From an uncultured Pelagibacteraceae bacterium (GTDB lineage Bacteria; Pseudomonadota; Alphaproteobacteria; Pelagibacterales; Pelagibacteraceae), in contig CACKHN010000006.1 of assembly GCA_902599995.1 (NCBI GenBank), forward strand, positions 1 through 64,000: a stretch of 64,000 nt of DNA, read 5' to 3'. The notes beneath the pieces were generated by a model. The model did not search any database. It was not told the DNA's origin and saw nothing but the letters and a program-made list of their open reading frames with translations. Shown here piece after piece: positions 1 to 64,000 of the stretch; within the stretch, counting starts at the first letter, position 1, and each line of letters starts with the position of its first letter. Made by a program: the position numbers and the translations under genes.

Positions 1-102
1 TTCCTCATTATCTAATGATAAATAAATTTCTTCTATTATCTTAGATTGCAAATATGACAAACTGGATATTCTTAGTTTATTTTCGTTACTTTTAGGAATC
101 AT
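1..102 (-). CDS. N-terminal part of an ORF running off the left edge (MIPKSNENKLRISSLSYLQSKIIEEIYLSLDNEE...), function unknown
   Basis: Open minus-strand frame from ATG at 102..100 to base 1, not in the supplied ORF track; divergent from the NotI-like ORF with a 17-bp gap. Confidence 0.5.
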   Translation of the reverse strand, partial: MIPKSNENKLRISSLSYLQSKIIEEIYLSLDNEE

Positions 103-119
103 TTTGCTAGATTTATATC

Positions 120-1001
120 ATGAAATTCGTTTCAGAAATATTTGGATTTAATTCAAATTTTCAAGATTTAAACATTAACGAAAGAAAGAATTATTTATGT
201 CCTTTCCAGGAAAAAGGTACCTCTTGTGACCCTGTTAATAAAAAATCAAATCTTATAGATAATGATGGTAATAAATTATTAAACCATCAAACAGGTGCTT
301 GTAGTTGTAATTATAAAAGTTTAGGAAATAATTCTTTTAAACCTGTAATAATTTGTCCATTCAGATTTTTAGAAAAAGATCAAAATAAAGAGACTAAAGT
401 ATTTAAAAAAATTAAGGACTTTTTTTATAAAAATGATGAAATTGCATTTGTTAAGGAAGTTGGTTTGGGACCTTATGGACAAGCAGATTATATGATTGCT
501 AAATTTGATAAAAAAAAAAATATCATTGATTTTGGTCATTGTGAATTTCAAGCGGATGCTACTACTGGCACAAGAGGAATTGTAGAATGTGTAAAAGATT
601 TTTATAATAAAAAAGATATTAATAAAAATTATTCATTTGGTTTAAATACAAAAGCAACAATCAAAGGTTTTTCATTACAAATGATTGATAAAGGTTATTT
701 ATTTCAAAAATTAAAAAAACCCTCTATTTGGGTTATGCAGGATAATTTAATTCAAATATTTTCAAAGATTTATAACCTTCAACTAAATGAAGAAAAAAAC
801 TTTAATATTAAAAGTAAAAATAATATTTTTATTTTAGAAACCAAATTAAAGGAAAATAAAAAAGATAAAAAATTTGATTTGAATTTAGGTAGAATTTTAT
901 CAACTAATCCTAAAAAAATTCAAAATGCTCTTTCAAATAAAGAAACAATACCTGAAAAAAAAATTTTAGAATCAATCAAGTCTAGATATAAACATAGATA
1001 A
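120..1001 (+). CDS. NotI-like type II restriction endonuclease
   Basis: Recalled NotI features: N-terminal F(V/I)xE(I/F)FG, four-Cys pattern (LCPF, TSC, ACSC, ICPFRFL) like the NotI iron-binding fold, and D...E-F-Q (QADYMI / HCEFQ) matching the NotI D/ExQ catalytic residues. Confidence 0.75.
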   Translation: MKFVSEIFGFNSNFQDLNINERKNYLCPFQEKGTSCDPVNKKSNLIDNDGNKLLNHQTGACSCNYKSLGNNSFKPVIICPFRFLEKDQNKETKVFKKIKDFFYKNDEIAFVKEVGLGPYGQADYMIAKFDKKKNIIDFGHCEFQADATTGTRGIVECVKDFYNKKDINKNYSFGLNTKATIKGFSLQMIDKGYLFQKLKKPSIWVMQDNLIQIFSKIYNLQLNEEKNFNIKSKNNIFILETKLKENKKDKKFDLNLGRILSTNPKKIQNALSNKETIPEKKILESIKSRYKHR

Positions 1002-1030
1002 ACATACAGATTAAAAGTCAAGAAACCGTC

Positions 1031-1079
1031 TTTTGAATTGCTTTTGAATTGCTTTAAATAGTGATGAAGAGTGATGAAG
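1031..1079. repeat. Two adjacent perfect tandem duplications: ttttgaattgc x2 (1031-1052) and agtgatgaag x2 (1060-1079)
   Basis: Read directly from sequence. Confidence 0.9.
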
Positions 1080-1164
1080 GAATTTTCAAAATGTTAAGTA
1101 AATCAAGTATTATTAGAAACCAGTATGAGAATGTAACCTATATTATAACTTTTGAAAATTCTAA

Positions 1165-1200
1165 AAAACCCCCCAATTTATATTTAGGGGGTTTTTTTTT
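1165..1200. terminator. Strong intrinsic terminator (A-tract, C5-6, loop, G5, T-tract)
   Basis: aaaaaaccccccaatttatatttagggggttttttttt; lies between convergent genes. Confidence 0.85.
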
Positions 1201-1240
1201 ACCGAATACAATCCAACTTATCATAAATAAAAAGCTACGT

Positions 1241-2086
1241 TCAATGATCTTTTTTTTCTTTGATAATAATTGAAATAAATTTTCTCCTGTAAGAGACACA
1301 GTTATTTTCTGCATTTAATCTTTTGTATATTAATTTAAAATCAATTAATTTTTGTTTCTTTAATTCACTCAAAGTCTCATAAGCACCAATTGAATTGTAA
1401 ATTTTGTCTGACTCCTTATGGCTTATATCTAGTAATATATCATCGCAAGCAATTATACCATTATCTTTTACTAGGTTAATTGCATTAATTATATCAATAC
1501 TTATTATCGGATAACCATGTGCTCCATCTACCCAAATCAAATCATATTTTATTTTATGATTAATTAATTTAATTGAGTTCATAGGCATAAATTTTATATT
1601 TTTTCCTAAAGATAAATTTTTTTTTCTATTTTCTATAAATTTAATTAATTGATTTTTTCTTTTATATGACACAATGAAATCTTTATCATCTTCTGGTAAA
1701 TCTATGGTTGAAACTTTTGCATTCGGAAATAGATAAGATAACAGAAGTGCATTAAAACCATCATAAGTCCCAATTTCTAAAATATTTTCAATTTTCAAAT
1801 TTTTTTTAATTGAAATACTTGATAGCATAATTTCATGTTCTGAGCTCATCTCTCTATTTGTATTAACACTTAAGTCAATTTTTTTTTTAATTTTATTCAA
1901 ATTTTGTATGCCCTCATCTCTATTTAATCCACATGAGCGAAAAATATCATCCTGTTTATTTTTATAATAATTAAAATTATAATTCTTTAACTTTAAAAAA
2001 TAATTTATCTTTCTGAGAATCTTTGAAGGAATTTTGAGTGGATTGCTTAGATGATTGGCAATTTTTGTAATTAAAACTTTTATCAT
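1241..2086 (-). CDS. Class I SAM-dependent methyltransferase (Methyltransf_24-like)
   Basis: ILEIGTYDGFNALLLSYLFPNAKVSTIDLP SAM motif and DLIWVDGAHGYP. Confidence 0.8.
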   Translation of the reverse strand: MIKVLITKIANHLSNPLKIPSKILRKINYFLKLKNYNFNYYKNKQDDIFRSCGLNRDEGIQNLNKIKKKIDLSVNTNREMSSEHEIMLSSISIKKNLKIENILEIGTYDGFNALLLSYLFPNAKVSTIDLPEDDKDFIVSYKRKNQLIKFIENRKKNLSLGKNIKFMPMNSIKLINHKIKYDLIWVDGAHGYPIISIDIINAINLVKDNGIIACDDILLDISHKESDKIYNSIGAYETLSELKKQKLIDFKLIYKRLNAENNCVSYRRKFISIIIKEKKDH

Positions 2087-2232
2087 TTGTATTTTGAATT
2101 ATCTTTATACTTATAAATCAAGTCAAACATATAAGTTTTAAATAGTGTTAATTTACATCAATATACTAACTTTTTTTAGTATTTAAATTAAAGTACTGAC
2201 ATATAAAAGTAAATTTTATATAAAAATTACAT

Positions 2233-2349
2233 ATGTCAAAAAGATATAGTGGAAAGTCTTTCAAAGACTCAAGTATTAAAAAAAAAGCAAAATTCAGTTT
2301 TAAAGAAAAAAGAAAAATTAAAAAAGATAAGAAGAAAAGACCAAATTAA
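2233..2349 (+). CDS. Small Lys-rich basic protein, 38 aa: MSKRYSGKSFKDSSIKKKAKFSFKEKRKIKKDKKKRPN
   Basis: Complete ATG-to-TAA frame below the ORF-track length cutoff, followed by a weak hairpin plus T-tract at about 2366-2395. Confidence 0.45.
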   Translation: MSKRYSGKSFKDSSIKKKAKFSFKEKRKIKKDKKKRPN

Positions 2350-2434
2350 ACATCAAAATTAATAAAATCTTCCCTAAAGATTAGTTTTTTTTAAGTTTTA
2401 AAAATTAATTAAATATGTATAAGGACCACATTTT

Positions 2435-4261
2435 ATGACAAAAGATATAAGAAACATCACTATTATAGCCCATGTAGACCACGGTAAAACTACTTTGATT
2501 GACAATTTAATGAAGCAAAGTGGGTCATTTAGGGAAAACGAAATTGTTGACGAAAGATTAATGGATTCTGGTGAATTAGAAAAAGAAAGAGGTATTACAA
2601 TTTTAGCAAAACCTGCTTCAATTAATTGGAAAGATACAAGAATAAACATAATTGATACGCCAGGTCACAGAGACTTTGCAGCAGAAGTTGAAAGAGTTTT
2701 AAGTATGGCTGATGGTGCTCTGCTCCTTATAGACTCTGCAGAAGGAGTAATGCCTCAAACAAAATTTGTTTTATCTAAGGCTTTAAAACAAGGACTAAAA
2801 CCAATTGTTGTAATTAACAAACTTGATAAGTCCGATCAAAGGGCTAATGAAGTTTTAGATGAAACATTTGATTTATTTGTAAGCCTAGATGCAAATGAGG
2901 AGCAATTAGATTTCCCAGTTTTATACGCAAGTGGCAGATCAGGATGGGCAGACACTGAAGTGGACGGACCTAGAGAGAATTTAAATCCACTTCTGGATTT
3001 AATTTTAGATCATGTAAAACCAGCAAAATTTGAAAAAGAAAAACCTTTTGCAATGTTATCTACACTTCTTTATGCAGATAGTTTTTTAGGAAGAAGCTTA
3101 GTAGGCAGAATTACCCAAGGAACCGCTAAAGCTAATCAGTCAATAAAAGCAATTAATTTAAAAGGTGAAAAAGTAGATGAAGGTAAACTGACTAAAATTT
3201 TTAGATATGAGGGAACTAAAAAAGTACCAATTGAAGTTGGTGAGGCTGGGGATATTGTAGTTATAGCTGGATTAGAAAAAGCTAATGTTGCAGATACCAT
3301 TTGTGATTTAGATGTAAATAAACCAATTTCAGCAACACCAATAGATCCGCCTACAATGTCTATAACTATAACAGTTAATACATCTCCTCTAGCGGGTAAA
3401 GAAGGTAAAAAACTTACGAGCACTCAAATAAGAGACCGACTTCTTCAGGAGGCTCAAAATAATGTTGGAATTACTTTTGCTGAAAATAATGGTAATGATT
3501 CGTTTGTTGTAAGTGGTAGAGGTGAGCTTATGTTAGAAATTTTACTTACCCAAATGAGACGAGAAGGATTTGAAATGACAGTCAGTCCTCCTAAAGTTCT
3601 ATATCAAACAGATGAAAGTGGAGAAAAACTTGAGCCTATTGAAGAAATCACGATGGATTTAGACGAGGAATACTCCTCAAAAGTAATAGACTCGATGAAT
3701 AGAAGAAAAGGTAAACTAATAGATTTAAAAGACACCGGGAAAGACAAAAAAAGATTAATTTTTCATGCACCAACGCGAGGTTTAATGGGTTACACAAGTA
3801 GATTTTTAACCTTAACCAAAGGTAACGGAGTTATTAATAGAATTTTTCATAGCTACGGGCCTTTTGAAGGTGAAATGGAGGGAAGAAGAAACGGAGCTTT
3901 AATTGCAATGGAGCAAGGTAAAGCAGTTGCTTTTGCCATATTTAACTTGCAGGCCAGAGGAGAAATGTTTGTAACACATAACGACCCTGTATATCCTGGT
4001 ATGATAGTTGGATTGTCTCCAAAACCAGGCGATATGATAATCAATGTTATGAAGGGAAAAAAATTAACTAATATGAGAACACAGGGTACCGATGAAAACG
4101 TTGTTCTCACTCCAGTAAGAAAAATGTCTATTGCGGAACAACTTAGTATGCTTAATACAGATGAAGCATTAGAAATTACTCCTAAGTCTTGTAGATTAAG
4201 AAAATCTATTCTTGATCCACATGAAAGAAAGAGAAGTGAAAAATCTGGAGCAGCAGCCTAA
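2435..4261 (+). CDS. typA: Translational GTPase TypA/BipA
   Basis: NITIIAHVDHGKTTL, DERLMDSGELEKERGITI, NKLDKSDQR; full length. Confidence 0.97.
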   Translation: MTKDIRNITIIAHVDHGKTTLIDNLMKQSGSFRENEIVDERLMDSGELEKERGITILAKPASINWKDTRINIIDTPGHRDFAAEVERVLSMADGALLLIDSAEGVMPQTKFVLSKALKQGLKPIVVINKLDKSDQRANEVLDETFDLFVSLDANEEQLDFPVLYASGRSGWADTEVDGPRENLNPLLDLILDHVKPAKFEKEKPFAMLSTLLYADSFLGRSLVGRITQGTAKANQSIKAINLKGEKVDEGKLTKIFRYEGTKKVPIEVGEAGDIVVIAGLEKANVADTICDLDVNKPISATPIDPPTMSITITVNTSPLAGKEGKKLTSTQIRDRLLQEAQNNVGITFAENNGNDSFVVSGRGELMLEILLTQMRREGFEMTVSPPKVLYQTDESGEKLEPIEEITMDLDEEYSSKVIDSMNRRKGKLIDLKDTGKDKKRLIFHAPTRGLMGYTSRFLTLTKGNGVINRIFHSYGPFEGEMEGRRNGALIAMEQGKAVAFAIFNLQARGEMFVTHNDPVYPGMIVGLSPKPGDMIINVMKGKKLTNMRTQGTDENVVLTPVRKMSIAEQLSMLNTDEALEITPKSCRLRKSILDPHERKRSEKSGAAA

Positions 4262-4905
4262 CTAAAAATTTTATTAACAATAAATAATCCAAAAGCAACG
4301 CAGGGTCCAATTCCAAAAGCAAAAATCAAAGTTCCAAGACCTACCGTACCACCCAGATACCACCCAACTATTACAACTGAAATTTCTAAACATGCTCTGA
4401 CTGAAGCAATAGGTAAGTTTGTCATTTTTGTTAAGCCAGTCATTAATCCATCTCTTGGACCTGGACCAAGATTTGCCACTAAATAAATACCACTTCCTAT
4501 CCCAACCAGCATTACTGATAATATTGAGAGTAAATATTTATACCAAACGGAAGATGGGGCATCAAAGAAATATAAAGTTATATCGATCATTGCAGAAATA
4601 ATAATAATATTAAAAATAGTTCCCAAGCCTGGTTTCTGTTTTAAAAATATCCATAACAAAAGTACACTTACACTAACTAGAAATGTTGCTGCACCAATAG
4701 ATAATTTAGAATTTTTAGAAATACCCTCTGCTAGTACAGACCAGGGAGAATTCCCTGTAGTTGATAATATTAATAATCCCTCTCCAAAACCAAATATAAT
4801 TAAACCAAAAATTAAAAAAAATGATGTTGATAATTTCGGTTTGAGGTTAAAGCTTTTATCTGAGCTCCAATATACCTTAGGAATATTTTTAATAGATAAA
4901 AACAT
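4258..4905 (-). CDS. YczE/YyaS/YitT family membrane protein
   Basis: Multi-TM protein with LGPGPRDGLMTGL motif. Confidence 0.8.
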   Translation of the reverse strand: MFLSIKNIPKVYWSSDKSFNLKPKLSTSFFLIFGLIIFGFGEGLLILSTTGNSPWSVLAEGISKNSKLSIGAATFLVSVSVLLLWIFLKQKPGLGTIFNIIIISAMIDITLYFFDAPSSVWYKYLLSILSVMLVGIGSGIYLVANLGPGPRDGLMTGLTKMTNLPIASVRACLEISVVIVGWYLGGTVGLGTLIFAFGIGPCVAFGLFIVNKIFS

Positions 4906-4945
4906 ATTATACTGTTACTTATTTAATTATTAATACTTGCTTATA

Positions 4946-5626
4946 ATGAAAAAGATCATACTCAGCATCATATTTATTTTTATTTGTTTTGCCTCGTATG
5001 CACATATTGGTCATTACAGTAAATATAAAAAAATTGAGATGGAAATTTTAAGAAATAACGAATTAATTGGTTATAATTATTATTTTTTTTCACGAAAGAA
5101 TGCTGTTACTCTTGTAACGAACCAATTTAAGTTTGAAGTAAAACTTTTGGGTGCAACTGTTTTCAAAGTCGAAGGCATTGGAGAAGAAAGATATTTAAAA
5201 GATAAATTGATTTCTTTTAATTCAAAAACTTTACAGAACAAAAAAGAAAAGTTTGTAAACTTAACTTTAAATAAAGATACCAAAAAGTTTGATATTGTGG
5301 GTTCTTCTTTTTCTGGTGAGGCACCCTTGGAAAATGCTATTGGTAACTGGTGGAGTCATAAAATTTTGCAAGCTAGCAGTCAAATAAGCCCTATATCAGG
5401 TAGTATAAAAGAGCAGATAGTCACTTTTATTGGAAAAGAAAAAATTACCATTAATGGTAAAGCATATCAGACTGATCATTTCAAATTAACCTCCAAAGAC
5501 ATGTCTCTTCCAGATGATAAAAGATTAAATTTTGATATTTGGTTAGATAAAAAAACTTCTTTAATAGTAAAAGTTACCTATCACAGAATGGGAAGTTGGG
5601 AGTATAGATTAAAAAATTATGAATAA
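4946..5626 (+). CDS. DUF6134-type secreted protein
   Basis: Signal peptide and MGSWEYRLKNYE-like C-terminus; the ATG at 4946 is more likely than the track's TTG at 4937. Confidence 0.6.
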   Translation: MKKIILSIIFIFICFASYAHIGHYSKYKKIEMEILRNNELIGYNYYFFSRKNAVTLVTNQFKFEVKLLGATVFKVEGIGEERYLKDKLISFNSKTLQNKKEKFVNLTLNKDTKKFDIVGSSFSGEAPLENAIGNWWSHKILQASSQISPISGSIKEQIVTFIGKEKITINGKAYQTDHFKLTSKDMSLPDDKRLNFDIWLDKKTSLIVKVTYHRMGSWEYRLKNYE

Positions 5627-5627
5627 T

Positions 5628-6599
5628 TTAACTATTTATTTTCTTATAAAGGTCGTTTGCACTTATCCATCCAGACTCTAACCTTGGTCCATTAAACCAA
5701 TCTGCACACACACCTAAATTTAATCTAGAGTTCCAATAACTTTTTAATTTCAGTGGTTTTGAATTTGAGGAGTATTTCCAACCATGGTTAAGTGAAAAAA
5801 GTATTTTTGTCGGCTTAATTCCTGTTAATTTAAAAAATTTATCAATTAAAATTTTAGCATTAGTTTTTTTAAGTACTTTATTTTGATCTATTTTTTTATT
5901 TGCCCAATTAAAAGTACTTTGTAATGTCCAAAGATCACTTCTGCTCTTAAATCTTTTTTTACTATTTTCATAACCAGCCCATCCTAGAATTCTATCGTTA
6001 AATAAAAAACTACTATAACCTAAGTTGGTTTTTTTTATTTCTATTAAAATTGTTATATTTGCATCCATCTTTATCTTTTCTCTTATAAAAGAATTTTTAA
6101 TATATTTTTTTGATAATTTTTTTAATTGGGGAAATGGACAGGTCAAAATTAAATTTTCATAATTTTTCATTTCACCATCATTAAACGTCAAATTCCATTT
6201 TCTATTTTGGAAATTTATTTTTTTAAGTTCACTTTGAAAATAACATCTTACATTTTTTAAAAGATATTTACTAATGTCGTTGTTTCCTTTTCTGCCAATA
6301 ACCTTCACGTGTTTTTTATTTTCTTTTTTTTTATCACTTAAAAATTTATGATTACCTCCCCAAATTTTTAGTATTTTTTTTTCTATAAGCTTTTTAGTAA
6401 ATCTTTTAAATTCTGTAGTTTTTGGAGAAAAATATTGAGTCCCATGATCAAACCCTCTTTGATTATCTAATCTTTTAAAAGATGATCTCCCTCCTAAGCC
6501 TCTTGCTTTGTCATACAAATCAACTGTATGTTTTTTGTTTAAAAGATTTGCGATAGTTGCTCCAGAAATTCCTGAGCCAATTATACAAAAACTACTCAT
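5628..6599 (-). CDS. NAD(P)/FAD-dependent oxidoreductase (renalase/amine oxidase-like)
   Basis: IIGSGISGATIANLL Rossmann motif; YDKARGLGGRSS; DHGTQYF. Confidence 0.85.
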   Translation of the reverse strand: MSSFCIIGSGISGATIANLLNKKHTVDLYDKARGLGGRSSFKRLDNQRGFDHGTQYFSPKTTEFKRFTKKLIEKKILKIWGGNHKFLSDKKKENKKHVKVIGRKGNNDISKYLLKNVRCYFQSELKKINFQNRKWNLTFNDGEMKNYENLILTCPFPQLKKLSKKYIKNSFIREKIKMDANITILIEIKKTNLGYSSFLFNDRILGWAGYENSKKRFKSRSDLWTLQSTFNWANKKIDQNKVLKKTNAKILIDKFFKLTGIKPTKILFSLNHGWKYSSNSKPLKLKSYWNSRLNLGVCADWFNGPRLESGWISANDLYKKINS

Positions 6600-7912
6600 T
6601 TACCAGCAACTGTCATGCCCTCAATCATCATAGTTGGAGAATTTGTAGAATATTCAAAATCTAAATCATTTGCTAAAAATATTCTTTTAAACATATCCTT
6701 GAAATTTCCTGCAATTGTTATTTCATTTACGGGATATTTAAATTGACCATTTTCAACTAAAAACCCAGTTGCTCCAACAGAGTAGTCTCCAGTTACAAGA
6801 TTACTTCCATGGCCTATAGTTTCTGTAATGTAAATGCACTTTGAGTTCATTTTTAATAATTCATCGTAGCTTTGGTTTCCATTTTCAAAATATAGATTTG
6901 TGGTGCCTCCACTTCTCCCATTTGATTTAAGTTTTAATTTTCTACCATTGTAAGTATCTACAAGATAACTTTTGAGTACGCCCTCTTTTACTAAATTAAT
7001 AGTTTCGGATTTAACACCTTCTGAATCAAAATTTTTTGAACCTAAACCCTTAATTATGTCTGGTTTATCTATGATGTTGATAGAATTAGAAAATATTTGC
7101 TCATTTAATTGATCCTTAAGAAACGAAGTTCCTCTTGCAATAGCAGAGGACGAAATTGCACTTGCAAAAGCACTGAGCATCCCTTTTGCAATTCGTTTAT
7201 CAAATATTACACTTAATTTTTCACTTCCTATTTTTTTTGGACTTAGTTTTCTAATTGTTTGGTGGCTCGCTATTTTACCTAAAGATTTAGGCTCTTTGAT
7301 ATCATCTAAATATCTCTTACTTGAATATTCATAATCTCTTTCCATACTTGTTTCATCTTTAGCAACAGCTACACAAGATGCGGTAAATGAAGATGTTTTA
7401 TAACCACTACAAAAACCATCGCTATTTGCTAAAATAAAGTTAGATTTTTTTTCAGTAAAGCTGGATTCGGTGTTTACTATTTTTGTATCCTCTGATGCTG
7501 CGCTTTCTAATTCTTTTAAATAATCAATTTTTTTACCATTCTCGATATGAGTGTCGTCATAAATATTTAAATTTTGAAGACTATCTGCAAGTAAGTTTTG
7601 ATCTGGTAATGAGTTAAACTCATCCTCAGGAGTTATTTTAGTTGTTTCATAACATTTCTCTATAAGTATATTTAAATTTTGATCTAATAAATTTGATGAG
7701 GAAATTGAGGACTTTTTTTTTCCTATATAAGTATCTATAGTAAATACTAATCCATCTGATCGATTAGACTCGTCTAAGTTATTATTTCTAAAATTAACCG
7801 TTTCGGAAATTGAATGGCCTATAGTTACACTAGCATTTGTAGCTCCAATTTTTTTTGCGACATCTAAACAATGGGCTGCCTTGGCTTTTAAAAAATCTTG
7901 ATCTTTAATCAT
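6596..7912 (-). CDS. pmbA: TldD/PmbA family protein, PmbA-type
   Basis: TGDYSVGATGFLVENGQ and GRSGGTTNLYFENG; adjacent to tldD. Confidence 0.88.
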   Translation of the reverse strand: MIKDQDFLKAKAAHCLDVAKKIGATNASVTIGHSISETVNFRNNNLDESNRSDGLVFTIDTYIGKKKSSISSSNLLDQNLNILIEKCYETTKITPEDEFNSLPDQNLLADSLQNLNIYDDTHIENGKKIDYLKELESAASEDTKIVNTESSFTEKKSNFILANSDGFCSGYKTSSFTASCVAVAKDETSMERDYEYSSKRYLDDIKEPKSLGKIASHQTIRKLSPKKIGSEKLSVIFDKRIAKGMLSAFASAISSSAIARGTSFLKDQLNEQIFSNSINIIDKPDIIKGLGSKNFDSEGVKSETINLVKEGVLKSYLVDTYNGRKLKLKSNGRSGGTTNLYFENGNQSYDELLKMNSKCIYITETIGHGSNLVTGDYSVGATGFLVENGQFKYPVNEITIAGNFKDMFKRIFLANDLDFEYSTNSPTMMIEGMTVAGK

Positions 7913-7915
7913 TAC

Positions 7916-9328
7916 TTAGAGCTTTGTTCCACCAACTGTCATTTTATCAATTAATATAGACGGTTGTGCAACACCAACAGGAACTCCCTGTCCAGCCTTC
8001 CCACATGTACCTATACCAGGGTCTAACATCATATCATTACCCACCATTGAAACTTCTTTTAAAATAGAGGGACCATCTCCAATTAAAGTTGCTCCTTTTA
8101 TAGGAGAGCCAATTTTTCCATTAATAATTTCATAAGCCTCTGTACAATTAAATACAAATTTTCCTGAAGTGATATCTACTTGTCCACCTCCAAAGCTAAC
8201 AGCAAAAATACCCTTATCAACAGATTTGATCATCTCATCTTGGGTTTGTTTTCCACTTAACATCATAGTATTTCTCATTCTTGGTAATACAACGTGTCTG
8301 TAATTTTCTCGTCTTCCCGAACCAGTCGATCTTGTCTTCATTAATCGTGCATTAAGTCTGTCTTGCATAAAGTTTTTTAAAATTCCGTTTTCAATTAAGA
8401 CAGTTCTTTCGGTCGGTGTGCCCTCATCATCTATAGTAAGACTACCTCTTCTATTGTCTATGGTGCCATCATCAACAATTGTGACCCCTTCACTTGCAAC
8501 TTTCTGCCCCATCAGGTTATGAAATGCTGATGTCTTTTTCCTATTAAAATCACCCTCTAAACCATGCCCTATCGCTTCGTGGATTAATATTGCTGGCCAA
8601 CCTGGTCCTAAAACAACTTTCATTTCACCAGCTGGTGCAGGTTTACTTTCTAAATTAACTAAGGCAATTCTGAAAGCTTCCTCGCATACACTTTTCCAAT
8701 TATCATTTTGCAAATAATCATCATAAGACTGCCTGCCTCCAATGCCATACACACCTGTTTCTTTTCTTCCATCTTTTTCAAGCATTACAGAAACATTAAA
8801 TCTAATTAAAGGTCTGATGTCTGTAATTGACTCACCACCTGATCTGATTATTTCAATTGACTTATGTTCACCTAAAAAATTTGCCGTAACCTGTTTTACT
8901 GCTCCATCTTTTTTTCTTAAATAATCGTTCACCTTGTTAAGAACTTCAAGCTTTGAGTTTAAAGTTTTTTGTTCTATGGGATTTATATCATTATAAAATT
9001 TTTTGTTAGATGTTGGTATCTCGTTATTATAAGTGCCTTTGATTGATTTAAGTGTTGACTGAAGATTTTCTGCTGAATTCTTTAAAGAGTCTTTTGAAAT
9101 CTCATTTGAGTAGGAGTATGCAACAACTTCCTCTGAGACAGCCCTAAATCCAAAGCCTAGATCAGAACTATAATTTGAGCTCTTAATCTTATTATCATCT
9201 AAGACAATCGACTCTGACTTTGAATCCTCTAAATACAACTCTCCATCGTCACAATTTTTTAAAGTATCTGAAACTATATTTTCAGCATCTTTTCTTACTA
9301 AGTCAGATTTATCAAAGAAATTACTCAT
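7916..9328 (-). CDS. tldD: Metalloprotease TldD
   Basis: HEAIGHGLEGDFNRKKTSAF metal-binding HExxxH; DPGIGTCGKAGQGVPVGVAQPSILI. Confidence 0.93.
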   Translation of the reverse strand: MSNFFDKSDLVRKDAENIVSDTLKNCDDGELYLEDSKSESIVLDDNKIKSSNYSSDLGFGFRAVSEEVVAYSYSNEISKDSLKNSAENLQSTLKSIKGTYNNEIPTSNKKFYNDINPIEQKTLNSKLEVLNKVNDYLRKKDGAVKQVTANFLGEHKSIEIIRSGGESITDIRPLIRFNVSVMLEKDGRKETGVYGIGGRQSYDDYLQNDNWKSVCEEAFRIALVNLESKPAPAGEMKVVLGPGWPAILIHEAIGHGLEGDFNRKKTSAFHNLMGQKVASEGVTIVDDGTIDNRRGSLTIDDEGTPTERTVLIENGILKNFMQDRLNARLMKTRSTGSGRRENYRHVVLPRMRNTMMLSGKQTQDEMIKSVDKGIFAVSFGGGQVDITSGKFVFNCTEAYEIINGKIGSPIKGATLIGDGPSILKEVSMVGNDMMLDPGIGTCGKAGQGVPVGVAQPSILIDKMTVGGTKL

Positions 9329-9349
9329 AGGAATTACATAAAGGTTTAT

Positions 9350-9404
9350 ATTATCTTTTCAACTGCTCTTTTTACACATGTACAATAATCTGATAAAAGA
9401 TAAT
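9350..9404. repeat. Perfect 10-bp inverted repeat ATTATCTTTT / AAAAGATAAT in the tldD / DCC-family divergent intergenic region
   Basis: Arms 9350-9359 and 9395-9404. Confidence 0.7.
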
Positions 9405-9413
9405 TACTGAATT

Positions 9414-9761
9414 ATGAAAGTCTATTTCAACAATTCCTGTAAAATTTGTAAGTCTGAAATAGACTTATACAAAAAAGAAAAAATAGACGGAATAGATTGG
9501 ATTGATATAACCAACAATGAACAGGCTGAAAAAGAAACTAGTAAAAATGATAGGCAGCTTTTAAGGCGATTACATGTGAAAGATGATGAAAAAGTTTTAG
9601 AGGGGGCTGAAGCTTTTTTGTTTGTTTGGAAGAAAATACCTAAATATAGATTTTTATATAAATTTTTTAAACTACCAATAATTTTTACAATTTTTAATTA
9701 CGGATATGAAGTTGTTGCTTATTTTCTATATCTCAAAAATAAGAAACAATTGAAAAACTAA
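9414..9761 (+). CDS. DUF393 (DCC family thiol-disulfide) protein
   Basis: MKVYFNNSCKICKSEIDLY N-terminus. Confidence 0.75.
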   Translation: MKVYFNNSCKICKSEIDLYKKEKIDGIDWIDITNNEQAEKETSKNDRQLLRRLHVKDDEKVLEGAEAFLFVWKKIPKYRFLYKFFKLPIIFTIFNYGYEVVAYFLYLKNKKQLKN

Positions 9762-10051
9762 GCTAAAAAGAATATCATTATTTCACTTAATAAAGACATA
9801 GATAGCAAAAACATAATTAAAACGATTGCATACATAAATGTAATAATTTTATTTCTTTTCCTTCTTAACCTCACAAAGTCTTTGTCATCTAAATCTGAAA
9901 AATCTTTTTCTCCAATTACCGGATAATCATAACTCCATCTCCAAGTTGATTGACCTAATCTTGGGTCCTGACTATTGAAATATCTTATCCAAGAAAGTAC
10001 ATAACTCAGAATTATGTATAGAACGATCATAATAACAATTCCAAAAAGCAT
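9758..10051 (-). CDS. Small membrane protein, two predicted TM segments, unknown function
   Basis: 97-aa ORF downstream of the Lys-rich ORF, same strand. Confidence 0.6.
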   Translation of the reverse strand: MLFGIVIMIVLYIILSYVLSWIRYFNSQDPRLGQSTWRWSYDYPVIGEKDFSDLDDKDFVRLRRKRNKIITFMYAIVLIMFLLSMSLLSEIMIFFLA

Positions 10052-10081
10052 GATAGATATTACTTAATATATTTAGATATA

Positions 10082-11290
10082 TTAATTGCTATTTTTGCCT
10101 CTTTTAATAGCAATTAGCTGAGTTAAAGAGTCTACCATTGTGTCCGAAGCCTTAAAAATTTCATTATTTTTAAATTCATGTGAAATATTTTTTTCTGGAT
10201 TTGTTTTGTCTTCAATCACTATACCTTCATCTGGTGAATTATTTTTAATATAAATAAGTAACAACCACTCATCGTCGGCTGCTTCATCCCATTTTACAAA
10301 AATCTCACCCGTTTCAAATCTTCTATCAATACATCTAAAAATTGACATATGTCTTGTCACATGTCTTTTATTTAATTGAAAAACTAAACTGCTTGCGCTT
10401 CTATAAAAACTTTCTAAAGAAAATTCAATTTTTTGTCTAGCAATTGTGTACTCTTTTTCTTTTCTAAGAAGTGTTTCCCTATCTTCATCTCCTTGAATTT
10501 TTACGCCTAAAGCCTCAACTCTCTCTCTTATTTTTTGATCCCTAATAATTCGATATTTTTCTTTTAATTTTTCTATTCTTTGTTGGAGACCTGCATAATC
10601 ATCTCTTTTTTCTTTTAAAGAAATTTTTTCAAGTTTTTCTAATTCTTTTACTTCTCTAACTCTGAATTTTTCAATTTGTTTATCTAATCTTAATTTTTGT
10701 AAAAACTGTTTTTGTTTCTCTGCCTGTTCAATTCTTAATAATGCCTGTTCTTTTCGTAAGAATAATTTTATATCTTTAGTTCTTTGTTTTTCTAATTTTA
10801 TTTCTTCTTTTAAAGTCTGTTCTTTTAGTTTAAGTTTTAAATCTTCTTCTTTTTGTTTTTCTTCTGCTTTTTTAATTTTTTCTAATCTTTCCTTTTCTTG
10901 TTTTTCTAATTTAATTCTTCTTGCTTCATCTTTTTTAATTATTTTGTACTGATCGATAGTGTTAGCAATTTTGTCAAAAAATCCTTGAATATATTTTTCA
11001 AAATTAAAATTTAAATTAAATTTGAATTGGGGTTTAAGAGAATTTTGAAAATTGATTAGTTTTAAAATAAAGTTTTCTTTTTTTTTTACCTTAGAAATAG
11101 AAACTTTTTTTATTTTTTTATAATTCTTAACTTTTTTTTTTTTTAAATTATTTTTTATTTTAATTTTATTTCGTTTTGCTTTCTTTTTTGAATTTTTGAT
11201 TTTTTTACGATTTTTAACTTTTACTTTATTTTTATTTTTTTTTGATTTTTTTTTTGTTTTTTTCATTTCAAGAGGATTTATATCTATCAA
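10082..11290 (-). CDS. Protein with poly-Lys N-terminus, long charged coiled-coil and C-terminal conserved-looking domain; function unknown
   Basis: 402-aa continuous ORF, 5 bp after cfa; MKKTKKKSKKNKNKVKVKNRKK..., then E/K/Q-rich helix, then FRCIDRRFETGEIFVKWDEAADDEWLLL. Confidence 0.75.
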   Translation of the reverse strand: MIDINPLEMKKTKKKSKKNKNKVKVKNRKKIKNSKKKAKRNKIKIKNNLKKKKVKNYKKIKKVSISKVKKKENFILKLINFQNSLKPQFKFNLNFNFEKYIQGFFDKIANTIDQYKIIKKDEARRIKLEKQEKERLEKIKKAEEKQKEEDLKLKLKEQTLKEEIKLEKQRTKDIKLFLRKEQALLRIEQAEKQKQFLQKLRLDKQIEKFRVREVKELEKLEKISLKEKRDDYAGLQQRIEKLKEKYRIIRDQKIRERVEALGVKIQGDEDRETLLRKEKEYTIARQKIEFSLESFYRSASSLVFQLNKRHVTRHMSIFRCIDRRFETGEIFVKWDEAADDEWLLLIYIKNNSPDEGIVIEDKTNPEKNISHEFKNNEIFKASDTMVDSLTQLIAIKRGKNSN

Positions 11291-11294
11291 TAAT

Positions 11295-12485
11295 TTATTG
11301 ATAAATATAGTCTCTTGTAACTGGAGTAGATCTGTAATTTTTTGTCAATTGAAATTGATAAACAACCTGGTCACCCCATTTAAATGCCATCTCGCAACCA
11401 GCTAAATAAAATTCCCACATTCTAAAAAATCTTTCATCAAACATTTGAATTATTTTTTCCTTATTTTTGATGCAGTTTTCTTTCCAGTGTCGCAAAGTAT
11501 GTGAATAATGAAGTCGTAAAACTTCAATATCAGCTACTATTAAACCTGCTTTTTCAATTGGGGTTGTAACCTCGCTTAAACTTGGTGTGTAACCACCTGG
11601 AAAAATATATTTCGTAATCCATGGATGAGGGTCCCTGGGTGGATTTACCGAACCGATAGTATGTATCAGCGAAACTCCATCATCTTTAAGCAATTTTTCA
11701 ACTTGTGAGAAGAATTTACGGTAAAATTTTCTACCTACATGCTCAAACATTCCAACACTCACTATCCTGTCAAACTTCTCATCCAACTCCCTATAATCCA
11801 TTAACTTAAAGTTAAGTTGATTTTCTAAATTAAGTTCTTTTGCTTTTTTTTGACAATAGTTAAATTGATTTTGAGATAAAGTTATTCCAGTAACCTCACA
11901 ATTAGCACTTTTTGCTATATCAATTGCTAATGATCCCCAACCACAACCAATATCTAAAACTTTTTGGTTAGGTTTGATATTTAATTTTTTTATAATATGT
12001 CTTATTTTATTATTTTGTGCATCTTCTAAAGATTCATCTTCATTTTTAAAATAAGCACATGAGTATTGTCTTTTTGGATCTAAAAATAAATCATATAGGT
12101 CATCAGAAATATCATAATGATGCGAAACATTCATTTTCGATTTTTTTATAAAATTAAAATTTGTTAAATATCGGTAAGATCCCCTTAATCTATTTATTAA
12201 ATAACTAAAGAAATTAAGATCTCCTCTTCCAAAATTCATAAGTGCAAGATCTAGAAAATCAGTAAGACTTCCATTTTCTATTTTAATTTCACCATCTGTA
12301 TATGCTTCACCAAAATAAAGATCTGGATGAAATAATAATTTGTAATGAAGTTTTTTATTAAGAATTTTAAGTTTAATAGGATTTTCTTTTTTTGGGTTTC
12401 CAATAATGTAACTTTTTGAGTTAGCATCAACTAATATAAAGCCATCTTTCTTAAAAACACTATTTAAAAATCTAGCAAGTTGCAT
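11295..12485 (-). CDS. cfa: Cyclopropane-fatty-acyl-phospholipid synthase family
   Basis: HHYDISDDLYDLFLDPKRQYSCAYF; VLDIGCGWGSLAIDIA; VGMFEHVG. Confidence 0.93.
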   Translation of the reverse strand: MQLARFLNSVFKKDGFILVDANSKSYIIGNPKKENPIKLKILNKKLHYKLLFHPDLYFGEAYTDGEIKIENGSLTDFLDLALMNFGRGDLNFFSYLINRLRGSYRYLTNFNFIKKSKMNVSHHYDISDDLYDLFLDPKRQYSCAYFKNEDESLEDAQNNKIRHIIKKLNIKPNQKVLDIGCGWGSLAIDIAKSANCEVTGITLSQNQFNYCQKKAKELNLENQLNFKLMDYRELDEKFDRIVSVGMFEHVGRKFYRKFFSQVEKLLKDDGVSLIHTIGSVNPPRDPHPWITKYIFPGGYTPSLSEVTTPIEKAGLIVADIEVLRLHYSHTLRHWKENCIKNKEKIIQMFDERFFRMWEFYLAGCEMAFKWGDQVVYQFQLTKNYRSTPVTRDYIYQ

Positions 12486-12486
12486 A

Positions 12487-13371
12487 TTAGGCTGCCAAGG
12501 AAGACTTTGTTGAAAAATTTAACTTTTCTAGGCTATCATTAAGTTCTTCTACCTCTTGAGTATTTAAAATACTTAGAGGAGGTAATAGATTTTCATAAAA
12601 TGCATTATTTTTTCCAAAATACGTGTGAAGTCCTGATATTAAATTATATTTTTCAAATACATTTCTCACATCACACAATTTTTGATTAACTTTTTGTTCA
12701 TGTCCATTTTGAAAGTCATCAAATACTTTTCTTGCTAACTCTGATGTAGCATTGCATGTAGCAGTAATTATTCCGGAACAACCTAGCTCAAGACCTCTTA
12801 ATAATTTAGATTCTGATCCGGGTAGAACTGAGAAATTATCTATTTTTAAATTTTCAAATAAATTGTATGAACTATCTTTAACTCCAACAATATTTTTTGG
12901 GTATTTTGTTACAAGTTTTTCAACACACTCAATACTAAACTTATAACCACACAATTTTTCAAAATTATAGAGAATTATTTCGCTATCAGGAATTGCATCA
13001 GCTATTTTGCTATAAAATTCTATTACTTCTTTGTCACCATATTTGTAATAAGCTGGTGGCATTATTAAAAATTTTTTAAAATTTAATGATCTGGCTACTC
13101 TCATTAAATTAATAGTTTCACCTAATGAATTTAGCCCAGTTCCAATTATGTATTTTTCTCTATATCTGCTTAAAGCTAGATGATTTAATAAATTAATTTT
13201 TTCTGAAACGGGAATTAACTGTGCCTGCCCTGTACTTCCAAAAATTGCCACCCCATGGCAACCATTATTAATGATCATTTCTGCATGTTGTATGGTTTTT
13301 TTAATGTTAAGTGTCAAATCGTTGTTTAAAATCGACATCGATGCAGCGTATATCCCACTAATTTTACTCAT
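12487..13371 (-). CDS. Dihydrodipicolinate synthase/N-acetylneuraminate lyase family protein (non-canonical)
   Basis: GVAIFGSTGQAQ, LYNFEKLCG, GVKDSS (Schiff-base Lys). Confidence 0.85.
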   Translation of the reverse strand: MSKISGIYAASMSILNNDLTLNIKKTIQHAEMIINNGCHGVAIFGSTGQAQLIPVSEKINLLNHLALSRYREKYIIGTGLNSLGETINLMRVARSLNFKKFLIMPPAYYKYGDKEVIEFYSKIADAIPDSEIILYNFEKLCGYKFSIECVEKLVTKYPKNIVGVKDSSYNLFENLKIDNFSVLPGSESKLLRGLELGCSGIITATCNATSELARKVFDDFQNGHEQKVNQKLCDVRNVFEKYNLISGLHTYFGKNNAFYENLLPPLSILNTQEVEELNDSLEKLNFSTKSSLAA

Positions 13372-13420
13372 ATTGAAAATTTATATAAAAAAACTGATTA
13401 GTAAAGTTTATAAATAACTT

Positions 13421-14371
13421 GTGAAAATATTAGGAATTCAAAATAAAATGGGTATTGGTGATACAGTAATTTACCTTCCATTTATTAGGGCAATATCGAT
13501 AAAATTCAATTGCCCAGTAAGTTTGCTTGTGAAAGAAAATTCAAAAGCTGAGGAATTTTTAAACCAAACTAACTATATTGATCAAGTTATCTACCTAAAA
13601 AAAAATGACAAAATTAAAGGGATATTAGGTTCTATCAAATTAGCAAAAGAGCTAAAAAAATATAATTTTGAAAAAGTATTCATTTTTAATTCTTCATTAA
13701 GATTTTATTTAGTTTCTAGATTGGCTAATATTAAAAAAATTTATCAATATCCACTTTTAGAAAAAAGAGAACAACACATCACTGGTGCTGCCAATAAGTT
13801 AATTAAGGATAATTTAGGCATTGATGTTAAGGAAAATCCTGAAATTCAAATTGATGAAAGTTTAGTTAAAGAAACATCAGAAAAGTTACTTATGAAAACA
13901 AACGAACTTAATATCCTGCTTGCTGTTGGAGGGTCTGGGCCAACAAAAAGAATTCCTGCAAAAACCTTTTTATCATTTATGAAAAAAATTAAAAATGTTA
14001 AAAAATGTAAATTTTTTCTTGCCACTGGTAAAAATGAAGATGAACAAAAAATTTTAAAAGAAATCTTAGATTCCGAATTTAAGGACCAATGCTTTCGTTT
14101 AGATAACCACTCCATAAATAATACTTTACCTATAATAAAAAATTGTAATGTTGCAATTTGTAACGATACGAGTTTTTCACACTTATCATCAGCGCTTGGT
14201 GTTAAAACTATCACATTAATGGCTGACACTCCTTTAATATATGGATCTTACTCAACGAACATGTATCCAATCATACCTGATGGTGAACGAACAGTCAGTC
14301 ATAATACGTTAGGTAAAGATAAAATTAATCCTGAAAAAATATTTAATAAATTGATGTCAATATTAGCTTAA
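13421..14371 (+). CDS. Glycosyltransferase family 9 (heptosyltransferase-like)
   Basis: GIGDTVIYLPFIRAI; CNDTSFSHLSSALGVKTI. Confidence 0.85.
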   Translation: MKILGIQNKMGIGDTVIYLPFIRAISIKFNCPVSLLVKENSKAEEFLNQTNYIDQVIYLKKNDKIKGILGSIKLAKELKKYNFEKVFIFNSSLRFYLVSRLANIKKIYQYPLLEKREQHITGAANKLIKDNLGIDVKENPEIQIDESLVKETSEKLLMKTNELNILLAVGGSGPTKRIPAKTFLSFMKKIKNVKKCKFFLATGKNEDEQKILKEILDSEFKDQCFRLDNHSINNTLPIIKNCNVAICNDTSFSHLSSALGVKTITLMADTPLIYGSYSTNMYPIIPDGERTVSHNTLGKDKINPEKIFNKLMSILA

Positions 14372-14871
14372 GAAATATCTTGAAGAACAATTTCTTTAGC
14401 TTCATTTACTATAGCTGATAATCTTGCAGTCTCAGGGGAAACATCAGGATGTATTTTTTTTTGAATTTTCAAATAAGCTTTATTAACAACTTCTTTAGTA
14501 GGTTTCTTGGTAATATCTAAATTTAATATTTTGTATGCCTCTGGCACTGATAATGTAGACGAATTATTACCCTGGGCTTGATTAAAGGAGAATCTTCCAG
14601 AATTTCTGAGTGTTTGAATAAGCCTATAGAGAGATAGCATTTGAATTAAAGACAATCCTTTTAGCTTCACCAGAGCTAGGCTCGCTAAAGTTAGGGGTAA
14701 TGTTAATAAAAATTTTCCTCCTATAGCAAACAATATTGCAAAAATTACCAATATTAAAATAGTAAGCAGTCTTAAACCTTTTGACATTTTTTTAAGAGCT
14801 GCATTGGAAAACCATCTCAATAAAAAATATAAAATAATTAAAATTAACAGTGTATAAATTATAATATTCAT
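14368..14871 (-). CDS. DnaJ-domain membrane protein (TIM14-like)
   Basis: TM N-terminus and C-terminal SVPEAYKILNLDI...IHPDVSPE J-domain. Confidence 0.8.
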   Translation of the reverse strand: MNIIIYTLLILIILYFLLRWFSNAALKKMSKGLRLLTILILVIFAILFAIGGKFLLTLPLTLASLALVKLKGLSLIQMLSLYRLIQTLRNSGRFSFNQAQGNNSSTLSVPEAYKILNLDITKKPTKEVVNKAYLKIQKKIHPDVSPETARLSAIVNEAKEIVLQDIS

Positions 14872-14887
14872 ATATTTCCTATACCTA

Positions 14888-16972
14888 ATGAAAGTACCAT
14901 ATCTAAAAAAAAAACCAGAGATAAAATCTTGTCACAATGTTGAGTGGGAAGATAATTATAGCTGGATACACCAGAAAAATATCTTGGAAGTTTTAAGAGA
15001 CAAATCAAAATTAGATCCTGAGGTAAAAAAATATTTAGAAGAAGAAAACGACTATACTGAATATCATTTAAAAGACACAAAAAATTTACAAAAAAGATTG
15101 TTTGATGAAATTAAAGGAAGAATAAAATTAGATGATGAGTCTCTTCCATATAAAGATCATACATATGAATATTGGACAAAAACTACAGAAAAAGGAAATT
15201 ATTCAATTAAACTTCGTAAAAAAATTGGTCAAAATCTCATTGAAGAAATATGGAATGGAAATAAAGAAAAAGAAAAATTAAATACTGAATATTTCGGTGT
15301 TGGTGATTTAGAGGTAAGTAATAATGATAAATATCTTGGGTATTCATTAGATCTTAAAGGTTCCGAGTATTATACAATTCACGTTAGAGATATAGAGACA
15401 AATAAAATTATTTCCAAAGAAATTACAGAAACGTCTGGTGGGATAACTTTTAGTCTAGATGATAAATATATTTTTTATTCAAAACTAGATGAAAATCATA
15501 GAGCAAGAAAAATTTATAGGCACGAGATCGGGAATTACGTAGATGAAGATAAATTAATTTTTGAAGAAAAAAGTGAAGCTTTTACGGTTAGCTTAGGACT
15601 TAGTTCAGATGAAAAGTATTATTTTATAAATACATCTGACCACAACACTTCAGAACAATACTACTTTAGTGTAGATGATGCTGAACCTTTACCAAAACTT
15701 ATTATGAGAAGAGAAAGAGGTGTTCTATATTCTATAAGCTCATGGGGTGGCAAATTTTATAACCATACAAACAAAGATGCAGAGGATTTTAAAATTGACA
15801 TTACAGATAGTTTAGAAAAACAGGATTGGACCCCATTTATTTTACCAAAAAAAGAAGTGTTGATAGGGGGACTTACTTTTCTAAATAATTGGATCATTAG
15901 ATCAGAAACATCGAATGCCCTTGATAAATTATTTGTTAGAAATAACTCAACAAATAATGAGCAAGAATTAATATTTTCAGATGAAAAAATCTATGTGCCA
16001 GGGGTTTCGCTCACTCAAAGAAATAGAAATACAGATGAAGTTTATCTTGGATACTCCTCTCCTAAGACACCTTCAAGAGTTTATAGATTTAATTTATCTA
16101 ATAAGTCCAAAAAGCTTGTTAAAGAACAAGAAATCCCATCAGGTCACAATTCAGATAATTATATTGTAGAAAGAGTCGAGTTCAAATCTCATGATGGAAG
16201 GTTAGTGCCCCTAACTATTACACGTCACAAAAAAACTAAATTAGATGGGTCTTCAAATTTACTTTTATATGGTTATGGATCTTATGGAAATTCTATGAGT
16301 CCAAGTTTTTCTTCTACTAGATTAAGTTTAATAGATAGGGATATTATTTGGGCAACTGCCCATATTAGAGGTGGAATGGAAAAAGGGATGAAGTGGTGGA
16401 AAGAGGGGAAATTAACTAACAAGAAGAATACTTTTGAAGATTATATTCACGCTGCTAAATTTTTAATAGAAAACAACTATACCTCTGAAGGTAAAATCAT
16501 TGGCATGGGTGGATCAGCAGGAGGTTTGTTAATAGGAGCTGTAGTAAATCAGTCTCCAGTGTTATTTTTAGGTGTCATAATGGCTGTGCCTTTTGTAGAC
16601 TCTTTAACAACAAATCTAGATCACTCTTTACCTCTAACAGTTGGAGAATTTGACGAATTTGGAAACGCCAAAGATAACAAAGAACATTTTGATTATATTT
16701 TTTCATATGCTCCATACAACAATATAAAAAAAATGGATTATCCCCATATGTTAATAACAACTAGCTTAAGCGATAATCGGGTTCTATTTGATGAACCTGC
16801 AAAATACACAGCCAAATTAAGAGAATATAAAACTGATAATAATTTACTTTTATTAAAAACAGAAATGAATGCTGGACATGGTGGTAAATCTGGCCGAGAT
16901 GGCGCAATTGAAGAAATTGCAGTTGACTATGCTTTTGCATTAAAAATTACAAAAAAAAATATAAATTTGTAA
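14888..16972 (+). CDS. S9 family peptidase, oligopeptidase B-like
   Basis: GMGGSAGGLLIGAV catalytic Ser; GYGSYG; NAGHGGKSGR. Confidence 0.93.
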   Translation: MKVPYLKKKPEIKSCHNVEWEDNYSWIHQKNILEVLRDKSKLDPEVKKYLEEENDYTEYHLKDTKNLQKRLFDEIKGRIKLDDESLPYKDHTYEYWTKTTEKGNYSIKLRKKIGQNLIEEIWNGNKEKEKLNTEYFGVGDLEVSNNDKYLGYSLDLKGSEYYTIHVRDIETNKIISKEITETSGGITFSLDDKYIFYSKLDENHRARKIYRHEIGNYVDEDKLIFEEKSEAFTVSLGLSSDEKYYFINTSDHNTSEQYYFSVDDAEPLPKLIMRRERGVLYSISSWGGKFYNHTNKDAEDFKIDITDSLEKQDWTPFILPKKEVLIGGLTFLNNWIIRSETSNALDKLFVRNNSTNNEQELIFSDEKIYVPGVSLTQRNRNTDEVYLGYSSPKTPSRVYRFNLSNKSKKLVKEQEIPSGHNSDNYIVERVEFKSHDGRLVPLTITRHKKTKLDGSSNLLLYGYGSYGNSMSPSFSSTRLSLIDRDIIWATAHIRGGMEKGMKWWKEGKLTNKKNTFEDYIHAAKFLIENNYTSEGKIIGMGGSAGGLLIGAVVNQSPVLFLGVIMAVPFVDSLTTNLDHSLPLTVGEFDEFGNAKDNKEHFDYIFSYAPYNNIKKMDYPHMLITTSLSDNRVLFDEPAKYTAKLREYKTDNNLLLLKTEMNAGHGGKSGRDGAIEEIAVDYAFALKITKKNINL

Positions 16973-17007
16973 TCTTGAAATATTTAAACTAATCATTAAG
17001 TAAACAT

Positions 17008-17062
17008 GTAAGTCGCCTAATGGGGCTTACTAAATTTAACTTGCTTAACAAAGGAGGATATA
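17008..17062 (+). promoter_or_regulatory. Candidate ROSE-like RNA thermometer in the hsp20 5' UTR
   Basis: Hairpin GTAAGTCgCCTAATGgGGCTTAC (17008-17030), then TTGCT(17041-17045)-TAACAA-AGGA(17052-17055) at the Shine-Dalgarno before ATG 17063. Confidence 0.45.
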
Positions 17063-17509
17063 ATGACAAGTAAGGATTTATCTATATTTAACTCACTAAG
17101 ACCGTTTTCAATTGGTTTTGACGATATGTTTGACCAATTTGAAAATATGTTAGGTAATGGGAATTTGACAATGCAGTCAAATTATCCGCCCTACAATATT
17201 CGAAAAACCGATAAAGACAAATATGCAATTGAGGTTGCATTAGCTGGCTTTAACAAAAAGGATGTTGAGGTTGAGTTTGAGGATAACTTATTAACAGTTA
17301 GAACTAAACAAGTTAATAAATCTGAGAACAGTGATGTTGATGGAGAAATCATTCACAAAGGTATTTCTCAAAGACAATTTGCAAGATCATTCACTATTGC
17401 TGATGACGTAAAAGTAAATGGTGCTGAGCTTAAAGATGGTCTTTTAACAATATCTTGTGAAAGAATTATTCCGGAGCATAAAAAGAAAAAACTTATAGAA
17501 ATTAAATAA
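17063..17509 (+). CDS. Small heat-shock protein Hsp20
   Basis: Alpha-crystallin domain: PPYNIRKTDKDKYAIEVALAGFNKKDVEVEFEDNLLTV; SD aaggagg. Confidence 0.95.
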   Translation: MTSKDLSIFNSLRPFSIGFDDMFDQFENMLGNGNLTMQSNYPPYNIRKTDKDKYAIEVALAGFNKKDVEVEFEDNLLTVRTKQVNKSENSDVDGEIIHKGISQRQFARSFTIADDVKVNGAELKDGLLTISCERIIPEHKKKKLIEIK

Positions 17510-17520
17510 GTTTAACCTTG

Positions 17521-17546
17521 CTTGCGGGGATTTTTATCCTCGCAAG
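17521..17546. terminator. Hairpin between convergent hsp20 and lipoprotein genes
   Basis: CTTGCGgGGA ttttta TCCTCGCAAG followed by T-rich tract. Confidence 0.8.
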
Positions 17547-17552
17547 TTTGAT

Positions 17553-17858
17553 TTAAAAACAGCCGTTAGATACAAAACCAACTACAATATTTTCTGAATT
17601 AATTTCAAATCTTCTCTCACAGGGTATCAGGTATTTTTTTGTGTTGTATACAAACTCAAAATTACCTTTTGCATTTGTAAAATCCTCATCAGGTTTTCCT
17701 AATTCCATTTGAAGCTTACTTGCGGATTTTCCAATAAACTCACTTAATTTTTCGTTTTCTTTTTCCACGATAGCATCTGTCTTTTCCTTGACTGTTTGAC
17801 AACTGGCAACCAAGAAACACAAGATCATTAGGGTAAAGATGAATTTAAATTTATACAT
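17553..17858 (-). CDS. Small putative lipoprotein
   Basis: Signal peptide with lipobox-like LVASC. Confidence 0.7.
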   Translation of the reverse strand: MYKFKFIFTLMILCFLVASCQTVKEKTDAIVEKENEKLSEFIGKSASKLQMELGKPDEDFTNAKGNFEFVYNTKKYLIPCERRFEINSENIVVGFVSNGCF

Positions 17859-17949
17859 AAGTTATTTTTAAAACCTAATTATGGCATAAATATAAACTTC
17901 TCAGTTGAATGTTGTGAATAAATAAAGGTTTATTAAGGAAATAACTTAT
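17857..17949. repeat. Perfect 11-bp inverted repeat ATAAGTTATTT / AAATAACTTAT upstream of the purine permease
   Basis: Arms 17857-17867 and 17939-17949. Confidence 0.75.
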
Positions 17950-17983
17950 AGAATCAAATAAATCTCTATTATTAGGAGGACAA

Positions 17984-19294
17984 ATGCTTGACAATTATTT
18001 TAATTATAAAAAACACAAAACTGATTTTAAAACTGAAGTAATAGCTGGGACTACAACGTTTTTGACCATGGCATACATAATGTTTTTAAATCCATTTATT
18101 TTATCGGGAGAATTTGCTGGACCAGAAAAAGGTTTTTTTGATTTCGGTGCAGTCTATACTGCAACAATATTAGCAACCGCATTAGCTTGTTTCATAATGG
18201 CTTTTTATGGAAAAACTTGGCCAATAGGGCTTGCGCCAGGGATGGGGATAAACGCCTTCGTAGCTTTTGGAGTTTGTGCAGGTATGGGATATACGCCGCA
18301 AGAGGCTTTAGGTGCAGTCTTGGTTGCAGGTGTATTGTTTTTAATTATATCTCTAACCCCAATCAGAGCTTGGTTAATTAATTCTATACCAAAAAGTCTA
18401 AAATTAGGAATAGGAGCTGGCATAGGATTATTTCTTGCAATAATTGGTCTTCAAATAATGGAAGTCGTTGTAGATAATCCTGTAACTTTAGTTCAGTTGG
18501 GTAATTTAGGTGATCCTTTAGTTCTTTTAGGATGTGCAACTTTCATAGCAATTATTGTTTTAGATAAAATGAATGTTAAAGGAAATATTATTATTGGTAT
18601 TTTGGCATTCAGTATAATTGCATGGGCAACTGGCCTTGCAAAATTTAATGGAATTGCAAGTGCACCTCCTTCAATGACATATCTTTTTGAATTTGATTTA
18701 TCTGCTGCAATGACAGCAGGAATGTCTACAGTAATATTTACATTATTGTTTATTGATTTTTTTGATACTGCTGGAACTTTAACTTCAGTTGCTAATGTAG
18801 CTGGAAAAGTTAGTAAAGATGGAAAAGTTAAGGATATTAACAAAGCAATGCTATCAGACAGTGTCGGAACAGTTGCTGGAGCGATGATGGGAACAACAAC
18901 TGTAACAAGTTATGTAGAGTCAGGTGCTGGTGTCAAAGCTGGTGGAAAGACAGGAATGACATCTTTAGTAATTGGTGTGTTGTTCTTGGCATGTATATTT
19001 TTCGCTCCGCTTGCAACTAGTCTTCCTAAACAAATTGATGGTGCTGCTTTGCTATTTGTATCTGTTCTTTTTATTAGAAATATTACAGACATAGAGTGGA
19101 ACGATATTTCAGAGTCAGCTCCAGCAATACTTGCAATGATAGCTATGCCATTAACTTATAGTATTAGTAATGGAATTGCCTTGGCATTTGTTTCTTATGC
19201 TTTGATTAAAATATTTACTGGAAAATTTGAGAGCACTTCTCCAGCAATATGGGTAATTGCTATTTTAAGTGTTGTGAGTTTTGCAGTTAGTTAA
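17984..19294 (+). CDS. NCS2 family nucleobase permease (AzgA-like)
   Basis: TDFKTEVIAGTTTFLTMAYIMFLNP; DFFDTAGTLTSVA; ESGAGVKAGGKTGMTSL. Confidence 0.93.
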   Translation: MLDNYFNYKKHKTDFKTEVIAGTTTFLTMAYIMFLNPFILSGEFAGPEKGFFDFGAVYTATILATALACFIMAFYGKTWPIGLAPGMGINAFVAFGVCAGMGYTPQEALGAVLVAGVLFLIISLTPIRAWLINSIPKSLKLGIGAGIGLFLAIIGLQIMEVVVDNPVTLVQLGNLGDPLVLLGCATFIAIIVLDKMNVKGNIIIGILAFSIIAWATGLAKFNGIASAPPSMTYLFEFDLSAAMTAGMSTVIFTLLFIDFFDTAGTLTSVANVAGKVSKDGKVKDINKAMLSDSVGTVAGAMMGTTTVTSYVESGAGVKAGGKTGMTSLVIGVLFLACIFFAPLATSLPKQIDGAALLFVSVLFIRNITDIEWNDISESAPAILAMIAMPLTYSISNGIALAFVSYALIKIFTGKFESTSPAIWVIAILSVVSFAVS

Positions 19295-19302
19295 ATTAAA
19301 TT

Positions 19303-19331
19303 AAACAGGGCTAGAAAATCTAGCCCTGTTT
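19303..19331. terminator. Bidirectional terminator between convergent permease and phosphoribosyltransferase genes
   Basis: AAACAGGGCTAGA aaa TCTAGCCCTGTTT perfect stem. Confidence 0.9.
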
Positions 19332-19332
19332 G

Positions 19333-19866
19333 TTAATTTCTTTTTTTAATTTCATCAATAGATAATTCCTCATAATGCTCAGTTGGTTGTACTATCCAGG
19401 GATCAGACTCTAGTCTAACAGAGCAAAAATCAGGTTCAAATGCTGAAGATTTTTTTTTCCACAGACATGCTGTTTTAACTTCTTTAATAAAATCTCTAGT
19501 TTGTGGATAATTTTTAAGCCACTCGATACTCTTATTTAAAGTTAATCCAGTATCAGAAAGATCATCTATTAATAATACTCTTTGAAAATCTTTATTATCA
19601 GCTAAAGAACTAATTTCTCTAGCAAACATTAGTTGTCCTTGTTGATCCTCAATTCCTTTTCCTGAATAACTTTGAATGACAATATAGGCTATTGGTAATT
19701 TTAGTATTCGTGAAAGAATATCTAATATTGGTGCTGCACCCCTCATAATCCCCACTAGAACAGTTGGATTATATTCTTTATGAATTTGTATTGCCAATTT
19801 CTCAACTATTTTTGTATATTCTTCAAAGGAGACAATTAATTTATCGGCCATGAAATTTACTATCAT
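19333..19866 (-). CDS. Purine phosphoribosyltransferase
   Basis: VLLIDDLSDTGLTL PRPP motif. Confidence 0.85.
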   Translation of the reverse strand: MIVNFMADKLIVSFEEYTKIVEKLAIQIHKEYNPTVLVGIMRGAAPILDILSRILKLPIAYIVIQSYSGKGIEDQQGQLMFAREISSLADNKDFQRVLLIDDLSDTGLTLNKSIEWLKNYPQTRDFIKEVKTACLWKKKSSAFEPDFCSVRLESDPWIVQPTEHYEELSIDEIKKRN

Positions 19867-19894
19867 AACTTAAATAATTTAAAAAGGAGAAATC

Positions 19895-20191
19895 ATGAAA
19901 GCTTATTGGATAAGTATTTATAAAAAAGTTGAAAATAAAGATAATTTAAAAAAATATGCTGAAGTAGTTACTCCAATAATTAGAAGTTTTGGGGGTACTC
20001 CCTTAGTAAGAGGAGGAAAACACATTACTTATGATGGAGATGATTTTGTGAGGACTGTTATCTGGGAATTTCCAAGTTATGAAAAAGCAATAGAGTGTCA
20101 CAATTCAAAAGAATATTTGAAAGGTTGGAATATTGCAAAAAATACAACCACTAGACATATGCAAATAGTAGAGGGTTTTAGTACTGAATAG
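19895..20191 (+). CDS. DUF1330 domain protein
   Basis: MKAYWISIYKKV...FPSYEKAIECHNSKEY. Confidence 0.8.
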   Translation: MKAYWISIYKKVENKDNLKKYAEVVTPIIRSFGGTPLVRGGKHITYDGDDFVRTVIWEFPSYEKAIECHNSKEYLKGWNIAKNTTTRHMQIVEGFSTE

Positions 20192-20828
20192 GTTCGGGAT
20201 CTATACTTCTCCATAAATACCAGGTTGCAACTGAGCAGTAAGGTGAAAATTTTTTATTTAATAGTTTTACATAATTTTCTGGTGGCAAATATTTCTTGTT
20301 ATAATTTTTTGAGATAGCCCTTAAAAGACCAATATCTTGAACAGGCCAAATGTTAGGTCTATTATAAGTAAACAACAAAATCATTTCTGCAGACCACCTT
20401 CCAATTTGTCGTAATTTGGATAAGTAAATTATAGCCTCCTCATCGGACATTTTGGGTATAAGTTTTGGATTAAATGTTTTTTCAATCACTTGTTTTGCTA
20501 AACTTTTAATACCTTTTACTTTTTGCCTACTAAGGCCACAACTTTTTAATTGATTAATTGTTAATTTATTAACTATTTTAGCATTAATTTTATTTTTACA
20601 TTTTTTTTTAAATTTTAAAAAAACTGCATTAGCTGCTGCTACACTAATTTGTTGGCCAATTATACTTTTACATAATGAGAAAAAAACATCTTTTCTGGAA
20701 GTTAAGATCGTCTCTGAAGGAGATTTATACTTTTTTATTAAAGCAGACATTGTTTTATCTTTATTAGATAAATATTTTTTTGCTGTGTTCCAATATCTTG
20801 GAGAATTACTCATGTCGTGAAGCTGCAA
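20178..20828 (-). CDS. DNA-3-methyladenine glycosylase (HhH-GPD)
   Basis: IIGQQISVAAA; LRQIGRWSAEMILLF; WPVQDIGL. Confidence 0.88.
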   Translation of the reverse strand: MQLHDMSNSPRYWNTAKKYLSNKDKTMSALIKKYKSPSETILTSRKDVFFSLCKSIIGQQISVAAANAVFLKFKKKCKNKINAKIVNKLTINQLKSCGLSRQKVKGIKSLAKQVIEKTFNPKLIPKMSDEEAIIYLSKLRQIGRWSAEMILLFTYNRPNIWPVQDIGLLRAISKNYNKKYLPPENYVKLLNKKFSPYCSVATWYLWRSIDPEPIQY

Positions 20829-21687
20829 GGCGTTTTTTTAAAGTCATTTCTCTTTTAAATATTATAAATGAAGATATAATTACTAATAAAGCACCCAATA
20901 ATGTTTTAATCGTCGGAACTTCACTCCATATAAAATACCCAAATATTATAGCGAAGACTAGTGCCAAATATTTCAATGGTGTTACTAAACTTACTTCAGA
21001 GTATTTATAAGATTGAGAAAGCCATAAATTTGCAAGACCTCCTAAAATTCCAACCATAGATAATAAAAAAAGATCTGTAATATTGGGCATTACCCAGCCA
21101 TGAAATAATGAAAAAAGACCTAATACTGCGATTGAAAAAGAGAAGAAAAAACTTATCAGCCATACAGGTTCTGTTGTAGATAGTTTTCTTATTGCAATAG
21201 CAACATATGACAAACCTAAACAAAAAATAATGGGATAGATATAGTAAAAATTTAAAGAACTAAAACCTGGCTCAGTAATTACAATTATACCCACAAAACC
21301 TACAATGACAGCTAGCCACCTATATAAACCAACTTTTTCGTTCAATAAAAATATTGAAAAAATTGTTGTAAACACTGGAGCAGCAAAAGTGATACTTACC
21401 ACTGTTGCTAATGGTAAATTCCTCAAAGCTATAAAGATTGAAACTAATGCAATCAAGCCAGCTAAACACCTTTTAAAATGAAGATATGGCCTTGATGTTT
21501 TATAAAAATCTGAAAACCTATCTTTAGGAATTAGAAATAAAAGCGGAATTATTCCACAAAAACCTCTAAAAAATAATACTTGTCCAACAGGATATGCCTC
21601 TGACCACTTTACCAATACATCCATTAATGAAAAAGCACAGACTGAAATGAACATGTAAAAAAAGCCTAATTGATTTTTTGATAGCAT
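20806..21687 (-). CDS. DMT/EamA family transporter
   Basis: Ten-TM pattern; FFRGFCGIIPL; duplicated EamA halves. Confidence 0.88.
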   Translation of the reverse strand: MLSKNQLGFFYMFISVCAFSLMDVLVKWSEAYPVGQVLFFRGFCGIIPLLFLIPKDRFSDFYKTSRPYLHFKRCLAGLIALVSIFIALRNLPLATVVSITFAAPVFTTIFSIFLLNEKVGLYRWLAVIVGFVGIIVITEPGFSSLNFYYIYPIIFCLGLSYVAIAIRKLSTTEPVWLISFFFSFSIAVLGLFSLFHGWVMPNITDLFLLSMVGILGGLANLWLSQSYKYSEVSLVTPLKYLALVFAIIFGYFIWSEVPTIKTLLGALLVIISSFIIFKREMTLKKRLAASRHE

Positions 21688-21721
21688 GAGGATAACTTTA
21701 AATTAATTAACTTATTTATCA

Positions 21722-22165
21722 ATGGAAATAGCAATTTTAGGTTTAGGATGTTTTTGGGGACCAGAAATCAAGTTTAGTAAACTTGATGGAATTATAAAAA
21801 CTGAAGTTGGATATTGTGGGGGTAACAATGCAGAAACTAATTACAAAGAAGTGTGCTCTGGAACAACGAACCATGCAGAAGTTGTTAAACTAGATTTTGA
21901 TCCAAAAATCATCTCTTATGAAAAAATCCTTCAATACTTTTTTGAAATTCATGATCCAACAACACTTAATTCTCAAGGGCCAGATCTTGGAACACAATAT
22001 AGAAGTGAAATTTTTTATTTAAATGATAATCAAAAAACAACTGCAGAAAATATTATAAAAAAGGAGAATGAAAAGCTTTCAGGGAAAGTAGTAACTAAAC
22101 TTTCACAAGTAAAAAACTATTGTGTAGCTGAAGAATACCATCAGAGATATTTAGAAAAAAGATAA
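21722..22165 (+). CDS. msrA: Peptide-methionine (S)-S-oxide reductase
   Basis: GLGCFWGPE active site; GTQYRSEIF; AEEYHQRYL. Confidence 0.95.
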   Translation: MEIAILGLGCFWGPEIKFSKLDGIIKTEVGYCGGNNAETNYKEVCSGTTNHAEVVKLDFDPKIISYEKILQYFFEIHDPTTLNSQGPDLGTQYRSEIFYLNDNQKTTAENIIKKENEKLSGKVVTKLSQVKNYCVAEEYHQRYLEKR

Positions 22166-22166
22166 A

Positions 22167-22979
22167 ATGTCTTTAGTGAATGCAGATTGGTTAGAAAAAA
22201 ATATTAATAAAGTAAAAGTTATTGATTGCTCCTGGCATATGCCAGCTGAGAGTAGAGATCCAAAGGAAGAATTCAAAAAAGAACATATTCCAAATGCAGT
22301 TTTTTTTGACTTAGATAAAAATTCTAGAAGTAATACAGACCTTCCACACATGCTCCCAACTTTAAATGAATGGAATAAAATAGTTTCTAATTTAGGAATT
22401 TCAAAAGATGAACGAATAATTATTTATGATAATTCAGATGTAATAAGTTCTTGTAGATGTTGGTATAATTTTATTTATTTTGGTCATCATCCAAAGCTTG
22501 TTAGTGTACTAGATGGTGGATTTAGAAAATGGAAACAAGAAAAAAAACAGACATCAAGTGAAATAATTGAATTTTCAAAAACTAACTATTTAGGGAAAGA
22601 ATTAAGTTCTCTGGTAAAGGATAAATACAAAATTGATACTAATATTTCTAAGAAAGAATTCATTGTTGTTGATGCAAGAAGTAAAGATAGATTTGAGGGA
22701 AAAGTTCCTGATCCAAGGAAAAACGTTAAAAGTGGATCTATACCCAATTCTATTTGTTTGCCCTTTTTAAAAGTTATAAACGAAGATTATACATTTAAAA
22801 ATGCAGATGAATTAAGAAGTTTATTTGAAATTACAATAAGGAATTCAACAGATAAACTTGTCTTTTCATGTGGCTCAGGTGTCACCGCATGTGTTTTAGC
22901 CCTTGCATATTCTTTAGTAAACACTAATTATCTGCCTGTAATATATGATGGCTCATGGGCTGAATACGGCAAACTTTAA
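22167..22979 (+). CDS. sseA: Thiosulfate/3-mercaptopyruvate sulfurtransferase
   Basis: Two rhodanese domains with CGSGVTA loop. Confidence 0.9.
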   Translation: MSLVNADWLEKNINKVKVIDCSWHMPAESRDPKEEFKKEHIPNAVFFDLDKNSRSNTDLPHMLPTLNEWNKIVSNLGISKDERIIIYDNSDVISSCRCWYNFIYFGHHPKLVSVLDGGFRKWKQEKKQTSSEIIEFSKTNYLGKELSSLVKDKYKIDTNISKKEFIVVDARSKDRFEGKVPDPRKNVKSGSIPNSICLPFLKVINEDYTFKNADELRSLFEITIRNSTDKLVFSCGSGVTACVLALAYSLVNTNYLPVIYDGSWAEYGKL

Positions 22980-22982
22980 AAT

Positions 22983-23975
22983 ATGAAAAGATCAACAAAA
23001 ATAACAAGTATATTAATCATATTCTTTCTAATTATTGCAACTGTGATTGTTGGAAGAACTATGATTGGAAATCATTTTAAAAAAAAATTTAGTAAAAGGC
23101 CTCCACCAGGAATAATTGTTACAGCTGCTAAAGAAAGAATATTTGAAAATATTATAAGTACCTACGGAACAGCTGCTCCAATTCAAACTCAGTCATTTAA
23201 AATTGAAAAGTATGAAATACTTAAACCGATAAATTATAATAAAAAAGTAAAAAAAGGTGACGTTATTGCTGAACTTAAAAATAGAAAAATTATAGCTCAA
23301 TTTGATGGAACTATTGGAAAAAGAGAATTTTCTGAAGATTTAGAAGTATCAAAATCATCAATTCTTATAAACCTTGAAGATACCAGTTCAATTTATTGTG
23401 ACGTAGATATACCTGAAATATTTGTGCCATTTATTAAAATTGGTTTGCCTGTTGATATAAAGTTCTCTGGATATAAGAAAAAGATTTACAAAGGAAACAT
23501 TGATTCATTTGCAAGTAGAATAAGCGAAGAAACAAGATCTTTAGCTACAAGAATAAAAATGGATAATATCTCAGGTGAAATACTTCCAGGCTCATTTTTA
23601 GAAATATCTATTAAATATAATGTTAGGGAAAATTTGAGCATTCCAGACACAAGTACAATCATAGAAGGTGAAAATGTTTTTATTTATAAAGTTGATAACA
23701 AAAATAAAGCTCTAAAAACAAAAATTACTACTGGAGACAGATACATTGGATTTGTTGAAGTTTTAGCTGGTTTAAATGATGGTGATAAAATTGTTGCTGA
23801 AGGTACAAAAAAAGTAAGACCTAATTTAACCATAAGGCCAATAGAAAAAGGTTCTAAAAAAAAACAAGGTGATTCTAGTTGGAGTAAAAAAGATAAACTT
23901 CAAAAAAAAGAGACCGACACCAGTAAATTAAATTGGTTTAAAAAATTAAATATATTTAAAAAATCTGAAAGCTAA
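22983..23975 (+). CDS. RND efflux periplasmic adaptor (HlyD/MFP)
   Basis: N-terminal TM, barrel-sandwich and beta-barrel pattern; upstream of RND pump. Confidence 0.88.
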   Translation: MKRSTKITSILIIFFLIIATVIVGRTMIGNHFKKKFSKRPPPGIIVTAAKERIFENIISTYGTAAPIQTQSFKIEKYEILKPINYNKKVKKGDVIAELKNRKIIAQFDGTIGKREFSEDLEVSKSSILINLEDTSSIYCDVDIPEIFVPFIKIGLPVDIKFSGYKKKIYKGNIDSFASRISEETRSLATRIKMDNISGEILPGSFLEISIKYNVRENLSIPDTSTIIEGENVFIYKVDNKNKALKTKITTGDRYIGFVEVLAGLNDGDKIVAEGTKKVRPNLTIRPIEKGSKKKQGDSSWSKKDKLQKKETDTSKLNWFKKLNIFKKSES

Positions 23976-23982
23976 TTACTAA

Positions 23983-26900
23983 ATGTATATTACTGAAGTT
24001 AGTATTAAAAGACCTGTAGTTGCTTGGGTGATGTCTTTAATATTAATAATTTTTGGAATTTTTGTTTTTTCTGAGTTGCCAGTCAGAGAATTACCTGATG
24101 GTATTCAACCACCAGTAGTTCAAGTGAAAACAGAATATAAGTCTGCCTCGGCAGAAATAGTAGATGAAGAAATTACTCAGAAGATTGAGGATGTTATAGG
24201 AGGGGCAGAGGGAATTAAAAATATCGACTCAAGTTCTCTTAGTGGTAGAAGTAGAATTAATATTCAATTTAATACAGATATAAATTTAGATGATGCAGCC
24301 AACGACATTAGAGAGAGAGTATCTAGAGTGGTTGATAATTTACCTAGTGAGTCAAGTCCTCCACAAATATTAAAACAGGCAGCTGGATTTACCACTACTA
24401 TGTGGGTTGCCCTTTCCTCTCCAACCTGGAGTGATTTAGAACTTGGAGATTATGCAGAAAGATATCTTATTGATGCATTTTCTAGTGTTCCTAATGTTGG
24501 AAGAATAAGGGTTGGCGGATTAAGAGAATTAAGTGTTAGAGTATGGATAGATTCGATTAAATTAGCAGCAAATAATCTTACTATTCAGGAGGTTGAAAGA
24601 GCATTTAGGAATGAAAATATCAATCTTCCTGCGGGAACCTTAGAAGCAAATAATAAAGATCTTACTCTTAATATTGATAAAACCTATTCAGATATTGATA
24701 GCATCAAACAATTACCACTAAAAAAAAATAAAGATAAAGTTGTCATCTTATCAGATGTAGCAAATGTTGAATTAGGCCCTGTATCAGAAAAAACTTTATT
24801 TAAAGCTCAGAGAAAAAATGCAATTAATTTAAAAACTGTAGGGATTGGAATTTATGCAAAGAGCGGTGCTTCAACAGTTGAGCTTTCTAAAGAAATTAAA
24901 GTCAAAATAAACGAACTTAATAAATCTTTACCTGATGGTTTAAAATTAGAGATCGCCTTTAATAGAGCTACTTATGTTGGTGCTGCAATTGAGGAGGTTT
25001 ATAAGAGTTTAATAATTGCATTTATTTTAGTGGTTTTAATAATATATCTATTTTTAGGTAACCTTAAAGCTGTGATAGTACCAGCAATTGCTTTACCAGT
25101 AAGTTTAATTGGATCATTCTTAGGTTTATATTTATTTGACCTTTCAATTAATATTTTTGTTTTACTCAGTTTTATTTTGGCGATTGGAATAATTACTGAT
25201 GACTCTGTTATAATGACTGATGCGATCTATACTAGAATTGAAAATGGAGAAACTGCATTAGTCGCTGCTTATAAGGGATCTAAACAAATTACCTTCGCAA
25301 TAATCGCAACGACTTTAATTTTGGTTGCAGTTTTTTTACCCCTAATCTTCATCAAAGGAATTTCTGGAACTTTGTTTAAAGAGACTGCCATTGCACTGTC
25401 TTTCTCTATAGTTGTTTCTTCTTTTGTCGCTTTGACGTTATCACCAATGCTAGGCAGTAAATTTTTAAACAAAAAAGAGAAGATTAATTTTTTTGTTAAA
25501 AAATTTAATAATGGATTTAAGTCTTTTACAGGTTTTTATATTGATACTTTAAAATATTGGATCAACAAGCAAAAAACAATTTCTGTTTTTATAGTATTAG
25601 TAATTGCAAGTTCTGTTTATTTGTTTGATTTTTCAAAAAAAGAATTAATCCCTACCGAAGACAGAGGTGTTTATTTAATAATAGGGTCAACTGATGAAGG
25701 TAGTTCATTTGAATATACACAGGACAAAGCCCAAATAATTGAGAATAGAATATTAAAATTATTACAAGAACAAGATAGTCCTTATGAGAGGCTTATAATG
25801 AGAGTTCCAGGTTTCGGTAAGTCTGCAACTACTTATAATACATTCATAATAATTGCTTTATTAGATGATTGGAAAAATAGGGATAAAAGTAGTCAAACTG
25901 TATTGAGGGAAGCTATAGGCGAGGTCGTTTCTGTTCCAGAGACATTCGCATTTCCAATATCTCCTCAGTCAATAAGGGTCTCAAATTATAGAAAACCAGT
26001 TCAAATGGTAATCTATGGAACAAGTTATGAAGAGCTCGAGGAAATACAAAGAAATGTTCTGATTGAATTAAGAAAGAACAGAAATATGTCTCGAATAGAA
26101 AGTGATTACACAAAAAACAAACCTGAGGTTAAACTAATAACAAATAAAAATAGAGCCAATGATTTAGGAGTATCTACAGAAAATATTGGAAGAACTTTAG
26201 AAACACTTTATGGTGGCAAAAGGGTAACTACTTTTAGTAAAGATGGGAGAGAATATCCAATTATTTTGCAACAATACCTTGCAGATAGAAGAGATAAAGA
26301 TGGATTATCAAAAATCTTTGTTAGATCAGAGACAACAAAAAAGCTAGTCTCAGTTGCAAGTTTAGTAGAATTCAAAGAAAAAGGTACTGCAGAATTGCTT
26401 CCAAGATATAATCGTCAAAGAGCAGTTACAATTTCTGCAGCACTTTCAGAAGATTATACATTAACAGATGCTATAAATTATTTAGAAGATGTTATGTTGA
26501 GAGTTGCACCCCAAAACCAGATTACCTGGAAAGGTAAGTCAGAAGAATTAAAAGAAACAACAAATGAGATATATTTAATTTTTGCTTTAGCATTGATCAC
26601 TGCATATTTAGTAATGGCAGCAACATTTAATTCATTTATTCATCCTTTTATAATTATTTTAACTGTTCCACTTGCAGTTTTTGGAGGGTTAGTCTTTATT
26701 TTATTTTTAAACAGTTCAATAAATATTTTTTCTCAAATAGCATTAATTATACTGATTGGTATCTCAACGAAAAATAGTATTTTGATAGTAGACTATGCAA
26801 ACCAGATAAGAACGACTGGTATTAAATTACAAGAAGCAGTTATTAAAGCGTGCCAACTAAGAATAAGACCAATTATTATGACATCCTTAAGCACGATGAT

Positions 26901-27105
26901 TGCAATGTTGCCATTAGTAATCGGTAATATTGGTCCAGGCGCAGGGGAAGGATCTAGATTGGCAGTTGGAGGAACTATTCTTGGAGGAATGATTATATCA
27001 ACTTTCTTTACTATATACGTGACACCAACAATGTACATAGCATTAGCAAAGAATACAAAGCGTATTGATGCTGTGGAAATTGAACTTAAAAAACAATTAA
27101 ATTAA
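23983..27105 (+). CDS. RND efflux inner-membrane transporter
   Basis: 1040 aa; GIITDDSVIMTDAIY (variant of NFVLD motif); duplicated RND architecture. Confidence 0.95.
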   Translation: MYITEVSIKRPVVAWVMSLILIIFGIFVFSELPVRELPDGIQPPVVQVKTEYKSASAEIVDEEITQKIEDVIGGAEGIKNIDSSSLSGRSRINIQFNTDINLDDAANDIRERVSRVVDNLPSESSPPQILKQAAGFTTTMWVALSSPTWSDLELGDYAERYLIDAFSSVPNVGRIRVGGLRELSVRVWIDSIKLAANNLTIQEVERAFRNENINLPAGTLEANNKDLTLNIDKTYSDIDSIKQLPLKKNKDKVVILSDVANVELGPVSEKTLFKAQRKNAINLKTVGIGIYAKSGASTVELSKEIKVKINELNKSLPDGLKLEIAFNRATYVGAAIEEVYKSLIIAFILVVLIIYLFLGNLKAVIVPAIALPVSLIGSFLGLYLFDLSINIFVLLSFILAIGIITDDSVIMTDAIYTRIENGETALVAAYKGSKQITFAIIATTLILVAVFLPLIFIKGISGTLFKETAIALSFSIVVSSFVALTLSPMLGSKFLNKKEKINFFVKKFNNGFKSFTGFYIDTLKYWINKQKTISVFIVLVIASSVYLFDFSKKELIPTEDRGVYLIIGSTDEGSSFEYTQDKAQIIENRILKLLQEQDSPYERLIMRVPGFGKSATTYNTFIIIALLDDWKNRDKSSQTVLREAIGEVVSVPETFAFPISPQSIRVSNYRKPVQMVIYGTSYEELEEIQRNVLIELRKNRNMSRIESDYTKNKPEVKLITNKNRANDLGVSTENIGRTLETLYGGKRVTTFSKDGREYPIILQQYLADRRDKDGLSKIFVRSETTKKLVSVASLVEFKEKGTAELLPRYNRQRAVTISAALSEDYTLTDAINYLEDVMLRVAPQNQITWKGKSEELKETTNEIYLIFALALITAYLVMAATFNSFIHPFIIILTVPLAVFGGLVFILFLNSSINIFSQIALIILIGISTKNSILIVDYANQIRTTGIKLQEAVIKACQLRIRPIIMTSLSTMIAMLPLVIGNIGPGAGEGSRLAVGGTILGGMIISTFFTIYVTPTMYIALAKNTKRIDAVEIELKKQLN

Positions 27106-27701
27106 AACAAAATATATTTATTGGTAGATAAAGAATTCTTACAATCAGATAGTTGTTTCTTATAAGTATTTGCCTGTTTTTCTACTTTCTTGGCTAAGTT
27201 AATAACTTTCTGATTGTTTTTATAATTTTTGTAATTCCCCCAACCTTCATGATAAGCAACATACTGTTTAAAAATATCATTTTTGGAAATTTTTAAAATT
27301 TTTTCAGTTTTAGTTGTATACCAACCAATAAAATCAACACTATCTCTAAATCTTGTTCTAGTCGCAAATTTATTTCCTGTTTCAGTTTTATACTGTTTCC
27401 AGGTTCCTTTAACAGCTTGAGAATATCCAAATGAACTAGAAGGTCTTTTGTAGGGAACAACTTTAAAAAGTTTTTGCCTCGGAGGTTTCGCTAGCCAATC
27501 AAAACCTGATTCCATTTTAATAATTGCAAGTTGTAAATGTATGGGTGTACCCCACTTTTGCTCTGAGGTTTTTGCATGTTTGTACCATAAGTATCTTTCA
27601 TTAAATATAGAACAACTATCTGACGTATTTTTTGGAACAGATGAACATCCAATAAGCATTAAAAATAAAATATATAGAAAATTACTTTTTATAATGTTCA
27701 T
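27102..27701 (-). CDS. Lytic transglycosylase SLT-domain lipoprotein
   Basis: LIGCSS lipobox; KMESGFDW; SSSFGYSQAVKGTW. Confidence 0.82.
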   Translation of the reverse strand: MNIIKSNFLYILFLMLIGCSSVPKNTSDSCSIFNERYLWYKHAKTSEQKWGTPIHLQLAIIKMESGFDWLAKPPRQKLFKVVPYKRPSSSFGYSQAVKGTWKQYKTETGNKFATRTRFRDSVDFIGWYTTKTEKILKISKNDIFKQYVAYHEGWGNYKNYKNNQKVINLAKKVEKQANTYKKQLSDCKNSLSTNKYILF

Positions 27702-28077
27702 AAAAATTAAATAATTTATAAAGAAATATAATTGTTAAGACACCAAGTATATTTCCAAATAAATCTGAAAATTCAAAACCTCTTTTAGGAATTATAATTT
27801 GTAATATTTCCAAAATTAAGGATGAAAAAAATAAGTATAAGATTAATAATCTTAAATAAACTGTTTTATGAAAAGTCAATAGTCCCAGAACAGATAGAAA
27901 AGCAAATGAATAAAAATGATTACTTGAAATTATAAAATCTTTTGTTATTTGAGGATGAATTTTATAATTTTTTAAAAAAATATAACCAAGTATACTACCT
28001 GGGTATAAATATAATAAAATAATCAAAAAATTTACAATATGAAAAAAATATTTATGTTTTTTAAAAAATTTATACAT
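27682..28077 (-). CDS. VanZ-like membrane protein
   Basis: SLILEILQIIIPKRGFEFSDLFGNILG. Confidence 0.75.
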   Translation of the reverse strand: MYKFFKKHKYFFHIVNFLIILLYLYPGSILGYIFLKNYKIHPQITKDFIISSNHFYSFAFLSVLGLLTFHKTVYLRLLILYLFFSSLILEILQIIIPKRGFEFSDLFGNILGVLTIIFLYKLFNFYEHYKK

Positions 28078-28124
28078 TAGATAAATATGATTTTATTTAT
28101 CAAATTATTAAAAAAGATAAACAG

Positions 28125-28838
28125 ATGAGTTATATAATACTTATAAGACACGGACAGAGTGTATGGAATCTTGAAAATAGATTTACTGGATGGGTAGATG
28201 TTGACTTAAATGAAAATGGAAGAAATCAGGCAAGAAAAGCGGGTGAACTAATTAAGAAAAAAAAAATAAAAATTGATCTATATTTTTCCTCACTTCAAAT
28301 AAGAGCTAAAAATACTCTAAGAATTATACAAAATAAATTAAATGACCATAAAAATTTTAAATCTGCTTGGCAGCTAAACGAAAGGCATTACGGATCTCTT
28401 ACAGGTTTAAATAAAGATGAAATGAAAAAAATACTTGGAGAAGAGAAAGTTTATCAATTTAGGCGATCTTGGGATCTTAGACCTGATCCTTTAGATAAAA
28501 ATAGCGTTTATCATCCCGTAAATATAGAAAATTATAAAGATGTACCAGTTAATAATATCCCAGACACAGAGTCTCTAAAGGATACTTATGAAAGAGTGAT
28601 AAATTATTACAAAAATGAAATTGAGGAACTTACCAAAAAAAATAATATTTTAATTTCTGCACATGGAAATTCATTAAGATCTCTTTGTAAATATCTTTTT
28701 AAGCTAAATAACAACGAGATTACTAAACTTGAGATCCCAACTGGCAATCCATTATTTTTAGAACTTGAAGAGGGTAACAAGATTTCTAATTGTCACTATC
28801 TTGACCCTCAAAGAGCTAAAGATCTTTTAATTTATTGA
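28125..28838 (+). CDS. gpmA: 2,3-bisphosphoglycerate-dependent phosphoglycerate mutase
   Basis: LIRHGQSVWNLENRFTGWVDVDL; ERHYGSLTGLNK. Confidence 0.95.
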   Translation: MSYIILIRHGQSVWNLENRFTGWVDVDLNENGRNQARKAGELIKKKKIKIDLYFSSLQIRAKNTLRIIQNKLNDHKNFKSAWQLNERHYGSLTGLNKDEMKKILGEEKVYQFRRSWDLRPDPLDKNSVYHPVNIENYKDVPVNNIPDTESLKDTYERVINYYKNEIEELTKKNNILISAHGNSLRSLCKYLFKLNNNEITKLEIPTGNPLFLELEEGNKISNCHYLDPQRAKDLLIY

Positions 28839-29505
28839 ATATATTTAAATTTGTTAAATGGTAAAATTTTTGTTTACTTTCAAATCCATATAATTTTTTA
28901 TTATCTATTAATTTATGCCAAGTATTTAAAATAGAAAATTTAGTTATATTTTGATTTGTAAAAATTTCCTTATTTAAAATCTGGCAACCAATATAGATAA
29001 AATCTAGGTTTTCTTTTTTTGAGATAAGATTATTTGAAAGGCTAAAATCACCACTTAGGCTTTGATCGAAACTTAAATTTTTATTTACCATTAAAAGAAT
29101 ATTTACTAATTTTTGAGAAAAATAAATTTCCTGCATTTTTAAAATTTCATTTTTATATTCGTTTGACCAAATTGTATCAGGGTTAAAGACTATAAAATCA
29201 TCCTTATCTGAATGGTTGATCATATTCAGTATACCTCCTCCTGTATCTAAAATATTTTCTTTTTCCTCAACAATATGAATATCTACATCAAAATTTTTAT
29301 TTTTGATAAAATTAGAGAAATGTTGTTTAAGGTAAAAAGTATTAATAAAAATTTTATTAATATCTAATTCTTTAATTAATTTTATACATCTCTCTAGCAT
29401 TGTGAAATTATTTATTTCTAGTAATGGTTTTGGTTTTTTTAGAGTAATCGGATTTAATCGTTTTCCAAATCCAGCGCATAAAATTAAAGCAGTATCTATC
29501 TTCAC
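28816..29505 (-). CDS. Nucleotidyltransferase (MurNAc-1-P uridylyltransferase-like)
   Basis: LCAGFGKRLNPITLKKPKPLLEI; adjacent to AmgK-like kinase. Confidence 0.82.
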   Translation of the reverse strand: MKIDTALILCAGFGKRLNPITLKKPKPLLEINNFTMLERCIKLIKELDINKIFINTFYLKQHFSNFIKNKNFDVDIHIVEEKENILDTGGGILNMINHSDKDDFIVFNPDTIWSNEYKNEILKMQEIYFSQKLVNILLMVNKNLSFDQSLSGDFSLSNNLISKKENLDFIYIGCQILNKEIFTNQNITKFSILNTWHKLIDNKKLYGFESKQKFYHLTNLNIFNKLKDL

Positions 29506-29508
29506 AAT

Positions 29509-30453
29509 TCAGTTAACAAATTTAGGGAAGTTTTTTTTCAACATTGATCTCAAATTTATGAAGTCTCTATTACTTTTCATTCTATAATTAATCATTTTCC
29601 ATGCATAAGGGATCATTTTCAAATATTTTTTTTTATGATCTCTCGCCGCTAAACGCATAAAAATTCCAATAATCTTTAAATTTCTGAGAACAGACAAAAT
29701 TTCAAAGTCATTAATAAATTTACTAATTTCAATTTTTTTGAATTTTTTTAAGTAATTATTTAAAATTTTATTTTTAATTTTGTTAGATGTTTTCAATCTG
29801 ACGTCATCAACAAGTGATGCTAGATCATAAGCTTTATTGCCAATTAACGCGTCTTGGCTGTCAATCACTGCAATATTATTTTTATAGTAAATCAAATTTG
29901 ATACATGAAAATCTCTATGAACAAAAGTATCATTTTTAAAATTCAATTTTGAAAGTAAATTTTTCATCTCCTTTTCATATTTTTGTTTAAAATTTCTGAC
30001 CTTAGACTTATTTATTTTTTTTGGCACATACCACTCGGAAAATAATTTAGCTTCACTTAATAATATTCTATGATCATATTCTTTTAATTTATATCTTTGA
30101 TTATTAAAATTTATAACATTTTTATCTTTTATAGACTGTATTCTTTTAAGAGTTTTTAATATTTTTCTAAAAATAAGATCTTGGTTAATATTTTTATTTT
30201 TAAAAAACTCGTTTAAAGTTTTACCTCCAAAATCGTCAATTTCTATATAATTATATTTATAATTTTGATTTAATAGCTTTGGAGCTACAACTTTATTTTT
30301 ATTTAATATTTTATTAATAGCATCATAGATTAAAAGATTTTTAACTTTCTCTTTTTTGGCATAAACAACAATTGAATGGTTTTTCTTATTTCTATAAAAC
30401 TTACGAAAGGATGCATCGCCCTTAATTTCCTTTAATTCTCTAAAATTAAGCAT
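29509..30453 (-). CDS. Aminoglycoside phosphotransferase-family sugar kinase (AmgK-like)
   Basis: FVHRDFHVSNLIY; VIDSQDALIGNKAYDLASLVDDVR. Confidence 0.82.
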   Translation of the reverse strand: MLNFRELKEIKGDASFRKFYRNKKNHSIVVYAKKEKVKNLLIYDAINKILNKNKVVAPKLLNQNYKYNYIEIDDFGGKTLNEFFKNKNINQDLIFRKILKTLKRIQSIKDKNVINFNNQRYKLKEYDHRILLSEAKLFSEWYVPKKINKSKVRNFKQKYEKEMKNLLSKLNFKNDTFVHRDFHVSNLIYYKNNIAVIDSQDALIGNKAYDLASLVDDVRLKTSNKIKNKILNNYLKKFKKIEISKFINDFEILSVLRNLKIIGIFMRLAARDHKKKYLKMIPYAWKMINYRMKSNRDFINLRSMLKKNFPKFVN

Positions 30454-30454
30454 T

Positions 30455-30949
30455 TTAATTAAAGATTTTTAAACCTTTTATCTTTACTGATCTATTTTTA
30501 AGTTCATTTTCGTAAAAAAAAATTAAATCTACAGATTTCATTTTGTTACTATTTTCTAGTAATTGAGGCCATTCTACCAGGGTGATAGTTTTTTCATTTT
30601 TTTCGAATATATCTAGGTCCTTTATTTCTAAAATACTTTTTATCCTAAATAAGTCATAATGTTTAATAGTAAAATTGTTAGTTTCATATTCATTTAGTAA
30701 ATTAAATGTGGGGCTGGTCACCTCTGAAAGTTTTAGTCTTTCATTGGTCTGAAATTTATTAATAAAATATTTTACAAAAGTTGTCTTGCCAACTCCCATT
30801 TCACCATACAAAAAAATGTATTCTCCTCCTTTAAAATGTGATGTTAATTTTTCTGCTAATTCTCTTGTAGACCGCTCTGAAGTTATATCAACTTTGCTAT
30901 CTTTAATAGCGGTAGGCATCTGGTTTGAAAGGACCCTCTGTTCCAACAC
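30455..30949 (-). CDS. tsaE: tRNA threonylcarbamoyladenosine biosynthesis ATPase
   Basis: [28 protein letters not shown]; start probably at the internal Met near 30919. Confidence 0.92.
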
Positions 30950-32189
30950 TTATATAATCTGCTTGTTCTTTTGACAATTTGGTTAATTTAGCTCCAACTT
31001 TTTTAAGATGTAAAGTTGCAACTTTTTCATCTAAATGCTTTGGTAAGACATAGACTTTATTTTTATAATTTTTATAATTATGCCAAAGTTCTATTTGAGC
31101 AATTACTTGATTAGTAAAGGATGCGCTCATTACAAAACTAGGATGCCCTGTTGCACAACCTAGATTTACTAATCTTCCTTCAGCTAATAAAATAATTCTC
31201 TTACCACTAGGTAGTTCAATTTCATGGACTTGAGGCTTTACTTCAGTCCACTTATAGTTCTTTAAAGCCTCGACTTGTATTTCATTATCAAAATGACCAA
31301 TATTACATAGTATTGCTCTGTCTTTCATATCTCTCATATGGTCCGCCGTAACAATATCTTTATTACCTGTCGCAGTTACAACTATATCAGCTCTACTAAT
31401 AGCTTCTTCCATTAAAACAACTTCATAACCCTCCATTGCAGCTTGGAGAGCACAAATTGGATCTGCCTCTGTGATTAAAACTCTAGCCCCACTTTGTCTC
31501 AAAGATGCTGCACTTCCCTTACCAACATCTCCAAATCCTGCCACGATTGCAATTTTACCTGACATCATTACATCTGTTGCTCGTCTTATTCCATCAACTA
31601 AACTTTCTCTACATCCGTACAAATTATCAAATTTTGATTTAGTTACTGAGTCATTCACATTTATTGCTGGCACTAAAAGAGATTTTTCTTTTTCCATTTT
31701 GTTTAGTGCTTTTATGCCAGTTGTTGTTTCTTCTGAAATACCTTTAACATCCTTCATTAACTCTTTATATTCGTTATGCATAATAGCCGTTAAGTCACCA
31801 CCATCATCTAATAACATATTTGGTTTCCAGTCAGATTTTCCAACAATTGTTTGCTTGATGCACCACAAATATTCTTCTTCAGTTTCTCCCTTCCACGCAT
31901 AAACAGGTACACCTGCTTTAGCAATAGCGGCAGCCGCATGATCTTGAGTTGAAAAGATGTTGCAAGATGACCACCTAACATCTGCACCTAAATCAACTAA
32001 TGTTTCAATTAGTACTGCTGTTTGGATTGTCATATGTAAACATCCAATAATTCTGGCTCCTTTAAGAGGTTTCTCTTTAGAGTATTCTTCTCTTAATGCC
32101 ATCAGGCCTGGCATTTCACTTTCTGCAATAGAAATTTCTTTTCTACCAAAACCAGCTAGTGAAATATCTTTTACTTTATAATCTTCCAT
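30903..32189 (-). CDS. ahcY: S-adenosylhomocysteine hydrolase
   Basis: [40 protein letters not shown]-terminal PDAYRY. Confidence 0.97.
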
Positions 32190-32231
32190 TGGATGGTTTA
32201 TAGCGCTAAGGGATATTTTATCAACATTAGT

Positions 32232-33773
32232 TTAAATACTTGGAAATTTTATTTCTATCATTGCACCAAGTTTATCAACACGATTAGATGCTACAATTTC
32301 TCCATCGTGTAAATCTACGAGATTTTTTACAATATTTAATCCCAGTCCTGAGTGTTGTCCAAACTTATCAGGTCTGTTACTATAAAATCTATTAAAAATT
32401 TTTGAAGTATCTTTTTCCTTAAATCCTTGTCCTTCATCAAATATTTTAACAGAAACTTTATTTTCTAATGTGTTAGACACATTGATAAAAATACTGGAAC
32501 CTTTTTTACTAAAAGATATTGAGTTATCAAGCAAATTTGCAATTATTTGTTCTATTCTATTTTCGATACCGTTAATAAAATATTCTTCTTTTCCATCATT
32601 TTCATATTTTACATGGATATCTCTTTTAACTTTATGAATGTTATTGTAGTCGTCTACAACAGATTGGATAATTGGTTCAATATTTATCTTTCTCATTTTT
32701 TCTTTACTCAAAGCAACTTCATCTTTTAACATTTGAGAATAATCTGTAATTAGTCTTTCAATACGTTGAACATCATGACTGAGTATATCTATTAGTTTTA
32801 GTCTTTGATCTTTATCATTCGTATCTTGCAAAATTTCGGATGCGCTCTTCAGGGATGCTAAGGGGTTTCTAATTTCATGAACAAGATCTGTGGAAAAATT
32901 TTCTGCATGAGTAACTCTTTTTTGTAATTCATTTGTCATATCTTCAAGTGAATTTGAAAGAAGACCTAATTCATCATTTCTATTTTTCAAATTATCAATA
33001 TTTGACTTAGCTTGATTTTTTTCTTTAATAAACTTTGTATAATTAACTAAATTTTGAATAGGTTTAATAAAATATCTACTTAATACAAAAGAAAAAATCA
33101 GAATTACAAATCCAACAGATATTGCTGTTCTAATCACAAAAGCTTTTCTCTCATCCGTTGCAGTTTTAATATCATTAGCGATCTCTGTTATCGCCAAAAA
33201 ACCTACGATTGATCCGTCTCTTTCAACATCCTTTATAGTTGTTAATTTAAACTGATTAAAGTTTTCCTGAATGAAAGTATATGGATTCCCAAATTTATCA
33301 GATTTTGAATAATCTTGTAAAGTATCTTTTAAAGATGCGTGCTTTTCTTGATCTATATTGATATTTTTTTCCTCAATATTTTGCTCTTTTTTTTCATCAT
33401 TTAAACTTTCAAATTCAATTTCATCTATTCTTGTTGAGAATGATCTTGGGTCAAGATCTAATGTGTCTGTGTCACCTATCAGATCTAAGTTATTATCAAA
33501 AAAAATTACTCTATCTAAATTTTGAAATATAAATCTTGTAGAAAAAAGAAATCTTCTAATATCATCGCTTTCAAACTTTACGTTTAATCTGGAGAGATTA
33601 TCGATTGTGTTATTGATAATTTTAATATGATTTTCAGATTTTTTTTTTATTAGATTAGGCTGAATACTATTTAAGTAAACTAATGTAAATAATCCAATAA
33701 TAGTAAAAATAACAAAATTGATAAAAAGAAATTTTTTTAATATTGAAAGAGTTTTTAAGTATTTACTAAACAT
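32232..33773 (-). CDS. chvG: Sensor histidine kinase ChvG-like
   Basis: HAMP, LVHEIRNPLASLKSA H-box; paired with ChvI-like regulator. Confidence 0.88.
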   Translation of the reverse strand: MFSKYLKTLSILKKFLFINFVIFTIIGLFTLVYLNSIQPNLIKKKSENHIKIINNTIDNLSRLNVKFESDDIRRFLFSTRFIFQNLDRVIFFDNNLDLIGDTDTLDLDPRSFSTRIDEIEFESLNDEKKEQNIEEKNINIDQEKHASLKDTLQDYSKSDKFGNPYTFIQENFNQFKLTTIKDVERDGSIVGFLAITEIANDIKTATDERKAFVIRTAISVGFVILIFSFVLSRYFIKPIQNLVNYTKFIKEKNQAKSNIDNLKNRNDELGLLSNSLEDMTNELQKRVTHAENFSTDLVHEIRNPLASLKSASEILQDTNDKDQRLKLIDILSHDVQRIERLITDYSQMLKDEVALSKEKMRKINIEPIIQSVVDDYNNIHKVKRDIHVKYENDGKEEYFINGIENRIEQIIANLLDNSISFSKKGSSIFINVSNTLENKVSVKIFDEGQGFKEKDTSKIFNRFYSNRPDKFGQHSGLGLNIVKNLVDLHDGEIVASNRVDKLGAMIEIKFPSI

Positions 33774-34480
33774 CAGCTAACATTCCATCTATATCCACTA
33801 CCATACCTAGTTTCAATAGCTGAAAAATCAGGGTCTACTTTTTTAAATTTTTTACGAATTCTCTTAACGTGACTATCGATCGTTCTGTCTTCTATATCGG
33901 TGTCCTCTCTATATGCAATATCCATTAATTGAGCTCTTTCTTTAATTATACCTGGCCTTTTTGCTAATTCTTTAACAATTAAAAATTCTGTAGTTGTCAA
34001 TTTGTCTGGTAAAGGTTTTCCATTCCATTCACATTCGAGCTGAGACGGGTCTAACTTTAATCTTCCATGAGAAATTAGACTTTTATTTTCCTCTAAAATA
34101 TTTTTAGAATCTTTTTTTCTTAATTGAACCCTAATTCTTTCAATTAGAACTTTGATAGAAAAGCCTCCAGATTTTTTTACAAAATCATCTGCACCTAATT
34201 TTAAACCTAGAAGCTCATCAATTTCATCATCTTTAGAAGTTAAAAAAATTACTGGTAAAGATGTTTTTTTTCTGAGTTTTTTTAATAACTCTTCTCCATC
34301 TATTTTTGGCATTTTTATATCAATAACTGCTAAATCGGGAGGCATTCTGGTTAATCCAATAAGAGCACTTTCTCCATCAATATAAGTTTGTACTTTAAAG
34401 CCTTCTTTTTCTAAGGCAATGCTAAGACTTGTTAAAATATTTCTATCATCGTCAATTAAAGCTATAGTTTGTTTTTGCAT
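33773..34480 (-). CDS. chvI: OmpR-family response regulator ChvI-like
   Basis: IALIDDDRNILTSLSIALE; ETRYGSGYRWN. Confidence 0.9.
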   Translation of the reverse strand: MQKQTIALIDDDRNILTSLSIALEKEGFKVQTYIDGESALIGLTRMPPDLAVIDIKMPKIDGEELLKKLRKKTSLPVIFLTSKDDEIDELLGLKLGADDFVKKSGGFSIKVLIERIRVQLRKKDSKNILEENKSLISHGRLKLDPSQLECEWNGKPLPDKLTTTEFLIVKELAKRPGIIKERAQLMDIAYREDTDIEDRTIDSHVKRIRKKFKKVDPDFSAIETRYGSGYRWNVS

Positions 34481-34531
34481 TAATTTAATTTAAAAATACT
34501 AAATTGTTCTAAATTGGGCAATGCAAATATA

Positions 34532-37306
34532 TTAATGAAGTATTCCCCAATTATCCCCTACATTTACATCGACTGTCAATGGAGTAGAAAAGGAGTGAAA
34601 GTCACTCTGAGCAACACTTGTCATCTCTTTTTTTATTATGTTAATCATAAGCTTTTCATCTTTTTTTGGAACTTCAAAAATTAATTCATCATGTATCTGT
34701 AGTAGCATTTTTGGTTTTATAATTTTTTCCTCAGACATTTTTTTATCCAGTCTGATCATGGCCAGTCTCATTAACTCTGAGGCTGATCCTTGTATTGGTG
34801 CATTAATTGCGGCACGCTCTTGAAAATTTCTTATATTAAAATTTTTATCATTTATCCCATTAAAATGAGATCTTCTACCAAAAATATTGCTAACATAGCC
34901 ACTTTTTCTGCAAAACTTTATTGTTTTATCCATATAGACTTTTATTTCAGGAAATTTCCCAAAGTATGCATTTAAAAATTCCTCTGCTTCAAAGTTTGTA
35001 ACATTAATTTGTTTTGCTAATCCGTATTGAGATATTCCATAGATTATTCCAAAATTAATAGCTTTTGCTTTTCGTCTGTGGTCTTGATTTACTTTATTAA
35101 TATCAATATTGAAAATTTGGCTAGCTGTTAGTGAATGGATATCCTCTTTGTTTTTAAAGGCCTTTTTTAATTCTTTAACGTCAGCTAAATCAGCAAGAAT
35201 TCTCATTTCAATTTGATTGTAATCTGCAGAAATAAGTAAATGATCTTTTTTAGCCTTAAATGCTTTTCTTATATCCTTGCCATCATCAGATTTAATAGGA
35301 ATATTTTGAAGATTAGGATCACTAGAGGCTAGTCTCCCTGTAGTAGTAGCTGCTAACAAAAAAGATGTGTGCACTCTTTTAGTACTTGGATTTACGTGTT
35401 CAGGTAAAGCGTCTGAGTAAGTATTTTTTAATTTTGATAGTTGTCTCCAGTCCAAAATTAATTTAGGAAATATATTACCTTTGAATGCTAAGTCCTCTAA
35501 AACAGTAGCACTAGTTGCAAATCCACCTTTTTTTGTTTTCTTTAAACCTGCTATTTTAAGATCATTATAAATTATTTCACCTAATTGCTTTGGTGAACCA
35601 ATATTGAACTCTTTTTTTGAAATTTTAAATATTTCATTCTCTAGCTTTAGAATTTTTTTTCCAAATTTTTGAGATAAAGATTTTAAAAACTTACTATCAA
35701 TTTCTACACCCTCAATTTCCATAAATGCTAGTATTTTGATTAACGGTTTTTCAAAAGTTTCATAAATGTTAATCAATTTTTCTGATTTTAAAGCTTTAAG
35801 AAATTTCTTGTATAATCTAAAAGTTACATCTGCATCCTCTGCAGCATAATCTTTTGCTATTTCAACTTCTACTTCACTAAAATTAATTTCTTTTTTTCCA
35901 GTTCCTACTATTTCTTTAAAGGAAATAGTTTTGTGACCTAAATGAAGTTCTGATAATGTATCCATATTATGCCTGTTTTTTCCAGCATCTAAAACATAAG
36001 ACATTAGCATCGTATCTTCCATGGCAGATAAAATTATTCCATTTTTAAATAAAACAATAAAATCAAATTTTATATTCTGCCCAATTTTTTTAACACTTTG
36101 ATCTTCTAATAATGTTTTTAATTTTTTAATGACAGTATTTTTATCAATACATTTTGAGGACTTATGACCAATAGGGATATAACACGCCTTACCAATTTTT
36201 GAACAAAGTGAAATACCTACCAGCTCTGCTTGATGAGGATCAAGAGAATTAGTTTCAGTATCTACAGCAACCTCTCCTAACTCTTCAGCCTCTTCAACCC
36301 ATTCATCTATCTCATCTGGGTTAGAAATTAAATAATAATTTTTATTATTAATTGGACTTTGCTTTTCTATATTTTTAGTTTCTGGAACTGAGCTTGTTAA
36401 GTCTGGCTCACCATATGCAGAAATAGCAGAACTTAATAATCTATTAAATTCCATCTCTCTTAAAAATTTATATAATTTATCTTTGTCTATACTTTTTAAC
36501 TTAAACTCATCTAGTTCTCTATTTATTGGAGATTTATGATCTAACGTCACAAGTTTTTTACTAATTAATGCTTTATCCTTATTTTCTAAGAGAGTTTCTC
36601 GTCTTTTGTTTTGTTTAATTTCATGAGCTGATTTCAATAATTTTTCTAATGTTCCATATTTATTAATTAGCTCGGCAGCAGTTTTTACTCCTATTCCAGG
36701 TACACCTGGTACGTTATCACTACTATCACCTGCTAAAGATTGAACATCAATCACTTTAGTAGCATCAACCCCAAATTTCTTAATAACATCCTCTTCATTA
36801 ATAAATTTATTTTTCATAGGATCAAAGATACGAACCCCCTTTTGATAAAGTTGCATCAAATCTTTGTCCGATGAAACAATGGTAACCTTCGCACCTTTTT
36901 TAAGTATTTTGTCGACATAAGTTGCGATCAAATCATCTGCTTCATAATTGGGTAAATCTACAGATGGTAGGTTAAATGCTAAAACTGATTTTCTAATGTA
37001 CTCAAATTGAGGTGCAAGGTCATCAGGCGCCTCAGATCTGTTTGCTTTATATTCACTATAGATTTCATTTCTAAATGTTTTCCTGGCAGAATCAAAAATA
37101 ACTGCAAAATGAGTTGGTTTCTGCATATTTTGATTTGATTTTGAGTCCTCTAAAAGTTTAAAAAGCATACTACAAAAACCACTAACTGCACCTGTTGGCA
37201 GTCCATCACTTTTTCTACTTAATGGTGGTAACGCATAATAAGCTCGAAAGATATATCCAGAACCATCAATAAGATAAAAATGATCAGTTTTTTGTATTTT
37301 ACTCAT
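34532..37306 (-). CDS. polA: DNA polymerase I
   Basis: 5' nuclease, 3'-5' exo (VDTETNSLD) and polymerase (SADYNQIEMRILA, QIHDELIFEVP) domains. Confidence 0.97.
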   Translation of the reverse strand: MSKIQKTDHFYLIDGSGYIFRAYYALPPLSRKSDGLPTGAVSGFCSMLFKLLEDSKSNQNMQKPTHFAVIFDSARKTFRNEIYSEYKANRSEAPDDLAPQFEYIRKSVLAFNLPSVDLPNYEADDLIATYVDKILKKGAKVTIVSSDKDLMQLYQKGVRIFDPMKNKFINEEDVIKKFGVDATKVIDVQSLAGDSSDNVPGVPGIGVKTAAELINKYGTLEKLLKSAHEIKQNKRRETLLENKDKALISKKLVTLDHKSPINRELDEFKLKSIDKDKLYKFLREMEFNRLLSSAISAYGEPDLTSSVPETKNIEKQSPINNKNYYLISNPDEIDEWVEEAEELGEVAVDTETNSLDPHQAELVGISLCSKIGKACYIPIGHKSSKCIDKNTVIKKLKTLLEDQSVKKIGQNIKFDFIVLFKNGIILSAMEDTMLMSYVLDAGKNRHNMDTLSELHLGHKTISFKEIVGTGKKEINFSEVEVEIAKDYAAEDADVTFRLYKKFLKALKSEKLINIYETFEKPLIKILAFMEIEGVEIDSKFLKSLSQKFGKKILKLENEIFKISKKEFNIGSPKQLGEIIYNDLKIAGLKKTKKGGFATSATVLEDLAFKGNIFPKLILDWRQLSKLKNTYSDALPEHVNPSTKRVHTSFLLAATTTGRLASSDPNLQNIPIKSDDGKDIRKAFKAKKDHLLISADYNQIEMRILADLADVKELKKAFKNKEDIHSLTASQIFNIDINKVNQDHRRKAKAINFGIIYGISQYGLAKQINVTNFEAEEFLNAYFGKFPEIKVYMDKTIKFCRKSGYVSNIFGRRSHFNGINDKNFNIRNFQERAAINAPIQGSASELMRLAMIRLDKKMSEEKIIKPKMLLQIHDELIFEVPKKDEKLMINIIKKEMTSVAQSDFHSFSTPLTVDVNVGDNWGILH

Positions 37307-37353
37307 TAAAATTTATTAAATGTTTTAAAGTTAATATAGTCTAAACTTTAATT

Positions 37354-37375
37354 TAATCTACTAATCACTAGATTA
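37354..37375. repeat. Inverted repeat TAATCTA ctaatcac TAGATTA in the polA / bioY divergent region
   Basis: Perfect 7-bp arms with 8-nt spacer. Confidence 0.6.
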
Positions 37376-37404
37376 TATTAACAATTAAGAGTATTATTAT
37401 TTTT

Positions 37405-37956
37405 ATGGAATTAACAAAAAATCTTACACAACCTAAAATAATTAAATCTTTTTTAGCTATAGTACTTGGTTCAATAGCTTTAATTATTTCTGCAAAAATA
37501 AAAATTCCTTTCTATCCAGTTCCTATGACAATGCAAACCTTTGTGGTCTTATTTTTGGGAATTAGTTTAGGTTATAAAATTGGATTAGCTGCTGTCGGAT
37601 TATATTTAATTGAGGGTATTGCAGGATTGCCAGTTTTTTCAAATTCTCCAGAAAAAGGTATCGGACTTTTATATTTCACTGGTCCAACTATGGGATATTT
37701 AATTGGATTCTTAACAGCCTGCTATTTAGCATCTATGATTAAATTAAAGGATGGTTTTTTTGTTGTTTTGGGTAAACTAATACTTGCAACTTCAACAATA
37801 TATATTTTAGGATTATTGTGGTTAGGAACATTAATCGGATGGGACAAGCCTATATTAGCGTTAGGAGCTAAACCTTTTTTGTTGGCTGAAATATTTAAAA
37901 TTGCTATTTTGGTATTATTAGTTAAAAAAATTATAAAAATTAGAAAATTTATCTAG
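37405..37956 (+). CDS. bioY: Biotin transporter BioY
   Basis: KIPFYPVPMTMQTFVVLFLG; GLPVF...TGPTMGYLIGF. Confidence 0.93.
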   Translation: MELTKNLTQPKIIKSFLAIVLGSIALIISAKIKIPFYPVPMTMQTFVVLFLGISLGYKIGLAAVGLYLIEGIAGLPVFSNSPEKGIGLLYFTGPTMGYLIGFLTACYLASMIKLKDGFFVVLGKLILATSTIYILGLLWLGTLIGWDKPILALGAKPFLLAEIFKIAILVLLVKKIIKIRKFI

Positions 37957-38512
37957 GTGATCTTTTAGAGAGGATTCTTTGAAGAGTTCTTCTGTGCATT
38001 TTAAGTCTTCGTGCTGTTTCAGATACATTTCTATTGCAAAGCTCAAAAACTCTATGGATATGCTCCCATTTTACTCTGTCTGCTGACATAGGATTTTCTG
38101 GAGGTGCAGCTTTTTTTGATGGATCTGCTAACAGAGCTTTTTCAACATCTTCAGCATCTGCTGGCTTAGCAAGATAATCGATGGCGCCCTCTTTAATAGC
38201 CGCAACTGCTGTTGGGATATTTCCGTATCCAGTTAACATTATAATTCTACTATTATTATTTGAAGTTTGAATTTCTTTTACTACTTCAAGACCATTTCCA
38301 TCTCCAAGTCTTAAGTCTACTACAGCAAATCCAGGTTTTTTTGACTTAACTGCTTCAACACCCTTTTGCACACTTTCTGCTTGAAAAACCTCAAATCCCT
38401 TTTTTTCCATTGCTCTTGCCAATCTTTCCCTAAAAGGATTATCGTCGTCACAAATTAATAGTGATTTATTCTCAAAATCACTAAGGTTTTGGAGTTTTGT
38501 TTGCTCTTTCAT
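37949..38512 (-). CDS. regA: RegA/ActR/PrrA-type response regulator
   Basis: LLICDDDNPFRERLARAMEKKGFEV; NVSETARRLKMHRRTLQRIL Fis-type HTH. Confidence 0.92.
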   Translation of the reverse strand: MKEQTKLQNLSDFENKSLLICDDDNPFRERLARAMEKKGFEVFQAESVQKGVEAVKSKKPGFAVVDLRLGDGNGLEVVKEIQTSNNNSRIIMLTGYGNIPTAVAAIKEGAIDYLAKPADAEDVEKALLADPSKKAAPPENPMSADRVKWEHIHRVFELCNRNVSETARRLKMHRRTLQRILSKRSPR

Positions 38513-38680
38513 TTGACTGATATGGTAACTGAATTAAATTTTTCAATATATGATTATTTAGCAATACTGACCTGAATTATTTGCTTTACATTGGTGATTT
38601 TTAACTTTAGATGCCACAAATATTAAAGTTTTTTATTTAAAAGACTTTTTTTTGTTAAATTTTTTTTGGAGGCATTGGAA

Positions 38681-39865
38681 ATGCAAAAATTTAAATCAGT
38701 TGAAGAACTTGTAAATCAACTTAAACCTGAAAAACCAGTATACTGTATCAGAAAAAATTCAATTGAATCTGCAGTAAAAGTTTTCAAAAAAAATTTCTTA
38801 GGAACAGTTTTGTATGCTGTAAAGACAAATCCTCATCCAGAAGTAATAAAAACAATAATAGATAGTGGAATAGAGCAATTTGATGTTGCATCAATCGAAG
38901 AAATAAAAAGCGTAAGAAATTTTAGTCACACTGCAAAATGCTCATATATGCATACTGTAAAGAGTAGAGAAAGTATTAAGGAAGCTTATTTTAATTATAA
39001 TGTTAAAACTTTTTCATTAGATACTAAAGACGAATTAATCAAAATTATAGAAAGTACGAATAATGCAAAAGATTTAGAATTATTTGTAAGAGTGGCAGTT
39101 TCAAACGAGCACGCAGAAATAGACTTGTCAAAAAAGTTTGGAGCTTTAACTTTTGAGGCTGTAGGTTTAACTAGATTGGCAAAACAACATGCAAAAAAAA
39201 TAGGTTTAAGTTTTCATGTTGGATCCCAATGTATGCATCCAATTTCTTACTCGAAGGGTATAACTGAAATTGGAAATATAATAAAAAAAACAAAAATAGT
39301 TCCAGATTATATAAATATAGGAGGTGGATTTCCAACTATCTATCCTGATTTAATTCCCCAATCATTGAATAGTTACTTTACTGAAATAAAAAAAAGTTTA
39401 GAAAATTTAAAACTTGAAACATTGCCAAAAATAATTTGTGAACCTGGAAGAGCTTTAGTTGCAGAAAGTGGGTCAACAATTGTTAAAGTTAATTTAAGAA
39501 AAAAACAAAAGCTTTATATAAATGATGGTACATACGGTACTCTTTTTGATGCTGGTACTCCAAATATTGTTTACCCGTCAAAGATGATTAAAGAAAACTC
39601 AAATAAAATTATTTCAAAAAAACTAACAGCTTTTGATTTCTTTGGTCCAACATGTGATAGCATGGATTATATGAAGGGTCCTTTTTTGCTTCCAAACAAT
39701 ATTAAAGAGAATGATTATATAGAACTTGGTCAACTTGGAGCTTATGGATTAACTTTTAGAACTCAATTCAATGGCTATTATTCGGATGAGATTTATGAAG
39801 TTGAAGATAAACCAATAATGACCATGTACGGTAGAGATAGCAATAAAGCTAATATGGTCGCTTAA
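38681..39865 (+). CDS. Type III PLP-dependent (ornithine/lysine/arginine-type) decarboxylase
   Basis: YAVKTNPHPEVI; FHVGSQC; FFGPTCDSMD; ggagg SD places the start at ATG 38681 rather than the track's TTG 38666. Confidence 0.9.
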   Translation: MQKFKSVEELVNQLKPEKPVYCIRKNSIESAVKVFKKNFLGTVLYAVKTNPHPEVIKTIIDSGIEQFDVASIEEIKSVRNFSHTAKCSYMHTVKSRESIKEAYFNYNVKTFSLDTKDELIKIIESTNNAKDLELFVRVAVSNEHAEIDLSKKFGALTFEAVGLTRLAKQHAKKIGLSFHVGSQCMHPISYSKGITEIGNIIKKTKIVPDYINIGGGFPTIYPDLIPQSLNSYFTEIKKSLENLKLETLPKIICEPGRALVAESGSTIVKVNLRKKQKLYINDGTYGTLFDAGTPNIVYPSKMIKENSNKIISKKLTAFDFFGPTCDSMDYMKGPFLLPNNIKENDYIELGQLGAYGLTFRTQFNGYYSDEIYEVEDKPIMTMYGRDSNKANMVA

Positions 39866-40908
39866 TGTCAGACCAAAAAAATCTGGGTCACAATAGTAAA
39901 AAAGATTTCTTAAAAAACCCAGTAGAACACATTGATATCACCTCCTTTGATTCAAGAAAGATAATCTCATCAATGAAAAAAATGTCTTTCGTATCTAGAG
40001 AGACTGCTAATGCAGCGAATATTTATAATGAAATGTTGAAAGATAAAGATTGTACAATTTTCCTAACTTTGGCTGGATCAACATCAGCTGCAGGATGTAT
40101 GAATATATATAAGGATTTAGTTAAATATAATATGGTTGATACAATTGTTGCAACTGGCGCCTCAATTGTAGATATGGATTTTTTTGAAGCATTAGGTTTT
40201 AAACATTACCAGGGCTCACAGTTTCAAGATGATACCGAGTTAAGAAATAATTACATCGATAGGATTTACGACACTTATATTGATGAGGAAGAGCTTCAAA
40301 TGTGTGACAAAATCATATGTGATATAGCTAATACATTAGAACCAAGGAGTTACACTTCCAGAGAGTTTATATATGAAATGGGAAAGTATCTGAAAAAGAA
40401 ATCAAAAAAAAAAGATTCATTAATTGAAACAGCATTTGATAATGATGTTCCAATTTTCTGCCCTGCTTTTACAGATTCGAGTGCAGGATTTGGTTTAGTA
40501 ATGCACCAGGAAAAAAATCCAAAAAAACATATGACAATTGACTCTGTTAGAGAATTTAGGGAACTTACAGAAATAAAGATTAAATCTAAAGGCTCAGGAT
40601 TATTTATGATAGGTGGTGGAGTACCAAAGAATTTCATTCAAGATACAGTTATTTGTGCAGAACTTTTAGGAAAAGATGTTGATATGCACAAATATGCTAT
40701 TCAAATCACAGTTGCAGATAGTAGAGATGGAGCATGTAGTAGCTCAACTCTAAAAGAGGCAAGTTCTTGGGGTAAAGTTGATATCACGAGAGAACAAATG
40801 GTTTTTGCAGAAGCTACAAGTGTTTTGCCTCTTATAGCTAGTGATGCTTATCATAGAGGGGAATGGAAGAGTAGAGATCGGAAAAATTTCTCAAATATTT
40901 TTAAATAA
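39865..40908 (+). CDS. Deoxyhypusine synthase family protein (likely homospermidine synthase-like)
   Basis: IGGGVPKNFIQD; DGACSSSTLKEASSWGKV retains catalytic-Lys motif. Confidence 0.88.
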   Translation: MSDQKNLGHNSKKDFLKNPVEHIDITSFDSRKIISSMKKMSFVSRETANAANIYNEMLKDKDCTIFLTLAGSTSAAGCMNIYKDLVKYNMVDTIVATGASIVDMDFFEALGFKHYQGSQFQDDTELRNNYIDRIYDTYIDEEELQMCDKIICDIANTLEPRSYTSREFIYEMGKYLKKKSKKKDSLIETAFDNDVPIFCPAFTDSSAGFGLVMHQEKNPKKHMTIDSVREFRELTEIKIKSKGSGLFMIGGGVPKNFIQDTVICAELLGKDVDMHKYAIQITVADSRDGACSSSTLKEASSWGKVDITREQMVFAEATSVLPLIASDAYHRGEWKSRDRKNFSNIFK

Positions 40909-40911
40909 TTC

Positions 40912-41793
40912 ATGGTAAAAAAAACTACGATTGGTTTAATTCAAACTAAAGTTTTTGATAATCAAAATAAAAATATAGAAAATTCTGTAATTAAGATTAA
41001 AGAAGCAGCAAAGAAAAAAGCAAAAATAATATGTCTTCCTGAACTATTTTTATCTCCATATTTTTGTCAAAGTGAAAATCATGCTAAGTTTAAGTTAGCA
41101 GAAAAAATTCCAGGTAGATTATCAGATATATATTGTAAATTAGCCAAAGAACTTTCTGTTGTTTTAATGATTTCTTTATTTGAAAAAAAGACTACTGGTT
41201 TTTATCATAACACAAGCATTGTAATTGATGACAAGGGTAAGATAATATCAAAGTATAGAAAAATGCATATTCCAGATGATCCAGGTTATTATGAAAAATT
41301 CTACTTCACTCCAGGAGATTTGGGTTTTAAATCTACAAAAACAAAATACGGAAAAGTTGGTTCTTTGATTTGCTGGGATCAATGGTTTCCAGAAGCTGCG
41401 AGACTAACAACGCTAAAAGGAGCAGAAATTTTATTTTATCCAACAGCGATTGGTTGGCACCCTAAAGAGAAAAAACAGTTTGGGAAATCCCAACTAGAAG
41501 CATGGATAACTATCCAAAGATCTCATGCCATAGCAAATGGGGTTTTTGTTGCCGCTATAAATAGAATTGGTTTAGAGAAAACTGGAAAAAGAAAAATACA
41601 CTTTTGGGGTAACTCAATGATTATCGATCCCAGTGGAAATATTATTGCGAAGTCAAAATCAGATAAAGAGGAAATCTTAATTACTAGCATTGATCTAGAT
41701 AAAATTGAAACAGCTAGAAATCATTGGCCATTTTTAAGAGATAGAAGAATAGATTATTACAAAGGACTTCTAAAAAATCCTAAAGATGAATAA
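40912..41793 (+). CDS. aguB: N-carbamoylputrescine amidase (nitrilase superfamily)
   Basis: GSLICWDQWFPEAARL; LPELFLSPYFCQ. Confidence 0.9.
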   Translation: MVKKTTIGLIQTKVFDNQNKNIENSVIKIKEAAKKKAKIICLPELFLSPYFCQSENHAKFKLAEKIPGRLSDIYCKLAKELSVVLMISLFEKKTTGFYHNTSIVIDDKGKIISKYRKMHIPDDPGYYEKFYFTPGDLGFKSTKTKYGKVGSLICWDQWFPEAARLTTLKGAEILFYPTAIGWHPKEKKQFGKSQLEAWITIQRSHAIANGVFVAAINRIGLEKTGKRKIHFWGNSMIIDPSGNIIAKSKSDKEEILITSIDLDKIETARNHWPFLRDRRIDYYKGLLKNPKDE

Positions 41794-42856
41794 TAATTTA
41801 TCTCTCATTGGCTACAGAATGCCTGCAGAATGGGAGTTGCAAGAAAGTGTATGGATAGCTTGGCCATACAACAAAAGTGACTGGCCTGGTCTTTTTAAAA
41901 ATATCCCAAAAATAGTTACACAAATAATAAGTGAATTATCAAGATCACAAAAAATAAATTTATTAATAAATAATTATAACGATAAAAAAAAAATTATAAA
42001 TTTATTAAGTAAATTTCGTAATAACCTACAAAATATTATTTTTTACAAAATAAGCACTAATCGGATTTGGTTAAGAGACTCTGGTCCAATATATATAATA
42101 AATGAAAGGACCAAAAAAAAGTTGATTTTAAATTTTAAATTCAATGCATGGAGTAAATACAAAGATTATAAGAAAGACAATAATATCAATAATAAATTAT
42201 CAAAATTAACTAAAGTAAAAAAAATAGATCCTGTTGTTAAGATTAATAATAAGTCAAAACAATTAGTATTGGAGGGAGGTGCTATAGATGTCAATGGTAA
42301 AGGATCGGTTCTTCTAACAAAGGAATGTCTTTTAAGCAAAGTACAAGAAAGAAATCCTGGTATTACCAAAAAATCATTAGAAAAAACATTAAGTAAATAT
42401 TTAAATGTTAAAAATTTCATTTGGCTTAATAAGGGGATTAAAGGAGACGATACTCACGGACACATCGATGATATTTCAAGGTTTGTCTCTGAAGATGCAA
42501 TTATGACTGCAGTCGAAAAAAATAGAAATGAAAAGAATTATAAAAATTTAAAAGAAAATTTAAATATTTTAAAGAACGCTAAAAATATAAATAAAAGAAA
42601 ATTTAAAATAATTGAAGTACCAATGCCCAAGCCTATATATATTGAAAAAGTAAGAGTCCCTGCAAGTTATCTGAATTTTTATATTGCTAATAAAGTAGTA
42701 CTATTACCAATCTTTAAAGACAAAAATGATAAAAAAGTAATTTTAATTTTTAAAAAATTTTTTAAAAATAAAAAAATTGTACCAATTGATTGCACTAAAC
42801 TCATTTGGGGTTTTGGAGCTATTCATTGTATGACACAACCAGAGCCCAAAATCTAA
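41786..42856 (+). CDS. aguA: Agmatine deiminase
   Basis: GYRMPAEWELQESVWIAWP; LEGGAIDVNGKGSVL; WGFGAIHCMTQPEP. Confidence 0.93.
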   Translation: MNNNLSLIGYRMPAEWELQESVWIAWPYNKSDWPGLFKNIPKIVTQIISELSRSQKINLLINNYNDKKKIINLLSKFRNNLQNIIFYKISTNRIWLRDSGPIYIINERTKKKLILNFKFNAWSKYKDYKKDNNINNKLSKLTKVKKIDPVVKINNKSKQLVLEGGAIDVNGKGSVLLTKECLLSKVQERNPGITKKSLEKTLSKYLNVKNFIWLNKGIKGDDTHGHIDDISRFVSEDAIMTAVEKNRNEKNYKNLKENLNILKNAKNINKRKFKIIEVPMPKPIYIEKVRVPASYLNFYIANKVVLLPIFKDKNDKKVILIFKKFFKNKKIVPIDCTKLIWGFGAIHCMTQPEPKI

Positions 42857-42857
42857 A

Positions 42858-43406
42858 CTATACTGGCTTTAAAGTGCCAAGAAGAATTCTGAATGGGATT
42901 AACATTACAAGAGCAACGAGTATCTTAACTGCTAAATCTCCTAAAGATAAGGTAAACCATGGAATACCTGTCGCATAAAAAGATATTGAAAAAAATAAAA
43001 ATGTATCGATCGTAGACCCAATCAGAGAAGATGTTAAAGGAGCGATAAACCACTTTCTTTTTCTTAATTGATCAAATATTTGGACATCTAATAGTTGAGC
43101 GACTAAAAAAGCTGTTCCAGATCCAATTGCAATTCTTACTGAAATAAAATCTGCAAAATTTGTTGAGAATATAAGAGTAAAACTAATTCCTATTGCAAAA
43201 CCAATATAAACTATTTTTCTTGCGACTAATTTTCCATAAGATCTGTTCGCTAAGTCAGTTATCAAAAAAGCTACTGGATAACTAAATGCTCCATATGTTA
43301 ATATCTCATCTAGTCCATAGTATTTAATTGGGAATTGGACTAAATAATTTGATGATAAAACAACCACTCCCATTAAAAATGAGAGAAATAAGAATAATTT
43401 ATTCAT
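42858..43406 (-). CDS. Queuosine precursor (VUT family) transporter
   Basis: TYGAFSYPVAFLITDLANRSYG; RKRKWFIAPLTSSLIGSTIDTFLFF. Confidence 0.85.
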   Translation of the reverse strand: MNKLFLFLSFLMGVVVLSSNYLVQFPIKYYGLDEILTYGAFSYPVAFLITDLANRSYGKLVARKIVYIGFAIGISFTLIFSTNFADFISVRIAIGSGTAFLVAQLLDVQIFDQLRKRKWFIAPLTSSLIGSTIDTFLFFSISFYATGIPWFTLSLGDLAVKILVALVMLIPFRILLGTLKPV

Positions 43407-43717
43407 TATGCAGATTTAGCCAAAGGTTTTTTCTTAAATGGGGATTTAATTAGAATACCTTTTTTTAATTTTTTAAGTCTAGGAGATAATTTTTTATTTT
43501 TTACAGTTTTTAAATATTCATCAAAACTACCTTTTTTATCAACTGATCTAACTCCAGCATTACTCACTGTTAATTTTAAGCTTCTTTTCATTAGCTCGCT
43601 AGTAAACTTTACTTTCTTAAGATTAGGCAAAAATCTTCTCTTAGTCTTATTGTTAGCGTGACTAACGTTATGACCTTTCATAGGTATTTTTCCAGTAAGT
43701 TCACATTTTTTTGACAT
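43406..43717 (-). CDS. rpmB: 50S ribosomal protein L28
   Basis: [33 protein letters not shown]. Confidence 0.95.
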
Positions 43718-43769
43718 AATAATAGTGCCTATATAAGGTTAGATGTTGGTGGCGTCAAGTTTAATAGAA

Positions 43770-44822
43770 TTAAGAAAGAGTTTTATTTCCTATAATTTCG
43801 CTAAAATTTTTAACACCGTCTCTGGTCAATAATTCTTTTAGATCTTTTTTAATAATACTAGCTATATTTGGACCTTGAAACACCATTCCTGTATATAATT
43901 GAATATAGTCTGCACCTAGTAAAAACTTTTCGTAAGCTGATTGTCCTGAGTCTACTCCACCTACTCCAATAATCTTAATTTTACCTTTTAATAGATTATA
44001 AAACTTGTTTATTAATAAATTTGATTTTTTCTCAATAGGTTTTCCAGACAATCCTCCTTTTTGATGTCTTTGAATATTTTTTAAAATTTCTCTTGATGAC
44101 TCCGAAGTGTTTGAAATAATTATTCCACTTACATGATTTTCTAAAAGAATTTCTGAAATTAGATTTATCTGTTTTTCATGTATATCAGGTGAAATTTTAA
44201 CCACTATTGGAATATTTGTATCTAAATTTTTTTTCTTCTCTGAAACAGATTTAAGTAAATCTTGTAATTTTCTTTCATGGTGAAAATTTCTTAAATTCTC
44301 AGTATTCGGTGAAGAGATATTAATAGTAATATAATCTGCAACTTCATGGAATTTTTCAATTCCTATTAAATAATCATTTATTCGATTATCAGAGTCTTTA
44401 TTAGGACCAACGTTAATTCCTAATACACCCAGTTTATTACTTGATTTAATCCTATTTAATATGATGTCTGAACCATCATTATTAAAGCCCAATCTATTTA
44501 TTAGCGCTTGGTCTTCCACTAATCTAAAAACTCTAGGTTTACTATTCCCATATTGTTTTAAAGGTGTAATTGTACCAACTTCTACCAATCCAAACCCTAA
44601 CTTAAATAAAGAGTTGTAGACCTCAGCATTCTTATCAAAACCTGCCGCTATCCCGATGGGATTGTTTAATTCTTTGTTAAAAATTTTTGTCTTGAAAATA
44701 GGGTCGTTTTTATGGTCATCAAAGATATTGGAAACTAGGTTGAGTTTGAGTGACTGTATTGCTAAAAAGTGAGCTCGTTCAGGATCTATTTTAAATATTA
44801 AAGATCTTAAATTTGAAAACAT
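43770..44822 (-). CDS. pyrD: Dihydroorotate dehydrogenase (quinone)
   Basis: NPIGIAAGFDKNAEV; INISSPNTENLR; GVGGVDSG. Confidence 0.96.
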   Translation of the reverse strand: MFSNLRSLIFKIDPERAHFLAIQSLKLNLVSNIFDDHKNDPIFKTKIFNKELNNPIGIAAGFDKNAEVYNSLFKLGFGLVEVGTITPLKQYGNSKPRVFRLVEDQALINRLGFNNDGSDIILNRIKSSNKLGVLGINVGPNKDSDNRINDYLIGIEKFHEVADYITINISSPNTENLRNFHHERKLQDLLKSVSEKKKNLDTNIPIVVKISPDIHEKQINLISEILLENHVSGIIISNTSESSREILKNIQRHQKGGLSGKPIEKKSNLLINKFYNLLKGKIKIIGVGGVDSGQSAYEKFLLGADYIQLYTGMVFQGPNIASIIKKDLKELLTRDGVKNFSEIIGNKTLS

Positions 44823-46384
44823 TATTTTAATTTATTCGTTATAAGCTCTTTAGTTTCGTTTACACCAAAAAAACTTATGAAAAAACCCATTCTTGGGCCA
44901 TTTTCATCACCAAAAACAACCTGATAAATTAATTTAAACCAGTCTCTAAGTTTATCAGCATAACCATTTTCTTTACCAACTGAATAAATTAAAGTTTGGA
45001 TTTCTTCAGGTGACATTCCATCATTACATGTTTCTAAAGTTTTAATTAAAGCTAGAAGAGCTTTTTTTTCACTTTCACTTGGTTTTTTATATTTTTTTTG
45101 TGATTTGATTACATCATTAAAATATTTAATTGCATATCCAACTAATCCATCAAAGATTGGAGAGTTTTCTTCTTGGATGTTTGGTTTATATTTTTTAACA
45201 AATTTCCAAAGTAAATCCTTGCTATCTGCATTACTTGTTTCAACTAAGTTAAGCAACATGGAAAAAGTCATAATCATTTCTTCAGTCGGGATATTGCCTT
45301 CATGTACATGCCAAACTGGATTCATTATCAGTTGCTGATCTGTTTGTTTTTTAGATTTTTCAATATTATCTAAATATTCGTCTACAGCCTTAGGAACAAT
45401 TTCCTTATATAGTTTTTTTGCCCTTTTTGGATTTTGATACATATATAAAGATAAACTTTCAGGAGATGCATACTTCAACCATTGATCAATAGTAATTCCA
45501 TTTCCCTTCGATTTAGAAATCTTTTCACCTTTTTCATCTAAAAATAACTCATATGCAAAGCCTGAGGGATTCTTTTTACCAAGTAGGTTGATAATTTTTG
45601 TAGATAATATTGCACTTTCAATTAAATCCTTACCATACATTTCAAAGTCAATATCAAGAGCATACCACCTCATAGCCCAGTCAACCTTCCATTGAAGTTT
45701 ACAGTTTCCATCAAAAATACTTTTTTCAAGTTTTTTACCTTTATTGTCAAAAATTATTTGAGATTTTTCTTTATTAATTTCTACAACTGGTATTTCAAGC
45801 ACATGCCCAGTATCTGGACAAATAGGTAAAAATGGACAGTAAGTTTTTTGACGTTCTTTACCTAAGGTTGGGAGTATAACATTCATTATACCATCATAAT
45901 TATCTAAAATTATTTTTAGTGTTGAGTTAAAGTATCCAGTTTTGTACAAATTCGTTGAACTTTTAAAACTATATTTAAAGTTAAAACTATTTAAAAAATC
46001 CTTTAACATCTCATTGTTATGTTCACCAAAACTGTTAAATTTCCCAAAAGGATCTGGAACCTCAGTTAATGGTTTATGAAGATTTTCACTTAACAATTTT
46101 TGGTTAGGAATATTTTCTGGGACTTTTCTTAGACCATCCATATCATCTGAAAAAGTTATAATTTCAGTAGGTAAAACAGTTAATTGCTTTAAAGCATTTA
46201 CCATCATAGAGGTTCTTGCAACTTCTCCAAAAGTACCTATGTGAGGTAAACCGCTTGGTCCGTATCCAGTTTGTAATGTTATTTTTCCTTTTTTTTCAAT
46301 GAATGATTTTCTTTCTCTCATCATTTTTTTGGCCTCTACAAAAGGCCACGCACTAGTTTTGTCTAAAACTTCTTTTTTAATCAT
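44822..46384 (-). CDS. lysS: Class I lysyl-tRNA synthetase
   Basis: TGYGPSGLPHIGTFGEV (HIGH) and KISKSKGNG (KMSKS). Confidence 0.95.
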   Translation of the reverse strand: MIKKEVLDKTSAWPFVEAKKMMRERKSFIEKKGKITLQTGYGPSGLPHIGTFGEVARTSMMVNALKQLTVLPTEIITFSDDMDGLRKVPENIPNQKLLSENLHKPLTEVPDPFGKFNSFGEHNNEMLKDFLNSFNFKYSFKSSTNLYKTGYFNSTLKIILDNYDGIMNVILPTLGKERQKTYCPFLPICPDTGHVLEIPVVEINKEKSQIIFDNKGKKLEKSIFDGNCKLQWKVDWAMRWYALDIDFEMYGKDLIESAILSTKIINLLGKKNPSGFAYELFLDEKGEKISKSKGNGITIDQWLKYASPESLSLYMYQNPKRAKKLYKEIVPKAVDEYLDNIEKSKKQTDQQLIMNPVWHVHEGNIPTEEMIMTFSMLLNLVETSNADSKDLLWKFVKKYKPNIQEENSPIFDGLVGYAIKYFNDVIKSQKKYKKPSESEKKALLALIKTLETCNDGMSPEEIQTLIYSVGKENGYADKLRDWFKLIYQVVFGDENGPRMGFFISFFGVNETKELITNKLK

Positions 46385-46472
46385 GAATTGTTCTTTTAAA
46401 AACTCAAATTAGTGATTTTATTAATTCTTATAGAGTTGAAATTTATTTACCATAAAATAATGTTCTTTCAAA

Positions 46473-47912
46473 ATGTCTAATTATAAAACGGTATTTTTTA
46501 CACTTGGTATTTTACAAATAATCTTAGGGGTGTCTATGTTTGTCCCTATAATTGTACAATTTATTTATGCAGAAGTTGACTCTTCTTTTTTTGGAGCATC
46601 AATTGTAACAATAGTTTTTGGAGCACTTTTTTTTTTAACGAATGTTAATCATGACAGAAAAGTTAATTTACAACAAGCCTTTTTGTTAACAGCTTTATCT
46701 TGGTTGAGCGTCGCAATTTTTGGATCTTTACCTTTCATTTTTTCTTCTATGGAAATGTCAATTACAGATGCTTTTTTTGAGAGCATGTCAGGAATTACTA
46801 CTACAGGCTCAACTATCATATCTAATTTGGAGAATGCGCCTAGAGGTATTCTTTTATGGAGAGCTATTTTACAATGGTTAGGAGGTATAGGTATAATTGT
46901 AATGGCTATAACTCTTATGCCGATAATGAACGTTGGAGGAATGCAATTATTTAAAATCTCCAGCAATGACTCATCAGAAAAAATACTTCCAAAATCTAAA
47001 GAAATTGCTTTAAGGCTTATATATATTTATTCTGCTTTAACAGCATTTTGTGCTACTAGTTACTGGATTTTTGGAATGGGAAAATTTGATAGCTTAACCC
47101 ATTCAATGACTACAATAGCAACAGGTGGATTCTCAAATTATAACCAATCTATAGGTTATTTTAATAGCATTTATATTGAGATTTCCTCTATGGTATTTAT
47201 TGTTTTAGGAAGTGTTCCCTTTATTGCCTATATTAAGTTTTTAAATGGAAACAAAAAAATATTTTCAGGTGATGCTCAAATAAGATCTTTTTTGAAAATA
47301 ATAATTTTATCAATAATTATTCTAAGTTTTTATTTATTTTTAACTAATAATGAAAATTTTTCATTTAGATCAATATTTTTCAATACTATTTCTATTTTAA
47401 CAGGCACTGGTTATGTAAATGCTGAATTTGATAGTTGGGGCAGTTTTCCAATAACTATTTTTCTAGCGTTAATGTTTATTGGTGGATGTGCGGGATCTAC
47501 AACCTGTGGAGTGAAGGTTTTTAGAATTCAAATACTTTATCTATTCATATTAAATCAACTTAAAAAAATTATTTATCCAAAAGGTGTATTTTTAATAAAA
47601 TATGGCAACAGCACAGTGGATGAAAAATTTATAGCATCAATTATATCTTTTATTTTTTTTTACTTTGTAATTTTTTTTATTTTATCTGCTTTATTGTCTT
47701 TGACAGGACTTGACTTTATTACAGCTCTATCTGGGGCTGCAACATCTATCTCAAATGTTGGTCCAGGCTTAGGTCCGATAATAGGACCAAATGGAGATTT
47801 TTCATCATTACCAGATATATCAAAATGGATTTTATCAGTTGGAATGATTTTGGGTAGACTTGAGCTATTTGCAATACTAGTATTATTTCTTCCGTCTTTT
47901 TGGAATAACTAA
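46473..47912 (+). CDS. trkH: Trk-type potassium transporter TrkH
   Basis: ESMSGITTTGSTI; IGGCAGSTTCGVKVFR. Confidence 0.92.
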   Translation: MSNYKTVFFTLGILQIILGVSMFVPIIVQFIYAEVDSSFFGASIVTIVFGALFFLTNVNHDRKVNLQQAFLLTALSWLSVAIFGSLPFIFSSMEMSITDAFFESMSGITTTGSTIISNLENAPRGILLWRAILQWLGGIGIIVMAITLMPIMNVGGMQLFKISSNDSSEKILPKSKEIALRLIYIYSALTAFCATSYWIFGMGKFDSLTHSMTTIATGGFSNYNQSIGYFNSIYIEISSMVFIVLGSVPFIAYIKFLNGNKKIFSGDAQIRSFLKIIILSIIILSFYLFLTNNENFSFRSIFFNTISILTGTGYVNAEFDSWGSFPITIFLALMFIGGCAGSTTCGVKVFRIQILYLFILNQLKKIIYPKGVFLIKYGNSTVDEKFIASIISFIFFYFVIFFILSALLSLTGLDFITALSGAATSISNVGPGLGPIIGPNGDFSSLPDISKWILSVGMILGRLELFAILVLFLPSFWNN

Positions 47913-49288
47913 TGATTACTATTAAAAAACAAACATTGTCTGAAACTTTTTCCGTCTATTATGATAAAAGAATGTTAAGAATTCTTTTATTAGGAGCTAT
48001 TTCAGGATTCCCCTGGGTAATAATAGGAAGTAGTCTTAGTCTTTGGTTAAAAGAAGATGACTTAAGTAGATCAACAATTGGTTGGGCAGGATTAATTTTT
48101 GCTGTTTATGCTTTTAATTATATGTGGGCACCACTTATAGACAGAATACAAATACCTTATCTTACAAAAAAAATTGGTCATAGACGTGGTTGGATAGTTT
48201 TAATGCAGCTTTCAATGCTAATTTGCTTACTAATATGGAGTATAATTAATCCAACTGACAATTTAGCTTTAGTAATTACTATCGGATTGATTATTGCGAT
48301 TTCATCTGCAACACAAGACATAACTGTTGATGCACTAAGGATAGAACAGATAGGTGAAAATGAAAATCAATCAATGGCTGCTGGTGCAGCTATGGCAGTT
48401 GTGGGCTGGTGGAGTGGATATAAATTAGGTGGTGTAATATCCCTTTTTACTGCAGAATATTTTGAAAATGTAGGGATTGCAAATTACTGGCAAACTACAT
48501 TTTTAATTTTAGGTGTTATAGTTATTTTAATGAATATAGGTCTAATGTTTGTTCATGAGCCGATTTCTATAAGTAGAAGTCAAAAACAAAATGAGACTGA
48601 TCGGCTAATCCAAAATAAATTAGGTTCACAAAATATTTTAACAAAAATTATTGCTTGGATAAGTGGAACTTTAGGAGGTCCAGTGGTAAGTTTTTTCAAA
48701 AAAAATGGTTTTTCTATAGCACTTGGTATTCTTGGCTTTGTTTTTTTATTTAAAATTGGAGAGGCCTTTTTAGGAAGAATGTCAGTGATTTTTTATAAAG
48801 AAATAGGATTTTCTAAAGGAGATATAGCGATTTATTCTAAAACTTTGGGATGGGTAACAACTGTTGTTTTTACTTTATTAGGAGGATTATTTGTAATCAG
48901 ATCAGGAGTAATTAAAGCAATGTTTTTGGCTGGCATTCTAATGGCATCAACAAATTTACTATTTACTGCTCTTGCTTGGATTGGAAAGTCCGAGTTATTA
49001 TTTGCATTTGCGGTAATTTTTGATGATATTGCTGCAGCATTTGCAACGGTTGCTTTTGTTGCCTTTATTTCTTTGTTGGTAGATAGGACATATACAGCTA
49101 CTCAATATGCATTACTTGCATCAATCGGAACAGCTGGTCGAACAACACTCGCATCCTCCTCGGGTGCTTTAGTTGACTGGTTAAATGGAGATTGGGGGAT
49201 ATTTTTTATACTTACTGCAATAATGGTTATTCCCTCTCTAATTTGTCTATGGATTATAAAAAATAAGTTAAAACTAAGTGAAAAATAA
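47912..49288 (+). CDS. MFS transporter, AmpG-like
   Basis: GFPWVIIGSSLSLWLKEDDLSRSTIGW; ATQDITVDALRIE. Confidence 0.85.
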   Translation: MITIKKQTLSETFSVYYDKRMLRILLLGAISGFPWVIIGSSLSLWLKEDDLSRSTIGWAGLIFAVYAFNYMWAPLIDRIQIPYLTKKIGHRRGWIVLMQLSMLICLLIWSIINPTDNLALVITIGLIIAISSATQDITVDALRIEQIGENENQSMAAGAAMAVVGWWSGYKLGGVISLFTAEYFENVGIANYWQTTFLILGVIVILMNIGLMFVHEPISISRSQKQNETDRLIQNKLGSQNILTKIIAWISGTLGGPVVSFFKKNGFSIALGILGFVFLFKIGEAFLGRMSVIFYKEIGFSKGDIAIYSKTLGWVTTVVFTLLGGLFVIRSGVIKAMFLAGILMASTNLLFTALAWIGKSELLFAFAVIFDDIAAAFATVAFVAFISLLVDRTYTATQYALLASIGTAGRTTLASSSGALVDWLNGDWGIFFILTAIMVIPSLICLWIIKNKLKLSEK

Positions 49289-50021
49289 TTTTTATTTTAA
49301 AGAAACTTTTTCAAATATTTATAAATTACCTAATAAACGTTCAGAGGTAACATCTCAGATATTATATGGGGAGAGATTTAAAATTTTATCAAAAAGAAAA
49401 GGCTGGATTAAAATAAAATCTTTATATGATAGATACGTTGGTTTTATTAAAAATAAAAATTATGTAAGCAAATTAGAAATTTCACATAAAGTAATCAATA
49501 TTGAAGCAAACATATTTAAAAACTCTAACACTAAAACTAAAAGAACCTTACATTTTGGATCAAAATTGTCAGTTTTAGAGAAGAGAAATGGTTTTGCTAG
49601 ATTTGAGAAAAACCAATGGGTTAAATCAAAAGATATAAAAAAAATTACTCACAAGGAAAAGAATTTTGTTAAAATATTAAAACTTTTTCTTAAAACTAAA
49701 TATGTTTGGGGTGGTAAAACAAATAAAGGAATTGATTGTTCGGCTCTATTACAAATATTTTTTTATTATAATAATTTATTTTATCCTCGTGATACTAAAG
49801 ATCAAATAAAATTTTCTAAAAAAAAAATATCAAAAAAATTTAAAAAGGGTGATATTATATTTTGGAAAGGTCATGTTGCTATTTGTATTAACTCTAAACA
49901 ATTGATTCATGCTTATGGCCCTGAAAAAAGAGTAATTGTAATGCCGATACAGAAAACTATCAAAAGGATACTTGACACAGCAAATCTTAAAGTAAGAAAA
50001 ATTTCTGAAATAAATTTCTAA
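49278..50021 (+). CDS. NlpC/P60 family hydrolase with SH3 domains
   Basis: GIDCSALLQIFF; GDIIFWKGHVAICI. Confidence 0.88.
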   Translation: MKNNFYFKETFSNIYKLPNKRSEVTSQILYGERFKILSKRKGWIKIKSLYDRYVGFIKNKNYVSKLEISHKVINIEANIFKNSNTKTKRTLHFGSKLSVLEKRNGFARFEKNQWVKSKDIKKITHKEKNFVKILKLFLKTKYVWGGKTNKGIDCSALLQIFFYYNNLFYPRDTKDQIKFSKKKISKKFKKGDIIFWKGHVAICINSKQLIHAYGPEKRVIVMPIQKTIKRILDTANLKVRKISEINF

Positions 50022-50914
50022 CTTCTACCAAAGTCAGGTTTATTTATATCTTGTTTTAATTTAATAATTTTTGATCGAACTCTTTTAGTTTGAATTAATT
50101 TTTTTAATATTGATTTGTTATTTTTTAAATTTATATCTTTTTTAAAAGCTTTTAGATTTTTTATAAATAAATCAATAGCTTTTGAAATATTATTACTATT
50201 GTTGAAAAAAATATCTCTCCACATTATTTCATTTGAAGCTGCTATTCGTGAAAAGTCTCTAAGTCCTCCAGCACTAAATTTAATCAAATCATAATTTTGT
50301 CTTTTTTCAAAATCTTGCGCTGATTTTACCAAATTGTAAGCAATTAAATGGGGTAAATGACTAGTTACAGAAAAAACTATATCATGTTTTTCAGGTGTCA
50401 TAACGATAACTTTTGAACCCATTTTTATCCAAAAATTATTTAAAATGTTTAAATGTTTTTTTTTGGTATTTTTTTCTTTTATCAAAATACACCATCGATC
50501 TTGAAACATATTTTCCTTACCATGCTCTGGGCCACTAACTTCAGAACCTGCAATTGGATGACTTTGCGTCCAACTTATATTTTTTTTTAAAAATTTTTTT
50601 ATAAGCTTGGAGGTTTCTATTTTAGATGATCCAACGTCTGTAATTAATGTTTTGGGAGAAATAAAATTATTTATTTTTAAAATTAGATTTTTATATTCAC
50701 TCATTGGGGTACAAAAAATAATTAAATCATAATCAGTTTCTCCTTTATCAAGCTTGTCAATAAGAATTCCTGGTAGCCTTAATTTCTTTATTTTTGAAAC
50801 ATTTGATTTTGATTTTTCATAAAAAAATATTCTTTTAGCAAATTTTTTTTTATGAATACGTCTCAATAAAGAGGATCCTAATAAACCACATCCAATAATT
50901 AAAATATTTTTCAT
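50018..50914 (-). CDS. Prephenate/arogenate dehydrogenase
   Basis: IIGCGLLGSSLLRRI; TDVGSSKIE; SHPIAGSEVSGPEHG. Confidence 0.92.
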   Translation of the reverse strand: MKNILIIGCGLLGSSLLRRIHKKKFAKRIFFYEKSKSNVSKIKKLRLPGILIDKLDKGETDYDLIIFCTPMSEYKNLILKINNFISPKTLITDVGSSKIETSKLIKKFLKKNISWTQSHPIAGSEVSGPEHGKENMFQDRWCILIKEKNTKKKHLNILNNFWIKMGSKVIVMTPEKHDIVFSVTSHLPHLIAYNLVKSAQDFEKRQNYDLIKFSAGGLRDFSRIAASNEIMWRDIFFNNSNNISKAIDLFIKNLKAFKKDINLKNNKSILKKLIQTKRVRSKIIKLKQDINKPDFGRS

Positions 50915-51997
50915 TTAATTTAATATTCTTTTTACAGTATTCATAAATTTTAAATTTTCATTCTTAGACCCTATTGTTAATCTTAATTTATTTTTGATGC
51001 CATAGCCATCCCTCGTTAATCTTAAGATAACACCTTTTTGTTTCAATTTTTCATATAAATATTTTGCTGATATTTTACAGTTATCAAAATTCAAAAATAA
51101 AAAATTTGCTGAAATTTTATTTGATGAAATATTATAAATCTCAAGGAATTTTTTTAACTTTTTGGCATAAAATAAATTGTGCTTAACAGATCTACTTATA
51201 AATTTTGTATCTTTTAGCGACGCAATGGCTGCCAGTTGTGCTACACCATTTACATTAAATGGTGGCTTAATCACATTTAAAGCATCTATTATTTTTTTTG
51301 ATCCATATCCCCAACCTACTCTTAAAGAAGCTAATCCAAACATTTTTGAAAATGTTCTCAAGATAAAAACATTATCTTTATTTCTAAATAAATCTAAACC
51401 TGAAGTGTAATCATTATTTTTCATATATTCTGAATACGCATCATCAACCACAAGTAAAATATTTTTATTCAATTTATTCCTTAGTTCTAATATTTCTTTT
51501 TTAGTCAAATAAGTTGCGGTTGGATTATTTGGGTTAGCTATAAACACTATTTTAGTTTTTCTTGTAATTTTTTTTAAAATCTCTCTTATTGAAATTTTAA
51601 AATTTAACTCTTTAGCAAATAAGACTTTGGCACCAACAATTTTTGCATAAATTCTGTACATCAAAAAACTATATTCTGGAACTACTACCTCATCTTTTGG
51701 ATTTAAATATAATTGACACAACATTTGAATTACCTCATCAGATCCTGCGCCACAAATAATTTTGTTTAAATCACACTTATATTTTTTGGAAATTGCTATT
51801 TTCAAATCTCGTGACTTTCCATCAGGGTATTTGTCTAAATTCATTTTATTATTTGATATAAATTTCTTTGCCATTGGGCTCATACCAAGTGCAGACTCAT
51901 TAGCTGATAGTTTTATTACTTTTTTAAGCTTTTTGACCTTTGACTTGCCAGGTTTATAAGCTTCAATCTTAAATTTTTTAAATTTTGGAGTAACCAT
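50915..51997 (-). CDS. hisC: Histidinol-phosphate aminotransferase
   Basis: ANPNNPTATYLTKKEI; RTFSKMFGLASLRVGWGYG. Confidence 0.92.
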   Translation of the reverse strand: MVTPKFKKFKIEAYKPGKSKVKKLKKVIKLSANESALGMSPMAKKFISNNKMNLDKYPDGKSRDLKIAISKKYKCDLNKIICGAGSDEVIQMLCQLYLNPKDEVVVPEYSFLMYRIYAKIVGAKVLFAKELNFKISIREILKKITRKTKIVFIANPNNPTATYLTKKEILELRNKLNKNILLVVDDAYSEYMKNNDYTSGLDLFRNKDNVFILRTFSKMFGLASLRVGWGYGSKKIIDALNVIKPPFNVNGVAQLAAIASLKDTKFISRSVKHNLFYAKKLKKFLEIYNISSNKISANFLFLNFDNCKISAKYLYEKLKQKGVILRLTRDGYGIKNKLRLTIGSKNENLKFMNTVKRILN

Positions 51998-52103
51998 TTT
52001 TTTAATTTTATGAGCTCTTTATAGATAAAATTACAAATTTTTGTAGAGAATAAAACGATTTTAAAAAAATTGACATAATAAATAAGTTCTAGTACAAAAA
52101 TTA

Positions 52104-52152
52104 TGCGCTGATTTAACTGAATTGCGAGCGCTTAAAAAAAACCGCTAAAATA
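52104..52152 (+). promoter_or_regulatory. SAM-II riboswitch
   Basis: tGCGCTGATTTAACTGAATTGCGAGCGCttaaaaaaaaccGCTAAAA closely follows the SAM-II consensus (environmental metX example); P1 GCGCT 52105-52109 / AGCGC 52127-52131; 36 bp upstream of metX. Confidence 0.93.
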
Positions 52153-52161
52153 GTTTTTTTT
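52134..52161 (+). terminator. Candidate expression-platform hairpin: A8C / GT8 around the riboswitch 3' strand
   Basis: AAAAAAAAC (52134-52142) CGCTAAAATA GTTTTTTTT (52153-52161), perfect 9-bp inverted repeat. Confidence 0.4.
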
Positions 52162-52187
52162 CTCACAATTCATATATTAGCTTTTTT

Positions 52188-53306
52188 ATGAATACTGAGA
52201 ATAATATTAAAACCCTGATTGTAAAAAAACCTTTAAAGTTAGATTGTGGAAAAACTATTAATGAATTTCCAATAGCATACGAAACTTATGGTTCGTTAAA
52301 TGAAAAAAAAGATAATGCTATTTTGGTTTTTCACGCGCTAACTGGAGATCAATTTGTAACCGGGCTAAATCCTGTAACAAAGAAAGATGGTTGGTGGTCT
52401 TATGCAGTTGGTCCTGGTAAAGCAATTGATACCAAAAAATACTTTGTTATTTGTGCAAATGTAATGGGTGGGTGTATGGGCTCTTTTGGACCAAGCCATG
52501 AAGATCCTAAAACTGGGACTGCTTTTGGTACAAATTTTCCAGTTATAACTATTAATGATATTGTTAATGCACAATACAACTTGCTTGACCATTTTGGTAT
52601 AGATAAACTTTTTTCGATCGCAGGCGGTTCGATGGGTGGTATGCAGGTACTTCAATTTATTAGTAATTTTCCTGATAAAGCTAAAACTGTTATCCCAATT
52701 GCGTGCACATCTAGTCACTCTGCACAAAATATTGCATTTAATGAATTAGGAAGACAGGCAATAGCTGCTGATAGTAATTGGAAAGATGGAAATTACGCCT
52801 ATGAAAAAACAATCCCAAATAAGGGTTTGGCTGTTGCAAGAATGGCTGCGCATATAACTTATCTTTCAAAAAAAGGTCTCCAAGAAAAATTTGGAAGAAA
52901 ACTTCAAGAGCGAGAGGATTTGAAATTTGGTTTTGATGCAGATTTTCAGATAGAAAGTTATTTAAGATATCAAGGTTCTGTCTTTGTCGATAGATTCGAT
53001 GCAAATAGTTATCTTTATATCACAAGAGCAATGGATTATTTTGACTTAGCAAAGCAATTCAAAGGTAATTTAGCTGATGCGTTTAGGGCTACAAAAGCAA
53101 AGTTTTTTATAATATCTTTCACATCAGACTGGCTTTATCCAACTCAAGAAAACAAGGATATTGTAATTGCCTTAAATTCTATTGGTGCAGATGTTAGATT
53201 TGTTGAAATAGAATCTGACAAAGGTCACGACTCCTTTCTATTAGATGTTCCAGACTTTTTAAGTGCACTAAAAAACTTTTTAGATAAATCTTATATAGAA
53301 AATTAA
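52188..53306 (+). CDS. metX: Homoserine O-acetyltransferase
   Basis: VFHALTGDQFV; AGGSMGGMQVLQF; SDKGHDSFLLD. Confidence 0.95.
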   Translation: MNTENNIKTLIVKKPLKLDCGKTINEFPIAYETYGSLNEKKDNAILVFHALTGDQFVTGLNPVTKKDGWWSYAVGPGKAIDTKKYFVICANVMGGCMGSFGPSHEDPKTGTAFGTNFPVITINDIVNAQYNLLDHFGIDKLFSIAGGSMGGMQVLQFISNFPDKAKTVIPIACTSSHSAQNIAFNELGRQAIAADSNWKDGNYAYEKTIPNKGLAVARMAAHITYLSKKGLQEKFGRKLQEREDLKFGFDADFQIESYLRYQGSVFVDRFDANSYLYITRAMDYFDLAKQFKGNLADAFRATKAKFFIISFTSDWLYPTQENKDIVIALNSIGADVRFVEIESDKGHDSFLLDVPDFLSALKNFLDKSYIEN

Positions 53307-53308
53307 TT

Positions 53309-53905
53309 ATGAAAAACGAATTTCAAGTAATAGCTAAATTAATAGAAAGGGAAAAAAAAGTATTAGATGTTGGTTGTGGAGATGGAATTTTAATGAATTT
53401 TTTAAAGAACAACAAAAAAACTAATATAAGAGGACTAGAAATATCTAAAAGCAAAGTGCAAGAGTGCATTGCAAAAGGATTAACAGTAATTGAAGGAAAT
53501 GCAGAAAAAGATTTAAAACAATTCCCAGACAAATCCTTCGACTATGTTGTTCTTAGTCAAACTCTTCAAGCTTTTTTAAATCCCGAGCTAGTCATAAACG
53601 AACTTTTAAGGGTTGGAAAAAAAGCGATTGTAACTATTCCAAACTTTGGTTACTGGAGAATAAGATTACATTTACTTTTAAAAGGAACAATGCCAATTAC
53701 TAAAACATTACCAGACGAGTGGTACAATACTCCTAATATTCACATGTGTTCAATCAAAGATTTTTTTCACTTTGTAAAGTCAAGAGATATTAAAATCTTT
53801 AAATCACTAGCTATAAACAATCAGAATGTGTCAATAATAAATAACAAAAATTTAGTAATAAAAAATTTTATTGCAGATCTTGGAATATTTTTAATTGAAA
53901 AATAA
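53309..53905 (+). CDS. metW: Methionine biosynthesis protein MetW
   Basis: VLDVGCGDGILMNFL; LSQTLQAFLNPELVINELLRVGKKAIVTIPNFGYW. Confidence 0.93.
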   Translation: MKNEFQVIAKLIEREKKVLDVGCGDGILMNFLKNNKKTNIRGLEISKSKVQECIAKGLTVIEGNAEKDLKQFPDKSFDYVVLSQTLQAFLNPELVINELLRVGKKAIVTIPNFGYWRIRLHLLLKGTMPITKTLPDEWYNTPNIHMCSIKDFFHFVKSRDIKIFKSLAINNQNVSIINNKNLVIKNFIADLGIFLIEK

Positions 53906-53906
53906 A

Positions 53907-54626
53907 ATGAAAGTAGAAATAATTTCATGTCTCCAAGATAATTATAGTTATTTAATTATCGATCAGACTAATAATTTAGCATGTATTGTTGACCCAAGCG
54001 AAGCCAGTCCAATAATTAGTTATTTAAAAAATAAAAACATTAAACTGAAATATATTTTGAATACTCATCATCATTTTGATCATATTGGAGGGAATAAAGA
54101 ATTAAAAAAAAAATATAATAGTATTGTTGTTGGTTTTAAACATGACTCAGAAAGAATTCCAGAAATTGATATCTGTCTAGAAAATAATGAGATATGGAAA
54201 AGTGATAATTTTGAGGCCAAAATAATTCATGTTCCAGGTCATACAAAGGGTCATATTTGTTTTCATTTTTTTAAAGAAAAATTACTCTTTACTGGGGATA
54301 CCCTTTTTTCACTTGGATGTGGAAGAATTTTTGAGGGCACCTATGAACAAATGTTTAATTCTTTAAGCAAGATTAAAGCAATGCCTCTAGATACTCAAAT
54401 TTATTGTGGTCACGAATATACTATTAATAATTCAAAATTTTGCATAAAATATGACTCTGAAAATTTAAATCTAAAAAAAAAAATACGTAATATTCAAATA
54501 AAGATCAACAGCAACTTGCCTACAATTCCGTCTACACTTAAAGAAGAATTGGATTGTAATATTTTTCTGAGAGCAAATGATCTCAAAACCTTTTCAAAAC
54601 TTAGAGATTTAAAGGATAATTTCTAG
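53907..54626 (+). CDS. gloB: Hydroxyacylglutathione hydrolase
   Basis: LNTHHHFDHIGGN; FTGDTLFSLGCGRIFEGT; ATG start at 53907. Confidence 0.95.
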   Translation: MKVEIISCLQDNYSYLIIDQTNNLACIVDPSEASPIISYLKNKNIKLKYILNTHHHFDHIGGNKELKKKYNSIVVGFKHDSERIPEIDICLENNEIWKSDNFEAKIIHVPGHTKGHICFHFFKEKLLFTGDTLFSLGCGRIFEGTYEQMFNSLSKIKAMPLDTQIYCGHEYTINNSKFCIKYDSENLNLKKKIRNIQIKINSNLPTIPSTLKEELDCNIFLRANDLKTFSKLRDLKDNF

Positions 54627-54637
54627 CTAATTCGGCT

Positions 54638-54665
54638 TGACTAAAACCTAGCTACAATTATATTG
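54638..54665 (+). promoter_or_regulatory. Sigma-70-like promoter for the rplU-rpmA operon
   Basis: TTGACT (54638-54643) -16 bp- TATATT (54660-54665). Confidence 0.6.
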
Positions 54666-54691
54666 CGAATACTTAAATAAATATTCATACT

Positions 54692-55090
54692 ATGTCTTAT
54701 GCGGTAATAAAAACAGGTGGAAAACAGTATAAAGTTAAGTCTGGAGAAATTCTTAAAATAGAAAGGCTTCCAGATTCTAAACCTGAAACAAAAATTGAAT
54801 TTACTGAAATTCTAGCATATGGAGATGATAAATCTATTGAGGTTGGATCTCCTGATATAAGTGGTGCAAAAGTCGAAGCTGATTTAATTAAAAACAGTAA
54901 AAATAGAAAAATATTAATTTTTAAAAAAAGAAGACGACATAATTCAAGAAGAAAGAATGGACATCGACAAGAGTATTCTATGATAAGAATAAATAAAATT
55001 TTTTCAAAAGATGGTAAAATTTTATCTGAGGCTGAAAAAGTTTCTAAGAAGCCACAAAAAGAAGAAACTAAAGAAGCAGTAAATAAATAA
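54692..55090 (+). CDS. rplU: 50S ribosomal protein L21
   Basis: [21 protein letters not shown]. Confidence 0.97.
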
Positions 55091-55103
55091 AATAAGGTAA
55101 ATT

Positions 55104-55358
55104 ATGGCAACAAAAAAAGCAGGTGGATCATCAAGAAACGGACGAGATAGTGCCGGACGAAGATTGGGTGTTAAAAAATATGGTGGTGAAACAGTCGTGC
55201 CTGGTAATATAATTGTAAGACAAAGAGGAACTAAAATTTTTCCTGGTGAGAATGTAGGTATGGGTAAGGATCATTCTATTTTCTCAGTAGTTAAAGGTAA
55301 GGTTGTATTCAAGAAATCAAAATCAGATAGAACTTTCGTTTCAGTAAAACCCAACTAA
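55104..55358 (+). CDS. rpmA: 50S ribosomal protein L27
   Basis: [28 protein letters not shown]. Confidence 0.97.
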
Positions 55359-55361
55359 TAG

Positions 55362-57465
<2,104 letters not shown>

Positions 57466-58716
57466 ATGATCAAATTTATGAATTTAGTTGGAAGAAAAGC
57501 AAGAAAAGCTTTTGAACAGAAAGTTGATACAGCTATCAAAAATAAAGTATTAAATAAATATGCAGAATTGTTAGCTGATGAAGAAAAATTAATACTTGAG
57601 CAAAACTTTAAAGATATAAATTATGCCAGAAAAATAGGTATTAAAAATAATTTAATAAGTAGACTGTTAATAAATGAAACTAAATTAAAAGATATTCAAA
57701 ATTCAATTATTAAGATCGCAAAATTAAAAGATCCGGTTGGAAATACTTTAGAAAAATGGAAAAGGCCTAATGGTTTGAATATTTTTAGAATATCAATACC
57801 TTTAGGAGTAATTGGAGTTATTTATGAAAGTAGGCCGAACGTTACATCGGATGTAGCTAGTCTATGCTTTAAATCTGGAAATCCAGTAATTTTAAAAGGT
57901 GGATCAGAAGCAATAAATACTAATAGGATTTTAGCAAAGATTTTTCGAAAAGCACTTAGGTTTAATAAAGTTGATGAAAACTTTGTTCAATTTATTGATA
58001 CAAAACAGAGAAAAGTGGTGGATATTATGCTATCATGTATGAAAGAATATATTGATGTAATAATTCCACGAGGTGGAAAAAATTTAGTAAAGAGAGTCCA
58101 AGATTTATCCAGTGTTCCAATCATTGGGCACCTTGAAGGACTTTGTCATACATATGTTGATAGAGATGCAAATTTAAGAATGGCAAAAAAAATTGTTTAT
58201 AATGCAAAATTAAGAAATACTAGTATTTGTGGTGCAACAGAAACTATTCTGATGCATAAAAAAATTGTGAAAGATTTTTGTAATCCAATTTTGAGTGAGC
58301 TTGAAAATAAAAGTTGCAAAATTTATGGAGATAAATTTTTAAAGAAGTATTACAATGGAAAAATATTTCCAGCTAAAGAGAAAAATTGGTCAACTGAATA
58401 TTTAGCACGTGCAGTCTCAGTAAAAACTGTAAAAAATCTAAAAGAAGCTATCCGTCATATAAACAATTATGGGACGATGCATACTGACGCAATAATTACA
58501 GATAATAAAAAGACAGCAAAAAGTTTTTTGAGAAATGTTAAAAGCTCTATTGCGATGCATAATACATCTACTCAATTTGCTGACGGTGGAGAATTTGGTT
58601 TTGGTGGGGAGGTTGGAGTTTCTACTAACACTCTGCCGCCAAGAGGACCGGTAGGATTAAATCAGTTAGTTTCGTATAAATATGAAATAACAAGTAGAGG
58701 AAAAATAAGAAAATAA
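57466..58716 (+). CDS. proA: Gamma-glutamyl phosphate reductase
   Basis: RPNGLNIFRISIPLGVIGVIYESRPNVT; GPVGLNQLVSYKY. Confidence 0.96.
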   Translation: MIKFMNLVGRKARKAFEQKVDTAIKNKVLNKYAELLADEEKLILEQNFKDINYARKIGIKNNLISRLLINETKLKDIQNSIIKIAKLKDPVGNTLEKWKRPNGLNIFRISIPLGVIGVIYESRPNVTSDVASLCFKSGNPVILKGGSEAINTNRILAKIFRKALRFNKVDENFVQFIDTKQRKVVDIMLSCMKEYIDVIIPRGGKNLVKRVQDLSSVPIIGHLEGLCHTYVDRDANLRMAKKIVYNAKLRNTSICGATETILMHKKIVKDFCNPILSELENKSCKIYGDKFLKKYYNGKIFPAKEKNWSTEYLARAVSVKTVKNLKEAIRHINNYGTMHTDAIITDNKKTAKSFLRNVKSSIAMHNTSTQFADGGEFGFGGEVGVSTNTLPPRGPVGLNQLVSYKYEITSRGKIRK

Positions 58717-58717
58717 A

Positions 58718-59239
58718 TTGAACAAAAAAAAAATAAAAATTGGCGTTCTTGGTGGTTCATTTGATCCGCCACATAAAGGACACCTAGCGATATCCAAAGA
58801 AGCTAAAAAGAAATCTGATCTAAATAATATAATTTGGGCTATAACAAAAAAAAATCCTTTTAAACCAAAAAGTGAGACCCCTGTATCTGAGAGAATAAAA
58901 AAATGTAAGCGTATAATTGGTTTAAATTCATTTATAAAAGTAAAATTTTATGAAGATATTGTTAAATCAAATAAGACTATTGATCTTATTAACTATTTAA
59001 GAAAAAACAAAAAAATAGAAATTTATTTTCTAATGGGTGCAGATAATTTAATTAATTTTCACAAATGGCATAAATCAAAATTAATTTCAAAAAAGTGCAA
59101 CATTTTAGTTTTTGATCGTCATGGCTACAAAAAAAATTCATTAAATTCAAAGACATTTAAACAGCTTAATGGAAGTGTCCTTAAATTTATTGAATTCAAA
59201 AAAGTCAACATTTCATCTTCTCAATTAAGAAAAATTTGA
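58718..59239 (+). CDS. nadD: Nicotinate-nucleotide adenylyltransferase (TTG start)
   Basis: IGVLGGSFDPPHKGHLAIS; MGADNLINFHKW; ISSSQLR. Confidence 0.95.
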   Translation: MNKKKIKIGVLGGSFDPPHKGHLAISKEAKKKSDLNNIIWAITKKNPFKPKSETPVSERIKKCKRIIGLNSFIKVKFYEDIVKSNKTIDLINYLRKNKKIEIYFLMGADNLINFHKWHKSKLISKKCNILVFDRHGYKKNSLNSKTFKQLNGSVLKFIEFKKVNISSSQLRKI

Positions 59240-59256
59240 TAGTCTTAAATTAACTA

Positions 59257-59607
59257 ATGGATAAAATTTTAGATCTTAAAGAGATTGTAATCAATACTCT
59301 CGATTTAAACAAAGCCCAAGATATTATCACTATCGACTTAAAAGATAAAAGTTCAATAGCTGATTATATGATTATTGCAAGCGGTACGTCATCAAGGCAT
59401 ATACAGTCTTTATCAGAGCAAGTTTTAGAAAAGCTTAAGAAAAATGGTGTTCCAGACTCTAAAATTGAGGGTAAGCAAAGTGGGGAGTGGAAACTAGTTG
59501 ATGGTATAGATTTAATTATTCATATTTTTCATCCTGAAAAAAGAAAATTTTATGAACTTGAAAAAATTTGGTCTGAATTTATTCCTAAAGAAAAAGTTAT
59601 TATATGA
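59257..59607 (+). CDS. rsfS: Ribosomal silencing factor RsfS
   Basis: ADYMIIASGTSSRHIQSLSEQV; DLIIHIFHPEKRKFYELEKIW. Confidence 0.95.
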   Translation: MDKILDLKEIVINTLDLNKAQDIITIDLKDKSSIADYMIIASGTSSRHIQSLSEQVLEKLKKNGVPDSKIEGKQSGEWKLVDGIDLIIHIFHPEKRKFYELEKIWSEFIPKEKVII

Positions 59608-60743
59608 AAAGCTTTAAATTATATATAGTAATTTTTTTATCAATCTTTTTTTTTAAAAATAATCTAAATGCAGCTGAAACAGATATTTATAAAAAAATTG
59701 ATCTTTTTGGTGAAGTTCTTGAAAAAATAAATAAAGAATACGTTGATGAGATAAATCAGTCTGAAAGTATGGACTCAGCGATAAATGGTCTTTTACAGTC
59801 TCTTGATCCCTATTCAGCATATATGTCGCCAAAAATTCTTAATCAAATGCAAACAGAAACAAGCGGTGAATTTGGAGGACTTGGTATTGAGGTAAGTATG
59901 GAGGCTGGTGTGGTTAAAGTAATTTCACCGATTGATGATACTCCTGCGTCTAAGGCTGGATTAAAAGCAGGAGATTACATCGTAAAAATAAATAACATTC
60001 AAGTTCAAGGAAAATCTTTAGCTGAGGCTGTGGATATGATGAGAGGTCCAGTTGGTTCTGGTATTGAATTGACCGTGAGGCGACGAGGAGAAAAAAAGGC
60101 ATTAACATTTAATATCACAAGAGAAATAATTGAAATTCAGTCAGTCAAATCCGAAATCTTAGAAAATAATATTGGATATATAAGGCTTACTTCATTCAAT
60201 GAAAATAGTAGTGACCAAATAGAAAAACAGATAAAGAAATTAAAAAAAAATGAAAATTTAAATGCATTTATCTTAGATCTAAGAAATAATCCAGGAGGAC
60301 TATTATCTCAAGCTATAACAATTTCAGACTTTTTCTTAGATAATGGAGAAATAGTATCAACAAAGAGTAGACAAAAATCTGAGAACCGTAAGTGGTTTGC
60401 TAAAAAAGGCGATATTACCGATGGAAAAACATTATTAGTTTTAATTAATTATGGTTCAGCCTCAGCCTCTGAAATTGTAGCTGGTGCATTAAAGGATCAT
60501 AAAAGAGCAATAATTGTAGGAGAGAATAGCTATGGAAAAGGATCCGTCCAATCAATTATTCCACTTAAGAATAAAGGAGCAATACGTTTAACTGTTGCAA
60601 AATATTATCTTCCATCTGGAAAGTCTATTTCTGAGGTAGGGGTCAGACCTGATATTGAAATTAATGAAGAAGGAGACGATTTTAAAATTAAGTCTGATAC
60701 CGATAATCAATTAAGCTACGCAATAAAGTTACTTAACGGATAA
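59604..60743 (+). CDS. ctpA: Carboxy-terminal processing protease (S41)
   Basis: PDZ domain; NYGSASASEIVAGALKDHKRAIIVGENSYGKGSVQ. Confidence 0.96.
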   Translation: MKSFKLYIVIFLSIFFFKNNLNAAETDIYKKIDLFGEVLEKINKEYVDEINQSESMDSAINGLLQSLDPYSAYMSPKILNQMQTETSGEFGGLGIEVSMEAGVVKVISPIDDTPASKAGLKAGDYIVKINNIQVQGKSLAEAVDMMRGPVGSGIELTVRRRGEKKALTFNITREIIEIQSVKSEILENNIGYIRLTSFNENSSDQIEKQIKKLKKNENLNAFILDLRNNPGGLLSQAITISDFFLDNGEIVSTKSRQKSENRKWFAKKGDITDGKTLLVLINYGSASASEIVAGALKDHKRAIIVGENSYGKGSVQSIIPLKNKGAIRLTVAKYYLPSGKSISEVGVRPDIEINEEGDDFKIKSDTDNQLSYAIKLLNG

Positions 60744-60744
60744 T

Positions 60745-61218
60745 ATGAATAAAAACTATAGTAACCTACCACTTAGAAGTGGAGTAGGAATAGTTGTTTT
60801 AAATCAAGAAAATAAAGTCTTTGTAGCAAAAAGAATAGATAATCCAAAAAATTTTTGGCAAATGCCTCAGGGTGGAGTGGACTCGGGTGAAGATTTTTTG
60901 AGAGCTGCTTATCGAGAACTTGAGGAAGAAACTAGCATTAAAAGCGTTAAACTTATTAAAGAACTAGATGGGATGATAACATATGAGCTTCCAGATCGTT
61001 TATTAGGAATTATTTGGAAAGGTAAATATAGAGGACAAAAACAAAAGTGGTTTCTGATGAGATTTACTGGCGAAGACAAAGAAATTAATATTAATACTCA
61101 TCATCCAGAATTCTTAGATTGGAAATGGATTGAGTTAGATCAGTTAACTAAAGTGGTTGTAGACTTTAAATTGAATGTTTACAAGGAAGTACAAGAAAAA
61201 GTTCAAAAATTAATTTAA
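60745..61218 (+). CDS. rppH: RNA pyrophosphohydrolase (Nudix)
   Basis: FWQMPQGGVDSGEDFLRAAYRELEEET. Confidence 0.94.
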   Translation: MNKNYSNLPLRSGVGIVVLNQENKVFVAKRIDNPKNFWQMPQGGVDSGEDFLRAAYRELEEETSIKSVKLIKELDGMITYELPDRLLGIIWKGKYRGQKQKWFLMRFTGEDKEININTHHPEFLDWKWIELDQLTKVVVDFKLNVYKEVQEKVQKLI

Positions 61219-61606
61219 TTGAGTGTTTTTAAAACATCGATTTTTTGATCTATTAAATATTTTGATTGGTCACTTATTTCAACCTTGACAGACTCTTCCT
61301 CTGCACGTTTTAATAAATCTTGTTTTTTAGATTTATCTATGTCGGCAATATTGAATATTGAGCTAGTTAGAATTGAAAGATTATTATTTTTAAATTCAAC
61401 AATGCCATCTTCAACATAATAATTCTCATCTCCTGATTTAGATGAAATTTTTATTATTCCGGGTTTTAAAAAAGAAATAATTGAAATATGATCTTTTAAT
61501 ATTCCCATTTCTCCCTCATAAGCAGGGATAACAACTTCTGAAACATTCTCCTTTACTAAAAAAGATTTTTCTGGATTTATAATTTCAATTTTAAATCCTT
61601 CGCTCA

Positions 61607-61607
<1 letters not shown>
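61215..61607 (-). CDS. atpC: ATP synthase epsilon subunit
   Basis: VIPAYEGEMGILKDHISIISFLKPG; follows atpD. Confidence 0.95.
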
Positions 61608-63903
<2,296 letters not shown>

Positions 63904-63909
63904 TTTTTA

Positions 63910-64000
63910 TTATGATTTAAAATTTTGTTTAAGCTCAGTAATTACTTCTACTAAAAGTTTTTCTTTATCTTCTTCGAGTTTTCCAGAACTTTGAATTGAG
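63910..64000 (-). CDS. atpA: ATP synthase alpha subunit, C-terminal end only
   Basis: Minus-strand frame ...SIQSSGKLEEDKEKLLVEVITELKQNFKS*; runs off the right edge. Confidence 0.85.
   Translation of the reverse strand, partial: SIQSSGKLEEDKEKLLVEVITELKQNFKS

Follow-up and report, generated by a model that had tools for sequence, protein, structure and literature searches.

Several kinds of mobile element are known to leave a conserved gene intact at the site that they enter: SCC elements at rlmH and islands at tRNA genes integrate at the 3' end of such a gene and restore it. Some of these elements carry restriction-modification (R-M) genes within a variable cargo. Among restriction endonucleases, NotI is known for its iron-binding Cys4 motif and for a glutamine in place of the catalytic lysine (PMC4081073). 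SAR11 genomes are thought to be poor in anti-phage systems: a survey found putative systems, all of them R-M, in 19 of 172 genomes and in 0 of 14 MAGs (PMC11066056).

We analyzed a stretch of 64,000 nucleotides ("the window") from a SAR11-like bacterium. The window begins at base 1 of contig C6 (98 kb), which belongs to a 947-kb assembly of 23 contigs with 29% GC and an estimated completeness of 79%; its size, composition, and gene content point to SAR11/Pelagibacterales. We propose, with a probability of roughly 0.7, that the gene at 120 to 1001 encodes a divergent NotI-family Type II endonuclease and occupies the final position in a small mobile cassette that entered at the groEL stop codon. 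The features that bear on this reading are as follows.

1 to 102, minus strand: truncated open reading frame ("the stub"), 34 visible residues (MIPKSNENKLRISSLSYLQSKIIEEIYLSLDNEE), running off the contig end; may not be a gene
120 to 1001, plus strand: predicted NotI-family Type II restriction endonuclease, 293 amino acids, ATG start; profile match, PDB profile match, fold match, and invariant Cys4 and E/D/ExQ residues
1031 to 1136, plus strand: putative right end of the cassette, 106 bp, starting with two tandem copies of TTTTGAATTGC, with GATGAA twice, and a groEL-like stop context (ATGAGAATGTAA) at its end
1137 to 1200, plus strand: groEL-type 3' untranslated region and intrinsic terminator (hairpin CCCCC...GGGGG and a T-run), apparently displaced rightward
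1241 to 2086, minus strand: class I SAM methyltransferase of the Methyltransf_24 type (Pfam PF13578, E = 6.7e-9), which does not act on DNA by type; apparently separate cargo
2233 to 2349, plus strand: small basic protein (MSKRYSGKSFKDSS...), a conserved neighbor of typA and the right border of the hotspot
2435 to 4261, plus strand: typA/bipA GTPase, a core gene flanking the hotspot, 88 to 95% identical in relatives and usually beside groEL
Contig C19 of the same genome, positions 1 to 4100 (4.1 kb; locus L024): 5'-truncated m4C-type (PF01555, TSPPY) Type II methyltransferase, 420 amino acids

A preliminary description of this DNA, made from the letters alone, had proposed a NotI-like endonuclease at 120 to 1001 with a divergent reading frame starting at 102. 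Both reading frames lie where it placed them, with 17 bp between them, and all of the residues that it had pointed out in the larger one were verified: the F-x-x-E-I-F-G N-terminus; the cysteines C27, C36, C61, and C79; and D123...E142-F-Q144. The endonuclease-like gene starts close to the end of C6, with just 119 bp upstream of it. The stub exits the contig itself and not merely the window, which leaves no sequence on its left for direct reading. A run of 34 stop-free codons has a chance probability of about 0.04 at the local composition; the stub is weak as a gene and could be due to chance.

Single-sequence searches with the endonuclease in Pfam, NCBIfam, PADLOC, and the PDB returned nothing, and the curated model for NotI (PF12183) matched no protein of this genome, the window protein included. 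Comparison to plasmids with tblastn gave a single weak independent match (E = 4e-3), a Thermus brockianus enzyme annotated as belonging to the NotI family. Starting from this match, we gathered ten NotI-family members. The window protein is very divergent (about 20 to 25% identity). Against a profile of the ten members, with the window protein excluded, it scored 75.2 bits; the best of 1000 shuffled sequences reached 5.3 bits and the reversed sequence reached -1.8. When the PDB was searched with the profile from all 11 proteins, NotI itself was matched (3bvq, E = 4.6e-11), and both the cysteines and the E-x-Q motif aligned. A single-sequence search of viral and genome contigs identified no near relatives of the endonuclease; the profile search did succeed. 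We rejected one weak match, in another sampled genome (G007), which has stop codons and adjoins other, unrelated genes.

In the alignment of these 11 proteins, E6, G9, C27, C36, C61, C79, E113, D123, E142, Q144, K182, Q187, and K191 are invariant. The four cysteines, which align to those of NotI, are also invariant or nearly so in a broader alignment of 63 rows, and two additional cysteines, C63 and C141, lie outside the conserved set. E113, D123, E142, and Q144 correspond to an active site of the PD-(D/E)xK type, with glutamine replacing lysine. An AlphaFold model built from the 63-row alignment had a pLDDT of 81.5 and a pTM of 0.81, and when it was compared to solved structures with Foldseek, the only matches below E = 0.001 were the two chains of NotI (3c25_A and 3c25_B; E = 1.7e-8 and probability 1.00 for 3c25). 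The region of the model around C27, C36, and C61 is of low confidence, and co-location of the cysteines is not part of the evidence from the model, so the metal site is argued from conservation. Overall, the window protein shares with NotI (PDB 3bvq and 3c25, Pfam PF12183) the N-terminal E-x-x-G, the cysteine pattern CPF...C...GxC...CP-R, the equivalents of E113, D123, and E142-x-Q144, and the overall fold. It differs in being just 12 to 14% identical or so over the structural match, in being 90 residues shorter, and in coming from a genome with 29% GC. Given the profile built without the query, the profile match to 3bvq, and the fold match to 3c25, the family assignment made in the preliminary description holds: as far as sequence and predicted fold can show, the gene encodes a NotI-family endonuclease.

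Profile scans of 84,980 species genomes identified 80 further members of the family, spread across many phyla, and none of them is from an organism named as SAR11. Within its own family, among some 370 sampled genomes, this genome is the only one to carry the gene. Nearly all NotI-family members adjoin a DNA methyltransferase. At about 77 of 93 loci this is a D12 m6A methyltransferase, usually directly downstream and often overlapping; at 8 loci, an m5C methyltransferase takes its place. With partners of the D12 type, most of the family would be unable to modify a GC-only site, and a NotI-type enzyme need not cut one. These neighbors argue for specificity that varies within the family, and they mostly remove the puzzle, raised in the preliminary description, of a NotI-type enzyme in a very AT-rich host. 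The sequence GCGGCCGC does not occur in the 64-kb window, C15, or C19, which is uninformative at 29% GC.

The window protein shares the endonuclease family and the conserved motifs with the D12-paired enzymes (about 75 loci in addition to that of T. brockianus pTbrSNM4-1c). In those loci, however, the methyltransferase gene follows directly, whereas here the putative cassette end follows and no D12 gene was found in the genome. In a tree of the family, the protein forms an extremely long, deep branch near the m5C-paired group, which includes plasmid-borne pairs from Roseivivax, Pseudomonas, and Variovorax; because the branch is so long, this placement is unsure. Unlike the hosts of those pairs, this genome contains no PF00145 gene.

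In relatives, groES and groEL precede typA. Across the 69 genomes in which both borders of the gap between groEL and typA could be placed, the gap is short in 31 (137 to 464 bp) and filled in 38 (0.7 to 5.7 kb). Two close relatives by groEL, G838 and G777 (99% identical), have short gaps of 271 to 273 bp. The small basic protein beside typA is also present at empty sites (L146, L147, L149 to L151, and L168/L170). The cargo of the filled sites includes FkbM methyltransferases, DEAD helicases, sulfotransferase-like proteins, D12 DNA methyltransferases, and a Type I R-M system. We considered whether the gap might be purely a hotspot for defense genes and rejected this, as most of the cargo consists of FkbM methyltransferases, DEAD helicases, and others. 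In one genome (G799), the gap holds only a homolog of the O-methyltransferase at 1241 to 2086 (78% identical). The gaps of two other loci (L199, 473 to 1980, and L200, 439 to 1377) encode proteins of 324 and 313 amino acids, apparently the two D12 m6A methyltransferase matches from the scan of the cargo. On contig C12 of another SAR11-like genome, G715 (L161, 2329 to 7415), a restriction-type helicase and two methyltransferases, one of them a confirmed match to PF01555, lie directly beside groEL.

Directly downstream of the NotI-like gene, the 106-bp sequence at 1031 to 1136 is 100% identical to a sequence beside Type I R-M genes in G038 (L177, 5390 to 5495) and 98.1% identical to sequences in L185, L190, and L221. 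Core genes of the four genomes with this right end are 75 to 90% identical, and typA in particular is only 83% identical between the window and G038. The similarity around the 106-bp sequence stops abruptly on both sides. At its end, ATGAGAATGTAA mimics the last codons of groEL (ATGGGAATGTAA), the groEL stop codon is copied (GAATGTAA), and a groEL-type terminator comes next. At other sites, what follows the right end can be traced to groEL: the right flank in L190 agrees at all of 80 bp (100% identity) with the groEL 3' untranslated region of the empty site L147; that of L176 is identical over 55 nt to the corresponding region of the empty site L149; and several other right flanks show 82 to 100% similarity. 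For the window's own right flank, the best match among the sampled groEL 3' untranslated regions is only 0.57 to 0.63, so the insertion in this genome is argued from the identical end sequence. Because the displaced terminators elsewhere match empty sites so closely, up to 100%, the NotI-like gene is most likely cassette cargo. Its assignment to a mobile cassette at the groEL site is well supported.

The putative left end, which adjoins groEL, has three GATGAA repeats at 11-bp spacing and is 96 to 99% identical in C15, L221, L190, L185, and L177. C15 is another contig of the window genome, and its copy (L162, 3056 to 3169), like that of G837, matches the reference left end at 99% identity. In some genomes with an empty site, the first 61 bp of the left end are the native groEL 3' untranslated region, so just the repeat part is specific to the cassette. 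In 1.1 Mb of these sequences, we counted 16 three-copy GATGAA arrays (some of them twice, in overlapping loci), and a shuffled copy contained none.

The window genome's own groEL lies on C15 (4.9 kb), where it is followed by a 168-amino-acid gene and then by a candidate defense gene of the PDC-S57 type. From synteny, and not from a joined contig, we infer that C15 and C6 would be the two borders of one island. As to the two genes on C15, the 168-amino-acid gene (L162, 3222 to 3728) adjoins the candidate, which encodes a T5orf172 protein on the minus strand (3742 to 4350) with a PADLOC match to PDC-S57 (E = 1.8e-71).

Compared to SCC elements and tRNA-site islands, the putative groEL cassettes are alike in their precise insertion at a gene end, the rebuilt stop, the short direct repeats, and the variable cargo that includes R-M genes. 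They differ in their target (groEL), in the small size of the cargo (1 to 5 kb), in the tandem 11-bp end repeats of the GATGAA type, and in the recombinase: none was recognized or named among the cassette proteins and cargo-protein families listed. In integron gene cassettes, too, the cargo is small and exchangeable and the end sequence is conserved, but the groEL cassettes have a fixed site, no known intI, and an end that lacks an attC-like hairpin. No exact match to the cassette ends was found in viral contigs.

For the missing METHYLTRANSFERASE, we searched the 79%-complete genome and found no PF00145 (m5C) gene and no PF02086 (D12) gene, and an R-M partner of the NotI-like gene is absent from the assembly. 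A search with PF01555 identified a CcrM-like gene on C1 and the m4C-type Type II methyltransferase at the start of C19, which is convergent with a TM0106-type RecB-like nuclease-helicase. We compared the stub to the N-termini of relatives of these proteins and of the m5C and D12 enzymes with which the family is usually paired. The preliminary description had named the divergent reading frame as the first candidate for the methyltransferase, and this was not borne out: its 34 residues match m5C, D12, and m4C N-termini no better than shuffled sequences do. The stub as the N-terminus of the C19 helicase was rejected on the same grounds, the match being no better than for shuffled stubs. We also rejected the methyltransferase at 1241 to 2086 as the partner, since it is of the Methyltransf_24/O-methyltransferase type and stands alone in the G799 site.

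The C19 methyltransferase is a possible yet unsupported candidate for the partner. It might have formed a divergent pair with the NotI-like gene, the stub being its N-terminus, and it is the sole other non-CcrM DNA methyltransferase from the three families that we searched for in the genome; furthermore, a 30%-identical relative of it adjoins groEL in G715. We consider this pairing doubtful. Besides the poor match of the stub to the N-termini of its relatives, the alignment suggests that the C19 protein misses just a few residues, C19 does not contain the cassette ends, and NotI-family enzymes are otherwise paired with D12 or m5C methyltransferases. No sequence links C19 to C6, and we rejected a join of the two contigs for lack of evidence. 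Slightly less doubtful, though still unlikely, is that the gene is an orphan or decaying restriction gene that has no methyltransferase and is kept by chance in a site with fast turnover. Its occurrence in a single genome, its extremely long branch, and the lack of D12 and m5C genes in the assembly as it stands would fit. However, the reading frame is intact over 293 codons and retains all of the catalytic and cysteine positions, its GC content at third codon positions (12%) fits the AT bias of the host, and about one-fifth of the genome, together with the sequence directly upstream, is missing from the assembly.

We also considered whether the 106-bp sequence, instead of ending a cassette, might be an RNA or a regulatory element that is conserved in the groEL-typA region. 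It does lie near terminators, and its tandem repeats resemble the sites of regulators. But it has no match in Rfam and folds no better than shuffled sequences (z = -0.11), which disfavors both an RNA and an integron attC site. Also, it is absent from most relatives, including the near ones G838 and G777; it adjoins unrelated cargo with abrupt boundaries; and displaced groEL 3' untranslated regions follow it. We view this as quite improbable.

Returning to the NotI-family endonuclease as the last gene of a cassette, the enzyme would be a nuclease of the PD-(D/E)xK type, with glutamine for lysine and a Cys4 metal site, and it would cut unmethylated DNA at a palindrome that is not necessarily GC only. 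The point of entry would be exactly the stop codon of groEL, GAATGTAA being the shared core. The cassette would have the tandem 11-bp GATGAA repeats near its ends and would bring a new groEL terminator on its left. Because it supplies this terminator and its right end reproduces the stop context of groEL, groEL would stay intact. Further to the left, a part of the island that is missing from the assembly probably encodes the protecting methyltransferase; the enzyme is presumably active and would restrict phage DNA; and a recombinase acting in trans may move the cassette. We infer a functional R-M system, which would be consistent with part of the preliminary description's proposal of a defense or selfish R-M module. 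Since the mobile, hypervariable site in which the gene sits holds R-M genes of Type I and Type II elsewhere, it is plausible that the gene is defense or selfish cargo; as for the module, no methyltransferase is linked to the gene in the assembly.

More broadly, we lean toward the view that SAR11-like bacteria have families of tiny, integrase-less, site-specific cassettes (1 to 5 kb, with 11-bp tandem end repeats) at the groEL stop codon. These would rebuild the terminator and carry genes from one species to another (R-M, candidate defense, and others), the NotI-type enzyme being one cargo among these. If so, the gap between groEL and typA is a fixed, searchable address at which streamlined marine bacteria exchange defense and other genes, and the cassette ends are a testable recombination site. 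How such bacteria gain flexible genes with few recognizable mobile elements would become directly testable. Also, counts of defense systems in SAR11 may be too low, since so divergent a NotI-type enzyme was invisible to all of the single-sequence library searches that we used. We found no description of groEL cassettes of this kind in the open papers that we searched, which is not proof of novelty.

Other end types, with CAATGAAGTTTT repeats that end in GAATGTAA, occur at the groEL site in L208, L215, L218, L176, L146, and L155. The site and the architecture are common to at least two related end types, and this suggests several related families of cassettes. L218 (1288 to 1454, from G037) has its left and right ends fused with no cargo between them, as would be expected had recombination between the repeat arrays removed it. 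Finally, C15 contains an inverted right-left pair of ends (L162, 4475 to 4744), a sign that there may be several cassettes in the island.
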